Shown here in pieces: positions 1-64,000 of a DNA stretch of 64,000 nt. Position numbers and translations under genes: made by a program. The DNA comes from Sistotremastrum niveocremeum HHB9708 (Eukaryota > Basidiomycota > Agaricomycetes > Sistotremastrales > Sistotremastraceae), in assembly GCA_001630475.1 (NCBI GenBank), contig KV419399.1:1021599-1085598 (forward strand), read 5' to 3'. The notes beneath the pieces were generated by a model. That model saw nothing but the letters and a program-made list of their open reading frames with translations. It was not told the DNA's origin and did no database searches. Position 1 is the stretch's first letter. Each line of letters begins with the position of its first letter.

Positions 1-716
1 TCCCTTCTTTTTTTAGCAATATGAAGAGCGTCTCTCTTTCGATTTGAACCTCAATTATTCATCTAAGCTCGTTTCCTCCCCCAGCTCAGCTCGCGTCGGG
101 GTACTCGCCTCAATGAGTTTCCTGGCCGCTGATATATACTTCTACTTGCTCGTCCTTGTTGTGAAAGGGACGATGTCATCCAAGATCTCATCTATACGTA
201 TAGATTAGTTCGCGGCATTTTGCTTGTGCACCGTGCAGCGTAACATGCGCTATACTGTCTTCTCTTTTCACGATCAGATTTATTTCCTTTTCCTCTTTAT
301 GAGTTTTGGCGCAGCCAACCAAGACCCGCAGACCGCTTGAGAAACTTGGAATATACTGCGAATATCCCAAGGAAAGCGTAGGAGCAGAATCTAAATATAG
401 CTTTGCCAAGCGTGGGAGACCATTCCCGTAAATATATTTGCTCTTCCGAAAGCCGCTGATAAGCGCCCTCTGCTATCCACTAAGCGCCCAGCTCTCCTTC
501 GATCATTTCGATCATTCCATGCGGTCCCAGGCTACGCGTCGTCGAGTCAGAATTTCGGTCGCGGGAGCCGCAGTAGAGTCAAGAACGAGACACGCGTTTG
601 TGGGTCGGGTTGTATCCACTGCTACGCGTCGCTGCGTTATAGCAGCTAGTACTTATAGCATTTCCGAGGCTACGTTCTCCTCAAATCCAGTCTGAAGGGT
701 ACTGTACTTGGACGAC
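1..716. other. Upstream region of ABC transporter copy 1
   Basis: I see no convincing gene here. Open frames are short, overlap on both strands and carry no recognisable motif. The stretch is probably the 5' flank and promoter of the transporter beginning at 717. No clear TATA box or repeat was identified. Confidence 0.4.
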
Positions 717-3700
717 ATGGACTTTCAATCGATCGCGAGCTATATCCCGCCTATCTCAGCTTGTTTTTCTTTCGTCATCCTAGCCACACAATTCTGCATC
801 GCCCTCCGCCGTGTAAAACCTTCGTCGACTTCCGTGCTCGAGCAGGACTTCGACTATGGACCGGAATACGCTCAGAGCGTTCGCCGTAGCAAGATCTTAC
901 AGAGAGTACGATTCGTCTTGTGTCTTGTACTCGTCGTTCTATCGGTGTCGTTATTCGTTCTCGATCGAGAGTCCGTCGACATCTTCCTCTTGACATTCTT
1001 CGTACCTTCCTTTCCCGTTTTCATTCCGAATTGATCTAACCGATGACAGATCGACACCTCCTTCCTCTCCCTCCTCACATCCTCCGCATCCGCCTCGCAA
1101 ACCTGGTCATCCACCGCATCCGCACATCTAACCTCCCTCCATCTCATCGCATTCCTCACACTAACATCCATCGATATATCCCCTCTCGCCTACACCCATA
1201 CTTCCCATTCCTCTCCCTCCCAGTCCCTCGCAATCGTGGACTGGCTGAAATATACGCGCGTCGCTCTCCTCTTCCTCAGCGGTGTTCTTATCCCTCTTTT
1301 ACTTCCGCGGAGATATGTCCCTCTCGATCCCTCCGTTCGTCCTCCCCCATCCTACCTCATTTTCCTTCTGACTTACATTTCCTGGGAAAATATAGCATCC
1401 CCAGCCTCCCGCGTTGCATCAGATATCTTCGTACCTCTCCTTCGCATACTTCACATTCCTCGATCCTCTCGTATGGAAAGCTTTCAAGAACGAAAATAAG
1501 AATGGCAAAGGAAGAGAGGGTGAGAAAGGAGGGTTTGGATGGGATGATATTCCGAGGTTGGCGGAGGATGATAAGACTGAGTATCTTTCTAGGCATTCCT
1601 TTCATGTACGTCCTTCAACCACCTTTCGATGGTCGATCGCTGACTGAGTTGTATTTATTAGGTTTTGGATCCTGTGATGAGCGGACGTAAACGGAATTTC
1701 TCGTGGAGTTTGATTATATTATTCAGTATGTCCTTCTCATCTCTCGCCGCAATTGATTCATGATGAAGTATTATAGAAAAACAATATCTCATTATGACGG
1801 CTGTGACTCTTCTTCAAGTAGGCCTTCAATAACCCTGTCGCTCGCTCGCGATTTGTTAATCAAGCCCTAGGCAACTACAGATTTCGCATGGCCCCTCGCC
1901 ACAAACCGAATCCTCGCCTACCTCGAATCCCCTCCTCCCTCCTCCCCTTCTCAGGCTTCATCTCTGGTCGTCATAGGAGATCCCACGATTCGCAGTCAAG
2001 AGTCGAGCATAAGACCCTGGGTATGGATCCTCTGGCTTACTATCGGACCTATATTCGGCACGTTGCTCAATGAGATATATCTTTATTATCAAGTGCGTCT
2101 TCTTGTCTTCACCTCATGCCTATTGTTTGATTCCTGATCCTGGGGATTTTTTCTCTGTTCGTAGACTGTGGTATTTGCAAAGACGCAAGCGCTAATTACG
2201 CAATTATTACTCGTTCATTCTCTCCGCGTGCGATTGAACACGACTAGCGCATCAAGCTCAACGTCCGACAGCGAGGTTCAAGCAAGCCCCGAAGCATCCT
2301 CGACGAATACGAATACGGATGCCAGGAAGAAGAGGGCATCGGAAGAGAAGAAAGCGTCCGAAGAGAAAGAAGACTACATAGGAAAGATCAATAATCTCAT
2401 GACAGGCGACGTCGATCTATTAATCACGTTTCAAGAATGGATGAGACCTGGTACGTCCCCCCCTCTCCCCTCCCCTCTCTCCTTCTTTTTCATCCTCCGC
2501 TTATATGCATTGGATTGAAGTGATTTTGGTGATTCATGCGATGATGTGTATGTTAATATTGTATTTCATCCTCGGATGGAGGTAAGTCATCCTTCAATCG
2601 GATTTTGATCGATGTAAATATTAATGATACTGTATAGTGCATTAGTGGGATTGGCAACTATGCTCCTCTGCCTCCCCCTCCCCGGCTATCTTGGCACGAA
2701 AATCTTGATCGTACAAGAAGGGAGAATGAAAAAGGCCGATTCGAGGATCGCTGCCGTCACTCAGAGTGTGTCCTTCTTTATTATATTATTAATTTTTGGA
2801 CGATGTTGATGGGATTGGGAATATTATTAATGTAGTGATGAATGTTATACGGATGGTCAAATTGTTTGCTTGGGAGCGAAAAGTGGAAGGGAGGATATAC
2901 GATAAACGACAAGGTTCGCTCCTCCCCCTCCTCCCCCTCTTCCCTCTCTTCCCCTCTCTTGCTTGTTGCGTAAGGCTAATTGAGGTGGATTAGAGGAACT
3001 GCGGGAGATATTCCGGAATGTTGTTTTGGATTGTATCAGTATAATGGCCAAGTACGTTTCCTCCCTCCATTCCTCGGATCGAACCTTGCTGAAGGATGTG
3101 TCATGGGGAATAGTGTGTTTATTCCGATGGCGACGAAGGTTGTTACTTATGCTGTCTACGTACGTTCATAACCCAATTCGTGACGTTGGTTGTCGGCTTA
3201 TTGTGCAATGATAGACTTTGGTGATGGGTGAAGATTTGATCGGTATGTAAACGTGTTATGAGACGGATAGTATGCTAACGGGATATCCTAGCCTCGAAAG
3301 TGTTTTCATCGCTCGTGGTACGTTCCTCCTAAATAACTCACAGAATCGCACTCAAGTTGACTGACCTGTGATAGTTATTCAATATACTCGATCATGATAT
3401 GCACACCATGTTTTGGATAATAACGGGTATCCTCCGAGGTCCATTCTCATTTCCATCACTCGTACTCTTCCGCTGACTTTTTGTTTATTTTTTATATAGG
3501 AAAGGTATCCCTTGATCGTGTCGGAGAATTCTTGAATAGTGTACGTCTGAGTTCAGAATTTGATCAGTTTTGGTAATGAGACTGATGTTTTGTATAGGGA
3601 GAACTATTGGATTCGAATCTCCCAGTTGTCTCGGCAACGGATCACTCGGTATTAGACTCGGAAGTGATAATACGTGACGCGATATTCCGCTGGGACAAAT

Positions 3701-6700
3701 GCAACTCCACCAGCGGAATAACAACTCCCACCACCACCACCACCACCACCACCACTCCCATCCCAAACCCCCGATCTCATCAAAAATTCACCCTCCGCAT
3801 CCCGCACACCCTCTCATTCCCCTCCTCCTCCAAAACACTAATCTACGGCCCCACAGCATCAGGAAAGACATCTCTTTTGATGGCTCTGCTCGGGGAGATG
3901 TATTTCTCTCCCTCCTCTTCGAAAGGATGCTACTGTCTCCCGAGAGACGAGGATGGGGGTGGGGTGGCGTATGCTGCGCAGGAGAGCTGGGTTCTCAACG
4001 ACACAATCCGCGTGAGCATTTTCCTCCTTCAACTTCGACTTTCGACTTGGTTGCTTCGGACTTTCGAATGTTACCATATTGAGGTGATCGGATATCGGAT
4101 GCTGACGTAAATATCTGTTTTAGGAAAATATACTTTTTGGAGAAGAGTACGATGAAGAGCGATTTGAGAGGGTAATTTGGGAGACTGGGCTCAGACAGGA
4201 TTTGGATGGGTTTGAAGGGGGTGATATGACCGAGGTTGGAGAGCGGGGAATAACCTTGAGGTGAGTCCTTGTTTCAAGCGTCGTGGATGTGCTTATGTAA
4301 GCGATGTCGTTTCTTCTCGCTTTCCCCTCCTCTAGCTTAGAGGGGGTTTTGTTGGACGATGATCGTGGACGTGCCTGGCCAATCGCCTTTTATGGGATTG
4401 GATTCCCACCCTCTGTTCTCCTCTCTCCCGCTAAGGATCTGTATTCCCACGTCTCTCCGAAATTTGTCCGCGTGCTTGTCTTCCGTATTCCACGTATGCC
4501 GTTGCAAAATGCATTCTCTTATCATTCTTGGTGCTACGATTGCTTTTCATCGCCCTCTGTCTGTCCGGCTCTGTCGCCAGGTCATCTGACACCGCTCTCG
4601 CTGAGCGTGCAGACAAGCCCTCGGCGAGTTTGCACCTGTATTCGAGTTCTTTCGTTATCATAAACGACGTACGAATGACGATTTTTGATTCATGGCACAA
4701 TCCCATCACATTCCTGTTGCTAGATACTAGCACCTGAATCACGTTGGCGAGCTATGTACTGCTGTTATGGAACATATTGGATTTGGTCACTGCGCAACTG
4801 GCTCTGGTTCACACTGCGATGCTTGCTCCGGTTCCGTGTCCTTGCTAGCTCAAAAGGCATTGCTCCTCTTTTGTTGTTCTGCTTATACTGTCCTGTCATT
4901 CTGCTCAACGTTCACCGACTAGCGCTGCTTCCCTCCGAGTGACTTGATACAGTAGTTGCTTCGCTGACTCTGTCTGTGGATGTCAATCGCCAAGGAATCT
5001 ATAATTCCTTGGCCGGCGAATATCAACTATTTCTTCATGTCGTCTTTGAGTGCTCGCGCTCCCGACGGGCATGTCACCGACCGCCGTCTTTTCTTTGATG
5101 CTGATAATGGCAATCAGCTTATTACTTTAATTTTGGCCCCAAAGTTGTTGCTTGCTTAGCCAAGTGCTTAGTCGCTGATCATTGTTCTTGTCATGATAGA
5201 ACCTGGTGCTAGTGGAATGGATACCGCGGATAGCATACTCGTAGGATAGAATATTTGAACAATAGATTCACGATGTCCGAGGACGAGAGTGGATGCACGA
5301 TTCAAAGAGGAGGGGACTTAGGCGCGCAAGCACCGCTACCATCCCTGTACAGCGGCGGTCAAAAAGCCCGCATCACACTTGCCCGAGCTCTCTATTCACG
5401 CGCCTCCATCCTCCTCCTAGACGACGTCCTCTCCGCGCTCGACGTACACACCACTCAATGGGTTGCTCGGAATTGTCTAGGTGGAGATCTACTCAAAGGG
5501 CGGACGGTGTTGCTTGTTACTAATAATGTTGCGCTTTGTGAACCGTTTGCGAATTATGTGGTGGGGATTGAGGATGGGAGAGTTCGAAGATTGATGACGG
5601 CTGGGAGTGTGTTGGGGGATGGGGTGGTGAAGGAGAGTAGAGAGGCTTTGGAGGAGATAGAGAGGAAGGAGGACGGGTGGATTGATAAACCGAATGATGG
5701 ATTGTTGAAAGGAGATGAAGCAGAGAACTTGAAGAAAGTAGATGGGAAGTTGATCGTTGCGGAAGAGATGGCTGAAGGTCATCTAAGTTGGGCAGCGGGT
5801 ACGTCCAATTCTTCTATAAAAATCTTTTGCCTTGCTTATTCGTTGATATCCAAAAGCTCGACTATGGTTCATCCACCTTGGAGGCCCTCTTTTCTTCACA
5901 TTCGTCGCTGTCATGCTCCTCTTACAATCTGTCTTCGGCCTCGGCGGGAATTGGTTCCTGGGATGGTGGTCGAGTCAATACGTAGACCCACCACCTGACG
6001 GAGTTCCAAGCGGATTGTAAGACCTTTCGATATTGACTTCTCGGATATTTACTGAGAGTTTTGATAGGTATCTTGGTATCTACACCGTCATTGCTGTTCT
6101 TGATATCAGCATTTTGATCGTCAACTTTGCGTACTTTGAGATTGGGGGAATCCGAGCTTCGCGATCTCTTCATCAGAATCTCATCAAATCAGTTCTTTCC
6201 GCAACGCTAAGGTAGGCGATCGGCCTTGCATCATTCTTCCGATCCTATCAACACGTCGCAGATGGCTTGACACGGTTCCCATATCTCGCGTCATAGCCCG
6301 CTGCTCCCAAGACTTCCAAATAATCGACGGCATCCTACCCAACAATGCATTCATAGTCTTCTGGGAATCAACACGACTAACAACATACTTTATCACCATC
6401 GTCGTATCAGCCGGATACGTCACTCTCGTTCCGGGTGTTATTGTGATAGCACTCGGATTGACTTTTGGTCAGATTTATATCAAGGCGCAGTTGCCTTTGA
6501 AGAGGATGAGATCGAATGCTAGGAGTCCTGTGCTGAGTCATGTTGGTGCTGCTCTTCATGGATTAGGTGCGATGGTTTATGCTTCCTTTGATTTTTGATA
6601 CTGAGTGTGTATTCGCAGTATCTATACGAGCTTATGGAGCTCAGGCATCTGTGCTGAAGGAATCTTTCGCGCGGATTGATCAGTACACGCATGTGAGCAG

Positions 6701-8038
6701 GACGTACATGAACCTCAATCGGTGAGCTACCCCTATCAGAGCGCTCCGGCTCGTGGTCTAATCGTGGATCATATAGGTGGATCGGTATAAGGACCAAGAC
6801 ACTCGGAAGCTTGTTCACCGGAGCGGTCGCTGCGTATCTCGTATACGGAAGAGATCTATCCTCAGGACGAGTCGGATTTACCTTATCACTTATCGCTGCT
6901 TGGACGGATATGCTTCTTAGCTGGATACGGGAGTTCAATGATCTGGAAGTTCAAGGGAATAGGTACCTTTTCTCCCTTCTCACCTTATCCTGTGTTTATT
7001 AATATTGTCGGTGCAGTATCGAAAGGATCAAAGACTTCCTCGATATCGATCATGAACCTGAACCGACCGAAGAAGGGAAAGTCGCCGCTTATTGGCCTGC
7101 GAGCGGAGAGTTGCGCGTGGAGAACCTTTCTGCGAGATATTCTGCCGACGGACCACTCGTACTCAAGAACATTTCTTTCTCACTGAAATCCGGTCAACGT
7201 ATGGGAATTGGTGAGTCATTCGAAATCGGAGAAAGTCGAAAAGAATGCTTACATCAGCCCACGTGGCAGTCGGACGGACGGGTGCTGGTAAATCCTCAAT
7301 GGCGCTCGCTCTTCTTCGAGCCATCCCAACCACGGGCAGCATCCTCTACGACAGCATCGACACATCCAAAATCAATCTCGACATCCTCCGAAGCAACATA
7401 ACAATCATCCCTCAACACCCCGAATTGCTCGTCGGGAATATCCGAGAGAATCTAGATCCGTTCGGTGAACATGAAGATGCTACTTTGAACGATGCATTAC
7501 GTGCTGCGGGATTGTATTCTATTCAGGGTGATGAGTTTGGTGGGAAGATTGGGCTGGATACGGATGTTTCGAATGGGGGGTCGAATTTTTCGCAAGGGCA
7601 GAAACAGATTCTCGCACTTGCCCGGGCAATCTTGAGGAGGAGTAAGATTGTTATTCTGGATGAAGCGACTGCAGCGATAGGTACTGGCACTCTCCCTATA
7701 TATAAAAGCATACTGACGTTGTCATGTAGATCATCAAACAGATCACGCGATTCAAGAGTCGCTCAGAACCGAATTCAAGGATGCTACGGTGATCACCGTG
7801 GCTCATCGTCTTCAAACGATCATGAATTCCGATCGAATCGTACGTCATCATCTTTATGACTCTGAGTTCTGGCCGTAACAATCTTTTATAGATGGTTCTT
7901 GATAAAGGCGAAGTTGTCGAGTTTGACAGTCCATCGACTTTGTTGTGCCGGAATGGTGGCTTCTTCAAGTCACTGGTTAATGAAAGTCCGGATAGAGAAG
8001 AGCTTTGTCGTGCCGCTAAAGTTCCCCTTCTGACATAA
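717..8038 (+). CDS. ABCC/MRP-type ABC transporter, copy 1
   Basis: Full-length ABC exporter of the ABCC (MRP/YOR1/YBT1-like) type, expected to move amphipathic or conjugated compounds across the plasma or vacuolar membrane using ATP. I chose ATG 717 because it gives an N terminus like that of copy 3. Many exons are joined by short introns. N-terminal membrane helices (TMD0-like) are followed by TMD1, then NBD1 with Walker [10 protein letters not shown] near 3850, a split signature SGGQKAR (intron 4262-5350) and Walker [16 protein letters not shown]2 and NBD2 follow, with [24 protein letters not shown] and VAHRL. The gene ends at TAA 8036-8038. NBD1 has a D at the catalytic-carboxylate position, as in many ABCC proteins, and its H-loop reads VTNN, where copy 2 has VTHN. 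NBD2 keeps all key residues, so ATP hydrolysis is probably asymmetric. Substrate unknown. Exon borders are approximate. Confidence 0.9.
4262..5350 (+). other. Expanded intron inside ABC copy 1
   Basis: The intron interrupts the NBD1 signature (ACC TTG AG | C GGC GGT, giving TLSGGQ). It has a GTGAGT donor and a TACAG acceptor. The same position in copy 2 (minus strand, near 49,497-49,552) holds an intron of only about 57 bp. The extra kilobase has no meaningful reading frame. It contains a small palindrome near 5010-5032 (CCAAGGAAT, 5-nt spacer, ATTCCTTGG). I found no clear terminal repeats or target duplication, so the nature of the inserted DNA is unknown. Confidence 0.65.
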
Positions 8039-8429
8039 GGCGCACCCACACATATAACCGTGAGCGAATGATCGGGATTTCAGAATCACGTTAAAACCCA
8101 GAAATATTCCTGTAATACTATTACCACGTTAATGGGAAGTTGAGAGTAGAATCAATCTCAAGCTTCTGTGTGATTCAATCTGTTGCTCAAATTGACGGCC
8201 CTGCACTACGATTCGGAGTTTTCCTCATGTACTGTCAAGAGTAATCACATGTAAATGTAGATGTCGTCAACCTCGAGTACGGGCACCGAGGAGATCATGT
8301 GTTTTTCCGTCGTCGTTGTACTAGTATGTATGTTCGTCGGAAAGTCCCTCCGTATACCGTACGGGATACCTGAGCATACTCTGCCATCGTGCTGCATCCT
8401 CGCGTCTGCCAAGCCGTCTGAGTATTGGG
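8039..8429. other. 3' flank of ABC copy 1, no gene seen
   Basis: Short, AT-leaning sequence after the transporter stop. It probably holds the 3' UTR and polyadenylation signals. I see no supported gene. Confidence 0.4.
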
Positions 8430-9052
8430 GAGTACTCCCAAGGGGTACCGACCGGCAAAGTCCGGCACATCGACTAGGGGGTGGGGTGGTCCCAGAGTTG
8501 GCCTTACAGAAAATTCCGACCTGCGGAATTTTCAAAGTTTTGAAGCCTCAAAGTCATATTTAGAGCAGTTTATCGTCTCGAGTGGCCTTCAGGCAGTCAT
8601 TGCAAGGCCGGGATTCCTTTTTATTCCTTGAAACCAAAGTAAATTAATATATTTATTATTTTTACGCTTATATCCGGTTATCGCCGCGACCTTTCGAAGT
8701 GCTGTGTATTCCAAAGAAACTTTGGCTGTACCTTTTGATTGACTCATCACAGACATTTTATGAACTTAATGATCCTCCGTGTCCTTATTAGAAAGAAATC
8801 AGCCATCAACAGCGCTTGATATGTACAAACATTATTATTTTTCTTTCATTGAGCTCGGCAATAAGACAGAGCTGACCTCGGAATTGGTGTCAAAGTGAAA
8901 ATTTGATGACAAAACCATTATTTATATTAATTTATACGATGCCTACTACTATATAAGGGTATGTTGGGGGGTGGGGTGGGTCAAACAGCGGTCTTATTGC
9001 ACGATCGGAGTCGCTGTGCCGGATAATTCCGTTCGGTACCCCTTGAGTACTC
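8430..9052. mobile_element. Non-autonomous element with inverted repeats
   Basis: The left end at 8430-8488 (GAGTACTCCCAAGGGGTACC and onward) matches the reverse complement of the right end at about 8998-9052 (GAGTACTCAAGGGGTACCGA and onward) over roughly 45 bp at about 80% identity. The 620-bp interior has no credible coding frame. I could not find a matching flanking duplication, so the superfamily is undetermined and the boundaries may be off by several bases. Confidence 0.5.
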
Positions 9053-9177
9053 CTGTACAATCGTGTGCGTTCGAACGTCAAGACTACCAAACACGGTCCA
9101 AAGACGACGAACGAGATTGGAACCCAATTCGATCGTTTTCTCGGTCACACATCAGGAAACGGCCCTTGGAAATCGAA

Positions 9178-9375
9178 GTCGCTATGTAGATGTGAAGGGT
9201 CGAGAGAGATTTGATAGTTCGACCATAGTTTCTTGTAGCGCTATGAAATTTTGTTCGAGCCCACAGAGTCCCATAGCATTCCCATAGCCGACCCATAGCA
9301 AGTCCATAGCACCATCAGCCCGGAAACCGCTGATAGATCCGCATAGCTTCCGGGTAGCGACGCATAGGAAATTGG
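9178..9375. repeat. CATAGC-rich array (left)
   Basis: Contains repeated CCATAGC and CATAGC words, for example around 9270-9310, plus the word TCGCTATGTAG near 9178. An array with the complementary words GCTATGG and CTACATAGCGA lies at 28,095-28,235. The pair may be the subterminal repeats of one mobile element. The interpretation is inferred; the repeated words are directly visible. Confidence 0.45.
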
Positions 9376-9864
9376 CGATTCCAAGCAAATTGAAGGTTTT
9401 GAGGCTCTTGGAGGTATTGGGTTGTCAATGGACAATGCATCTGGGGAAGAGCATAACATTTACTAAACTGTCATGCGGACAATGTACATGACTACATTTC
9501 TACGATAAAATTACGATTATTGAGTATGTTGGGCTTTCATATTCTCGGAACAGCACGTCGACGATAGAATCTAGGCTAATATGAGCCTGGGATGCAAGAC
9601 GAACTCAAATTTCATGCGGATGCCAGGCGTGATCAATAGAGAGACTTGTATTAACGGCTGCCAGTGAAGATTTTGAAGAACATGAGTTGGTTGAACTTGG
9701 TTCAACCCGTGAGCGCGTTATCCTATGGCGGGTTGGCAAGATGCTGGATGTCAACGAAAGATTTCGACAGCTTTTGTAGACGATGTGTTGTTGACAGCTA
9801 TTCACTGATGTCGGTGCACTGATTCGCTGTGGGGCGTGAGCGTGAAAAAAACTGCTAAGTCAAA
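9376..9864. other. Region without a recognised gene
   Basis: Nothing convincing is seen here apart from a short imperfect palindrome near 9690-9706 (GTTGGTTGAAC... GGTTCAAC). It may be the 5' flank of the small frame starting at 9865. Confidence 0.3.
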
Positions 9865-10043
9865 ATGGCGCGATTCCGCCTTCGAACTCCGACGACATCC
9901 TTGCTCTCGTCTTTCATCCAAGCCAACGCTCTAGCTGCACTTACCCGCTTCCCGTTCTCGCACTCCATCTATATCGAGATCATCTTCAATGTCTACCATC
10001 CATTCGCTGTCTCTTATACCTCGCTCAGACCCGCAGCCCACCT
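9865..10043 (+). pseudogene. Possible host gene 5' part interrupted by the 17.5-kb element
   Basis: ATG 9865 has a good fungal context (CAAAATGGCG) and opens a frame of about 60 codons that runs into the left terminal repeat at 10,044. If the element and one ACCT copy are removed, the left flank joins the sequence starting at 27,504. A plausible intron (GT at about 9991, AG at about 10,029) would then keep the frame open through about 27,561. The protein is not recognised. Calling this one broken host gene is inference. It could also be a chance frame. Confidence 0.3.
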
Positions 10044-10073
10044 GTATGGCAAGCCGATGGTAAATTAAATACA
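10044..10073. repeat. Left terminal inverted repeat of the 17.5-kb element
   Basis: Starts GTATGGCAAGCCGATGGTAA and pairs with 27,470-27,499, with a single A/T difference at position 14. ACCT sits just outside at 10,040-10,043. Confidence 0.8.
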
Positions 10074-10089
10074 CGTCGGAATTTCAGTA

Positions 10090-10378
10090 CAACAGGTTGA
10101 CGGGTTACATAAAAAGTTACAGGTTGACACTATCACAGGTTGACAGGTTGAATATCAGGTACAGGTCAAAAATTTTACAGGTTGACAGGTCCAACAGGTT
10201 ACGAAATTGACGGGTTGACAGGTTCAAGATAGCCAACAGGTTCACACAACAACAGGTGAACAGGTCAAAAACAAATGACAGGTTGAGCATCAACAGGTAC
10301 ACAGGTTCAAAATACGACAGGTTGTGAGGAATGACAGGTTCACATGTCAACAGGTTGCGGGAATGACAGGTTCAGTTC
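10090..10378. repeat. Left subterminal ACAGGT array
   Basis: About 19 copies of ACAGGT (mostly ACAGGTT followed by GAC, CA or GA), plus ACGGGTT variants, at irregular 10-25-bp spacing. The right end of the element carries the complementary words. Such arrays are typical binding sites for a transposase near element ends; that function is inferred. Confidence 0.75.
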
Positions 10379-10623
10379 AATGGGGAACAAGCTAACACAT
10401 TTCGGAAAGTAGCCATGGATCTCACACTTGATTCCGCTGCCGCATAATCAGTACATATATCATTTGAATCTATCTTGATGATGTCGACGCGAACCGAGGC
10501 GAGACGAGATTCAATCGAACTCATGATGTCACATATCAGACTCATCAACACGTCATCGAGCTTATCGGACTTCCGTTTCATGATCCTCCGATGAGCCCGA
10601 TAGAGTATCCAGATGAGATTCAT
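10372..10623 (-). CDS. Small hypothetical protein next to the left array
   Basis: An 83-codon frame starting at ATG 10,623. The predicted product is charged and helical looking (RRIMKRKSDKLDDVLM, then SLICDIMSSIESRLASVRVD). Its end runs into the ACAGGT array. There is no recognisable domain and no supporting neighbour, so it may be an exon fragment or a chance frame. Confidence 0.3.
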   Translation of the reverse strand: MNLIWILYRAHRRIMKRKSDKLDDVLMSLICDIMSSIESRLASVRVDIIKIDSNDICTDYAAAESSVRSMATFRNVLACSPLN

Positions 10624-10880
10624 CTACGATTGGCCCCACCACAATCAAGATCTTAGCTCCAGGAACTGATCGGAAACACCATCGAATGAGAAATCAGAGG
10701 GTTACGCTTATTTCAATGCTTACAATGATAACGCCGCCAGGGGCACGGCTCGCGGCTCGGCTCGGCTCGCCCAGTATGAAATTTAGCCAGTCTAACGAAA
10801 AATCCTTTCCCCAAGTCATCGCACTTCTCCTCGTCTGTACTCTCCAAGATCCAACCCTTGTCATTTGACACTTTACTACA

Positions 10881-13800
10881 ATGTCTGAAGTCCCCTCCGA
10901 CGCCTACCTCATGCTTCTCGGCACTTGTCAGGTCCCCGGTTGTAAGGGGTGTTGTGGATTCACCCTCGATGTGAACGCACCGCTCCCTGCAAACCTCAGC
11001 AACAGCGCAATGGCGAAGGCAAAAATGAAGAAGTGTACGTGCAACCACTGCGCCGCTCAACACGAGCTTCCCTTTGAAGATTATTGGAAGCCATTCCTCA
11101 ATGAGGTCAGGAATTGCTAGACTTACCGAGATTTTACTGACGCGCCGTGCTCGCTTCGTATAGGCTCCCGCAGCCAAGGGCGAAGCAGAATCTTCCTCCA
11201 CGCCTAAGACTGCTTCAGCGGACGTCGCACCCGAAGCCGAAAAGGATACTGACGGCAAAGCCAAAGGCGAATCCAAGACCGAAGACTTCTTCGACTCTAT
11301 TCGTGCTCACGTCAGAGGGGGCCCAAAAGCTCGGGAAGCTACTCCAGGACCGTCCATCCCGAAGCAGCCAAAACAACATGCTACGCACGGAGCGGTGAGC
11401 CACTATATCTGTCATAACGAACGGCTACTCACCGAGAGGACAGTTCATGAATCATAAAATGGATTCCTCCGAAGACGAAGGATATCCTAACCTCAAGCGC
11501 GCTCGACCATCATCCGATGACTCTGACAGTTCTTCTGACTCCGATGACGACATTCCCCAAGCCAAGACCGCAAAGGGGAAAGGCAAAGCTAAGAACAAAA
11601 CATCAAGACCCAAGAAGCGCGCGAGGCAATCAGATCGACGCACCAAAAAGACTTCGAAGGCCAAATCCAAACCTCAGGCTGCGAAACCCAGAAAAGTCCT
11701 GTTCGCGTGGTACGAATTGGGCTCGGCCGTCGCGTCTGGTGACGCACTCGAGCCTACTAAGAAGCAGTGAGTATACTCAATTCATATCCATTCGATCTCA
11801 CTAACCATCACTTTCACCAGCTACTTCTCCCTCTCGGAGGCCCATCTCGTCGCCTCGGTCGACATACCAGGTGGCCCGGGACTCTCCAACAGCGAACTGC
11901 GGAATATCGTCCGGACGAAGTTTCGCCCTGCTCTTGAAGAAACCGGAATCCTCACGCCAAACGATAGCGAACGCTTTGAGTTCTTCGCACTCAAAGTCGA
12001 GTCCAACGGTCCTGGTGTGTCGGGAAGTCTCTTGCCCTGGCGGGATGGTCGACCATTGACCCTCGACGACCTCGATAATAAGGCTCTCGTCGTACGCCAT
12101 CGCCCTACGCAGTCCGGCAAGCTCATCTGGCTTGTCGCGCACGACAAGTATCCAGATGGCACTGTTGCCGATTATCAGCGTGTCCACAAGCAACGACGTG
12201 ACACCAATGAAGACCTCACACCTCCACCGCGACCCGACTCGCCTGATCATCGCTCTCCACCCTCTTCGCCGCTCTACAGAAAAGCCACCGACGAGGCTGA
12301 GCTCCCAAAAGCGAACAACAAGGATGAGTCTGCGCCGCATCACTCAGACCCTCTGCCATCGAAGACTCCAACCGATGCTCATTCAAAAGAGAAGGTAACC
12401 GGTCTCACACATTCTTCATGCCCCGAGTTGACACATACATAGAAGCCGAGCGTGCGCGACGATATGGAGGATGACTCGGACACCGAGGATAACATGGACA
12501 TAACCGACGATGAGACCAGTCGCCCTCGCGAACTGAGATACGTGAACGTCAGTGGGGTGGAAAGACTTCACAGGATTTTGCAAACAATCCGGCAGCCATC
12601 AGGAAATCCAGGATGGGTACGTATAAGTTTGAAATGATGGGCATCATCTGGTTCTTTCACTCATCATGTTCCCAGTACCCCGCTCAAGCGACAGGGCCCG
12701 TATGGACGAAGATCATTCCTATGCTCGACAAGGCCGCCGCTCTATTCGAAGGGGCAAAGGTATCTCACGAGGAGCATGGCGCGAAGCTCAGGACTTCCGA
12801 TCACGTCGAGGAATGCTGGCGATATGTGAATACGGTGCTCCTCCCGGCGATCGAAAAGATTCCAACGATCTCATCTGAAGAACGCATGGAAGTAATGACT
12901 ATGGGTCCATATGGGTTGCATAAGCTGGCAACTTTCTTATACGATTGGTGTCGGTTCATGAATCAGCGGCGCATCCGAAGGATGTGTTTCCGACATCTTG
13001 TGATAAGCTCTGCTACTCTGATCTGGGCGGAGTTCCTCTCCAACCAACTAGTAGATGTCGTTAAGAATGAACTGGAGTTTCGGACTCGATTCTATATGGA
13101 TCACTACGCATTTCAAGACTTGTATTGGGTATGGGATCGAGTGAGCCCCCTCCTTCCGGTAAGGTTCATCTCGTCTTCAGACTAGCTTGAGCTCGCTAAC
13201 ATGTCCAAGACACCTAGTATGAAATGGACTTCGATCAGCGTCAAAGACATCAGTCGCTCAAGCCCCGAGCAATTACTTACGGCATTGGAGGAAGACTATG
13301 ACTTCGACGAGAAGAAGAAGAGCATCGGCGTGCATATGTTGTCGTGGGACCGAACGAACCCTCGATCATCCTATCCTGGTCTATTCACCTTCTGGATCCG
13401 ACCTCTCCTCCGTGAGATGTCAATGGATGACCCTCGATTCGATCGGTTCTTTCAAATCTTTGTTACGTTTGCCGAAGCGCTCAGCAAGGCTCTGTCTATC
13501 TTCGAAGACGTAAGTCGGTCACTTGACTAGACTTCAGTGGTACTGATGGCGTCTTTAACAGGATCACATTATGAATGAGAACCTCAAATCAAATAAGGAA
13601 CGGGAGGACAAGAACACGACAAATGGCAAGGGGAAGGGGAAGGAAAGGAGGTGAGTGCAGAGCGACACAACCCAAGTCTCTCATCTGAATAATATATTCC
13701 AGCGCTCGTGGTTTCGAGTACATGGAGATCGATTCGTCCGACGACGATGTCACCGACACTCCCAGCCCCCGTCCCACCAAATCAAAAGCCGGACCGTCGG

Positions 13801-14344
13801 GTTCCAAACCCAAATCGAAGACCAGTGCACCACCGGACAATCAAGGTGAGGGGTCCAGCGCCGGTCCTTCGACGTCCGGGGGGGATGCCAACCAGAATCT
13901 CCCACGTCGTTCGCGAAGAGCTCACGTCGAAACCGCAGCGATGATCGAAGCCACGGAGAGCGAGCTTAGAGATCAACGTCGGCTGTGGGAGGCAATGACG
14001 GTATATAATATGGCGAGGAAGATCGTGTCTACATATCGACATCCTGATCCCGCTCGTGCACGCGTCTTTGACCTGATTCCCGCAGATGCGCAAGGCAATC
14101 ATCGGCCCCCAAGACCTCATCCGACTTGGAGTCACGATGTTCAGAAGAAGGCAATAAAACAACTGTTACTCGTCAGTGTTCATTCATAATTAGGGCGACT
14201 GCATCTTACTTACACGTTCTGATGTTCCACCAGATCTATCATCCTGACCGGAATCCCCAGGTCAATCTGCAAAAGCCACAGACGTGGCCGATCATATGCC
14301 ACGTCATCACCCAGGTGCTCAACGCTCGGATGGCGCTCTTGTAG
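10881..14344 (+). CDS. 992-aa cargo protein with C-terminal J-domain-like segment
   Basis: Ten exons join in one frame: 10881-11105, 11164-11394, 11444-11766, 11821-12394, 12443-12616, 12676-13158, 13210-13509, 13562-13650, 13703-14171 and 14234-14344. All introns are 48-62 bp with GT and AG ends. The N terminus has clustered cysteines and histidine (CQVPGCKGCCGF, then CTCNHCAAQH), suggesting a zinc-binding module. Next come acidic and lysine-rich low-complexity stretches (DDSDSSSDSDDD, KGKGKAKNK), then a longer ordered region over exons 4-7. The last two exons give KKAIKQLLL-IYHPDRNPQ with WPIICHVITQVLNAR, which resembles helix II, the HPD loop and helix III of a DnaJ domain. It could act with Hsp70 or in nuclear complexes. 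The family is not recognised. The open frame across ten exons argues for selection, although the gene lies inside a mobile element. Confidence 0.75.
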
Positions 14345-15401
14345 GCGGTGGAGAAGGTGTTCCAGGTGTCGTGTAGGAGCCTGGTAGTCCGCTTTCGAGG
14401 ACCACGGACGCTGGTAGTTACAAGTCAGATGTTGTTCTGATTGGCCGCTTAATCAACTCACTCATCGTCGAGTCAGCACGATATTTTGTAGACCAACGTA
14501 GTTTCGTAGCTCAAAAACTCCTAAATCATGATGAGTAAGATGGCGTTTGGACATTATGGGGACGTACAGGTGTGGAGGGGCGTTGTTCAATGATGATGAG
14601 GCTCTTGGCGACTCCTGTCGCACGAGTGACGTCTTGACATCCAGCCTTGAATACCGTTACAATCCAGTAAGTGTATTCAAGGTCGATGATAGCCACCGCG
14701 AAGCTTCGAATGCCTGCACATCAGAGGTCATTTGCAATTCTGAGTGCAATACTGAAACGCTTTACCATACGAAGATTAAACGGACGACTACCACATTCCG
14801 TCGTACTCTCTTGAATTGGATTGCCCCTCTGCTCTGAACGGTTCTGCAATCGTCAGTATAGCACTGTAACGATCATGAGTAATGACTGACCTGGCATATC
14901 GGGGTGGAATGAGCATTGAAGATGAGAGCGGACTTCAATTCGCCGCGTGGAAGCGAACCGCCTCCGGCGCTACTTGCAAGTACCAGTAGGGAGTAATTAT
15001 AAGCTGTGAAGAATCCAATCAGATCCCAATAGATATGTAGTACTGCAATATAAAATGAGTTTCATAATGATAGATTCACATGAGGTCGCGTTCATCCACC
15101 ATGCCAACCTAGAAGTTATCTCAAACGATTTTCCTTCCACGGTTTGGTGATTATCAATACTTATCATAGTCTGGATTGTTGAAAGCGGGCTTAGGAAGGT
15201 TCGTTCGCGATGATGAACGACTGATTGATACCAACGTAGAATACTAAGAACATGGCTACACAATCATTAAGCAAATGACACCGAAAACTACTAAGAAATT
15301 CGGGCTTTGGTACATCCAACCTCAAATCCTCCACCCAATTCGACCTTCAAAATTTGCAAATTAATTCTGCTGCAAGGAAACACACGGCCAATCCCGCTCT
15401 T
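14345..15401. other. Non-coding-looking stretch with one hairpin copy
   Basis: No supported gene was seen. A 96-codon frame at 14,547-14,837 and a minus frame at 14,997-15,263 look random. The stretch holds the first copy of the 18-nt-core hairpin (14,645-14,682). Confidence 0.4.
14645..14682 (-). other. Hairpin copy 1 (core in reverse orientation)
   Basis: Arms CCTTGAATAC (14,645-14,654) and GTATTCAAGG (14,673-14,682) are perfectly complementary over 10 bp. They enclose the core CGTTACAATCCAGTAAGT, the complement of the core at the other four sites. Within the core, TTAC and GTAA can form an inner stem. Confidence 0.75.
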
Positions 15402-17389
15402 CTATCCATAGAAAAGCGGGAGTCTGGACGGCACAACAGGTACTTGTCCAAATGTTTCGGCGTATCTTGCGCAAAAGAAGGCCGAGATCTCCTGTTGTTT
15501 CGCTCGGACATCCCGTATCGAGTTCAACTCAACATTTTCCAACAAAGGGTATTTGAGGACATCCGGGGGGTGAGGCCAATTTTGCATGACTTCGCTGGCA
15601 GCATTGAGCGCGGGAACCGAATAATGCCAGATTGTAGAACCGATTCCACAGTCGAGGTGCGGGACAGCGGATAGATAGAGGTCGTTCTCTGTCGGAAATG
15701 AGCTCCAGATATCCAGGACTCGCCGTTTGCGTTTCTGTTTCTCTTCCAACGTCAATGCAACTGTATTTGCAAAGTGTTCCTCCAGCCGAAGAAACGAATA
15801 ACGAAACGCCAACTCATCAAGTTCCCATAGAACAAGTCGGTGAGTGCGTATGTTCTCCTCTTCATGCTGAGAGTCCAGACGATATTGGAACCAAGTTAGG
15901 GAAGCCAAGTCGGCGATGGAGTTGTATGTCGGAACGCCTTCTGGGAGCATGCTATGCATTACTTGCAGAATCTGATGCGTAAATGTTTTCCGAGTAGCCT
16001 TAGAACCTTGGTGAGCTCGCTCGGGTTTCAACAACGGACCGCGTTGTGGTGTATGACTCAAAAAGTCCTTCCATTGTTGGGCAGTGAAGGAAATCTCGGC
16101 CGAATTGTGGGTTCGAACATAAACCAACCATTGAGATCGCACCGACAGCCAGTTCACTACGAACCGCAACCGCTTCTCCGCGGCGACTGTGGCAAAGGCT
16201 TGAGATGGGGGGAAAATATATTGGTCCGGGGCACGCGTTTCTGTTTTCGGTCGTGTAGCCTGGCGTTGCTGAAGCTCGTATGCTCGAGCTTCACCCCATT
16301 CAGGAATTGCCAAGGGGGGTTCAAATGTCGTCGATGAAGGGGCAGGACTCGATTGTTCATCGAAGTCGGACAAATCTAATGTGCTCGAAGACGGAGCGCT
16401 TGAGTGAACATGATCTGCGGGAACGTTTCGATTGAGCTTCTATTAAGACAGCGGGGTTCAAGAATCTCACATGGTCGAGATGAGCGCGTCGAGGATTCAG
16501 GACCGTCGTTAGTGAGCGGCGTATGTCTCTTCAACAATGGTCGAGGTTTGACGCGTGTTCCCAGTTCGGTGCGAGAGGTAGTCGGCTCCAGTTGCACGAC
16601 GTGCGCGTGTGCGTCGACGAGGAATAATTTGTCGAACTCATATCGGCATTCAAGATAGCGACTATCAACAGCAGAATAGGAACCCAAATAGGGGAAGGGA
16701 TCGAATGATTGTCGATCGTTGCTGAAGCGAAATGGGACAATGGGGGCTTCTATCAGATCTGGCGATATCTCTAAGACCTTTAACCCGATGGGAGGATGCT
16801 CTGACTCAATCGTGCTCCATATTGGGATGTGGTACCAAGATAAAAAGCCTATAACATGTGGATCATTCGAAAATGACCCGATCCAGTGGCTCGTGTCTGC
16901 GTTGCGGGTGGCATGGTTATCGCGGGGATCCAGGGAGAGTCTCATATACTCTCCCATTCCCGCCACCTCTAGCCAATATCGTTGAATCTCGCCCCAACAT
17001 CTCAATAAGTCTTGCCAGTTCATGAACTGATCAAGCTGGACCTGTCGGCTACGCATACGATTCACTAGAAAGAAGAGATGCATCAAGTACTTCTGAGTAC
17101 ACCACGTGCGTACATGGATGAGCAGCTCGTCGATCATCCACGATAGATAGTGAATCGAGGAACTCATGCGTTCGCGAGGGGATGATTGAAGTCTTCGCAA
17201 TACATGAGCATGTCCCTCGCGCTGATCGCTTTCGGTTTGAGAGGGGTCGAGTTCAGACCATATTACGGAGTGTTCCATAAATGTCGGGTGGATGGATGTC
17301 GGGATAAATGGAAGATGTGGGAATGGGGCGCAAAACCACTGAGCCGTAAGGGTGTGGTCTGCATGGCCAAAATGGCCATCAGATCTCAT
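15402..17389 (-). CDS. 643-aa uncharacterised cargo protein
   Basis: Two exons (17,389-16,471 and 16,414-15,402) separated by a 57-bp intron with GTGAG and GCAG ends. The junction gives an unbroken frame (RP-YHVHSSAPSSSTLDLSDF). The product is rich in tryptophan, histidine and tyrosine, with a globular first half (about residues 45-210), a proline/serine linker around 260-340 and a second globular, helical half ending LPLFYG. I see no signal peptide, membrane segment or known catalytic motif. It is convergent with the ten-exon gene on the left. Keeping a 640-codon frame inside a mobile element suggests function for the element or recent arrival. Family unknown. Confidence 0.7.
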
Positions 17390-17985
17390 GCGGACCTCCC
17401 CCTCTAGAGGCGGTATCGCACGAGCAATCTCAGCGTTAGACGAGACTATCCATACTCGATCTGATGCTCGAGCACAAATCGTGGGGGTAGGGACGGGCGG
17501 ACCTGTGACTGGTTAGAGATGATAGCATCTGGTATGAGCCTCGTCGAAAAGACGTACCTTCTACATAATACATAGATTGAGCACTGAACAGACTCCCAGT
17601 GTCCATAGTAGACTTTAGTATCCTCGTTAACGTCTTTCGTTTGTGGTCTCGAGTACACTGATGACGCCGCGGATCACTGTTCGACGATCGGGGGGGGCAC
17701 CAAAGTAACTTAGCGCGATCCAATCCAGGATGTCACTAAGTCAACTTCGATGGAGCTGGGAATGTCTGCAATCCAGAGTGAACTTGACGATACTTGATCG
17801 AGAGTTTCGGTTCCGTGTACCGCTTCCGATCGACTCACCGCCGGGCGCTAATGAGCTTTGGTTCAGCCCGCCAACGCAGAGTCAATCGTCCGCTCAGTGA
17901 TGTCGCTGGTGTAGTGTCTCTAGTAAGCTCTGAAGCTATGTCAATTCATCAGCTTAGATCTAATTGACCTCAGTAGGCCTTCAAA
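17390..17985. other. Stretch without a supported gene
   Basis: It contains a minus-strand frame at 17,436-17,723 with no recognisable features. Nothing else stands out. It is probably shared upstream DNA between the minus gene at 17,389 and the small plus-strand gene after 18,000. Confidence 0.3.
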
Positions 17986-18344
17986 CGAGCGAACTTTGCC
18001 AATTTTTGGGTTTGGAGACCGGCGGGGGCACACTTACTGGATTGTAACGGTGTCCACGTTGGTTTCTTTGATTATCTTTCTCGGTCTGCATTGTCTTTTG
18101 AACTGGGTGAGTCAAACCGTTCATCAACCATTATGCATCTGACTTAAGGCGGGCTCAGAAGCATCGTTCGAAGCGCTATGCAGACGAATTGAAGCGTTTG
18201 AGGAAATGGACTAAAATTGAGGTCGAGCATGCAACAGAGCTCGAACAGCGCGTCAGAAGGACCAGGGAAAGTCTGTGTCTCGTCGAGTTCGTCCTCGTTC
18301 ATGCTGATACTGATGCAACAATACGCCAGCTGGGAGGCCTCTGA
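17986..18344 (+). CDS. Small putative one-helix membrane protein
   Basis: A frame open from about 17,986 reads through the hairpin core (HTYWIVTV) into a strong hydrophobic helix (STLVSLIIFLGLHCLLNW). It is spliced at 18,107-18,158 (GTGAG to CTCAG) into a basic, coiled-coil-like tail (KHRSKRYADELKRLRKWTK) that stops at 18,342-18,344. The topology would be a short N terminus, one membrane helix and a cytosolic basic tail. No start codon was fixed; an upstream exon is likely. Family unknown. The hairpin overlap may mean that the reading frame is secondary. Confidence 0.4.
18026..18055 (+). other. Hairpin copy 2
   Basis: The core ACTTACTGGATTGTAACG at 18,032-18,049 is flanked by GGGCAC and GTGTCC, six pairs including one G-T wobble. 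Confidence 0.65.
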
Positions 18345-18767
18345 AGGCCTCTGAGACCGCTCAAGCTCCTTATTCGAAAGAGGTCTGAATATCAATATCA
18401 GTGTCGTTGTCTACAATGATATGGTGCTCAATCAGTGTACCACCCAACATGCTCGAAGTCTGCACGACGGTGCCGTTACTTTGCTTGCCCGGATCGACAG
18501 CTTATGGTACAGATACTTTGTCCGTCGCAGATCTTTTCTAACACGTCCCCAAAGCCCGACAGGTGTAGCTTGATTCAATGAATGTGCCTCTGTCACTTTA
18601 CGCCATCTATACTAAATTCGAGAAACAACACTGGACTCGATCTTCCATCGAAACGACTCAGGTTGGGAAACTTGGGTCGTTTGACGGCAATGATGTATCA
18701 TCCTATGGTTGGATTACACATTTCTCCATGGGATGGAACCAAAGTTTGTTAAGTTTTATTTCGATTG
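18345..18767. other. Stretch without a supported gene
   Basis: No reading frame with recognisable features was found on either strand. Confidence 0.3.
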
Positions 18768-19157
18768 CTATATCATCGAGTTCCTGGCCTGTGTCCGTTT
18801 TCTTGAGTGCGAACTCTTGCCTGTGACGCAATAAGGACAGCTTGACCCGGGTTTGGGCCCAGACCTACCACTGTTCAGGAACATAGACGATGATGCAATC
18901 ACTGTCATCGTTGTAGGGCTCCGCAGAGCACATTTGTTCCAAATCAGTGGCTCGGCAAACTCAATCAAACGTTGTATCCAACTGCATCGCGATCCTCGCC
19001 TAGAGTATCCCCAACGCCGTTCCTGATTATAAAGTCTCAGATTTTCATGTAGCGTAACATGTTTCATTGCGTCCTTGGTCTCCGCCTGAACATTTATAAC
19101 TGAGAGTCTTGTGTGCTGACTTCGTGAACCGCGTTCTGCTAGCATCGAATCCTCCAT
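18700..19157 (-). pseudogene. Possible decayed gene
   Basis: From ATG 19,157 a frame reads MEDSMLAERGSRSQHTRLSV and onward. A second frame just downstream looks coding (EPYNDDSDCIIVYVPEQW, stop TAG, then VWAQTRVKLSLLRHRQEFAL). The two frames do not join with any good intron, and an in-frame TAG separates two segments that read naturally as one protein. This fits a broken gene. Exon guesses are weak and the family is unknown. Confidence 0.3.
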
Positions 19158-19741
19158 ATTTCGTCCTCTAGCTTATCTGCCGAGGTCGCCTTATCACCTC
19201 GCTAATGCTCGCTTGTCTCTGATGGATCATGTGCCGAGGAGTCTAGTCGTGCTCCAAAATAGCAGTTTGCCCGCATTCAGGCACGGACAGGACAACCCTC
19301 AAGATTGAACTGCTCCCGACGGCATCTCGCAGCTCAGCTCTCACCAAAGACTGCAACAGACAGTGCTGGCGCAGATTCTAACATCACTTGGGGGAGGGGA
19401 TTGACTTGAATGTCTTTTCGGCTTCCGGCTCTTTTGTGCTCCACGAGAGACTAGAGCGTCCGTCGCTTCCTTATCATCGCGCAAGTGCTTTCCATCAGAA
19501 ATTAGGCTGTTTCAAGGGGTCACAGCACCCTGATCAGTCTGGACATGCCGAAACGCAAATTGTTTGGGGTGATATGAGTGTGGGGTCCTCTCAGCTGTCA
19601 GAGTCGGAGCTCCCCGCCTCTCTCTCTCTCCCCACCACCCCTTCGCTGCTACTACACTCCATTTCCTTCGTCGTTCCTCTAAGGTGCGTACATTGTGCAC
19701 CAAGTTGTCAATTCTTTCACTTATTTGCTCAAATTAGACCC
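19158..19741. promoter_or_regulatory. 5' flank and leader of the proline-rich gene
   Basis: Pyrimidine-rich DNA precedes the ATG. A likely leader intron runs from about 19,683 (GTGCGTAC) to 19,737 (ATTAG), just upstream of the start ACCCATGGC. Confidence 0.35.
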
Positions 19742-20307
19742 ATGGCATCTCCTCCCATCCCTCGGATACCTCTCGTTCGATCTCTCGACAACGCTCCTCT
19801 CCCTCCCCCACGTCTCGCCACCCCGCCAGACAGTCTCTGCTCCTTATTTCAATCCCTGGCTTGGGATATCTTATTCATCATCGGTCACATTGGAAGGATC
19901 TTGTTCCTCCTCGTCTGGCATTCTGGCTGTCTGCTGAAGGAGAGTGCGACTACTGGTACGATTAACGGCCTCATCCACGGCATGGGCATTGCATTGAACG
20001 TCGGTCCGGTTCAACCCCCTCCCTTGCGTCACGTCACCGCCTTCGAAATGGTCCGCCCCCCTCCTCCTCCCGCGCCGCCTGTCGCACCCTTGCCTGATGT
20101 TCGCTCACCCGTCGCATCTACGAGTGCATTGCCTCCCCCGGTTCCCGTCCATGCCGAAGTTGGCCCGGAGATCCCACCCCCCACCCCTCCTTCTTCACCT
20201 GGCCCCGACGCGCCGAGTCCCATTGTTTTCGCGAGGGGCCTACTCTTCAACCACGTCGAAGTCATCCCGAACGCTGGGAATACGATCGAAATCTCCGATT
20301 CGGATTC

Positions 20308-21127
20308 GGATTCAATAAGGATGAACACGAGTATAGCAAAAAAATTGGTACCCATGGATAAACCTGAGTAGGTACCTGCCTTTTTCATTTTTTACAGGTA
20401 CCGAGTATTGGCTTTCCCAGAAAAACTGTCAAAAACAGGTATCCATACCTGGGGTACCTGGGTAAAAAGGCCATTTTACTCAGGTATTACTCAGGTAGGT
20501 ACCCGTCTTTTGGGAAGTGAGTGGGTATGGCTGGCCAGAATTTCCTCTGAAATACTCATGAGTGGATGCTCAGGTGGGGCAGGTATATACTTAGAGTTCC
20601 AAGGTCCAGTCCACGTGACTGGTCGTATTGGGCAACCGGACCGAAGTCGCGACTGGACTGCAGTTGCCGGTTGCCTGATTTTCAGAAAATCAGGCAACCG
20701 GCAACCGCAGTCATGACCAGTCGTGACCATGGTCGCGACCGATGCTCAGGGAAGACCCTTAAGGGTCCCCAACCAGGGTGTTCAGAGGGTCATGTGGTGG
20801 TATTTTCCCCATGTATGAGCATGTATTCATGGTATATGATGTATATACAGTATATATATGATCAATAGACACCAATAGACTATATATAAGAGGGTAAAAC
20901 AATATATTAATCAATAAAATATTACATTTATAGGGCAGGCAACTGGTCGTGACTGGTCATTTGATGACTGGTCGCCGGACCGTGACTGCAGTTGCAGTTG
21001 CCAGTCATGGACATTTTGGAATTTGGCAACCGGTCGCAGTTGCCAGTCACGAGGAATTTTGGAAAAAGTCCAGTCGTGACTGGACTTTGGAACTCTATAT
21101 ATACTCGTGTTCATCCTTAGGATTCAA
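20308..21127. mobile_element. hAT-like TAAGGATG element (outer) with 8-bp target duplication
   Basis: The element spans 20,316-21,119. Terminal inverted repeats TAAGGATGAACACGAGTATA are perfect over 20 bp. The 8-bp duplication GGATTCAA lies at 20,308-20,315 and 21,120-21,127. Without the nested insertion it is 290 bp, non-coding and rich in GGTACC. The end sequence and GGTACC content match the element at 23,785-24,286, so they form one family. An 8-bp duplication points to the hAT superfamily. Confidence 0.9.
20584..21105. mobile_element. hAT-like TAGAGTTCC element nested in the outer element
   Basis: The element spans 20,592-21,097 (506 bp). The ends TAGAGTTCCAAGGTCCAGTC and the complement of TAGAGTTCCAAAGTCCAGTC are inverted repeats with one mismatch. 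The 8-bp target duplication TATATACT lies at 20,584-20,591 and 21,098-21,105. The interior is non-coding, rich in GACTGG/CCAGTC words, and contains a long perfect palindrome around 20,660-20,705 built on TTGCCGGTTGCCTGATTTTC. It is a different family from the outer element and must have arrived later. Confidence 0.9.
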
Positions 21128-21739
21128 GCCTGGGTGTCGAGATTATCCCAACGTAAGTCTCGACCGATTACTGCATGTCGCACATCGATTAACATCTACT
21201 CATACAGCTTTGGCATTGATGCACCTATGTATGCTAGACTCCCCCCTGTACAGGAGTGAGATCTTCCGAGGACCATACTAGTGTGCCAGTGTGAGAGTTA
21301 TCTGATTCCAGACCACCACAGATTTAATTTTCATTTAGGCTATTCGTTCAAGATTCGCCCTTTTTTTTCGTCGTATTTTCAAAACATTTCTTGTCTCTCT
21401 CGTCTGCCAAAATGTCCTGTTGCCCTTTGTCCTCCCTTTCACATTCTGAAGTGCGCAAGCACATTTTCCAATTCTTTGCTTTTCCTATCTTACTCGCCAT
21501 TAAATACGGCATCATATATTCCTGATAACTATGTCATCGACTTTATTGAATGTTAAGAAACAATCTGAGATTTGTTGGAACATGATTTATTCTGAGTGAC
21601 GCAAGATTACTTGGACAGAGGCTTCCCTTCCGCCTCGACTGCCTTTTCGTCCGAGTCGTTCGGAACTTCGAAGAGCCTCGGGGAGAGACTCAGACTGGAC
21701 ACCGTACGATATCCTCACAGCGTCGCTCGAACACGTGTA

Positions 21740-21776
21740 CCTCTAGACACTTACTGGATTGTAACGGTCTATGAGG
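21740..21776 (+). other. Hairpin copy 3
   Basis: The core ACTTACTGGATTGTAACG at 21,749-21,766 is flanked by CCTCTAGAC and GTCTATGAGG: five pairs, one bulged T, then four pairs. Confidence 0.65.
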
Positions 21777-22459
21777 CACTACTACTGTCGATATCGCTCC
21801 TCCTATGATTGTCTATCTGACCGCATTAGTCCTTTGTCAGCATCGATACGATTTCTGCACATTCCGCTGAGCAGGCTCATTTTCATCACGTTCATACACC
21901 AAACTCTGGCCAGGATTTCGAAACTCTGTTTGGTTGATAAGCAGGACAAAGGTTTTGCAGGGGGCTTAGGGTGTGCGGAGCATTCTTGGGACGTTCCCAA
22001 CTTACCGCTGTCAGCTTCGTCTCCTCACCATCGCTCCGCTTAGTCCAACCATGACGATTCTACGACGCTACGTTTTACTAATCTGTGCACTCAGTATCTT
22101 GCGCAGTATGACTTAATCGAACCGTCAACTGAGGGAATGAATATCTAAAACGAAGGACTCAACCTACTCGTTGCTTCATCTCGCACCTGACAGCCCGACA
22201 ACTATAACCGCGACCGTCTGTGTCCTGCGAAGCTTCGTTGGAGACCCCAGCCTGAGATGTTGATACTTGATACTGTCAGAGTGTCTTGCGGACTCGGAGT
22301 GTGATCTATGGTACTCGATTGACCAAACGTATACATCAAGCTAAGATATTATCTTTCGACGCCACTCCCCCACGCATCTAATACCCCACTCTTTCAAGCG
22401 CTGCCTTGTCGATCCGTCCACTTCACCTGCCTAAACTCAAGAATCGGATCGATCTGTGG

Positions 22460-22493
22460 CCATAGACACTTACTGCACTGTAACGGTCTAAGG
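22460..22493 (+). other. Hairpin copy 4 (variant loop)
   Basis: The core is ACTTACTGCACTGTAACG at 22,468-22,485, with the loop changed from TGGATT to TGCACT while TTAC and GTAA are kept. Flanks CCATAGAC and GTCTAAGG give five pairs, one mismatch and two pairs. Confidence 0.6.
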
Positions 22494-23156
22494 GAGGGGT
22501 TTCGTGATCCTTATCTTTCTGCGAGTGGAAGAGTACGATCCCATTGGTAGCACACCATTGATCTATCCATATGCAGATGCGGTTGCAGGGTGTCTTCTGT
22601 CGACGCTTGAAATAAAGCATTCTTACGCCGCTGCCGTTGACTAGATGATATACTTGTATCAATGTTGATCGCCTATCTCAACTAGTGTATACCTTTTGCA
22701 TCTCCAAGTCATCACACTTCCGGACCAACTGATGACTTGCAGTCGAAATATCTATATTCTCATCGAACAGTCATGTTCATACGATTCTTATGCGATTGAA
22801 ATTGAAGAAGTCCATGTTCTGTCGTGATCATACATTTCTACGAATAATATTTAATGAGAAACCACACATAAATTTGCTTCCGATGCCACGTCGCCCTTGT
22901 GCCCGTTTACGTCAAGTGCAAACCCTAATTCGGTACCCCGAGCCGATCGAATGATTTTGCTCCCGCGCAGTCACACTCATCCACGATCACGGATGTTCCA
23001 TGTCCAGTCGTGTGCGAATTAGCGTAACCTCTGACTTAACCCTCTATGTGACAGATCTAGCTCTGAATCCACTGGTAAGTCTTGAGCTATGCGATCGTGG
23101 GCCCAATCTCAACGAATGTTCGAAGCCGATGATCTTGAAAACGAACGATTGTAGGT

Positions 23157-23192
23157 CTTGCGCACACTTACTGGATTGTAACGGTGCCCAAG
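23157..23192 (+). other. Hairpin copy 5
   Basis: The core ACTTACTGGATTGTAACG at 23,166-23,183 is flanked by CTTGCGCAC and GTGCCCAAG, eight pairs with one C-C mismatch. Confidence 0.65.
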
Positions 23193-23454
23193 TGCTACAA
23201 CGGTCTTCAAGAACCGCCAGTCCATCAGCTTTGCAAGAATGCGACTCGCATACGGCAAGAAAGACCAAGAAACCGAAATACTACAAGAGAATATCGCTCG
23301 TCCCAGATGCCATACTGGTTTGATCCACCCATAAGCCGATCCCTCTGCCCTCGCATCCGTGGTAAGCGCATCTGATCATTCTCTAGTCTATGTAATTCAA
23401 TCTGAGAAACAAAAGGGGCGTTGTGTACTGTACTTGTATAGGTGTGAAACACGA

Positions 23455-25579
23455 CTACATATTTTCTTTCGCTCGCCTTTCAGCTCGAGCGTAAGCCTTG
23501 AGCTTAATGACGGCCGCCTGGAATATATTCTGACCTAGATTTCCGTCGTCTGCACGTAAGTCCATGTCGCTCAATGCATTAGCTGCCCATTCAACTGCTG
23601 CCGTATCATCACCCAGATTCTGACTGTGCGTCTCGGCATCTTCTTCATCGTCTCGGATTTCATCAGCTGGAGGTAACGGTGCGTATCCGTCGTATCCGTA
23701 CAACGATTGCTGAGAATCGTTGACAGTGTCGCCAGGGTCTTTGGTCCAATAGCCCTTCCTGATTGCGTCGTCCTTCGACCACTCTAAGGATGTTACGTGG
23801 GTTTTGGGTACCTGGGTACCCGCTGTGGGTACCCGAGATGCCAAGGTACCCAACATCACGGGTAACCCAAACCAATTACCCAATGGGTATGGGTCAAGCA
23901 CCTGGAGACCTCGGGTACCCGGCACAGGTGATTGGCTCATAGGATTGGCCCAGGCTCCAGACAGACCATCTGGTTAGAGACCCAGATGAAGAGTCCAATG
24001 AAGACAGAGTGCAAGGCAGTGATGATAAAGAAGACTCAGAGCACTCCAAGACATTTTCATGGATATTTTATATTAGTCCTATTGTAGGTACCTTGAAAAT
24101 ACCCAGGTACCTTTGCAGGTACCCTCAAAATACCTGGGTACCAATCACCTGAGGGTCACCCAATACCCGTCTGGTATACCTGTGGGTATCAGGTACCTGA
24201 AGTGTAATACCCAATGGGTCAGGGTCAAGGTTTTGAGAATTTTTCAGGTACCCAATACCCACTGGTATACCCACATAACATCCTTAGACCACTCCCACAA
24301 TCCCTTCGGTGAGTTGTGTTTTTCGGTCCGAATCGGGTGGTGATTATGGGCTAACAGTGCGCTATTAAGCATTCTTTGAATGCGGCGGTGATAGACGAGC
24401 CAGAGGCATAGACGGTGGATCCGCTTCTCGGGATGTAGAATGCCCTGTTCTTCCATGCGCAAAAATAGTTGGCGGAAAACTTCAAGGGCCTCTTTGCGGA
24501 CATCACGCCACATCCTCTCGATTCTCACGTTGTGAACGGAGCTGCAGCCTTCAAGTGAGCACTTATTTTCCGTGGCTTGATCGTGTTACTCACCGACCAC
24601 GAATATAGGCATGATGTGCTCGTCCCCAGTGCTCGATCATAAAATCCTCGACATCGTTGTTCTCTGTTCCGAAGTCTGCTCTGACACGACTAGGCATCCC
24701 GTATGTCTTGACCCCCCGTTTAAAGCAATCGAGAACGGTGTTGGCTAACTTGTTATTACGAACTTCTAAATAGATAGCCAGTCGAGAATAACCGTCGACG
24801 CATCCATGCACGTAAAAGCCCCAGGGCTTGAGCTTTTCGTTCCCATCCATATGCCAGAGCGCGTTCGCTCCGCGCACTCTGTAGACGCGTCGTTTAATCG
24901 CCCTGGCAAATCTGAAGTCACGGTAAGACGATGACCACCAATGTCGGCTACGAACGCACCTCATACGAACTCCCAGGTGATCGACACGATGCAGACTTGC
25001 TCTCAAGCGCCATCGAGGCACTCGTATATTGCGACCCCTCAGGTAGCCTTGGACTATACTCTGTCCTGCAAAAGGATGGTCCTGACAGTATGACAGGACA
25101 TGTGAATCGAGGGTGTTGTCGTCGATGGTGGTGAATCGGTCCTGAAGAAGCCCGGCGTCTTTGAGATGATTATACAAGGTTTGTCTAGTGACATTCATGC
25201 GCTCAGCAACCTCACGCCAGGAATGGTTGCTAGAATTGTATAGGTGGATCGCTTTTTCGAGGTCTAAGATCGCCGAAGGTCGACCGCGCCGTCCGGTGTG
25301 GTGAAATTCTGCTGCGTATTGCGCAGGAGGGATTTCTAGAGTATTCAACGCTCCAAGAATTCCCGTGACCTTGTCGATGAGCTGATCGTATAGTGGCTCA
25401 ATGAGTCGAGGATGTTGTATGTTTCTGATGACGCCGAGAAACGAGTGAAGTTTTCGCACATGAATCTCGATGTCCCAATACTGAACACGAGGAACACGAT
25501 TTAGGAGAGATTCGGCGTCTCGACATGTCTCTGCAGCATCTGCCAACAAAGCATCAAGCACCTCTGTAGGTGTGCTCAT
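23455..25579 (-). pseudogene. DDE integrase of the 17.5-kb element, split by a MITE
   Basis: Retroviral-type integrase-core (DDE) protein expected to cut and join the element ends. The start at 25,579 gives MSTPTEVLDALL; an in-frame upstream ATG is less likely. After a helical N-terminal part comes a helix-turn-helix (RRGRPSAILDLEKA, SWREVAERMNVTRQTLYNHL) and then the catalytic core with D in WHMDGNEKL, D in VRADFGTEN and E in SVHNVRIERMW. The VRADFGTEN D and the E lie about 35 residues apart. An intron at about 24,593-24,540 separates RG-R from SVHN. In exon 2 a 502-bp MITE with an 8-bp duplication enters at EWSK. Past it the protein resumes (KDDAIRKGYWTKDPGD) and ends KENM, stop 23,455. The insertion shifts into a stop, so this copy is probably inactive. 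The family resembles basidiomycete integrase-core proteins related to Ginger or gypsy integrases. Confidence 0.8.
23777..24294. mobile_element. hAT-like TAAGGATG element inside the integrase gene
   Basis: The element spans 23,785-24,286 (502 bp), with inverted ends TAAGGATGTTACGTGGGT and its complement (one mismatch). The target duplication GACCACTC lies at 23,777-23,784 and 24,287-24,294. The interior is non-coding and filled with GGTACC/GGGTA words. It shares ends and composition with the outer element at 20.3 kb. Confidence 0.92.
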
Positions 25580-26299
25580 TGCGGCGAAGGGAAGTCGATG
25601 TTGACGATGAATGCAGCGGAGGTTCGCGCGGATGGTCAACTGGATTTGGAAATGCTGCACTAAAGTGCCCAGCCAATCGGTGATAACAGTACGCAAAAAG
25701 AATCTTCTTTTCATTCTTTTTCTGATAACGCTTAACTGCAGAAGACTTTATGCGGGGGAAGAGGCAAATATTCAAAAAAACTCAAGAAGAATACGCTCAA
25801 CATTCAAATCATATATTCTATGGGAGTCGCCTCCTTCAGCTGAACAAGATTATGCGTTGCATGCACTCGTTCAGAGTTTCGCTTTCGCCTGAGGCAGATC
25901 CGTAAGTGTGACTGGCCGATAAAAACATCTGGGAAAATTACCTTGATAGGATCACACCGCTTCAGAGGATCGCGGTTGCGTGATGCATCATCAGGACCTC
26001 GAAGGCTCCATGAGAATGGCTTCAAGCGATGTTCGCCGTCGAGGAACCAGATCGGATTGATGCCTGTGACTTTGTAAGTCCGTGCCTTTCTTTGCTGAGG
26101 AATACTGCATTGAAAATGAGTCCTTGTCACCAAGAATTTGGTCAAAGCAATCACTGACTTGGAGGAGCTCATGATCTGGCAAACAAAGCAGAGTAATCGA
26201 GACTGTAATCGAGGTGGGTGCTATTGACTTGCTCATTTGGCGGCGTGGTTCTCTCTTAGCTTATAGACAGATTCCATAGAAGCCTTATCAGGCGCTGGC
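25580..26299 (-). CDS. Uncharacterised exons upstream of the integrase
   Basis: Two overlapping readings look partly coding. From ATG 26,236: MSKSIAPTSITVSITLLCLP. From ATG 26,172: RTYKVTGINPIWFLDGEHRL and onward to DPIK, with a possible donor at about 25,944. They could be separate small genes or later exons of the gene starting at 26,705. There is no known domain, and the exon structure could not be settled by eye. Confidence 0.3.
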
Positions 26300-26705
26300 T
26301 TAATTACGATCGTGATCGAAAGAAAGCATTCGGTGGTGCCTAATTATCGCGTGATCAACGCACGAATGGAGTTCCGGAAATGCAATCCGTTCACTCGTTT
26401 CTTGCTCGTGAGTCTGACTGATACTAAGTAAACCTTGATGAAAATTGATGGCTGCCGGGCAGACATATCTGTTCTGAGGGTTGAGAAAGCCTTGAATGAG
26501 TAATTCTGCGGTCGCTGTGGAGTCAGTCTTCCGTGGAAATCGGATCAGGTTGGTGGTCCTGATCTAAGGTACAATGGAAATTCAATCTTCCATAGGAACG
26601 CTTGGATACGTCGGGTTTCTGTGCAGAAGGACACAGTGATGAGAACGCGACGGCAGATCCATCCCGCGGTCGTTTGGGCTTCTTATTCTGCATTGACGGC
26701 GACAT
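26300..26705 (-). CDS. 115-aa hypothetical protein in the mobile element
   Basis: Two exons, 26,705-26,573 and 26,514-26,300, with a 58-bp intron (GTACC to CACAG). The product starts MSPSMQNKKPKRPRDGSAVA, suggesting a basic nuclear-localisation-like segment, and continues FHSTAELLIQGFLNPQNRYV to a stop at 26,300-26,302. Alternatively the end is spliced on into the frames below 26,250. It lies head-on upstream of the integrase in the same orientation. Family not recognised. Confidence 0.45.
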
Positions 26706-27071
26706 GAGCTGCACTGATTATACGCTCGCTGTAGTCAACAGGTCAGTGCAGAACATCGAACTCCGTGCCAGAAGATGCTGAATATTGGGCAGAGTTATTG
26801 AGTGCCGAGCGCGAAGCGAAGGGCGGCAAGGACTTGATAAGGATCTTAGATTAATATTTTCTCGATCTAGATTGATATGTGCACGATCGATCGCAATCTC
26901 CGTTCGGATTGTGGGGTGATACTTCTGACACTGACTTGATGCTAAGATGAATATCAGGTTGAGCAACAATCTCGGCGATTAATGAGGAAGATCTTCGGCA
27001 GCGCTGGGTTCACGATGAAGATCATGATCAAAATATACAGTGGATGAGCTAATCGAAGAGTTCTATGAGTC
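26706..27071. other. Stretch without a supported gene
   Basis: A minus-strand frame of about 80 codons is present but has no features. It is probably the promoter side of the 26,705 gene. Confidence 0.3.
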
Positions 27072-27469
27072 GTTTTGCGGACCGGTGAACTTGTGAAACT
27101 GTGACCCGTCGGGAATCAAAACAATGAACCTGTCACTGCGCGGAACCTGTCATCAACTTGCAACCCGTCGACCTGTCAATTCTCCAACCCGTCACAAATT
27201 TCCAACCTGCTAACCCGTCAAAATCTGAACCTGTTGTGATTTCCACCCGTTAAATTGCGGACCCGTCATCCAAGTTACCTGTTGTATATGGAACCTGTAA
27301 TGAATCCCACCTGTTGCAATTTAAACCTGTCACGCAACTCAATGACCCGCACCTGTTGCTTTCTCAACCCGTTCCAAACTTGATGCTTGTGAACCTGTTG
27401 TTCACCAACCTGTAATAAAAAGCGTGAGAAAACTCAACCTGTTTGGAAATTTGAGTGAACCTGTGAACC
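27072..27469. repeat. Right subterminal ACCTGT/ACCCGT array
   Basis: At least 14 ACCTGT words plus about eight ACCCGT variants at irregular spacing, complementary to the ACAGGT array at the left end. Same likely role as transposase-binding sites. Confidence 0.75.
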
Positions 27470-27499
27470 TGTATTTAATTTACCAACGGCTTGCCATAC
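27470..27499. repeat. Right terminal inverted repeat of the 17.5-kb element
   Basis: Ends ACGGCTTGCCATAC at 27,499, the complement of the left terminal repeat with one mismatch. ACCT follows at 27,500-27,503. Confidence 0.8.
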
Positions 27500-27503
27500 A
27501 CCT

Positions 27504-27900
27504 GAAATCAAGAAGTCGTCGCCTGTGTTGCTGAATATCGGTCAAGTCGTGCCGGAGCCCAATCGTGTAGTACTCATCAATCAGTATGTTTTCTCGCATC
27601 TTCTTTATCTTCATTCACTGAGAATATTCTCTTCTCGACCAACTACTCGCCCCAATCTCTTTTACTCGCTGTGCCCAGTCTATCGCCTAAGTGTAAGTGT
27701 TGTCCATAGCTTTTGATCGTGGCTCACAAGTTCACGTGTTCCTAGATCGTCGTGACCTATCTGAAGGTGCCATCCGTTCTCTCGATGCCTGGATTCACAC
27801 AGTACAGGTTTGTCTACCAGCTTTTCTAATGTTCAACGCGATATTGATGTTCCAGCGCCAGATTCTGAAAACAGCTTTGAGAAATCCCAGTCAGTAGCCC
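27504..27900 (+). pseudogene. Possible 3' part of the interrupted host gene
   Basis: A frame from the element border reads EIKKSSPVLLNIGQVVPEPN up to a GTATGT donor at about 27,562. Later short pieces (LDRRDLSEGAIRSLDAWIHT, 27,740-27,806) also look coding, followed by GT-AG-like borders and a stop near 27,897. I could not join all of these into one frame. They may be exons of the host gene that begins at 9865. Family not recognised. Confidence 0.3.
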
Positions 27901-28094
27901 TCAAGCCTTCAACCTTGTCTTTAGAGTGGACTTTAGATAGCAATATTTCATCAAATGTAGATTATCTCCTCGTAGTTTGAATATACAGTTTCCCCCAAAA
28001 AATACTTCTGTGCGTTGCTTGTCAATGTCATCACAGCTCGAAACAACCATGGTCACCAGTCCTGCTATCGGCATGCTATATAACTAATGAGATT

Positions 28095-28240
28095 CACGCG
28101 TTTCTATGGTTGTGCTATGGGGAAGCTATGGGGAAGCTACCGGGCAGCTATATAAACGCGACTTGTCTATGGGCGCTATGGATCTACATGTCGCTACATA
28201 GCGATGTGTAGTATCTATGGTAGCGCTACGCAACCAGGGG
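28095..28240. repeat. CATAGC-rich array (right)
   Basis: Contains GCTATGG words, CTACATAGCGA and GTAGCGCTAC. It is complementary in character to the array at 9178-9375. Its outer edge coincides with the truncated 3' end of the kinase gene at 28.2 kb. Confidence 0.5.
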
Positions 28241-29882
28241 GGGTGTTTCCTGATGCACCACACCGGTCAAGCAAAACCATCAATTCATGCTCAGTTTCCA
28301 GTGTCAGTGGATGGTTGGATCCATGACTAAATCGGTACTCCTCCAACGTAGCTGTTTTTCGATCTACCAGAGGACGAGCTTCCTCATAAATCCATGCGGG
28401 TCGGTGTCGGGGCTCCGCATTCCTAGACCTGGAGTGCTTGGTGGAAACCCTTTGAAGTACTTCAAGCGTTGCGCTGTCCTGTATATTTCCACCGTATTCA
28501 AAGCCATATAGGCTACCATCATGGGAATGTTCAAGAGCGGGGTTTTCCATGTTGCTGGGGTCAGAGATTTCGTCTGTGAGACCTTGATACTGGGTGTGAT
28601 ATCTAGACAATTTGAACGTATGAGATCGTATCCATGAAGAGAAAGCAGGTCACAATCATGAGAGACTTACATTAGCCAGTCACGGACCTCGGGGAGTGAA
28701 ACTCGGGTTGTAACATTCGTTTCCCAGTACCTCAAGCACAAAAACCAAATTCCAGGATAAGGTGCGAAGGCTTCTGGAAACGCCTTCTTTGAAACATGCG
28801 GGTCGTGTACCAAAGGGAGCCGTCCGCTGATGATCTCTGTCAGTGCATGAAAAGGGGTTTTGCAGGTGCGGTACGGAGGGAATAAAGTGATCAACTCCTG
28901 AACAAGCATTGAGATCTTGACAACCCACGGCGATAAAAAAAAATTAAAGTTATCAAACATACCAGTAGCACGCAGCCAAAAGCCCACACATCGCTCTGAT
29001 AGCTAGGCTTTGAAGACCTTCCTGACGTCTCTGGGTCCGACTCCGAGAACAACTCTGGCGCCATGTATCTCATCGTCCCTCCTTGTGTCGCAGTGGAGAC
29101 TGACGCAAACGTCGCACCGGTGATCTCAGAGTCCCCTGTCTGTAACGTTGCCAATCCGAAATCTCCGACCAGAGGAACGCCACTGTCAGACATCAGGATG
29201 TTGCTCTGTCGCCATGTGCATAATTCAGTATAAATCATTGACCAGAGACAAATGTATTCACTGGCTTTATATCCCCGTGAACGATGCCATGATCGTGGAG
29301 ATAGCGGATACCACGAAAGATCCCAACAATCTACCCAGCGACGGTCAGTTTGCACATGCTTGATATTTTGTCATAGGTAAAGACTTACGATAGCCAATTT
29401 ATCAACATAAGGATCCTTCTTGACATAAGCAATGGCAGTTCCATTCTCCATCCAGCGCGAAACCAACGAGAAAGTAGCAGATACATTGGGCAAATAGCAA
29501 ATTCCCAAAAACGGAAGAACGTTGCGATGTGTTAAGCTTGACCACACTCGCATTTCTCTTTTGAGCCTCTATCACAGGATTTGGAATAAGCCATAGATTC
29601 GTACGATGAACATAGAAAAGTTACCCTCTCTATCGTTCGCTTTTGATTATCGCTCTGCATCTGAAAATGTCTCACGACTTTCACAGCGATAGGTTGTCCG
29701 AGTAGATCTGCGCGATAAATATCGCTTTGACCGCCATTTATGGCCGGAAAGTGATGTTCGCTAGTAGTGATATACTTGATATGTTCGGTCAAGTCGGGTA
29801 CTGAACTGTCTATAGGGGCATTCCGACTGGCGCCAGAGTGAAGACCTGGGGAAGTTGATGTTGAGGGTATTCTGAATGTCAT
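28215..29882 (-). CDS. Kinase with TPR-like tail, paralogue 1 (3' truncated)
   Basis: A serine/threonine- or TKL-like protein kinase. It begins at ATG 29,882 and carries a glycine-rich loop variant NGGQSDIYRA, lysine motif IAVKVVRHF, catalytic loop YLHDHGIVHGDIKP (HGD, a non-RD form), metal motif VGDFGLA, a MAPEL activation-segment end and SDVWAFGC. Five or more exons have short introns; the one after HGDIKP matches the other paralogues. A C-lobe ending DWL is followed by a linker and one TPR-like helix pair (EEARPLVDRKTATLEE). It then stops in CVALP, coded by the CATAGC array, so the tail seen in paralogue 2 is missing. Probably signalling or surveillance; target unknown. Confidence 0.75.
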
Positions 29883-30999
29883 TCGACTCTTAATGAGGTT
29901 GAATTGAGAAATAGCTGGTTAACAACGCTGATCGTTAATAGAGTGCAGGTGGGAGGAAAGAGAGAAAAGAGGAGACAGAAGAGCCTGCAGTGGAGGCACT
30001 GCAACTATACATGTCCTTGAGGCGGTGTCGATGCGGTGTCGATGAGCGCTACTAAGGCGGCCTTCGCTGACAGTGTATATATGATGTGCTATTCTCGGAT
30101 GAGACAAAGGACAATTGAGATCTTTGCTTCAGCGCTGAGGAACTGGTTACTGTGGCACAGGAACTGTTAGCAATAGCAGGGCATGGGAGATCCGTCCTCA
30201 TCACAGTAGATCTTCGCATATCGATGTCTTGATCAAAGGAAAAGTCTAACTGTAATGCCAAAAGTGCGGTCGCCCGGGAGCGTCGGGTTGAGGAACTGTT
30301 GAGCAATTTAGATCGAAAGCGCTAGCATCGGGAGTACCGGTAAGCAAAGCGATTTTTCCGTAACGTTGCTTGCACCAAAGCGGCAACAATGATCTTCGTA
30401 CATGTTTGGATTCTCATCCAAAGAGGAAAATCATTCAGGCCGGACCGGCACCGCTGTAGCAAGCGCTGAACTGCCAGTGGAATCCAGACTCAATAAGTCT
30501 TAAACTAACGATGATCCATCCTCTCCTACTCCGATTAACTGTTTCTCCGAGCTCACCTCGGAAGTTAGGGAAATGAGCCTGGAAATCGAATGGAGGACGC
30601 TCGGTAGAAGCAAAGGACCGAAACAGAAATCCCAACAAAATTCGAGTTCAACAAGTGTCAACTGTCAACGACATGTCAAGACTCAAGAAGACTGGTATGC
30701 CAATAATGCCATGGTAGTACCACGAGGACCAGTGTGAGCCCGGACGATCGCATAGCACTCTCATAGATATTTGGTGGGATTTTCGTAGGGTATCGATATT
30801 CGTATATGGTGCCTGATCAAAGCAAAGTTGTTGATGTTGAACGTCCAGCACACGGTGGAAAGCCTGGCACCATAATATAGACGGATTCAATAATCGAGAC
30901 TTTATGTAGCGATGAACGGGTATCAATCGTCGTCTGTTACCGTAGCCTATTTTGCGAAGACCATACATGGAGAACCACCCCGGGCCCAACATACAATAT
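29883..30999. other. Intergenic region between kinase 1 and kinase 2
   Basis: I see no supported gene in about 1.1 kb. It should contain the kinase 1 promoter (minus strand) and the 3' flank of kinase 2. A minus-strand frame at 30,648-30,992 has no recognisable features. Confidence 0.4.
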
Positions 31000-32918
31000 C
31001 TACAAATTCAACGAGTATAACCTATCAAAAAGCTCGAGATGTTTTACAGGAATCTCCAGAATCCTCTCCCATCGACGCGCTTCTTCGTCTCGCCCAAGTT
31101 CTCTCAGTATCCCACAATAGGCCTCCACACTCTCGTGTGTCCTCGGATCGTTATCTCCCTGTACCTTCCGTCTCCTCTGTACGAGATCCAACCCCATCTC
31201 AGCCGCCTCATCTAAAAGTCCACACCCTTTAAGAATTCCCATAACCTCTTGCATGCAATCCAACGTGTTCATATGATTGACACCTCGAACACGTCGATTG
31301 ATCTCCAATACGGATCGGCCGAGCGCTTCTGCTTCTTTGTATCGATGGAGCTCCAGATAGGCTTTTGAGAGTTTAGTTTGTAGGAGGAGAAGACCTGGAC
31401 TTTCGGGGCCTGCGAGCTGGGAGTTCATGTTGATTTGCCATTTGAGATCTGATAAGTGATACTCATCCTCGGAATCGTCGTGTATTCTTGAGCGGGGCAA
31501 GTTCGGCTTAGGCGCAGGGATATTCGCAGGTTGTCGGATACCCCTTCTCGCAGGAGTCGCGTTGAGGTTGGTGGCTCCAGTTTTGACCGCGTTGTCACGT
31601 TGAACGGCCGGCGGACCTCGATACTGGGTATGAGATCTGCCCGGAACAAGACGTGAGATTGCATGATACCAGGACCCAGAGTACGAAGAACATACCTCAG
31701 CCACTTCCGAATCTCACTGAGCGTAGCACGCTGTCCAACATCTGTATCCCAACACCTCAAACACAGGAACCAGAGTCCTGGATACGATTTAAAAGCGTCG
31801 GGAAACGCGCTATGTGAAGAAGTCGGATCTGCAGAGTGCTCATACGGGAGTTCTCCGTCCACGATTGCGAAAGTAGCTTGGGGGGCTGATATGCAAGCTG
31901 CATACGGCGGTAGCAAGGTGACAATCTCCTACAAAGCATCGAGTGTCATTGAGTTCCGCACAGCCTACGTTCAAAGAAAAGAATATGAAGACTGACAAGT
32001 ACGAAACACCCGAAAGCCCAAACATCACTCTGGTAACTAGGCTTAGCTGATCTTTCTGGATCCAGCCTCTCGAATAACTCAGGGGCCATGTATCTCGCGG
32101 TCCCTCCCTGCGACGCGGTCGACACTGTTACGACCATCATGTCGGCACTTCGCAACGTAGTCGTGTCCCCGCCTCCAGGCTGTAGTTTCGCCAATCCAAA
32201 GTCACAGAGGAGAGGAACGCCGCTATCGGACATCAAGATATTACTCTGCCCAATATCTGAGTAAAGAAGAGGATGTTAACATAGCTATGAGAAAACATAC
32301 TGGTTTGATATCGCCGTGAACAATGTGATTCTCATGAAGGTAGCGAATGCCCCGAAAGACTCCGAGAATCTACTCAATGAATTAACAGCCGTTCATTTTC
32401 CGATGCAGGAATTCTCACGATTGGCAACCTATCGACATCAGATTTATTCCTCACATAAGCGATCGCAGTCCCGTTGTCCATCCAAGGCGAAACCAACGAG
32501 AAGTTATCGGATGAATTGGGAAAATAGCAGAGTCCTAGAAAGGGGATGATGTTCGGATGTTTCAAGTTCGCCCAAACTCGCATTTCTCTTGCGATCCCCT
32601 AAATAGGAATTTAACCAGATTATCAAATGCTAGGGTGAAAAGAAAATAAGAGAGACGCACCCGCTCCAGTTTCCGCTTTCGCTCCTCTCCATGCATCTCG
32701 AAATATCTCATGACTTTCACAGCTACGTTTCGTCCGTTGAGATCTGCACGATAGACATCGCTTTGGCCGCCTGTCGTGATGGGGAACCGATAATGACCGG
32801 TGGTAGGATAGATGATATGATCAGTCAAATCCGGCGCTGAAGGAATGATTGGGACAGTTTGAGCAGCTTGAAAAGTCGATGTGATTTTGGGAGCAGTAGA
32901 CTTCGATGGTACGGGCAT
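31000..32918 (-). CDS. Kinase-TPR protein, paralogue 2
   Basis: The most complete of three paralogues. ATG 32,918 gives MPVPSKSTAPKITS. Motifs in order are the glycine-loop variant TGGQSDVYRADL, VAVKVMRYF, a C-helix region REMRVWANLKHPNIIPFLGL, HGDIKP, LLCDFGLAKL, RYMAPEL, SDVWAFGC and a C-lobe ending IRKWLR. After a variable linker come TPR-like helices: LQTKLSKAYLELHRYKEAEA, then a second and third repeat, ending LFDRLYSLNL. Introns of about 50-60 bp include one immediately after HGDIKP. The kinase probably phosphorylates partners recruited by the TPRs; pathway unknown. It lies tail to head with paralogue 1, as expected from duplication. Confidence 0.8.
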
Positions 32919-33328
32919 TTTGTATCGGGTGCTCAACAAGCTGCTCAATCAATCTGTCCGACCCTCAATACTGAGTGCGAGGGCCCGTGAAAGCTTGCAG
33001 ATGAAAGAGATGCAAGGCAGGTTATATGGGAACCGTAACCACGGTTGATATGTGAGTTTACACAGGGAGAGAGGAACATGGTGTCATGGTCAGCTCGAAC
33101 GACGAGAACACCGTTGACAACAAGGTACAACAAAGAGCGGCAAGTACAACGGCACGGATGACGTAATCATTGCTAATAAGCGTCGAATCCAACAGAAACT
33201 CACTGCCCTTGGCTTCTATATATGCGACAAGCAGTTCAGGAATAGCTCATGTACAACAGTCAGAACATAAGTAGCGAAAAACACTGTCAAAAGGATTTGA
33301 TTCAAGTAAAGGTTTTAGTCAAAAATCG
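32919..33328. other. Intergenic region
   Basis: Promoter side of kinase 2 and 3' side of the F-box-like gene. No gene seen. Confidence 0.4.
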
Positions 33329-35441
33329 TCAGCTACAGGCCCTGCCCGGCTCGCGGCTTTCGAAAACGTCCACAAAACGTAGAACACTCTCAGGATTCAA
33401 CTCCTCAGTGTGGGCATGCTGCTCTATCCAGATGCATCGAGAATCGACCAGTCTCGACAATTTAGCACCAGCTGTCATGCGATTCGATAAGCATGTCAAC
33501 AATAGGTCATGACGATGTTTGGCTTCCTGAATCCTTTTCTCTTGAAATGATCCCGAAGAGGTACTGCTATCAGAGAATTCGAGTTCCTCCTCCTCATCAC
33601 TGAGTGGATAGAGAGCGGGATCGTAATAGTCCTCTTCATATCCGAGGCGGAGATATACCAAGCTCGGGAAAGACACCTCCGAGAGCTGGCCTGGGATACC
33701 CAGAATCTCGAACATCTCATCATCGATAACCCCTCCAACCTCCAATATCGGGATGCCGCTCAATGCGGTGACCAATGAAGGCCAGATACATCGTGAAGTT
33801 CCACGAGGGATACGACGTCGTGGATGCTGATGAATCTTCAGATCGGTCACGTTCTTGAACGAGTGAACGATCTCGTCCAGATTGGCGTACCACCGGCTCT
33901 GGAGTGTTTCTTTACATATGATTTCTCCACGGAAATCTACTTCAAGTGAATGTCGCTCTTTTGGGGATGTCGACTGAGAATCTGAGAATATGACTTTGAT
34001 CACGTCATACGTGACTCTCAGCTCTAGTGACGTGCTGCTTGCCATGCGATTGCGGAGATATGTAGGTATAGGGGGAGAAGTCGAGCCTGTCGAAGGTTCA
34101 AGGGTTATGTTGAATTCGGATAGACGATGAAACGTGTAGGTGTTGAATATGTGCTCCAGTTCGTCCCGAGACAGAGGCCACGGCTTCAGTTTTCGAAGGC
34201 TTTCAACAGATATGACAGAGTCATCTATCTGTGCTATGGGATCCTTATACTGTCGACTCAGAAGTGTGTTATCGGAGAATACGACCACTTCGAGCTTCGA
34301 ACAACGTCTGAGCATGGTCAAGATATCATCCCCACCGGCATGAATGTTACTGTAGAGGACGTGAATTTCTTGAAGCGAGGTGGGGAGAGTCTCGGCCCAA
34401 GTCCCCTTCAATAAACACCCTCGAAGGACGAGAGTTTTGAGGGAGAGAAGCGATATACGCGATGGTAGCGTGTAGGTGCGATCGTCATCGCGGACCAAGA
34501 GATGAGTTAGCAAAGGCGCCAGATTCTCATTGCTGATATCTTCGAGAATGTGCAATACCGCGGCCGGTTTTCGTGGCAGTTCGGGCGGTCCCCATCCACG
34601 AGAGACGCTCTCGAAATCCGTCACAGGATAAAATTCGATTCCGCGTGCTCTATTGATGTGTTTCATCAGTAGCTTTGATTTTTCGGGGATGAGAGGTGAA
34701 ATATTGTATGTCGGGATTGTTAAGCGGAGTCCTGCATTCTTACTTAGAGTAAGATATTTTTCGATCTTCCGTCGACACCACGCGAAATTGATCACGGTCC
34801 AGAGCCGCGGATCCGTTCGAGCGATGTGAAGCCAGGTAGAGCATCTGTGTCCGTATGACGGGTTATTGATATAAGGATTGATCTGATAACTCGTAACGAA
34901 GGGACGTACACCAACATGATATCTAACAGATATCTAGGTGCACGTGTTTGCTTTTCGTATAGATTCACATCGTGGTAAACCTCGTAGGATTTGTGTTCGC
35001 GGACAGACTGCGCATATCGGAATAGAATTTCCCCTTGTAACTCCCTTGGCAGAACTTTCGAAAATGCCGTGTCGAAATTAGACTCTCGATTCATCGCTGA
35101 CGTGGCTTCTGAGAAAGCCGCCTTCAAATGCTTCACAGTTTCTCCAGCAGTTGCGTGCAGCTCATTTGCTTTGGTGCGTAGAGTATTGGCCGTCCTGTCA
35201 CCCTTGACAATTTCTCTAATCTCTTCTCTGAAGTGAATTTCGGAAGTCAAAGATGGGATTACATTTCTGAATTGCCGACGAGGACTTACACGTGTTGTGT
35301 AGCCTCCTGAAGCATTTCGATTAGCTTCTCCATTGTCTCATCCAGAGCCAGTACACCGATGTTCCCAGCGCGGTTGACCAGGTCGTCCATGAACAACGAT
35401 GGTGACTCATTCTCCGTCTTCTGATCAGATAAAAGCGGCAT
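33329..35441 (-). CDS. F-box/LRR-like protein
   Basis: Three exons on the minus strand. ATG 35,441 gives MPLLSDQKTENESPSLFMDD. The second exon holds the F-box-like core (LPRELQGEILFRYAQ). Spliced across 34,909-34,859 (GTACGT donor, ACAG acceptor), it gives CSTWLHIARTDPRLWTVINF, the classic second half of agaricomycete F-box proteins. The 488-codon last exon carries irregular leucine-rich segments (LLSLKTLVLRGCLLKG, LPTSLQEIHVLYSN) and an acidic serine-rich stretch near the end (SDEEEELEFSDSSTSS). It probably acts as the substrate receptor of an SCF ubiquitin ligase, binding Skp1 through the F-box. Such genes are highly expanded in agaricomycetes; substrate unknown. Confidence 0.75.
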
Positions 35442-36019
35442 AGTCGATATTGAATGGTTCAAGTAAGAATGATAAACTGTATCTTGCTATTGTCCGAGCC
35501 TGCTGCTTCCTACCCGGGCTGGTCCAGTGCTAGATGACCAGCTGATCGGGATGGAGATTGGGCGCTTGATTACATGTATGTCACTTGACTGACAATGCTG
35601 TCGATTTTTTGGTTGATTTTTTTAATCTTGTTATTCCACCATCGATGCTATCATCTGCTATCTGGGAAGTCAGTTGTCTAGCACTTTCCATGCTATGACG
35701 TGCTCTTTGCCTGCGATATGAGAACCGAAGGGTAGGATATAATCACCCCTCGGCGGATGGCTCCCCAAATTCCAAGATTTCTCCGTGTTTTGAGAGCGTT
35801 TGGCATGATATTACACCAATGTCATACATCCACCCCTCCCTCCAGCCACAGCGTTATGTTCTTTCCGCGCAAGTCCGGCGGTCGCTTTCATCGCTCAAAC
35901 TTTCAGGTTTCTAACAACGCGGTGATTGGGATATCGGCGAGATCATTTAAGGCATTAAGAGATATTCTAGTATCGTAATACAAGGGCGACAGAAAGCAGA
36001 TCAGAGCAAATCAAGTACA
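35442..36019. other. Intergenic region
   Basis: About 580 bp. It should hold the F-box gene promoter and the 3' flank of the transferase gene. A 73-codon plus-strand frame has no features. Confidence 0.4.
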
Positions 36020-36864
36020 CTAATAAACCTTGCCATATTTCTCATGAACGGCATCCAACAATCTCTCCCACCTTCCTCCATGCCAACTCTTCACTTTACT
36101 CCAAACCTCTTCCTCCGCAACAATCTTAATCCAAATCAACGACGAAGCGAATACCAAATCCGCATAAACCGGTTCATCACCCGTACAAAACAATTTCTCC
36201 TTTCCATCTCCATTCTTATCTAACAACTCTGCGACTTTTCCTAGACCTTCTTGCATAGCTGCGAGAGCGGCATCTCGTTCTGGGCCGACGGGACAAAAAT
36301 CGTCGATCTTCTTCCCGAATGCTTTTTCGCGCGTTTCGACGAAGTAGGGTATACTCGCGTCGCTGAGTTGTTTAGAGACGAGCCCGACGAGGAGTTCTTC
36401 GACGGGTCCTATGGCGAGCGTTTCGTATTTCTCAATCCAGGTTTCTTGGAGGAGAGCGGAGGATGCGGGGAATAGGGGTGAGGGAGAAGGGTAGGTTTTA
36501 TCGAGGTATAGAGCGATGAGCCATGAATCGGTGATGAGAGCGGGAGAGGAGGAGGAGGGGTTAGGATCGGAGAGCGTGGGACAGGTGTAGATGGGTGATC
36601 CGTCGGCGGCTTTATCGGATGGAGGGGCACCGATGGATTGCATCTTTGCTGCTACGTCGGGGAAGGCGACCCATGATGTTTTGTGGGGGAGGCCTTTGAA
36701 GTTTAGGGCGTAGCTGTGAATTTCGCGTTAGTATATTCTTAAGATGGAGGGATGAGAGAGGGGGCGTACCGTGTCTTCCACATGTTGGGCGACCAGGTAT
36801 TTCCGTAGGCCGCATTACGGCTGGGAATGTCGTAGAGAGTGATAGGCAAAAGTTGAGAAGACAT
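36020..36864 (-). CDS. Glutathione S-transferase-like protein
   Basis: Two exons (36,864-36,770 and 36,713-36,020), 262 residues. The N-terminal thioredoxin-like part reads LPITLYDIPSRNAAYGNTWS, then YALNFKGLPHKTSWVAFPDV, as in basidiomycete GSTs of the beta-etherase/Ure2p-related type. The sequence ITDSWLIALYLDKTYP is the glutathione-side SNAIxxYLE-like helix. The C-terminal helical domain contains EPVYADLVFASSLIWIK. It would conjugate or transfer glutathione, in the cytosol, for detoxification or stress. No cysteine is seen in the first 15 residues; S15 is a candidate catalytic residue of the serine-type fungal GSTs (inference). It is near, but not in an operon with, the ABC transporters that could export conjugates. 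Confidence 0.8.
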
Positions 36865-37766
36865 CTTCGATATGTGGATGGTTGGCTGGTGAATCGATAC
36901 CGTTCCTCTCATCCCGCTGCTCTTTTATATTCCGCCCCTCATCGAAAATCAATTAGCCTTGATCCAGGCTTGAGAAGATAACAGATAGCCATATTCTGAC
37001 GTAATCAATTTCTATGACCAAATTCGGAGAGGCTCTTACTCACCGTCAAATTAGAGTAGCGAGATGTCTAATTTTTCTCATGAGTGATCGCAATCAACGT
37101 CTAATTTTGGCGAAGGATGCGGTGGAAGACGTGTTTGGGTTCTCAGGATGATGAGCTTGGATCGCTGGCGGAATCGCCGCGGATGTTGGACGAGTTCGTC
37201 TTCGGGGCGATCTGTTTGTACTTCGGGCCCGATAGAGACGATGAAGCATTGAATCTGAGGCGTATGTGGATGGTGACCGGTGATCTCGGAGGCGTCATGG
37301 AAATGTAGCTGAATTTCGAACGAAATCGAACGAAAAATGTGTGAACGGTGAACACGCAGTCGCGCCGTCGCAGTTGAGCGGATGAGTGAAGGAGTGCATC
37401 AGCACCGTCGCTCCTGTGAACATATCGCAGTCATTAGAACAGATATAGGTTAATGATGATTGACGCCATTCCGGAAGGAAATAGAGTCATTCGAAATGGC
37501 TTACCTAGCTATCTTATCTGCCCTGGATAACGAAGCAAGTTTGCGCAGCTTGAGATGTATCGATGATGCACTGTTCTGGATGATATGTTCCTCATCGCGT
37601 ACGATGGATGACAGCAAACATTTTTTGGAATTTTACTTGAGAGAGAGCAGACAAGTTTACGACTGAAAAAATCACGAGAGAACTGACTCGGGCCGAACAG
37701 GCCTACTTACATAAGCTCCTCGTTCTTTCTGCTTCCGCATTCTTTCGCCTGAGGACTGGAACATCG
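36865..37766. other. Intergenic region
   Basis: About 900 bp between divergent genes (GST minus, Kelch plus), likely holding both promoters. Short frames at 37,117-37,308 and 37,460-37,666 show no recognisable motif. Confidence 0.4.
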
Positions 37767-40631
37767 ATGGCAAAGAAAAAACAACCAGCCAACAAACAAA
37801 ACGCAAAGGCAGCCAAGAAAGCCAAAGCAGCAGCCAAAGTCGAAAAGAAAGAAACGAAGAAAATCAAGTCATCAAAGGAAGAAGATTCGGATGACGACTT
37901 GGAAGGGATACTAGACAAGGTGAGCTCCCTTCAGACATGGGTTGAGAGAGAGTCTAATGGCTGGGATAGTAGTTCCGAAGAGAATGGGAATCATCACATA
38001 CCGTCACGGAAGAAACTGTCGCTTCACCGCCCTCAAGACGTGCCAATGCGACGTTGACCGCGTGTCCCAGCGGTAATCACCTCTGGTGCATCGGTGGTGA
38101 ATATATGTCTTCAGATGGAAAGGCTGTGCGTCCCTAATTTGCTATTTACTAATCGCATCTCATCTGAAACCGACGATAGTATTTCTACAACGACGTCTAC
38201 CGCTACACACCAGAAAAGAACGAATGGCGAAAATATTCCTCACCCGAATGTCCAGGCCCCAGATCCGCACACGCAGTAGTCGCATCTCCCCAATCAGGCG
38301 GCCTCCTCTTCCTCTTCGGAGGCGAATTTTCAAGCCCTTCGCAAACTTCTTTTCATCATTATCGAGACTTTTGGAGTTTTTCGATAGCGACGCATGAATG
38401 GACTAGGATTGATAATGGGGGTGGTGGTGGAGGCGGAGGGGGGAGAGGGAAGGGGAAGAATGTGATGCCGAGTGCGAGGAGTGGATGTCGGATGGCGATG
38501 TATAAGCATCATGTTGTGCTTTTTGGAGGGTTCCATGACGTCGGTATTCGCAGTACGTATCTCTTCATGGTGTTTCCTTCGCGATGCTGAAAATGATTAG
38601 CAACATATCTTCAAGATTTGTGGCTCTTTGATACGCAGGAATATCGGTGGCATCAAGTCACTTTCCCGCCTACTACACGTGTGCCTTCGTAGGTACATTT
38701 CTTTCCCATGATTGCGTACTCTGAACATCAAACGCTCCAGAGCACGAAGCGGATTCTCATTTCTTCCTCATACGCACGGTCTCATCCTCCACGGTGGATA
38801 CACCAAAGAATATCCCTCATCAGTCGGCGTCAAGGGCAAACCGAACAAATCAAAGATGGTCCAAGGTATCGGCAAAGCACTAGACGATACCTATTTACTC
38901 TCGTTCGTCTCTCCTCTTTCTTCGATCACCGATAAACGATGAGTCTGAAGGATTAACGAATGCCCACAGGATGTCAGCTGATCCGCTCCATCCGACATTC
39001 ACGAAGATCAAAATCCCCGCGTCAGCGAATAACACTCCCACACCCACCCGTTCAGGCTGTACGATGTCCTTCTGGCCTCGCGCATCATCTTCTACTTCCT
39101 CTACTGCATCAGCTGGAGGGGCCGGTATAGGTGTCTTGTTCGGCGGAGTAAGCGATAGAGAGATCGACGAAGAGAGAATGGAGAGTGTGTTTTGGGATGA
39201 ACTTTGGGGATTGAGGGTTGATTCGAGTGGGATTGGGGGGCTGGGAGCTAGTGGGAGGTGGGTCAGGATGGGGTTGAAGGTTTCGAAGAAGAAGAAGAAA
39301 GGAGGTGGTAATGCAAATGCCAAGAGGGATGATGGAGGAGTACGTTCTTTCGAGGGGTGACTTCGGGGACCGGGTGCTTATGTATCAATGCAGACGATCG
39401 CGCTCAATCAGGGTAATGAGGCAGATCCCGACGATCCGCTTCTTACAGTCCCGCACGCTCGATACAACGCGATGCTCGCCATCCTCAAAAACACGCTATA
39501 CATGTCCGTCCCCCTCCCTCCTCGTCCTTCCCCTCACTCATATTTGTATTTCCACTTCCACAGCTTAGCAGGAATATACGAACTCGGCTCCCACGAATAT
39601 ACACTGGACGATTTCCACGCTATTAATCTGGATAAGATGGATGGATATACGTGTCTTTGGAAAGGCGAAGTTGTTGATGAGATCTTGGCGAGGGTGAAGG
39701 AGAGGGAGGGGGGTGGGGGTGGGGATAGTAGTAGCGACGAAGACAACGACGACGACGAAGATGGAGATGGAGATACGGATAGTGAAAGTGGTGATGATAG
39801 CGAGGATGAAGGAGAGGATGGAGATGAAGGCCAAGGCGAAGAGGATGAGGGAGGTGATGCACCGGTGGATGTCGACGTCGCTGAAGACAGCGATCATGAA
39901 GGGCCGGCTTCGATATCTTCATCAGCGCGGACGAAGAAAGCTCCCAAACCGACTCGGAAAGAACGTAAAGCCCTAGCTATCGAAGCTTTGAAGCTCGACA
40001 CAGACGATCCCGCGAACTTGGTGCGTTTACCGACTGGCAATTGATGACGTAGACCCAATAACTGATTGATTTGTACAGACGCCTTCTGTCTCCGCAACTA
40101 TTGGATCTGAGACGACGAAATTATCAAGTCCGACGATAGCAACCCCCACAGAGAATATATCAAATACCCCTCAGCCGGGTGAATCACTCGCAGCCTTCTA
40201 CGCCAGAACACGTACGTCCCACCCTCCCTTTCCCCTATATTCTATTATCCCACATTTACTTATGCCGTCATCTCAGGTGAACATTGGGCTCAACGCGTCT
40301 TGCAGAATAATGATGGTACGATCGGCGGGGCAGGTTCCGCAGATCTGAAGCCTGCGAGCGGAGGTGGAAAGATGATCAGAAGGGATGGATTCTCGATGGC
40401 TGAAGAAAGATATCGTACGTCTCATCCCCTTCCTCCTGATTCACTGTGGCTCGTCATTGATTGATTGGGACAGTGGAATATAAACCGACGCTCGAAGGGA
40501 TCGAAAGGATATTACGTGAGGCGGGGTTGGATGATGAGGATATTAAGAGGGGGGCTGGGGCTGGAAGTGTCGGTCCTGGTGGGATCGTTGGAGGTGGTCT
40601 TGGAGGAACAGTTAGTAGGAATAGACGATAA
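37767..40631 (+). CDS. Kelch-repeat protein, KLHDC4-like
   Basis: A conserved eukaryotic protein with a lysine-rich start (MAKKKQPANKQNAKAAKKAK), then Kelch blades: NDVYRYTPEKNEWRKYSSPE, GPRSAHAVV, LLFLFGGEF, HYRDFWSFSIATHEWTRID, VVLFGGFHD, YLQDLWLFDTQEYRWHQVTF and GLILHGGYTKEY. Long acidic spacers (runs of D/E near 39,740-39,900) precede a C-terminal block with ESLAAFYARTREHWAQRV and FSMAEERYLEYKPTLEGIER, the DUF4110-like end typical of this family. It ends at TAA 40,629-40,631. About eight exons are joined by 50-60-bp introns; one spacer encodes a polyglycine run at 38,415-38,445. The molecular role of the family is poorly defined (nuclear or ribosome-related in yeast and animals). This is the only clearly housekeeping-like gene in the window. 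Confidence 0.85.
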
Positions 40632-40980
40632 ACTGTTACGAAGGACTAGATTTTCGACTTAGTCTTTCCGCTGTGGATGAAAGTCCAAACATGTACAAAC
40701 GTTGATATTTCCTATTCTGGCAATGCTTTTCAGTTTTACGTTTTACATTTATTGTGTATTGTTGTCGACCGTTGTGTTCCTTTTGTTCAGAGCCACAACG
40801 GCCCTTCACGTTTCACATACTTATCATCGTATTTCAACTGCGACTCACATGGTCCTCTCTGTATCTCGCCCCCTCACAAGCTGTACCAGCACCTGCTATC
40901 AACGCACCGAACGTCCCAGAACCTTGCGCAATGCACAGCTTTAGCCAAGTAAAGCCAGAACGCCCATACCATCGACGTCT
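40632..40980. other. Intergenic region before kinase 3
   Basis: About 350 bp with the Kelch gene 3' end and the probable kinase 3 promoter. No gene seen. Confidence 0.4.
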
Positions 40981-42928
40981 ATGGTTTCCAGGCACCCTGT
41001 CAGACGGGAAGCTGCTCAGAACGCACCAATCATGCCCTCAGTGCCGGATTTGAGCGATGAGATAATATATCTTAAAACCGATCAATATCTCTTCCCCATC
41101 ACAACGGGCGGTCAAAGCGATGTCTATCGCGCAGATCTCAACGGAGACGCTGTAGCTGTGAAAGTTATGAGATATTTCAACATGCAGAGAGAAGAACGAA
41201 AGCGGAAGATGGAGCAGGTGCGTCTCTGTTCTCCGCTTTTTCACTCTATCATATGATAACTTTGACTAAATTCTTCTGTAGAGAGCCGGAAGAGAAATGC
41301 AAGTGTGGGCACAGTTTAATCATCCCAATATCCTCCCCTTTCTGGGCTTCTGTTTCTTCCCGAACTCAACTGAGAATTTTTCGTTGGTCTCGCCGTGGAT
41401 GAATAATGGGAATGCGCTCTCTTATGTGACGAGTAATCCTGGTTCTGATAGGCTGCCCATCGTGAGTATTGATACATCCCAAGATTCATACTTTTATATT
41501 TCGAGCAGATTATTGGAGTCTTTCGCGGGAGTTGTTATCTTCATAAGAATAACATTGTTCATGGCGATATCAAACCAGTATGTCTATCCAGTGCCATACC
41601 AGCCACTTATTTCTCACTCAGCTCTCGGGAAGACTAACGTTCTGATGACCGAAGACGGCGTTCCTCTGCTCGGTGACTTCGGTGACTTTGGATTGGCGAG
41701 GTTACAGCCGCAAGCCGGGGAAACGACGTCTGCATCAGTGTCTAGTTCATCGCTGCAAGGGACGGCGAGATACATGGCACCTGAGCTGTTCGGTGATGCG
41801 ATATCAGGACGGTCGCGGAAGCCTAGCTATCCAAGCGACGTGTGGGCTTTCGGCTGTTTGCTACTTGTCAGTATTCTTATTCTTTCGATGAACCCGATTG
41901 TGCGGAACTCAATGGCAGTCGATGTTGGTTCAGGAGATTATGACCTTGATACCGCCGAAGGCCGGTAAAGATCGCTCTCAAGCTATTGTTGCAATCATAC
42001 GCGAGCAACCTCCCTACGGTCACTCTGCAGATACGATTTCTTGGAGTGCCGCCTTCAGACCGTACCCGAGGCTCTGGTTCCTGTGTTTAGAATGTTGGGA
42101 GAGAGATGTTAGCAGGCGCATATCGCTCAGTGAGATTGGGGAATGGCTGAGGTATGTCCTTCGGAATCCGCCTCCTTGAGTCATGTAGATCATGCGATCT
42201 TACATTCTTTCCCCGATAGATCTCGAGCCTTTAGACCCACCAACGTGTTCAGTGTAATAGGCAGAGCCACTAATCCCGACTCGAGTTCTGTGGGAAGATC
42301 TACTGGCCAACCTAGGCTTGCGCCTAATAGGAGGACACCATCGCCTCGCTCGAACATCTCAGAGGGGCACGACGACAAACGCTCAATTATCTCAGACGGA
42401 TCAGACGACGAAGGATCTAACATCCCAGAGGAGGGATCCGACGACCAATCTTACATATCAGACCTCAAATGGCAAATAAACATGAAGTCCGAGTGCGAAG
42501 GCCCTGAGAGTCCAGGGGTTCTGCGCCTTCGAACTAGACTCTCAAAAGCCTATCTCGAACTCCAGCGATATTCAGACGCAGAAAAAATAGGGAGATCAGT
42601 ATTGGAAACCAATTGGCGAGTTCGGGGTGCGGATCACATGAATACGTTGGATTGTATGGACGAGTTCAGGGAAACTTTGAGAGGGTGTGGGTTTTTAGAG
42701 GAGGCGGCTGAATTGGGATTGGATGTTGTACGGAGGAGAAGGATGATACAAGGTGTTGATGATCCGAGGACGCATAAAAGTGCGGCAGTGTATTGTGGGG
42801 TCCTGACTCCTGAGAGAACTTAGAAGAGATGGCGAAGCGCGTCAATGCGAGCGTGAATGGGAGAGGATTTTTGGTATTCCTGTCGAAGACTTTGACCTTC
42901 TTGATAGGTTGCACTCTTGGGATTTATA
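40981..42928 (+). pseudogene. Kinase-TPR protein, paralogue 3 (frameshifted tail)
   Basis: Same architecture as paralogue 2: TGGQSDVYRADL, VAVKVMRYF, YLHKNNIVHGDIKP (exon ending before GTATGT at 41,579), LLGDFGDFGLARL, RYMAPEL and SDVWAFGC, then the TPR-like part RLRTRLSKAYLELQRYSDAE. The activation segment has an in-frame 9-bp tandem duplication (GGTGACTTC at 41,672 and GGTGACTTT at 41,681), giving two DFG motifs. Near the end a 7-bp tandem duplication (TCCTGAC 42,801-42,807, TCCTGAG 42,808-42,814) shifts the frame, and translation stops at 42,821-42,823. The paralogue 2-like ending is still readable in the other frame to about 42,928. It may still make a slightly shortened kinase. The start is uncertain (40,981 or 41,032). 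Confidence 0.7.
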
Positions 42929-43394
42929 GACATCCATGCTTTGGTATATCGTGGCTCGTGGCTTATCGAACTGTTTCTGTATCTTCATAGTATACCCGTA
43001 TCATCGTTCATAGTTCCAAATATGCATGTAACTGGTTTATGTACTCAGGCACAGTACTAGCTAGTCTTCAATTTCGTGTCGTGAGACTATTGTAAGCTGG
43101 ATATTCGGACCCTGAACAGAGCAATAGCCTACGTCAAAAAGACACGTACCTCAAAGCAGCGCACGTTCGTCTCACACTTCCCTATATTCTCAGGCTGGCC
43201 GGTACCACTACCATGTCGACGTCTTGCTTGATTCGGCTCGACACAGCCACTCAGTAATCCCACATAGCTCTTCCCCTCGAGCTCCCTTCCCTCCTCTCCT
43301 CTCTCCTCTGTCATCTGTCATTGGATCTGCCATCAGAAATCTTATCGTACAAATCCTCACGCATAACCCCGAACATTGCGAACAACATCTTGCA
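42929..43394. promoter_or_regulatory. Upstream region, first copy of a tandem duplication
   Basis: The stretch 43,145-43,394 resembles 44,035-44,262: CAGCGCACGTT, CCGGTACC, CCATGT, CTCGACACAGCCACTCAG and TCCCACATAG are shared in order. The promoters of the two following small genes were therefore duplicated with them. No other gene is seen in this interval. Confidence 0.55.
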
Positions 43395-43738
43395 ATGCCG
43401 ATCGTCATCATGCAGATGGACGATGTCGTCTACGACTCATACATCGCCAAATTGTTCGGGGCCATACAAACTGCCGTGTCGTACAAAGAAATAGGATCTC
43501 CATTTGCAAACGATCTATTTGGTACGCCTCTCATTTCGATTTGTTGACCCCATTCATCATGGTGTTTGTGGCCGTAGAGTTCCTCAAGGTTACGATTCTT
43601 CTGCTCTCGCTTTTGACGACTGTGTTTGCTGTGGGAGCGTTGTGGGCTATAATGCTTATGGTTGTTCGGGATGCAATCACGGGGTTTCGGAGAGGAGAGA
43701 CGAATTTGAATGGTACAGGTCCATGTATGAAGGTGTAA
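43395..43738 (+). CDS. Small one-helix membrane protein, family copy 1
   Basis: Two exons split by an intron at 43,522-43,577 (GTACGC to CGTAG) between NDLF and EFLK. The 95-residue product has a polar N terminus (MPIVIMQMDDVVYDSYIAKL), a GSPFANDLFEFLK motif, a long hydrophobic helix (VTILLLSLLTTVFAVGALWA) and a short basic tail (ITGFRRGETN). It is probably a single-pass membrane protein. A tandem copy lies 868 bp downstream and a third relative sits at 55.1-55.4 kb with the same intron position. Function unknown; I do not recognise the family. Confidence 0.65.
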
Positions 43739-44262
43739 TAATTGTTTGGTGCGGTGAAATTTTGTTTGTCTATCAAGTGGAAGTGAGCTCCCGGGTGGCG
43801 AGTCTCTTCAATTGTGTAGCACTGTTATGAGTCTCAGAGGTCCTTCCGATTGAATTCGTTTCAACTAGAATATTGATGTATTATTTATTGCCTTGAAAGA
43901 AAGAAAAAACCCCGCCGTTCATTAGAAACTAACCATTCAGTAAGAGCTCGAAAGCTTGCTAAAATTTTGAAGGGGCACAAAAGCGTTATGATATGTCAAC
44001 CCAATAGTTTTGGTCGAGCACATACTACTACAGACCAGCGCACGTTGGTGCCATACCTGCCTTTTCTAGCCGGTACCCCTACCATGTACCCCTCGACACA
44101 GCCACTCAGCGATCCCACATAGCCCGTGGCCCCGTCCCGTCCCTCCACCTTCCTCCCTTTCGTCTCTCATCGGTTGCAACATCAGAAATTTTATCGTACT
44201 AATCCACGCGGATAACCACGCACACTACGATCTGCGAATAACGAGTTAAAGTCGCCAGTACA
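43739..44262. promoter_or_regulatory. Upstream region, second copy of the tandem duplication
   Basis: Intergenic DNA between the two small genes. The part from about 44,035 to 44,262 repeats the promoter of the first copy. No separate gene seen. Confidence 0.5.
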
Positions 44263-44619
44263 ATGCCGATCATCATCACGGAAATGGACGAGCTTGATTA
44301 CGCCTCATACATCGCCAAATTGTCCGGAGCCATGCAGAGTCGGGCTGCCGTCTCTCACATGTATAGAGGGATTGGATCTTCAGTGGCAAATAATCCTTCT
44401 GGTACGCCTCGCATGTCAGCTTGCTTGTTCATTTCGATCATGATGTTTGTGGAAGTAGAAATACTCAAGATCACGATTCTGTTAATTGCGTATTTGACGA
44501 CTTCATCTGCTGTGGGCGCGATGGGGGCTATAATGTGCATGGTCGTTTGGGATGCGATAAAGCGGTTAGTGAGAAGACAGACGAATTCGAATGATACACG
44601 TATGTATACGAAGGTATAA
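44263..44619 (+). CDS. Small one-helix membrane protein, family copy 2
   Basis: Tandem duplicate of the preceding gene: MPIIITEMDELDYASYIAKL, GIGSSVANNPS-EILKITILL, the hydrophobic helix LIAYLTTSSAVGAMGAIMCM and a basic end (KRLVRRQTNSND). The intron runs from about 44,402 (GTACGC) to 44,458 (GTAG) at the same place as in copy 1. The unspliced frame also stays open, so intron retention would give a longer protein. The divergence suggests an old duplication. Function unknown. Confidence 0.65.
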   Translation: MPIIITEMDELDYASYIAKLSGAMQSRAAVSHMYRGIGSSVANNPSGTPRMSACLFISIMMFVEVEILKITILLIAYLTTSSAVGAMGAIMCMVVWDAIKRLVRRQTNSNDTRMYTKV

Positions 44620-45344
44620 CGATTGCTTGGCGGGGTGGGATCTTCCATTTTCATTGAGTCAAATAAAAGAAGGGATTCTGTGGGCTCTATTGGCTCTGTA
44701 GCATAACGAAAATCTCAAATAGGCCTTATGATTGAAGTATCGTCGACTTGAGAGTATTTATGTACTGTTTGTGACCTTAAAAAAGACGACACTTCATCAG
44801 GAACAGACCATCTGACAATAGCTTGAAAGCTTCGCAATATACTACAGTTCAAGCCGACCGTTGAACACGACTCGTTACGCGAGGTGAATGCAATGCACGT
44901 TTTCTTGGTATGATAACGGTGCTTGCTTTCGGTCGTTGATTTGAAGGGAATAGTCAACATTCTCCGAATGAACAAAAAAAATACCAATGATTGAATCTGA
45001 GAGAACCCATACAATCGAAAGATGAAGACTTCAAAGTCAATAAGCAAGTCAATAAGCGATGAACTCTTGACCTTGCTGACGTAATCCTCTATACGTAACA
45101 ATCGGCTGCGTTGACTACGAGGTGCGTCCATGTTTTTCTGGCATGCTCATTCTTTTGTTCTTGAATGCGTACATTTGGTCCAACGCGGAGCTTTCCTCGT
45201 GTGGTCATACTAACACGGAGGCATGGGCCGTTTGAATGGGCCGATTAATGAAAGACTCAGAAAGAGTGACGCCGTCAAAGGCGCTATAAGAGTTCACAAC
45301 CAGCACGCCGCCTTACTCTGCTCTGCTCTGCCAGTGTCCTCTGC
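44620..45344. other. Intergenic region before lactonase A
   Basis: No gene supported; it likely contains the lactonase A promoter. Confidence 0.4.
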
Positions 45345-46507
45345 ATGTCACCCACCTACAGGATCCTCGTCGGGTCCTACACCCGAATCATCACGACTCT
45401 CTCCTTCACACCATCATCTAAGGATTCGTCATCCACCGCGATACTAGAGGTATCCTCTTCGTTGGACATAGGCGATAATCCGAGTTGGATCTCTCAGCAT
45501 CCGTCTCATCCAAATCTCATCTTCGCTACGCTCGAGAATCCGAAGGGTCAAGTTGCACTTGTTAAGGTCGATGACACAGGGAAAGGACACGTCGAAGGAT
45601 ATGCAGATAGTGGAGGGGATGGTGCTGTTCATCTCTGGATTGGGGAGCAAGAACTCGTCGTCGCAAACGTCAGTATAATCTCATTTTAATCCGACGAATT
45701 GTTCCTGAAAGATCGTCATAGTATTTCGGCTCCACAATTTTACAAATTCCATTTACCCTGAACCCACCTCGGCTCGCCCAATCGCCATATCCTCCTATTC
45801 AATTTCAAATTGCTAAGCCAGGTCCCAATAAAGAGCGTCAGGATAAATCGCATCCGCACCAGATATATTATGAGAAATCCAGAGATGAAATATTCGTCCC
45901 GGACCTCGGGGCTGATAAAATTCGCCGGCTTGTTCGTTCGTCGGATGACAAGACACGCTGGGTGGTGAATGAAAACGAGAGCATCGACGTGAAGTCCGGA
46001 AGCGGGCCGAGGCACGTCTTGATCAAAGGTATATCATTCTCTCAATCCGTTTAATATTCTTTGGCTGAGAATTCACAAGACAACATCCTTTACATCGTCG
46101 CCGAACTGACCTCTGAATTAATCACCTACTCCCTCGATTCGAGCCCAAAGCATCTAAAAACTCTCTCAACGCTATCTACCCCACCTTCCAAAGACGCTCT
46201 AGCTAGCGAGATCATCATCTCAACTTCAGGCTACCACATTCTCGTCGCGAATCGCAATTCTGATGATCCAAGAGGCGATCCAATCGCTGTATTTACGCCT
46301 CACCCGAAGTTCGAGCGAGTAGGAGAGATATGGACTGGATTGAAGCATGGGAGAGGGATGCAATTTAGTAAAAATGGGAAATACTTGATTGCGGGTGGGG
46401 TGAACGGTGGAGGAGTCAAGGTGTACGAGTGGACTGATTCGACTGGGAGCGCAAAGGAAATAGCAAAATTGGACGTCGAAAAGCCGACGGATTTTGTATG
46501 GGTCTAA
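45345..46507 (+). CDS. Beta-propeller lactonase-like protein A
   Basis: Three exons (45,345-45,668, 45,722-46,028, 46,080-46,507), 352 residues. The start MSPTYRILVGSYTRIITTLS is the typical first strand of the 7-bladed lactonase family (6-phosphogluconolactonase/carboxymuconate cyclase-like). Other family blocks are GDNPSWISQHPSHPNLIFAT, FVPDLGADKIRRL, SGSGPRHV, LVANRN and RGMQFSKNGKYLIAG. It may hydrolyse lactones or related cyclic esters; the true substrate is not deducible. No signal peptide, so it is likely cytosolic. It converges with ABC copy 2, 144 bp apart. Lactonase B at 58.9 kb shares intron positions and about half its residues by eye. Confidence 0.85.
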
Positions 46508-46651
46508 TCGAGATTTTACTATATTCTCTGAAGCCCCGAGAAATTCTCATTCCAAGATATTATATTCGAATGATTTCGACTTATTTGTACTACAAAGAAG
46601 GGGTTCGACGAAGGGGGTGGCTTTTGGCACTACTTGACACCAGACGAGCAT

Positions 46652-49600
46652 TCACAGTCCAGCAGCCTTGTAAAGCTTATCCCGATCCGAGCTCTCATCT
46701 ACAAGTCCCTTGAAGAAACTTCCTTCTCTCTGCAATAGAGCTTTCGGCGAATCAAGTTCCTTCGTCTCGCCCGCATCGAGGACCATCTGTACCAATGGGA
46801 TCAGTATAATGATATGTGAAAGGAATGGAAGGGCATACGATTTTGTCGGATGCCATGATTGTTTGAAGACGATGAGCGACGGTGATGACAGTCGCATCTT
46901 TGAATTCCGTTCGGAGCGACTCCTGAATCGCATGATCCGTCTCATAATCTACCCCCTCACATCAGCACCGATACCCCCCTCAAAGATAAATAGAACGAAC
47001 CAATAGCAGCAGTCGCCTCATCCAAAATGACGACTTTACTCCTCCGCAAAATCGCACGTGCGATAGCGACGATTTGTCGTTGACCCTGTGAGAAATTGGA
47101 TCCTCCAGAAGCGACTTCCGTATCGAGGGTTATACCACCTTCTTCTTCTTCCTCCCCAACCGTAACGCTCCCCGCCGAAGCGGACGTAGAACCCTCATTC
47201 GATCCTCTCCTCTCCCTCTCTCCGCTGGAATTATGGCTTGCCCCTCCGGTCCCTTGAGTCCTATACAATCCCGCAGCTCTCAATGCATCATTGAGCACAG
47301 CATCATCATGTTCTTGGAACGGGTCGAGATTCTCTCGAAGAGTTCCGCTGAGGAGTTCGGGATGTTGGGGAATGACAGTTATATTCGATCGGAGAGCGTG
47401 AAGATTGATCTTCGACGCGTCGAGCGAGTCGTATATTACGCTTCCGGTAGTTGGGATAGCGCGAAGGAGGGCGAGAGCGACTGTTGACTTTCCGGCTCCG
47501 GTTCGGCCGACTATGAAATACGCATTACGTCAGATTTATTTCTGGTAGGACGAAGAAGGGGAAGTACATACCGATACCCATACGTTCGCCGGACTTGAGA
47601 TGGAAATTAATGTTCTTGAGAACTTCAGGTCCGTCAGCCGAATATCGCGCGGAGAGATCTTTGACTATCAATTCGCCAGAAGCAGGCCAATAAGCAGGTG
47701 GCTTCCCATCTTCCGTCTCAGGCGGTTCATGATCGATCTTCAAGAAATCTTGAATTCGTTCCAAACTACCATCCATCAGCTCATCCACCCGATATTATGG
47801 ACAAAAAGAACCGACGTACCTGTTCCCTTGGACTTCGATCTCGTTGTACATTCTGATCCACATGAGGAGTTGGAACGAGAATCCAGTCATCAATACCAAT
47901 GTGAAGCCGACATTTCCAGAAGATAGATTGCGCCAATATACGACGTATGCGGCGATGACACCTGTGAATATCCCACCCAGAGTGTCCATCCGGAATCCGA
48001 TCCATCTGTTCGGAAATCAGTCAAGGCGAAGAAGCGTCTCGAAGCAGAAGTCCGAACCTGTTGACGTTCCAATACGTTCGTGCGGCGCGGGTATAATTGT
48101 CGATCCTCTTTATCGACTCTTTCCGGAACGCCTCCTGCGCTCCATACGCGCGAATCGAGACTACAAACCACATCAGCGTCCCTCCCTCCGACATCAACGA
48201 AAAGAGGAATACGTACTAAGACCATTCAGCGCCGCACCCACATGACTCAAAACCGGACTCCTCGAATTACTCATATTCCGCTTAATAGGTAACTGAGCCG
48301 CAATATACACTTGTCCAATCAACAATCCCGCAACGACCACAATCGTAGCTGGGATCAGAGCGATGGGACCAGCTTGTGTGATGACGGCGAAGAATATACA
48401 GGTTAGACCGGCGGTCATGTACATCAACCCGACCATCATGTTGGATAGTTGACCGTCTATCGTTTGACAGTCTTGGGAACAGCGGGAGAGGACGCGGGAT
48501 ATGGGGACTGTGTCGAGCCATCTGTCAAAGCCGTCAGCGAGGATGGACGGAGGAAGGAGACGGAAACGGACCGGAATGTGGAGGTGAGGATTGATCGAAT
48601 GAGACGTTCGTGTAGTGTCCTCGATGCACGAACGGATCCCCAAACCCAATACGCATGCGCAAGACCTGCGCATACACTTCCGAAAAGCAAAATACCAGCG
48701 TACATTCCCAAATACCTACCAAATCCGTCAACATCCTCACATAATGTCCCCCAAAAAGCGAATAAAGCGTACCTCGGGACGGGTACATCAGCTGGATCAT
48801 CAACGATTTGATATTGCGAGGACCAATAACCTAGGAACCATTTTGCCGTTATGGAAGTTATATTTTCGAGGAATACACCGCCTATGCAGATGAAGAAGAA
48901 GAGAGGACCACCGAGTTCGACGAGCCACATTTTCACTGTGAGCGGATGTCAGGGTCAGTATTGTGCGAGAAGGATGGATGGATGGGGGAGAGAAGGGGAG
49001 GGGAGGGAGGGACGTACTAGCTCCCCAGCTGACGTGGCCGAAGGCCATTTCCTCTGCGACGATCAACTTCCCGTCTTTCTCTCCTTCCGCGGCCTCAGCC
49101 ACAACTTCACCTTCCACCTCCGGAGAAGGCGAAACATCTCCAACCTTCGCCTCCTCCGCCTTCGTAACTTCCTTTGTCCCCTTATCCTTATCATCCTTAT
49201 CATCCCTCTCATCCCTCCCCAAATCCCCGCACACCTCCTGCACACTCCCACTTCCCACAACCCTCCCATCAGTGCCCAAAGCCACCACAAATTCCGCATA
49301 CGGAGCAACAAGTCCAACATTATGAGTAACCAACACCGTCGTCCGTCCTTTTAATAAATCCCCTCCTAGGCATTTTTGTGCGACCCATCGCGCTGTGTGG
49401 ACGTCGAGGGCGGAGAGTACGTCGTCTAGGAGGAGGATTTGGGCTGGGGAGTAGACTGCGCGGGCTAGGGTTATTCGGGCTTTTTGACCGCCGCTTTATA
49501 CGTTTCGTCAAGTCAGCACTACAATTAATTTGGGAAGAGGGAGGGCGAACCTGAGTGTGATACCCTTCTCCCCGACTTCTGTAAGTTCCCCCGCCTCAAA

Positions 49601-52600
49601 AAGCGTCAAATCCCTCGTCAAAGCCGTCTGATAAATAACCTTATCAAATCGCTCTTTATCATACACCGCTCCAAAAAGAATATTATCCCTAATAGTCTCA
49701 TTAAGAACCCAAGTTTCCTGCGCAGCATACGCCACACCCCCTTGGCGGGGAAGATTATAGAGGGAGGTGGGGAGGGTGGGTTGGAAGTACATTTCGCCTA
49801 GGAGGGCCATGAGGAGGGATGTTTTTCCGGAGCCGGTTGGGCCGATTATGAGGTTCAATGAACCTGACTTAAAGGAGAGGTCACCGTCGATCGTTAGACG
49901 GAAATTCCGTTTCTTGCTGGAGGAAGAAGGTGTAGCGGGAGTCGATGACCCGGATGCAGAGGCGGAGGAAGAAGGTTGTTTATCCCAGCTGAACACCGCG
50001 TCTCGGATTAATACTTGATCTTTGATACTCGGATCTTCATCGCCGGGGCCGGGGCCGGATCCGGAAGCTACGAGTCTGGCAAATGGACCGCTCGTATTCG
50101 AATCGGAGAAGAGCTCGCCGTTGTTTATGAAGTCGCCTACTCTGTCGAGTGAGACTTTCGCTACACCACACCGCAAATTAATCAGTATGTGGGAGAAGAG
50201 GGGGAGGAGGGGAGGGGGGTACCTCGAAGAACGGCGGGGAGGAGGTAGAATAGGTTGAAGAGGTTGTTTTCGAATATGTTGAATACGCCTATGGCGGAGT
50301 ATATCGTTGATGCTGTTAATTCTTTCTTCATGATGAGTGTCTATCCGCGCATTAGTATCTACTATCGATGATATCGCAGTGAAGAGAGGGATGTACGTAT
50401 GTCGCAAATGTCGAAATCATCGTCATAAGCGGGAAGATCGAACTACACCAGACCACATCAATATCAATATCAATCTTCAACGACAAGAAGGGAAACAAGA
50501 TACGTACTTGAGCATCCAAGAACCGATACCAAGCCATTGAGTCCTCAGAATATACTTGAGCTCGTCTACATCCATCCATCGAAGAAATCAGAGATTGCCA
50601 TTTATATCGAAAGGAGGTGAAGGGACGTACCTTCTCGTTTATCCCAAAGATACTTATCGACTTTACTCTCCCATGCAAAGATCTTGATCATCCGCAAAAC
50701 GTTCATGATCTGATTGATAGCTGCTATACGGGCGTCGCTCTATATCGGCACAAACAAATAATTGTCAGTATCGGCCGTTGTTTACGAAGAGGAAAGGAAG
50801 GAAAAAGGTGGATGAGAATGAGAATGAGAATAAATCGTTTGGGGATTGGAATCCGTCAGATTCCAAATGACCCCGAACGATGCTATAATAAACGGATGCG
50901 GACAGATTCAAAAGTCGAATGTGAGACTGAAATGGAGATGGAGACGCAGACGCAGACGCAGATGCAGATGTGGAGGGACGAAGGGCCGGATTTCGAACGA
51001 CCTCTATACAACCCCGTCATCAACGATTTCACAATTCCCTCTCGCCCCTTCTCAACCCACATCCGCCCAAAACTTTCACCCCAAGTCAACCCACAACAAA
51101 GAAGATCAAAGATCAAAGATCAAAGATCAAAGATCAAAGATCAAAGATCAAAGATCAAAGATCAAAGATCAAAGATCAAAGATCAAAGATCAAAGATCGA
51201 AGAAGCGAAAGGGGAGCGGAAGAGCTGAACAAAGAAGATCGAAGTAGATCGACGAACAAAGAAAGTCGAAAGTCGAAGGGGAAGAATATAATGATGAGAG
51301 GAGAAGAAACAGACCTTTTTCATCTTAACTTCCTGAAGCCTCATCATCCACCTTGCCAATAACCCCGGAACAGGGATCATACACACGAATACGCCGAGTC
51401 CGACAAAGGCACTCCAGCCTAGGATTAGGTAGAGGAATATGACGCATATTATTATGCGGAATGAGACGAATACTGCGAACGTGGTGAGCACGAGTAAGAG
51501 GGAGGGAGCGGAGCGTTAGAGAGCGAGTTTGGGTGAGCAAGCGAGCCGAAAGCGAAGGAAGAGCGAATGGGTGGGAAGGAGAGAACGAGTGCCAAGTGTG
51601 AAGGCAGCAGCGGGGAAGCGAGAGGGAATGGATGAAAAGTGGGAGGAAAGGAAGGAGGAAGAGACGTACGAGGTTCCATCCAATCAAGCCCTTGTTGCAG
51701 ATTCTTCAAATCCGTACTGATCATATTATTAATCTTCCCAATCTGATCCGTCCCTTTATCTTTCTCTTCCTTCTTCTCTCCACCCTTTCCCTCGCCGGCC
51801 TTGGCATCCTTGCCAGTCGTGGCTTTTGCTGCTTTTCCGTCTGCGCCGGAATTGGAAGTGGACTTGGCGGCTTTGGAGATCGCAGCGTCGGTTCCTACAG
51901 CTGTGACTTCCGCCGCACTAATAATAGTAGATGCCGGATCCGGCGCATTACTAATTCCTTGTCCAGTAGCCAACGTCGCCTCTGTATCAGCCAACGAAAC
52001 CGTATCCACCCCTCCCGCTAAAGCAGGTGTAGCTGTTCCTGAAGCGGATGGAGATACTGCCTTAGAAGTGGTAGCCGAAGGAGAGGTAGAGGATGAGGAA
52101 GGTTTGATAGCTGTGTTCAGGCGGACGCGGAGGGAGTGAACGAACACGAGCTGTGTAATAATCCCCTCAACCCTTACAAGAACCTTACACTACACCCCAC
52201 CACCAATCATCCCCAAAGTAAGCCTCCCATTTCTTCCCAAAAAATAAAAAGAAGACGCACCGAAAAATATAAGTAGGTCTGCTGACAAACACTACTCAAA
52301 ATCGGACCCGCCCCAAGCCACAATATCCATATCCAAGGCTTCAATATCTCCCGATCCCCTTCGAGGTATGCAAGAATCCGATTTGTAGCTATTGGTCCTG
52401 CGAATTCGTTGATTGCTTCTATGATGCTGAGGAGGGACATTATTGCGTATTGTTTTTCTGTAGTACATTATTAGCGATCGGTCGGGACGAGACGGACCGG
52501 GCGGGGAGGGGAGTAACCAGGGTGAGGAAGAAGGAAGGACGGGAGGGGAAGAACGGATGGAGGACGGGGAAGAAGTGGATGAAGGGACTCACTGAAATAC

Positions 52601-53583
52601 AAAAACACAGCAAACAAAAAGCTCCAATGCCTCTTCCCACTCCTCACAGGATCCAACGTCCTAAACGCACTTTGCTCAAGATATTCCGCTCTATCGTCAT
52701 CTGATAAACTTGGAAGTTGGTCGATTGTGAGTGAGGGGGATTTGTAGGCTTTAAAGATTGTGGAGTCGAGGTAGGAGAATGAGGCGAGGGAGATGTAGGA
52801 TGAAGTTTGGGAGGCGGTGGGTGGGATTGGGTTCTACACATCGCGTCGCATCGGATCAGTATCGAGCTTTTATAATTAAATATGTGCAAGGCACCTCTGG
52901 ATCAGCAGGCTCATACTTCCTAGGCAACAAACCCGGCACCAAAAACCCCAGAAAAATGACCAAGGCAAACCTTGCCCACCCTAACGGTCCATCAGCTTGA
53001 TCCATTGATCGACCATCAGCTGCGAGAGGAGCTAAATCGCGGATTAGGTATATGGAAGCTGTGAGGAGGTGTAGGAAGGATGTGTGGGAGGAGGTTAGGT
53101 ATTTGAAGCGCGGGGTTGGGAGGAGGGGGATTAGAGATAGGAGGGTCGTGTAGGCCTACGATTTGTTAGTGGGCGGGAGGGAAGGTTAGGTTAGCGGTTA
53201 CGTACGAAGAATGCGAGTAAGAGGATGTCAATAACCTTGCCCCCTTTGACGACTAACGCCCCCTGAATGCCCACAAGTCCGAAAGTAGCAACCAATCTCA
53301 AAGCCTGAAGAACATTCCACGAAGGAGGATCTTTATATTCCTCCGATTGCAATTGGGAAATGTCATAGGATAGATCGACGATGTAAGCGTAATATTTGCG
53401 AAGAGGGGTTGAGGGGAGGATTGAGTGGATGAGGAGGAGTGTGAGGGAGAGAATGGAGAAGTAGAGAGGGAATGTTCGGGCGTCGAGGAACAGACTTTTT
53501 GGTGTGCTCGTGCTGAAGGAGGAGAGGAGGAAAGAGGAATAGGAAGAGGTGGAAGGGAGAGAGAACGCGAATTGATTCGCCAT
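46652..53583 (-). CDS. ABCC/MRP-type ABC transporter, copy 2
   Basis: Full-length ABCC exporter on the minus strand with many short introns. ATG 53,583 opens [20 protein letters not shown] and TMD0-like helices. TMD1 contains a long alanine/serine/threonine-rich insertion (51,760-52,140). NBD1 has [46 protein letters not shown] and an intact VTHNVGL H-loop. An acidic/lysine linker ([19 protein letters not shown]) leads to TMD2. NBD2 has [18 protein letters not shown], a roughly 45-residue serine/glutamate insertion (47,130-47,260), NFSQGQRQ and VVILDEAT. The C terminus is DKLYKAAGL, stop 46,652. The intron at about 51,318-50,745 is expanded by a 7-bp repeat array. Probably pumps conjugated or toxic compounds; it lies tail to tail with lactonase A. 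Substrate unknown. Confidence 0.9.
51104..51199. repeat. GATCAAA tandem repeat, about 14 copies
   Basis: A nearly perfect 7-bp tandem array lying within an approximately 575-bp intron of ABC copy 2. The corresponding introns of copies 1 and 3 are about 60-70 bp. Because 7 is not a multiple of 3, all three frames stay open and give artificial KIKDQRS-type peptides. Confidence 0.9.
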
Positions 53584-55090
53584 TTTCTGAGCCGCGTCAA
53601 TTACGTCTTCACTCTACTTCCCTTCAACGCGAAAACACTCACTCACTCGCTCGCTCGCCTGCTACAACTTATACCTCACCGTCGTCGTCAGGAGCAAGAG
53701 CAAGGATGACTCCACCGGCCCCGCCCTTTGACTGAATCAATCAGAAGCAGAATTCGAAACGAACGAGGAGACCGTTCCACGTGCTGAGGAACGACGAAGC
53801 ATGCGCTCAACGGTCTTATCGGTCATTCCTCCTTCTTATCCCCGTCTTCTTTCTCTTTTTTCGGTTTCCCGAGTTGATCGAATTCCCGATCAGGGCGGTG
53901 GCGCTTATTGCATTCTCTTCGATTGATGGATGACATGGACGAGATTTGCAGATCTGCGACGCAATTCGAAGTTCTTTGGATGCGCAGTTGACTCGGGGAC
54001 ACCGCATGCATCTCACGGTGGGATACTGAGCTCTGCAAGTAGGAACGCCTCTTCTATGGTGTGTTCTACTCGAGTAGCATCCACCATGCTTCTGCTTTCA
54101 ATATGGCTCGGGACCGAGAAGCTCCCATGCCCACGCCAGGGAAGCCAAGGAGAACTCGTCATCGTGCTATCCACTGACTCCTTACGATGCCACGATCGGT
54201 TATCGATCAGATCATGACTCGATTATTTAGTGCGTGCTATCGACCCCTCGACATGCTAAACGTCTACCGTGTGGCATGTTCGAAATTTCCTCGACTCTGC
54301 AAATTTGTTCGGTAGATGACATGATCATGATCGGTTATCGATCAATTAGTGACTCGATTGTATGGTACCGGTACGTGCTATCGACGACGGTAGTCGACTT
54401 GCTGAACACCATCCTGTCGATTTGTATGGTCCTCAATCGTCGACAATCGATAGGCTCGGATAGCATGATTGACGTGCTGCCAATTCTCTACTGCGTGTCC
54501 GGGACTTATATGTATATCGTGAATGAGATCGCGCTCTGATTTTCATGTCCTGGGCCAAGGAGGACGCATAATTGACTCGATGTTTGTGTGGTCGATGGTA
54601 TCAACACCTTCAACTTGCTAAGCATCGATCGACGATCTAGGTACCGTATTTCGATGACACAGGACCCCAAAGAACTCGATTCTCCCTAAATTTTGTTACG
54701 GAGCGAAAGCACTTTCTTAAGAGTCTTGGACTCTTGGTGTGGATCCCTCATCGTCACGGTATGCATGACACGATTGGCTGTCGATCAGTCCTATCAGAGC
54801 ATGACTCAATTGTTTGTTGCCACTTAAAGCCCACTTTATCAATTTTGGTTAGTCGACTTGTTGAACGTCCACCTGGTGGATACCTTCGATAGTAGCTAGC
54901 ACGAGAGAATTGGATTTATTTTGACATTCTTTATTGGATCCGAGCTTGACGGTCTGGAATTTGGCAGGCGGATGCGGTGCCAGTGGTTGACGCAGATCTG
55001 CGAGGATATTGAGAATTTCGGATTCATCGTTCACTTCCGACCTCTCCTCGTCTAATCAACAACCAAATATCCCAAGCCCTCGCATGATCG
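53584..55090. other. Intergenic region with degenerate repeats
   Basis: About 1.5 kb without a supported gene. The first part should be the ABC copy 2 promoter. From 54,190 to 54,890 it is built from about four diverged repeat units (listed separately). Confidence 0.45.
54194..54885. repeat. Degenerate direct repeats, about 100-200-bp spacing
   Basis: Repeated blocks follow the same order: GATCGGTTATCGATCA, ATGACTCGATT, GTGCTATCGAC, then CGAC-TGCTGAAC/AAAC. They occur near 54,194, 54,329, 54,570 (partial) and 54,768. No coding potential. Origin unknown. Confidence 0.55.
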
Positions 55091-55393
55091 CTACGATACC
55101 CTCGTATACCCCCTTTCCCTCAAACACGACTGCACCCCATCCCACACCTCAACGCATAACCAGACAAAAATCCCTATCACCGCGATCCCAGCTAATAAAA
55201 TCAGGAGAATTAATACCAGGATTTTGAGCACTTCTACGCGAGAACCAAAGGATAAGTGCACGGATGGGTCAATGATGAGGAGAGAGAGGAACGTACCGAA
55301 AAGAAAGTTGGTAACTGGAGATCCGATGCCTTCGTTCATGAAATAATGGATAATTTGAAGACTCGAAGGTGGGTCATTCACGATGATCGCCAT
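55091..55393 (-). CDS. Small one-helix membrane protein, family copy 3
   Basis: ATG 55,393 gives MAIIVNDPPSSLQIIHYFMN, then GIGSPVTNFLFEVLK across an intron (about 55,297-55,234, GTACG to GTAG), a long hydrophobic helix (ILVLILLILLAGIAVIGIFV) and a tail ending RERGYTRVS. The GSPV-N-LFE-LK motif, the intron position and phase, the single helix and the size all match the tandem pair at 43.4-44.6 kb. It is divergent in sequence. Function unknown. Confidence 0.65.
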   Translation of the reverse strand: MAIIVNDPPSSLQIIHYFMNEGIGSPVTNFLFGTFLSLLIIDPSVHLSFGSRVEVLKILVLILLILLAGIAVIGIFVWLCVEVWDGVQSCLRERGYTRVS

Positions 55394-55663
55394 GTTTTAT
55401 TCTATTGTTTATATTCGTTTCATCTGTCGGTAGGTATTCGTGAGAATTTGACACGCACACGCACGAAGTTTGAAAGATGATAGTGGAACAGAGGAGAGAG
55501 ATACGAAAGGAAGAGAACGGGTTATGAGTGAATGTGCTGCGGCTGTGTCGGTGCGTGCATGGTGGTGGTACTCCCCAAAAAGGAAAAGGGTGCAGGCGCT
55601 AGAGCACGTATTACTCGGAACAATATTGATCAACATACATCTGTAGCGAAAACTTGAATTCTA
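55394..55663. other. Intergenic region
   Basis: Short spacer between the small membrane gene and the 3' end of the RNase III-domain gene. Nothing seen. Confidence 0.4.
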
Positions 55664-58060
55664 TCAATGATAATAGCTCTTCTCCCCCAAATCAACGACC
55701 GAAACGCTCTTCCACATTCCAATCCCTCCCATCCCGCTCTCTCCTCCTCGCTTCCCAAATTTATTCAATCCAGGGAGTAGTCCTCCCTTCGCCGACTCCA
55801 AGGTCGAATTCAAATTGGAGGGAGAATTCAGAGGCTGAGTCTTCTTCCGGGATGGAAGTTCGGGGACTTTGAATCCATCTTTCGATAATCCGAAACCTTT
55901 CTTCAAATTACTCCAACTAATGTCTTTCTTCTTCGAGTTCTTTGATGTATCCGATGTAAACTCGGGACGAGTTTCCGGTTTCGTCGAACTGGATTGCGAG
56001 TCGGACGAGGACGAAGAGGGGGAGGATTTGGAAGGGAGCTGTGGGATTTTGAACGGAGCGATGATTTTATCCATCGCTTTTCCCATTGACGTGGATAATT
56101 TGGAATTCGAAGCTTTCGTTTTCAATTTTGGAGTTGGCGAGGGTTCAGCTCGAGATGCTGCTGCTCCCGCCGCGGATTTGACAGGGGTGGATAGGGGGGA
56201 TGACTTGCATATCTCTTCGATCGTTTTCGGTTTCGTCGAGCTCGATACCAGTGGCAGGGCTGGTATCTTCTTCTCCAAATTTGAACTGGCGTTCGAGACG
56301 TTCGGTCTCGGTGGGCTCGGAGTTTTCAGTGATTTTAGGGATGGAGATGGCGATGGTGCCCGAGAAGGCAGCGTCGATGGGGCTGGCGAAGCCTGGGCAG
56401 AATTCTGTAGAGTATCATCAAACCTCTTCAAAACTTCCTCGAGGCAATCGAAAACCTCTTGACTCTTCTCCGCAGAGATTTGATACATCTGCGTACGACT
56501 CGGACTCGGATTCGGATGAGGAGATGTGAACGATGAGACGCGTTGACGAGAGCCTGAGAGGGACATGGATTGGACGCGGCGGATGACGTGTTCGATGGTA
56601 GTGGAGTCTGAGCGGATTTGAGTTGCGTGATGGGCCCATTTGGGAGGGAGACACGATTCCGGCATGATGGGTATATTCCTACCCACTCATCAATCAATAC
56701 CCCCAACCCTAATACTTAAAATGAGAAAGGGAGGACGTACCGTTTGTTTCGTATGACGAGATCATGACATTCCCTCACAATACCTCGTAGGAATTCCCGG
56801 CCTTCTTCTAGGACATCGTCGTTTGCCCCGTGGAGATTTTCGTAGAACCTTCCTAGGAATGCGACGAATGCTTGTGCGAGACAGATGTCTTCGCAATTTG
56901 ATGGAGGGATGTATTGGGAGAGTTTAATGGCTCGGGCGAGGGATGCTAGGACTGGCGTTGAACGGATTATTCGAGTGATCAACTATTATAAACGTGTATA
57001 TCAGTGAGTTGATGGATGGGGGGAAGAGGGGAGGACTTACGGTTGCGAGATGAGGAGCGCCAGAGATGGAATATTCATACCAAGGCCATTCACCCATCAT
57101 CAAATCCACAATCCAGAAATTCAACAAACACTCTCCCATCTCCAACCTCATCGAATGCGGTTCCATCAACAACACCCCTCCATCCTCAAACTTAAATTCG
57201 GGGAGATCGAGTAAATCGACTCTTGTGAAGAGTGCTGAAGAGGAGGAGGAGATGGAGTGACGGGTGTGTCGGATGAATGAGGAGATCCAGGATTGATCGA
57301 GTTCGGAGGATTCTTTGGATTTGTCTCGTGGAAGGAAGAGATGGCGAGCAGGGTCATAATTCGTATTATCCACAAACACAGGATCATTCCACCTCTCTCC
57401 CTCCCCACCATAATCTGCGTCTCGACCAAGTTTCTCATTAAGATCATCCCACACATCCACCTCCAACCAATCGAAATATTTATATAACCACGCGTATACA
57501 CCGACAAGACCTTGGATTTTGTATATTGCGCCTATGTAGGATTCGAAGAGGTCTGCGAGGGGCTTTGGGGGGTGTTGGGAGGAGGTGGGGGAGTAGGCGG
57601 ATATGAGGGCGTGGGTTGGGGGTGGGAATGAGGCGGTTGTGTGGAGGGAGAGTGTGTGGGTTAGACGGCCTAGGAGGTCGTTTGTGCATAATGCGGCGCG
57701 GGCGAGCTATGAATCCATCAGATCAGTATGAGTTAATTTCTCAAGGAATCCACAGAATAAACGGTTGATGAATGGACGGGGGATGTGTGGGATGAGAAAC
57801 GAGAATGGAAGGTAACTCACACGTTGACGTCTCTGATTCCTCACATACCTCCTCCCCGTAATATCAGCAGCCAAAACACCCACACATCGATCCCCAATTA
57901 ACTCCAAGAAATCATTGTTTCCTGGTGTACCGACGCAGCAGTTGTTGACGATTTCGAGGAGGGGGGAGGGGAGAGGGGGTGGAGGGGGTGGTTGGGTTGA
58001 TGGGGAGGAGGAGGAGGCGGTGCGTTGGAGGTTGGAGCGTTTTCGGCGGAGGGGGTGCAT
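55664..58060 (-). CDS. RNase III-domain protein, 720 aa
   Basis: Four exons (58,060-57,821, 57,706-57,041, 56,982-56,741, 56,678-55,664) join in one frame. Exon 1 contains NDFLELIGDRCVGVLAADIT, matching the RNase III signature NERLEFLGD with the first acidic residue as D. Exon 2 begins LARAALCTNDLLGRLTHTLS and carries KPLADLFESYIGAIYKIQGL, the second catalytic motif with D and E in place. The expected metal-binding acidic set (D, E, D, then D, E) is present, so cleavage of double-stranded RNA is plausible. No dsRNA-binding domain is evident after it. Instead there is a helical middle region and a long serine/proline/lysine-rich tail. This differs from canonical Dicer or Rnt1. Role in RNA silencing or rRNA processing is unknown. 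Confidence 0.7.
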
Positions 58061-58888
58061 CGTTTGTTAGTAGTATTATGAGTACGAGTCAAAGATGAGG
58101 GTGAACGGTGGGATAAGGGAGGAGGAGGGTGAAATTGCTGCATTATATAGAGCGTACAGAGTGGCATCGAAGTTGCGCACAACAAGAAAACAAGACAAAA
58201 GTCGTTGACAAGACGATATGCCACCCAGATAAATCTCGCAACATTGTTTCCTTGTCTTTGCGGTGATCGGAATGATCGGAATCGGATAACATCGGCTTCG
58301 TGCCGGCTAGTAATATTTTGTGGGCATTTTTTGAACTGGCATGGGAAGGAATTTAAGGAAGGAGGTCAGCTGAGTATGGTGTTCCTAATTTTCGTGAGAG
58401 ATCAGGATAGCCCATGGTCAGAAATATTGAAATCGAACGAAATAAATTGGTGCCCGGCTTAGACGAAAAATGGCTCGTCTGCGGATATTTCTGCACGTAG
58501 GCTGTCGTAGCCAGATCATCCGTACTAGCAGCATGTTAGGTCACAAATCAGTTCGCCCCATCTGATCTTCGTACCATGGGGAAAGGAAAATCCAGCAAAA
58601 ATATTGGAGAAAAGGCCATGATGAGCGTAAGCCGAAGATACTCCGAGAACGCCGAAGAAGGGGCTCCTTCCGGATTCCATCCCTTCCATCGCCTTCCGCG
58701 TATACCGTTTCCCGCTCAAAATATGGCAGGAAGAGCTATATTGGGTATATCTGACAGGTAGCGGGTATGACGGGCCGTCAGGGGTGGATGTGCTATAAAG
58801 ATCGCCGGATCTGCTGGTGCAGCTGCTTCGTTCGTCTTGATCTGTTTCGCTGTCAGCTTTAGGAAAATCGACGACGATTACTAGTAGG
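58061..58888. other. Intergenic region between divergent genes
   Basis: About 830 bp between the RNase III-domain gene (minus) and lactonase B (plus), probably with both promoters. A 61-codon plus-strand frame is not supported. Confidence 0.4.
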
Positions 58889-60034
58889 ATGGGTGAAACG
58901 TATACTATTCTTGTGGGCTCGTATACGAGGTCTGTGACGACGCTCAAGTTCACTCCGGCGACTTGTTCGCTTGTCGTTTTGTCATTTGTTGAAGTCGGTC
59001 ATCATCCCTCCTGGATCGATAATCACCCTACGCATCCTGAACTTGTCTTTGCGACTATCGAAGCTAGTGAGGGCGAAGTTGTCGTTGTTGAAGTTGATGG
59101 AGAGGGCAAGGGAGCTGTTGTGGGACGAGTGAGTAGTGGAGGCGAAGATCCGGCTCATGTGTGGATTGGTGAAAATGAGATCGTCGTCGGGAACGTACGT
59201 CTCTCCTTTCTTTGACATCGTTATCATCGAGCTGATTGCTAGTAGTATTCCGGCTCTTCGATTCTTCAAATCCCATTCATCGCTGAATCTCCTTATCTCT
59301 CCGCACCTTCTGCTCAAGTCGTTCGATTTGAAGGAACGGGTCCGAGAGAAGATCGTCAAGAAAAATCGCATCCGCATCAAGTCTATCATCATCCCTCTCG
59401 CGAAGAACTCCTCATTCCGGATCTCGGTGCTGATAAAGTCCATCGTCTCCTCCGTGACGAGACTAAGGAAGGCGAATGGGTTGTGAAAGGGGAGATTAGT
59501 GTGAAAGCAGGGAGCGGCCCAAGACACGTATTCGTAAAAGGTGTGTTTCAAAGCGTCGCTCAACCGTGCATTCGCTCATGGATTATAGACGACGTTCTAT
59601 ACATCGTCGGCGAGCTCTCCTCCGAACTCCTATCCTACTCCCTCCCTCCCATTTCCTCGTCAGGCCCCGCCCCAACGCACCTCGCAACCCTCGCCACAAC
59701 ATCCACCCCTCCAACCCCAACCGCACTCGCCGCAGAAATCCTCCTCTCCCCTTCTAAAACCCACCTCCTCATCTCAAACAGAAACGACACCCATCCCCTC
59801 GGCGACCCCATAGCAATATTCACCCTCCACCCCACCTTCGAGCGAGTAGGAGAGGTAAGGACTGGATTGAATCATATTAGGGGTATGCAGTTTAGTAAGG
59901 ATGGGAAGTATTTGATTGTGGGGGGTGCGAATGGGGGTGGTGTCAAGGTGTTTGAGTGGAGTGGGGAAGGGGAGTGGGCGAAGGAGGTTGCGCATGTTGA
60001 GCTTGAGGCGCCGACTGACTTCTTGTGGTTGTGA
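58889..60034 (+). CDS. Beta-propeller lactonase-like protein B
   Basis: Three exons (58,889-59,194, 59,246-59,540, 59,589-60,034), 348 residues, with the same intron positions as lactonase A. Start MGETYTILVGSYTRSVTTLK. Family blocks: GHHPSWIDNHPTHPELVFAT, LIPDLGADKVHRLL, AGSGPRHVFVKG, ISNRNDTHPLGDPIAIF and RGMQFSKDGKYLIVGGANGG. Likely a cytosolic lactone hydrolase; substrate unknown. It is followed on the same strand by a broken third lactonase and ABC copy 3, mirroring the lactonase A/ABC copy 2 neighbourhood. Confidence 0.85.
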
Positions 60035-60539
60035 GAGGGCTTAGTCGAGGCTTTGGCGGAATGCGTGGTACGTTCTCCCATTGTCAGTTATGGATTGATT
60101 CCATTGCTGAGTTCTTTGTAGAGGAGTGTAGCGAGAGAGCTATTATTTAGACGTATCGAAGTTAAAATGTCAATTATCTTGTCGTTGACAGAAATGAGTC
60201 AATGGACCTATCGCGCCCTTGAATATCATCCTGTCATCGTACATGGGAATCAAACTCTAATCATTTTTGTCCGAGTGGACCCTGATCGACTCATGCTACT
60301 TACCCTTTTGGATGGTACCACCACCTTGCAAGCACCAGAGCAGCCACGGGAGAGGTACCATCTCACGTAGCCCGCGTGTTTCCTTCCTTGATCGGTCGAC
60401 GTTCGCCTGTGCAGCTATCTTGCGATCTTCGTGCGTGTGCGTCTCAGAGTCCCATAAAAATCGACGGATGACACGAACATGAACTATAGAATAGCACATG
60501 GCGATCATCATAAATTAGCCACCTTCGGGCCTCCAAAGC
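60035..60539. other. Intergenic region after lactonase B
   Basis: No supported gene. It may contain decayed sequence of the third lactonase 5' part, but I cannot align any of it by eye. Confidence 0.35.
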
Positions 60540-60720
60540 ATCCAGTCTTCAATATTTTACCATGACACCAGCGACGAGATGTTCGTATCAGACCTTGGAG
60601 CTGATAGACTCTATCGGCTTGTTCGCTCGTTGAAAAATAAAACACTTTGGGTGGTGAATGAAAGGGATACTATAGAGGTAAAGCCCGGTAGCGGCCCCGG
60701 TACGAATTGATCAAAGGCTT
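60540..60720 (+). pseudogene. Fragment of a third lactonase
   Basis: The stretch reads SIFYHDTSDEMFVSDLGADR, then LYRLVRSLKNKTLWVVNE and EVKPGSGPG, matching the middle exon of lactonases A and B. At the end a single-base deletion relative to A turns the HVLIKG region out of frame, giving TGA, and the splice donor is lost. No first or last exon is recognisable nearby. It lies about 600 bp before ABC copy 3. A relic of an ancestral lactonase-ABC pair is the simplest reading. Confidence 0.75.
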
Positions 60721-61314
60721 GTCCTTCTCGACATCTTATCGCTAATATCTGGAGTTTCCGTTCCGCCAAAACATCCTGATCACATGTCGACATATGGGCG
60801 ATATGCATTCATCTATCAAAGACATGTTCTTCAATTCACTAGGGTTCCATTGGCACCGCGGATTGGTTTGAGCTCTCAATTCGAATTTGGCTAGTTCGAC
60901 GACGAACCGACATCAGAAAAGCTAGCGGAATCTCGAGCTCGGTGCATTATACAGATACCCCTGCCCGAGATATCCCGTGACTCCACGTCGCGAAATGAGC
61001 GTGTACGCCAGAACGCGTGTTTTCGTGGTGAATGCGGTAGAATGACGGAGGCTGTGCAAACTTCCGGAAGCCGACCGTAAGCGCTCTTCTCTTCGATCTT
61101 TTTCCATTTCGTTATCCATGTGGTGCTATAACTTGGTGTAGTCACTTGCTCGGACCCGAAGACTGTACAAATGGAATGGTGCAACGACAAAGTATCGCCC
61201 TCGACCTTATAGCACTTAGGGTATCTCGAGGAACGTCCCCACATTTCCTTTCAGCCTCCAAATTGAACGTTCCGCGTCGCTCGTGCTTCCCGTGTCTCAA
61301 ATTCTGACAACTTG
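60721..61314. other. Upstream region of ABC copy 3
   Basis: No gene supported; probably promoter plus decayed lactonase sequence. Confidence 0.35.
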
Positions 61315-64000
61315 ATGAGTATGGACAATATGATCCCTTTCAAGAAGATGGAATACGTGCCTGTCGTTCTCGGTGCAGCCTCTTTCCTAGTCCTATGCAT
61401 CCACGTTGGCGTCGTCATGTCACGCAAGGGAGAACCGAAGCCAGATATTCAGTCGACTTCGCGACAACACTGGGGACCAGAATACGCAGATAGTCTCAAG
61501 TTAAGAACATGGTTGCAATGGATACGACTTGTCCTTTGCCTGGCGTTGTTCAGTGTTTCAATATCTCAGCTTGTTCTTGTTCTCACGAGGGTCCGACTTG
61601 TCGATATATGTCTCCTGGCATTCTTCGTGCGTACGCGTTCGAATTCTTTCTGCTCATTCTTTGATCAAGAAGCTTCCAGATATACTCCGGGATTCTCTCA
61701 TCTTTGACTGTTATGAAGGAGGGTGCCTTTGACGCATCCGTACACGTCACCGTTCTCCATGCGATCGCTTTCTTGACATTCTCGTTTCTCGATCTATCAC
61801 CTCTTGCGTATACCCAGCCGAATGGCACATGGAACATCCCAATTGCACCTGTCCAATACCTGCGCGTGACTTTGCTTTCCATAACTGGGATCCTTATCCC
61901 TCTTCTCCTTCCACGAAATTACGTACCTCTCGATCCATCCGTGTGTTCTCTTCTCTAGTCAAGCACCGATGCACATCTCTGACACGCTGGGATCACAGAA
62001 CCCTAGACCTCCGGCATTACACCAGATCGCCTCACCGCTCTCCTTCTCGTACTTCACTTTCCTTGACCCCTTAGTCTGGAAAGCCTTCAAGAATCGGAAG
62101 GGCAGCGGATCTTCACTGTTGAAAGATATTCCAAGATTGGCGGAGGATGATTCCGCGCAATATCAGTCTAAACAGTCCTTTGCCGTACGATTCTTAACAT
62201 ACTCATGGGCACGAATGTCTCATGGACGTCGGTAGATCGTGGATCCTGTCATGGCCAATCAGAAGCGGAGCATCGCGCGGAGCATGATCATATATTTCAG
62301 TACATCTTCTTTCCTTTCGTGCCCATTTTCAAGCTGACCTTTTCGATCAGACAAGCAATATTTCATCATGACGATCGTGACTTTAATTCAAGTCAGTCGT
62401 CTCCAGCGCTCTGTAGACCGCGCGACCTGATAGACGCCTTAGGTCACCACTGATTTCGCATGGCCTCTCGCAACGAATCGCATCCTCAACTTCCTCGAAT
62501 CCTCTCCGCAATCGCCTGACGCCCCTCAAACTTCGGCTTTAAAACCTTGGGTCTGGATCCTTTGGCTTACCCTCGGTCCAATATTTGGAACCTTTCTCAA
62601 TGAGATGTATGAGTTCTACATCGTGAGCTCCTTCTTACAGGTTTTTTTATGATGAGAAAAGCCGACAGAGGGTTGTGAAGACTGTTGTGCTCTCGAGGAT
62701 GCAAGCGATCCTGTCGCAGCTTTTACTCGTCCATGCCTTGCGAGTTCGCCTGAACACGATCACACCTCTCTCCAAGTCCAAGAAATCACCGCCGGCATCA
62801 ACAAAGAAGCCCGATGATCCCGCAATTGAACACGACTCCAGCAGTTCTTCATCGAATGCGATTACGTCGGCCGACATCGCTGAAGAGAAAGAAGATTATA
62901 TCGGGAAGATCAATAATCTATTGTCGAGTGATCTGGAGTGGCTCTTTTCGTTCCAAGAATGGATGAGACCTGGTACGAGAATCTTTCGCTCCTGCAGCTC
63001 GATCGTGATATTGAGTGTAATCATAGCGATCTTGGGAATTCATGCTATGATGTGCATGTTATTATTATATTTTATTCTCGGGTGGAGGTACGTCGGCCAT
63101 ACTCGAAGTTATTTATTTCTCCGTGTGTTTATGGTGTGATCCATTAGTGCTTTAGTTGGGTTAGCGACTATGCTCTGCGGCATGCCGATCCCTTATTACC
63201 TCGGGAAAAGAATTCGGCTCGTCCAGCAAGGCAGGATGAAAAAGGTATTGTATTTTTGACACCGCTCTGATCGCGTGGTTAGCCTCTGACAGTGTTACAT
63301 AGGCCGATTCGAGAGTCGCGGCTGTGAGTCAAAGTACGTCATCTCCTTCCCTCCGCCTTCCGAATTATTCTGATGAGAATTCGTCTATCTAGCGATGAAC
63401 GTCATCCGGATGATAAAGCTCTTCGCTTGGGAGGAGAAGGTTAAAGATCGCATATTTGAAAAGCGGGAAGGTACGAAATGATCTCATCTCTTTCGATTTA
63501 TTGATGAAGGTCGATCAGAGGAACTTCGATACATATTCTGGAATGTGATCCTGGATTGTGTCAGTATGATACTCAAGTAGGTTTTGGAAGATGTGTTTCT
63601 CGGGCGAATACTCATCTGCCTTTGAAGTCTATCTGTGCCTTTGGCCACGAAGATTGTTACCTATGCAGTATATGTAAGCGGTGCATAAAATCCATATCAT
63701 GACCGTTTTGAACTCTGGCTAGACTCTCGTCATGGGCGAGGAACTCGTTGGTAAGATATTTCTTGGTGTTTCGTGATCGGCTCTGATCGGCTCTAAAGCT
63801 TCGAAGCTGTTCTCGTCTCTCGTCGTGAGTATCGTGTCTTCTTCCGACCGTATTTGGATTCTAAATCTGGATGTAACAGCTGTTTAATATACTCGCCAAT
63901 GATGTCCACGTCGTATTTTGGAAGATTACATTTATATTGAGAAGTGCATGATTCATCCTTTCTAATGAGATTCATCGTCCTGACGTATACTTCAGGCAAG
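61315..64000 (+). CDS. ABCC/MRP-type ABC transporter, copy 3 (partial)
   Basis: The N-terminal part of a third ABCC exporter, cut by the window edge before NBD1. ATG 61,315 gives MSMDNMIPFKKMEYVPVVLG; ATG 61,321 is also possible. TMD0-like helices (VLGAASFLVLCIHVGVVM, WIRLVLCLALFSVSISQL) and LHAIAFLTFSFLDLSPLAYT follow. Next come [33 protein letters not shown], the linker [20 protein letters not shown] and FQEWMRPG, and TMD1 pieces (NVIRMIKLFAWEEKVKDRIF). Exon order and junctions follow copy 1 closely, and copy 1 is its nearest relative in the window. I cannot tell whether the rest is intact. Confidence 0.8.

Follow-up and report, generated by a model that had tools for sequence, protein, structure and literature searches.

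Hairpins with near-fixed unpaired letters and compensating stems in an IS3EU transposon and elsewhere in the genome of Sistotremastrum niveocremeum: a possible cis-acting RNA signal

Results

The carrier transposon and its genes

The window, by which we mean the whole stretch of 64,000 nucleotides that was analysed (wood-rotting fungus Sistotremastrum niveocremeum HHB9708, contig KV419399.1), contains a DNA transposon with the following features.

10039..10044: left target-site duplication CACCTG, direct reading
10045..27498: 17,454-bp IS3EU DNA transposon in which the hairpins lie
15402..17606, minus strand: ORF3 (SISNIDRAFT_464014), ATG at 17606
18113..18745, plus strand: degenerate Crooked-neck/CLF1 splicing-factor gene fragment, by similarity
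20316..21119: nested inverted-repeat insertion, ends TAAGGATG..CATCCTTA, 8-bp duplication GGATTCAA
23785..24286: second nested insertion, inside the transposase gene and sharing the end motif of the first, 8-bp duplication GACCACTC
24244..25747, minus strand: transposase gene region with an rva_4 (PF24764) integrase core split in two
27499..27504: right target-site duplication CACCTG, direct reading

Fungal IS3EU transposons are described, in the parts of PMC12730594 and PMC10045372 consulted, as having a 6-bp target-site duplication, terminal inverted repeats of more than 30 bp and TAYGG..CCRTA ends. The carrier resembles them in its 6-bp duplication, in its inverted repeats with 34-bp arms that are 94% complementary (32 bp inside the duplications), in its TATGG..CCATA ends and in its rva_4 transposase, where PF24764, an IS3/IS481-like DDE integrase core, matched above cut-off at 1.2e-33 and 1.1e-25 and PF00665 below cut-off at 3e-6. 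Judged by duplication, inverted repeats, ends and integrase domain, the carrier is an IS3EU transposon. Its left end (10043-10400) has a single genome location by DNA search, and no second copy of the region 21130-23440, which holds three of the hairpins (s3 to s5), was found by DNA search of the genome. In IMG/VR, 12 stretches shared a word with the transposase and none encoded a relative. The word "hairpin" is absent from the main text of both IS3EU papers.

The gene model and the NCBI protein of ORF3 agree on the start MDTGSLF and differ slightly at the first intron, which we modelled at 17557-17509. No Pfam family matched ORF3, and in database searches it matched only itself and a single paralogue, also from S. 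niveocremeum, at 31%; a search with one exon as query gave none.

Six hairpins in the transposon

The transposon carries six hairpins, given here with the strand of their core.

14641..14686, minus strand: hairpin s1, core 14655-14672, ten perfect outer pairs
17702..17747, minus strand: hairpin s6, core 17716-17733
18014..18067, plus strand: hairpin s2, core 18032-18049
21740..21776, plus strand: hairpin s3, core 21749-21766
22460..22493, plus strand: hairpin s4, core 22468-22485, loop variant TGCACT
23149..23200, plus strand: hairpin s5, core 23166-23183

The original prediction had placed five hairpins with a common core at s1 to s5, and all five were confirmed, s4 as a loop variant: the core is exact at s1, s2, s3 and s5 and has two loop changes in s4, and the block common to the five sites is 22 nt long, ACACTTACTG(GAT; CAC in site 4)TGTAACGGT. 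Only 0.05 core matches were expected by chance, and five were found in none of 100 shuffles. The pairs next to the constant AC...GT had been read correctly as T-A, C-G, G-C, G-C and C-G. Pairing was further said to continue for four to eight positions with unrelated sequences; paired the flanks indeed are, and the outer stems inside the element are mostly unrelated to one another, but some are longer than that. The outer stem of s1 covers 14 positions (including two G.T and one A.C), that of s2 up to 18 with five G.T and one mismatch (16 of the first 17 paired, four as G.T), that of s3 has five pairs, a one-base bulge and four further pairs, and in s5 the outer pairing comes in three runs, of 4, 4 and 6 pairs, separated by two interruptions.

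Compared with 20,000 random positions, the outer stems of sites 1 to 5 gave p values of 0.0001, <0.00005, 0.0023, 0.018 and 0.0002 when the constant AC/GT was counted, and of 0.00095, 0.00015, 0.023, 0.094 and 0.0024 for the variable part alone. The stem of site 4 is weak: it is the weakest outer stem among the six window sites, and on the core strand its 66-nt RNA fold does not surpass shuffled sequence (z -0.33).

The sixth hairpin, s6, had been missed by the original prediction. It keeps the loop TGGATT and the internal loop AC/CG with both stems replaced, the inner one by ATCC/GGAT and the outer one by a stem that differs from those of the other sites and is paired at 13 of 14 positions. 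It lies about 110 nt upstream of the ORF3 ATG, and the ORF3 stop is followed, after about 0.72 kb, by s1. The CLF1 similarity starts about 50 nt past s2; its extension upstream across s2 was not significant, being equalled by 33% of shuffles.

Members elsewhere in the genome

Outside loci were chosen by genome scans on core letters alone, and eight were retrieved. The first letter scan gave 65 matches. Ten had a full inner stem, five of these being additional copies of a single 18-mer, and retrieval was limited to matches with such a stem, which set the other 55 aside. At up to three mismatches the same 18-mer has 30 genome matches, of which the five exact ones and two at one mismatch were retrieved and the 23 at two to three mismatches left out. 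The inner stem by itself is no evidence, being present in 3 of 58 distinct letter-scan matches against 1.4 in shuffles. Complementary outer flanks were found at seven of the eight retrieved loci (p 0.0001-0.012), all seven with a GCTC/GAGC inner stem.

These seven loci are not all independent. The outer stems of L061, L062/L064, L065, L067 and L068 are alike, L063 alone differing from the rest, and L064 is a near copy of L062. Sequence beyond the hairpin is common to L067 and L068 and likewise to L062 and L064, so each pair descended together and does not represent independent insertions. L065 has just four outer pairs before an interruption, and L063 resembles coding sequence on the opposite strand.

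A further letter scan gave 184 places and, among the matches listed (contigs C1 to C21), one more candidate, C15:573673. It has no outer stem, although its core letters and inner stem (with one G.T) are in place, and was put down to chance; for loops TGGACT and TGGAAT with other inner stems, the membership count from these listed matches is a lower bound. The loop TGCACT was scanned for genome-wide within two mismatches in 18 nt or three in 19 specified positions. At the same limits, a scan with the core of the first five sites added just two matches in the genome, C43, with four outer pairs and a broken inner stem, and C60, almost without an outer stem. The statement that all copies lie inside the element thus stands for this core and not for the family, which has one extra member inside and seven elsewhere, and to describe the hairpins as belonging to that element alone is too narrow.

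Parts of related transposons were scanned for family members, also with the covariance model R2, and none was found. With three loop positions left free, the TTAC pattern matched nothing in IMG/VR. The GCTC core matched there on one contig (L066), which was rejected: it reads as coding (TLWIEPG) and has two C-G pairs with no outer stem beyond these. Since L066 nevertheless reaches 27.7 bits (E 1.2e-5) under R2 on the core and two pairs, a score of about 28 is insufficient without an outer stem.

Architecture and covariation

The family comprises 13 single-strand hairpins, six in the one transposon and seven elsewhere in the genome, on eight contigs in all. In each, a variable outer stem is followed by a 2x2 internal loop (AC on the 5' side, CG on the 3' side), a 4-bp inner stem whose closing pair is C-G at all 13 sites, and a hexaloop that reads UGGA(U/C/A)U, or UGCACU at s4. 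The inner stem occurs in three versions that differ by compensated pairs, TTAC/GTAA, ATCC/GGAT and GCTC/GAGC, and is invariant inside each group (TTAC at five sites, GCTC at seven). The unpaired letters are thus nearly fixed while both stems are exchanged with compensation.

Of the pair cells of the 13 sites 83.7% are paired, where slid controls reach 28-44%, and the covariation is 0.827, against 0.11-0.23 in those controls. There are 74 double-changed cells and 45 further pair types; these two counts, the paired cells and the covariation were each reached by none of 500 shuffles, and double changes in 15 of the 16 pairs were equalled in 10 of 500. Shuffles discard the relatedness among sites, which slid controls retain, and the p values overstate independence because some sites are related by descent. 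Combining six of the seven outside loci (L064 omitted) by Fisher's method gave 1e-10, a figure that assumes independent loci.

In the outer stems of 12 sites (L064 omitted), G.T outnumbered A.C by 15:4, 19:9 and 14:3 in three scorings (one-sided p 0.0096, 0.044 and 0.0064), and across the first 12 positions of all 13 sites by 20:10. This excess favours the core strand as the folding strand.

A covariance-model search of the genome had been proposed as the check. In the window search s6 was missing from the list given by model R1, which derives from five sites, so the silence of R1 elsewhere says little and R2 is the better test; the 13-site set was reached after letter scans. Under R2 the six window members score 42-53 bits and the other listed window matches at most 10.4. 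From the covariation we hold it to be very probable that the hairpins are, or were, selected as folded single strands; our confidence would be higher still if several sites were not kin by descent and one of the eight retrieved loci had not failed.

Comparison with known RNA systems

The claim that no described motif matches was borne out in Rfam 15, both in the window and at L061-L065. The whole window had no match at gathering threshold, and at E<=1 nothing fell on the hairpins in 14500-23400; sub-threshold miRNA-like matches at 20634-21049 were set aside as lying inside a nested insertion, off the hairpins. At L061-L065 only H19_2 appeared, on L062 and L064 and far under its threshold.

In shape the hairpins resemble the iron-responsive element, with a six-nucleotide fixed loop, a short upper stem, a fixed unpaired C and a variable lower stem. 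That element is defined, in the part of PMC12230718 consulted, by a loop CAGWGH, a 5-bp upper stem and an unpaired C on the 5' strand, typically in UTRs. By contrast, all 13 sites here have TGGA(T/C/A)T or TGCACT as loop, the upper stem is 4 bp with an unpaired AC opposite CG, and in place of the asymmetric C bulge there is a 2x2 internal loop, symmetric and fixed in its letters on either strand. The likeness is one of shape and implies no link to iron genes.

Discussion

Our preferred reading, held with evenly balanced confidence, is that the hairpins form a class of cis-acting RNA elements organised like the iron-responsive element and recognised by a putative partner. They would bind a protein or ligand and act within transcripts made from the transposon and from some further loci, the fixed letters of loop and internal loop contacting the partner and the stems serving as scaffold. 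In the transposon, s6 and s1 could plausibly control translation or stability of ORF3, since they lie about 110 nt before its start codon and about 0.7 kb past its stop. Several points count against this reading: the weak stem of s4, the short outer stem of L065, the coding-like L063, the lack of family members in the scanned parts of related transposons, and the fact that s2 to s5 are linked to no known transcript. Moreover, selection on shape alone would permit the inner stem to drift within a group, yet TTAC and GCTC are constant, whereas the outer stems inside the element are mostly unrelated. This constancy within groups suggests that the inner stem may also be read, as a class tag.

Second comes the tentative alternative that the hairpins work at the DNA level, either because a recombinase or transposase recognises the structure in single-stranded or cruciform DNA, or because the core is a tiny mobile unit that makes fold-back arms on insertion. 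Integron attC sites likewise fold as single strands with structure conserved beyond stem sequence; the hairpins here differ in carrying conserved letters at the hairpin tip. Constant cores within groups, arms that vary from site to site in the element, the spread over eight contigs with six sites in one transposon, and the proximity of s2 (about 50 nt) to a captured host-gene fragment all fit such a mechanism. A freshly inserted core, however, need not show compensated inner-stem differences or near-fixed unpaired letters, the stems have their excess of G.T above A.C, and the likeness beyond the hairpin within L067/L068 and L062/L064 points to joint descent rather than separate insertion. The original prediction had left the choice between a folded strand and insertion into palindromes, not protein alone; the compensated inner stems and the G.T excess make palindrome insertion alone inadequate, and the folded strand is the well-supported choice.

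Somewhat less probable again is a two-part code, where the unpaired letters would direct a single kind of partner to a site and the inner stem (TTAC, ATCC or GCTC) would be a class tag for an element or gene set. The transposon's own tags would then place its transcripts or DNA under a dedicated partner, or tagged cores might have spread as micro-mobile units.

We regard it as unlikely that the hairpins are Smaug/Vts1 recognition elements, which combine a CNGG loop with a non-specific stem. Both kinds of hairpin combine loop letters that are fixed with a stem whose sequence is free, and opening the closing C-G, so that its C becomes the first loop base, would give CUGGA at 12 of 13 sites; according to the part of PMC4053848 consulted, Smaug-type elements tolerate loops of 4-8 nt on any stem. 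Site s4, though, has CUGC and so lacks CNGG, and a Smaug-type element has no need of the fixed internal loop AC/CG, the invariant closing G or the constant U that ends the loop.

Dicer-processed small-RNA precursors, with guides in the variable arms, are a shade less likely still. Paired, variable arms and a nearly constant loop are what they would give, but such a precursor needs neither a fixed internal loop nor a C-G closing pair, and under the first G.T/A.C scoring the outer stems span 21 positions at one site and 4-17 at the other 12, lengths that are short for Dicer.

Protein coding appears to fit poorly and is disfavoured as very improbable: a conserved peptide, be it TYWIVTV or TLWIEP from the core strand or GSIQSV from the opposite strand of the GCTC group, would agree with a core-strand frame open through the core at the five TTAC sites (at s4 with a stop at the second codon past it) and with an opposite-strand frame of at least 38 aa via GS(I/F)QSV at four of seven GCTC loci (L062, L063, L064 and L068), but all four within-group core substitutions (two in s4, one each in L067 and L068) alter the core-strand amino acid and none is synonymous, the counterpart opposite-strand frame of the TTAC group hits a stop inside the core, of two core-strand peptides compared with Pfam one had no match and the other a sub-threshold one (Pox_A9, E 0.018), and coding does not predict paired flanks.

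A survey of structured RNAs in fungi covered, according to the part of PMC8216456 consulted, Ascomycota genomes only, with annotated genomes chosen partly to avoid transposable elements. The present data point to a folded RNA signal that is unlisted in the Rfam library, and a hairpin class with near-fixed unpaired letters and compensating stems offers a direct handle for isolating its reader protein. If the reading is true, a fungal DNA transposon would employ a structured nucleic-acid signal besides its terminal repeats.

Hairpins in the window

The hairpins very probably are, or once were, under selection as a folded strand, a judgement that was marginally firmer before the independence of the sites was re-checked. 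The five positions of the original prediction are correct and comprise four exact copies of an 18-mer and one copy with two loop changes, against 0.05 expected by chance. When the 34.7-Mb genome was searched with the 18-mer at up to two mismatches, the five window sites were returned together with strays on contigs C43 and C60, and a second scan with a 22-mer, with three loop positions masked and up to three mismatches allowed, gave the same set. The C43 stray has four outer pairs and a broken inner stem, while the outer stem of C60 is almost absent.

In the fold of the five sites a 2x2 internal loop (AC opposite CG) separates the outer stem from a TTAC/GTAA inner stem, which carries a hexaloop. 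Paired letters occupy 78.2% of the pair cells, compared with 34-43% when the partner is slid, and double changes are found in 12 of 22 pairs. When the constant AC/GT pairs are included, the outer-stem p values for sites 1 to 5 are 0.0001, <0.00005, 0.0023, 0.018 and 0.0002; excluding these pairs gives 0.00095, 0.00015, 0.023, 0.094 and 0.0024, and site 4 is therefore weak on its own. The folding z scores of the core strand are -4.6, -5.3, -2.2, -0.3 and -3.4, respectively.

The window was also scanned for the hairpin architecture with the stem sequences left free. Near the top of the list were known sites and one further hairpin (s6), about 110 nt before the start of ORF3, a start codon that the NCBI protein and our gene model share:
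17702-17747, minus strand: sixth hairpin, s6
15402-17606, minus strand: ORF3, a gene for roughly 670-700 aa
Hairpin s6 retains the hexaloop TGGATT and the AC/CG internal loop without change, has ATCC/GGAT as its inner stem, and pairs at 13 of the first 14 positions of an outer stem unrelated to those of the known sites.

A genome-wide family

Scanning the genome for ACNNNNTGGATTNNNNCG gave 65 matches, ten of which have an inner stem that pairs throughout. Five of the ten are copies of a new 18-mer, ACGCTCTGGATTGAGCCG, on C10, C19, C39, C63 and C89; the rest are s6 and four TTAC sites. Since 3 of the 58 distinct 18-mers have a full inner stem, against 1.4 in shuffles, the inner stem by itself is no proof. 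From the 30 matches of a mismatch search with ACGCTCTGGATTGAGCCG we took the five exact copies and the two single-mismatch places, C12, with loop TGGACT, and C21, with loop TGGAAT; a looser loop scan gave C15 as a candidate among the matches listed. These eight outside loci were chosen by core letters alone, and seven have complementary outer flanks (p 0.0001-0.012; 151-181 nt covered per locus), which were looked for in C15 and not found. The expectation that all copies are confined to the transposon holds for the core of the five sites, to which the genome scans add C43 and C60 only, and fails for the hairpin family, with seven loci elsewhere.

Fisher's method over six outside loci gives 1e-10, which overstates their independence, because L062 and L064 (the latter left out here) are 90% alike across 124 nt, the resemblance of L067 and L068 extends past the hairpin, and the outer stems of the outside loci are mutually similar, L063 excepted. 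Related stems can also differ by paired change, as in GACTGCC/GGCAGTC (L067) versus GACTACC/GGTAGTC (L061). In the full set of 13 sites the paired share of the pair cells is 83.7%, compared with 28-44% when slid, and covariation is 0.827 against 0.11-0.23. Double changes occur in 15 of 16 pairs, a level reached by 10 of 500 shuffles, and none of 500 is as high for the other four measures. The loop-closing pair is C-G in 13 of 13 sites.

As for which strand folds, stem G.T exceeds A.C by 15:4, 19:9 and 14:3 in three scorings of 12 sites (L064 left out; one-sided p 0.0096, 0.044 and 0.0064), and when 13 sites are scored at their first 12 positions the counts are 20 and 10. Such an excess is expected if the core strand folds, and is modest evidence for it.

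On the opposite strand L063 (C39:144220-144395) resembles a retrotransposon aspartic protease (YDLILGTPFLYQH...), so this hairpin may sit antisense within coding sequence; a Pfam search with the short opposite-strand piece gave no match.

The carrier transposon

The window hairpins lie in an IS3EU DNA transposon whose features agree with the IS3EU descriptions in the excerpts of PMC12730594 and PMC10045372:
10045-27498: IS3EU element, TIR arms 94% complementary, CACCTG duplications at both ends, rva_4 integrase gene
20316-21119 and 23785-24286: nested inverted-repeat insertions, 8-bp duplications, common end motif TAAGGATG..CATCCTTA
Interrupted by both nested insertions, of which one sits within the transposase gene, the element is probably no longer autonomous. 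ACAGGTT-like subterminal repeat arrays (10060-10400 and 27100-27480) stand in opposite orientation at its two ends. The first insertion interrupts a predicted proline-rich protein with a possible membrane segment (19740-21130, plus strand). About 50 nt past hairpin s2 begins a degenerate fragment of a host Crooked neck/CLF1 splicing-factor gene (18113-18745), which looks like a gene capture. Its relative at C23:64400-66200 matches it at 67% in a stretch of 417 nt, at 88% in one of 78 nt and at 76% in one of 59 nt.

The ORF3 protein has a 96% match in SISNIDRAFT_464014 of Sistotremastrum niveocremeum HHB9708, the gene models differing by small pieces; apart from this the database search gave one 31% paralogue, also from this species, and a Pfam search found no family. 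A genome search listed 45 rva_4 matches, grouped by eye into 20 loci, five of which have a relative of ORF3 near the IS3EU-type transposase (at 1.4 kb in four, 3.2 kb in one). Because the two genes are convergent at these five loci and run in the same direction in the window, ORF3, s1 and s6 look flipped as one block, and all six hairpins would then ancestrally have lain on one strand.

Related transposons were covered for mostly about 3.3 kb around the transposase, and for up to 30 kb at five loci. In these parts (40 sources, 228,872 bases) the later search model, which lists all six window hairpins, found no hairpin member; its three matches in the 40 sources, L066 (an IMG/VR contig read as coding), L069 and L006, include no related transposon. 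The model built from the five sites (43 sources, the window among them; 293,952 bases) found no related-transposon member beyond one partial 11.3-bit match, and it also misses s6.

Possible function

None of the papers listed by a thin literature search (PMC8216456 included) names the motif in its title or the opening of its abstract, which does not prove that it is absent from the literature. By the portion of the definition in PMC12230718, near-fixed unpaired letters and compensating stems are shared with iron-responsive elements; the loop and the stem length both differ, and identity with that element was rejected. The Smaug/Vts1 loop, as defined in PMC4053848, fits 12 of 13 sites provided that the closing C-G pair is opened, and s4 does not fit; the hairpins also have additional invariants. 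The inner stem is constant inside each group while the outer stems vary, and as shape alone fails to explain this constancy, the inner stem may be read too, or the cores may have spread by copying.

That the hairpins are RNA cis-elements we consider an even chance. Near-fixed unpaired letters with compensating stems are the mark of hairpins that a protein or ligand recognises, iron-responsive elements among them, and the position of s6 upstream of the ORF3 start is one from which such an element could control translation.
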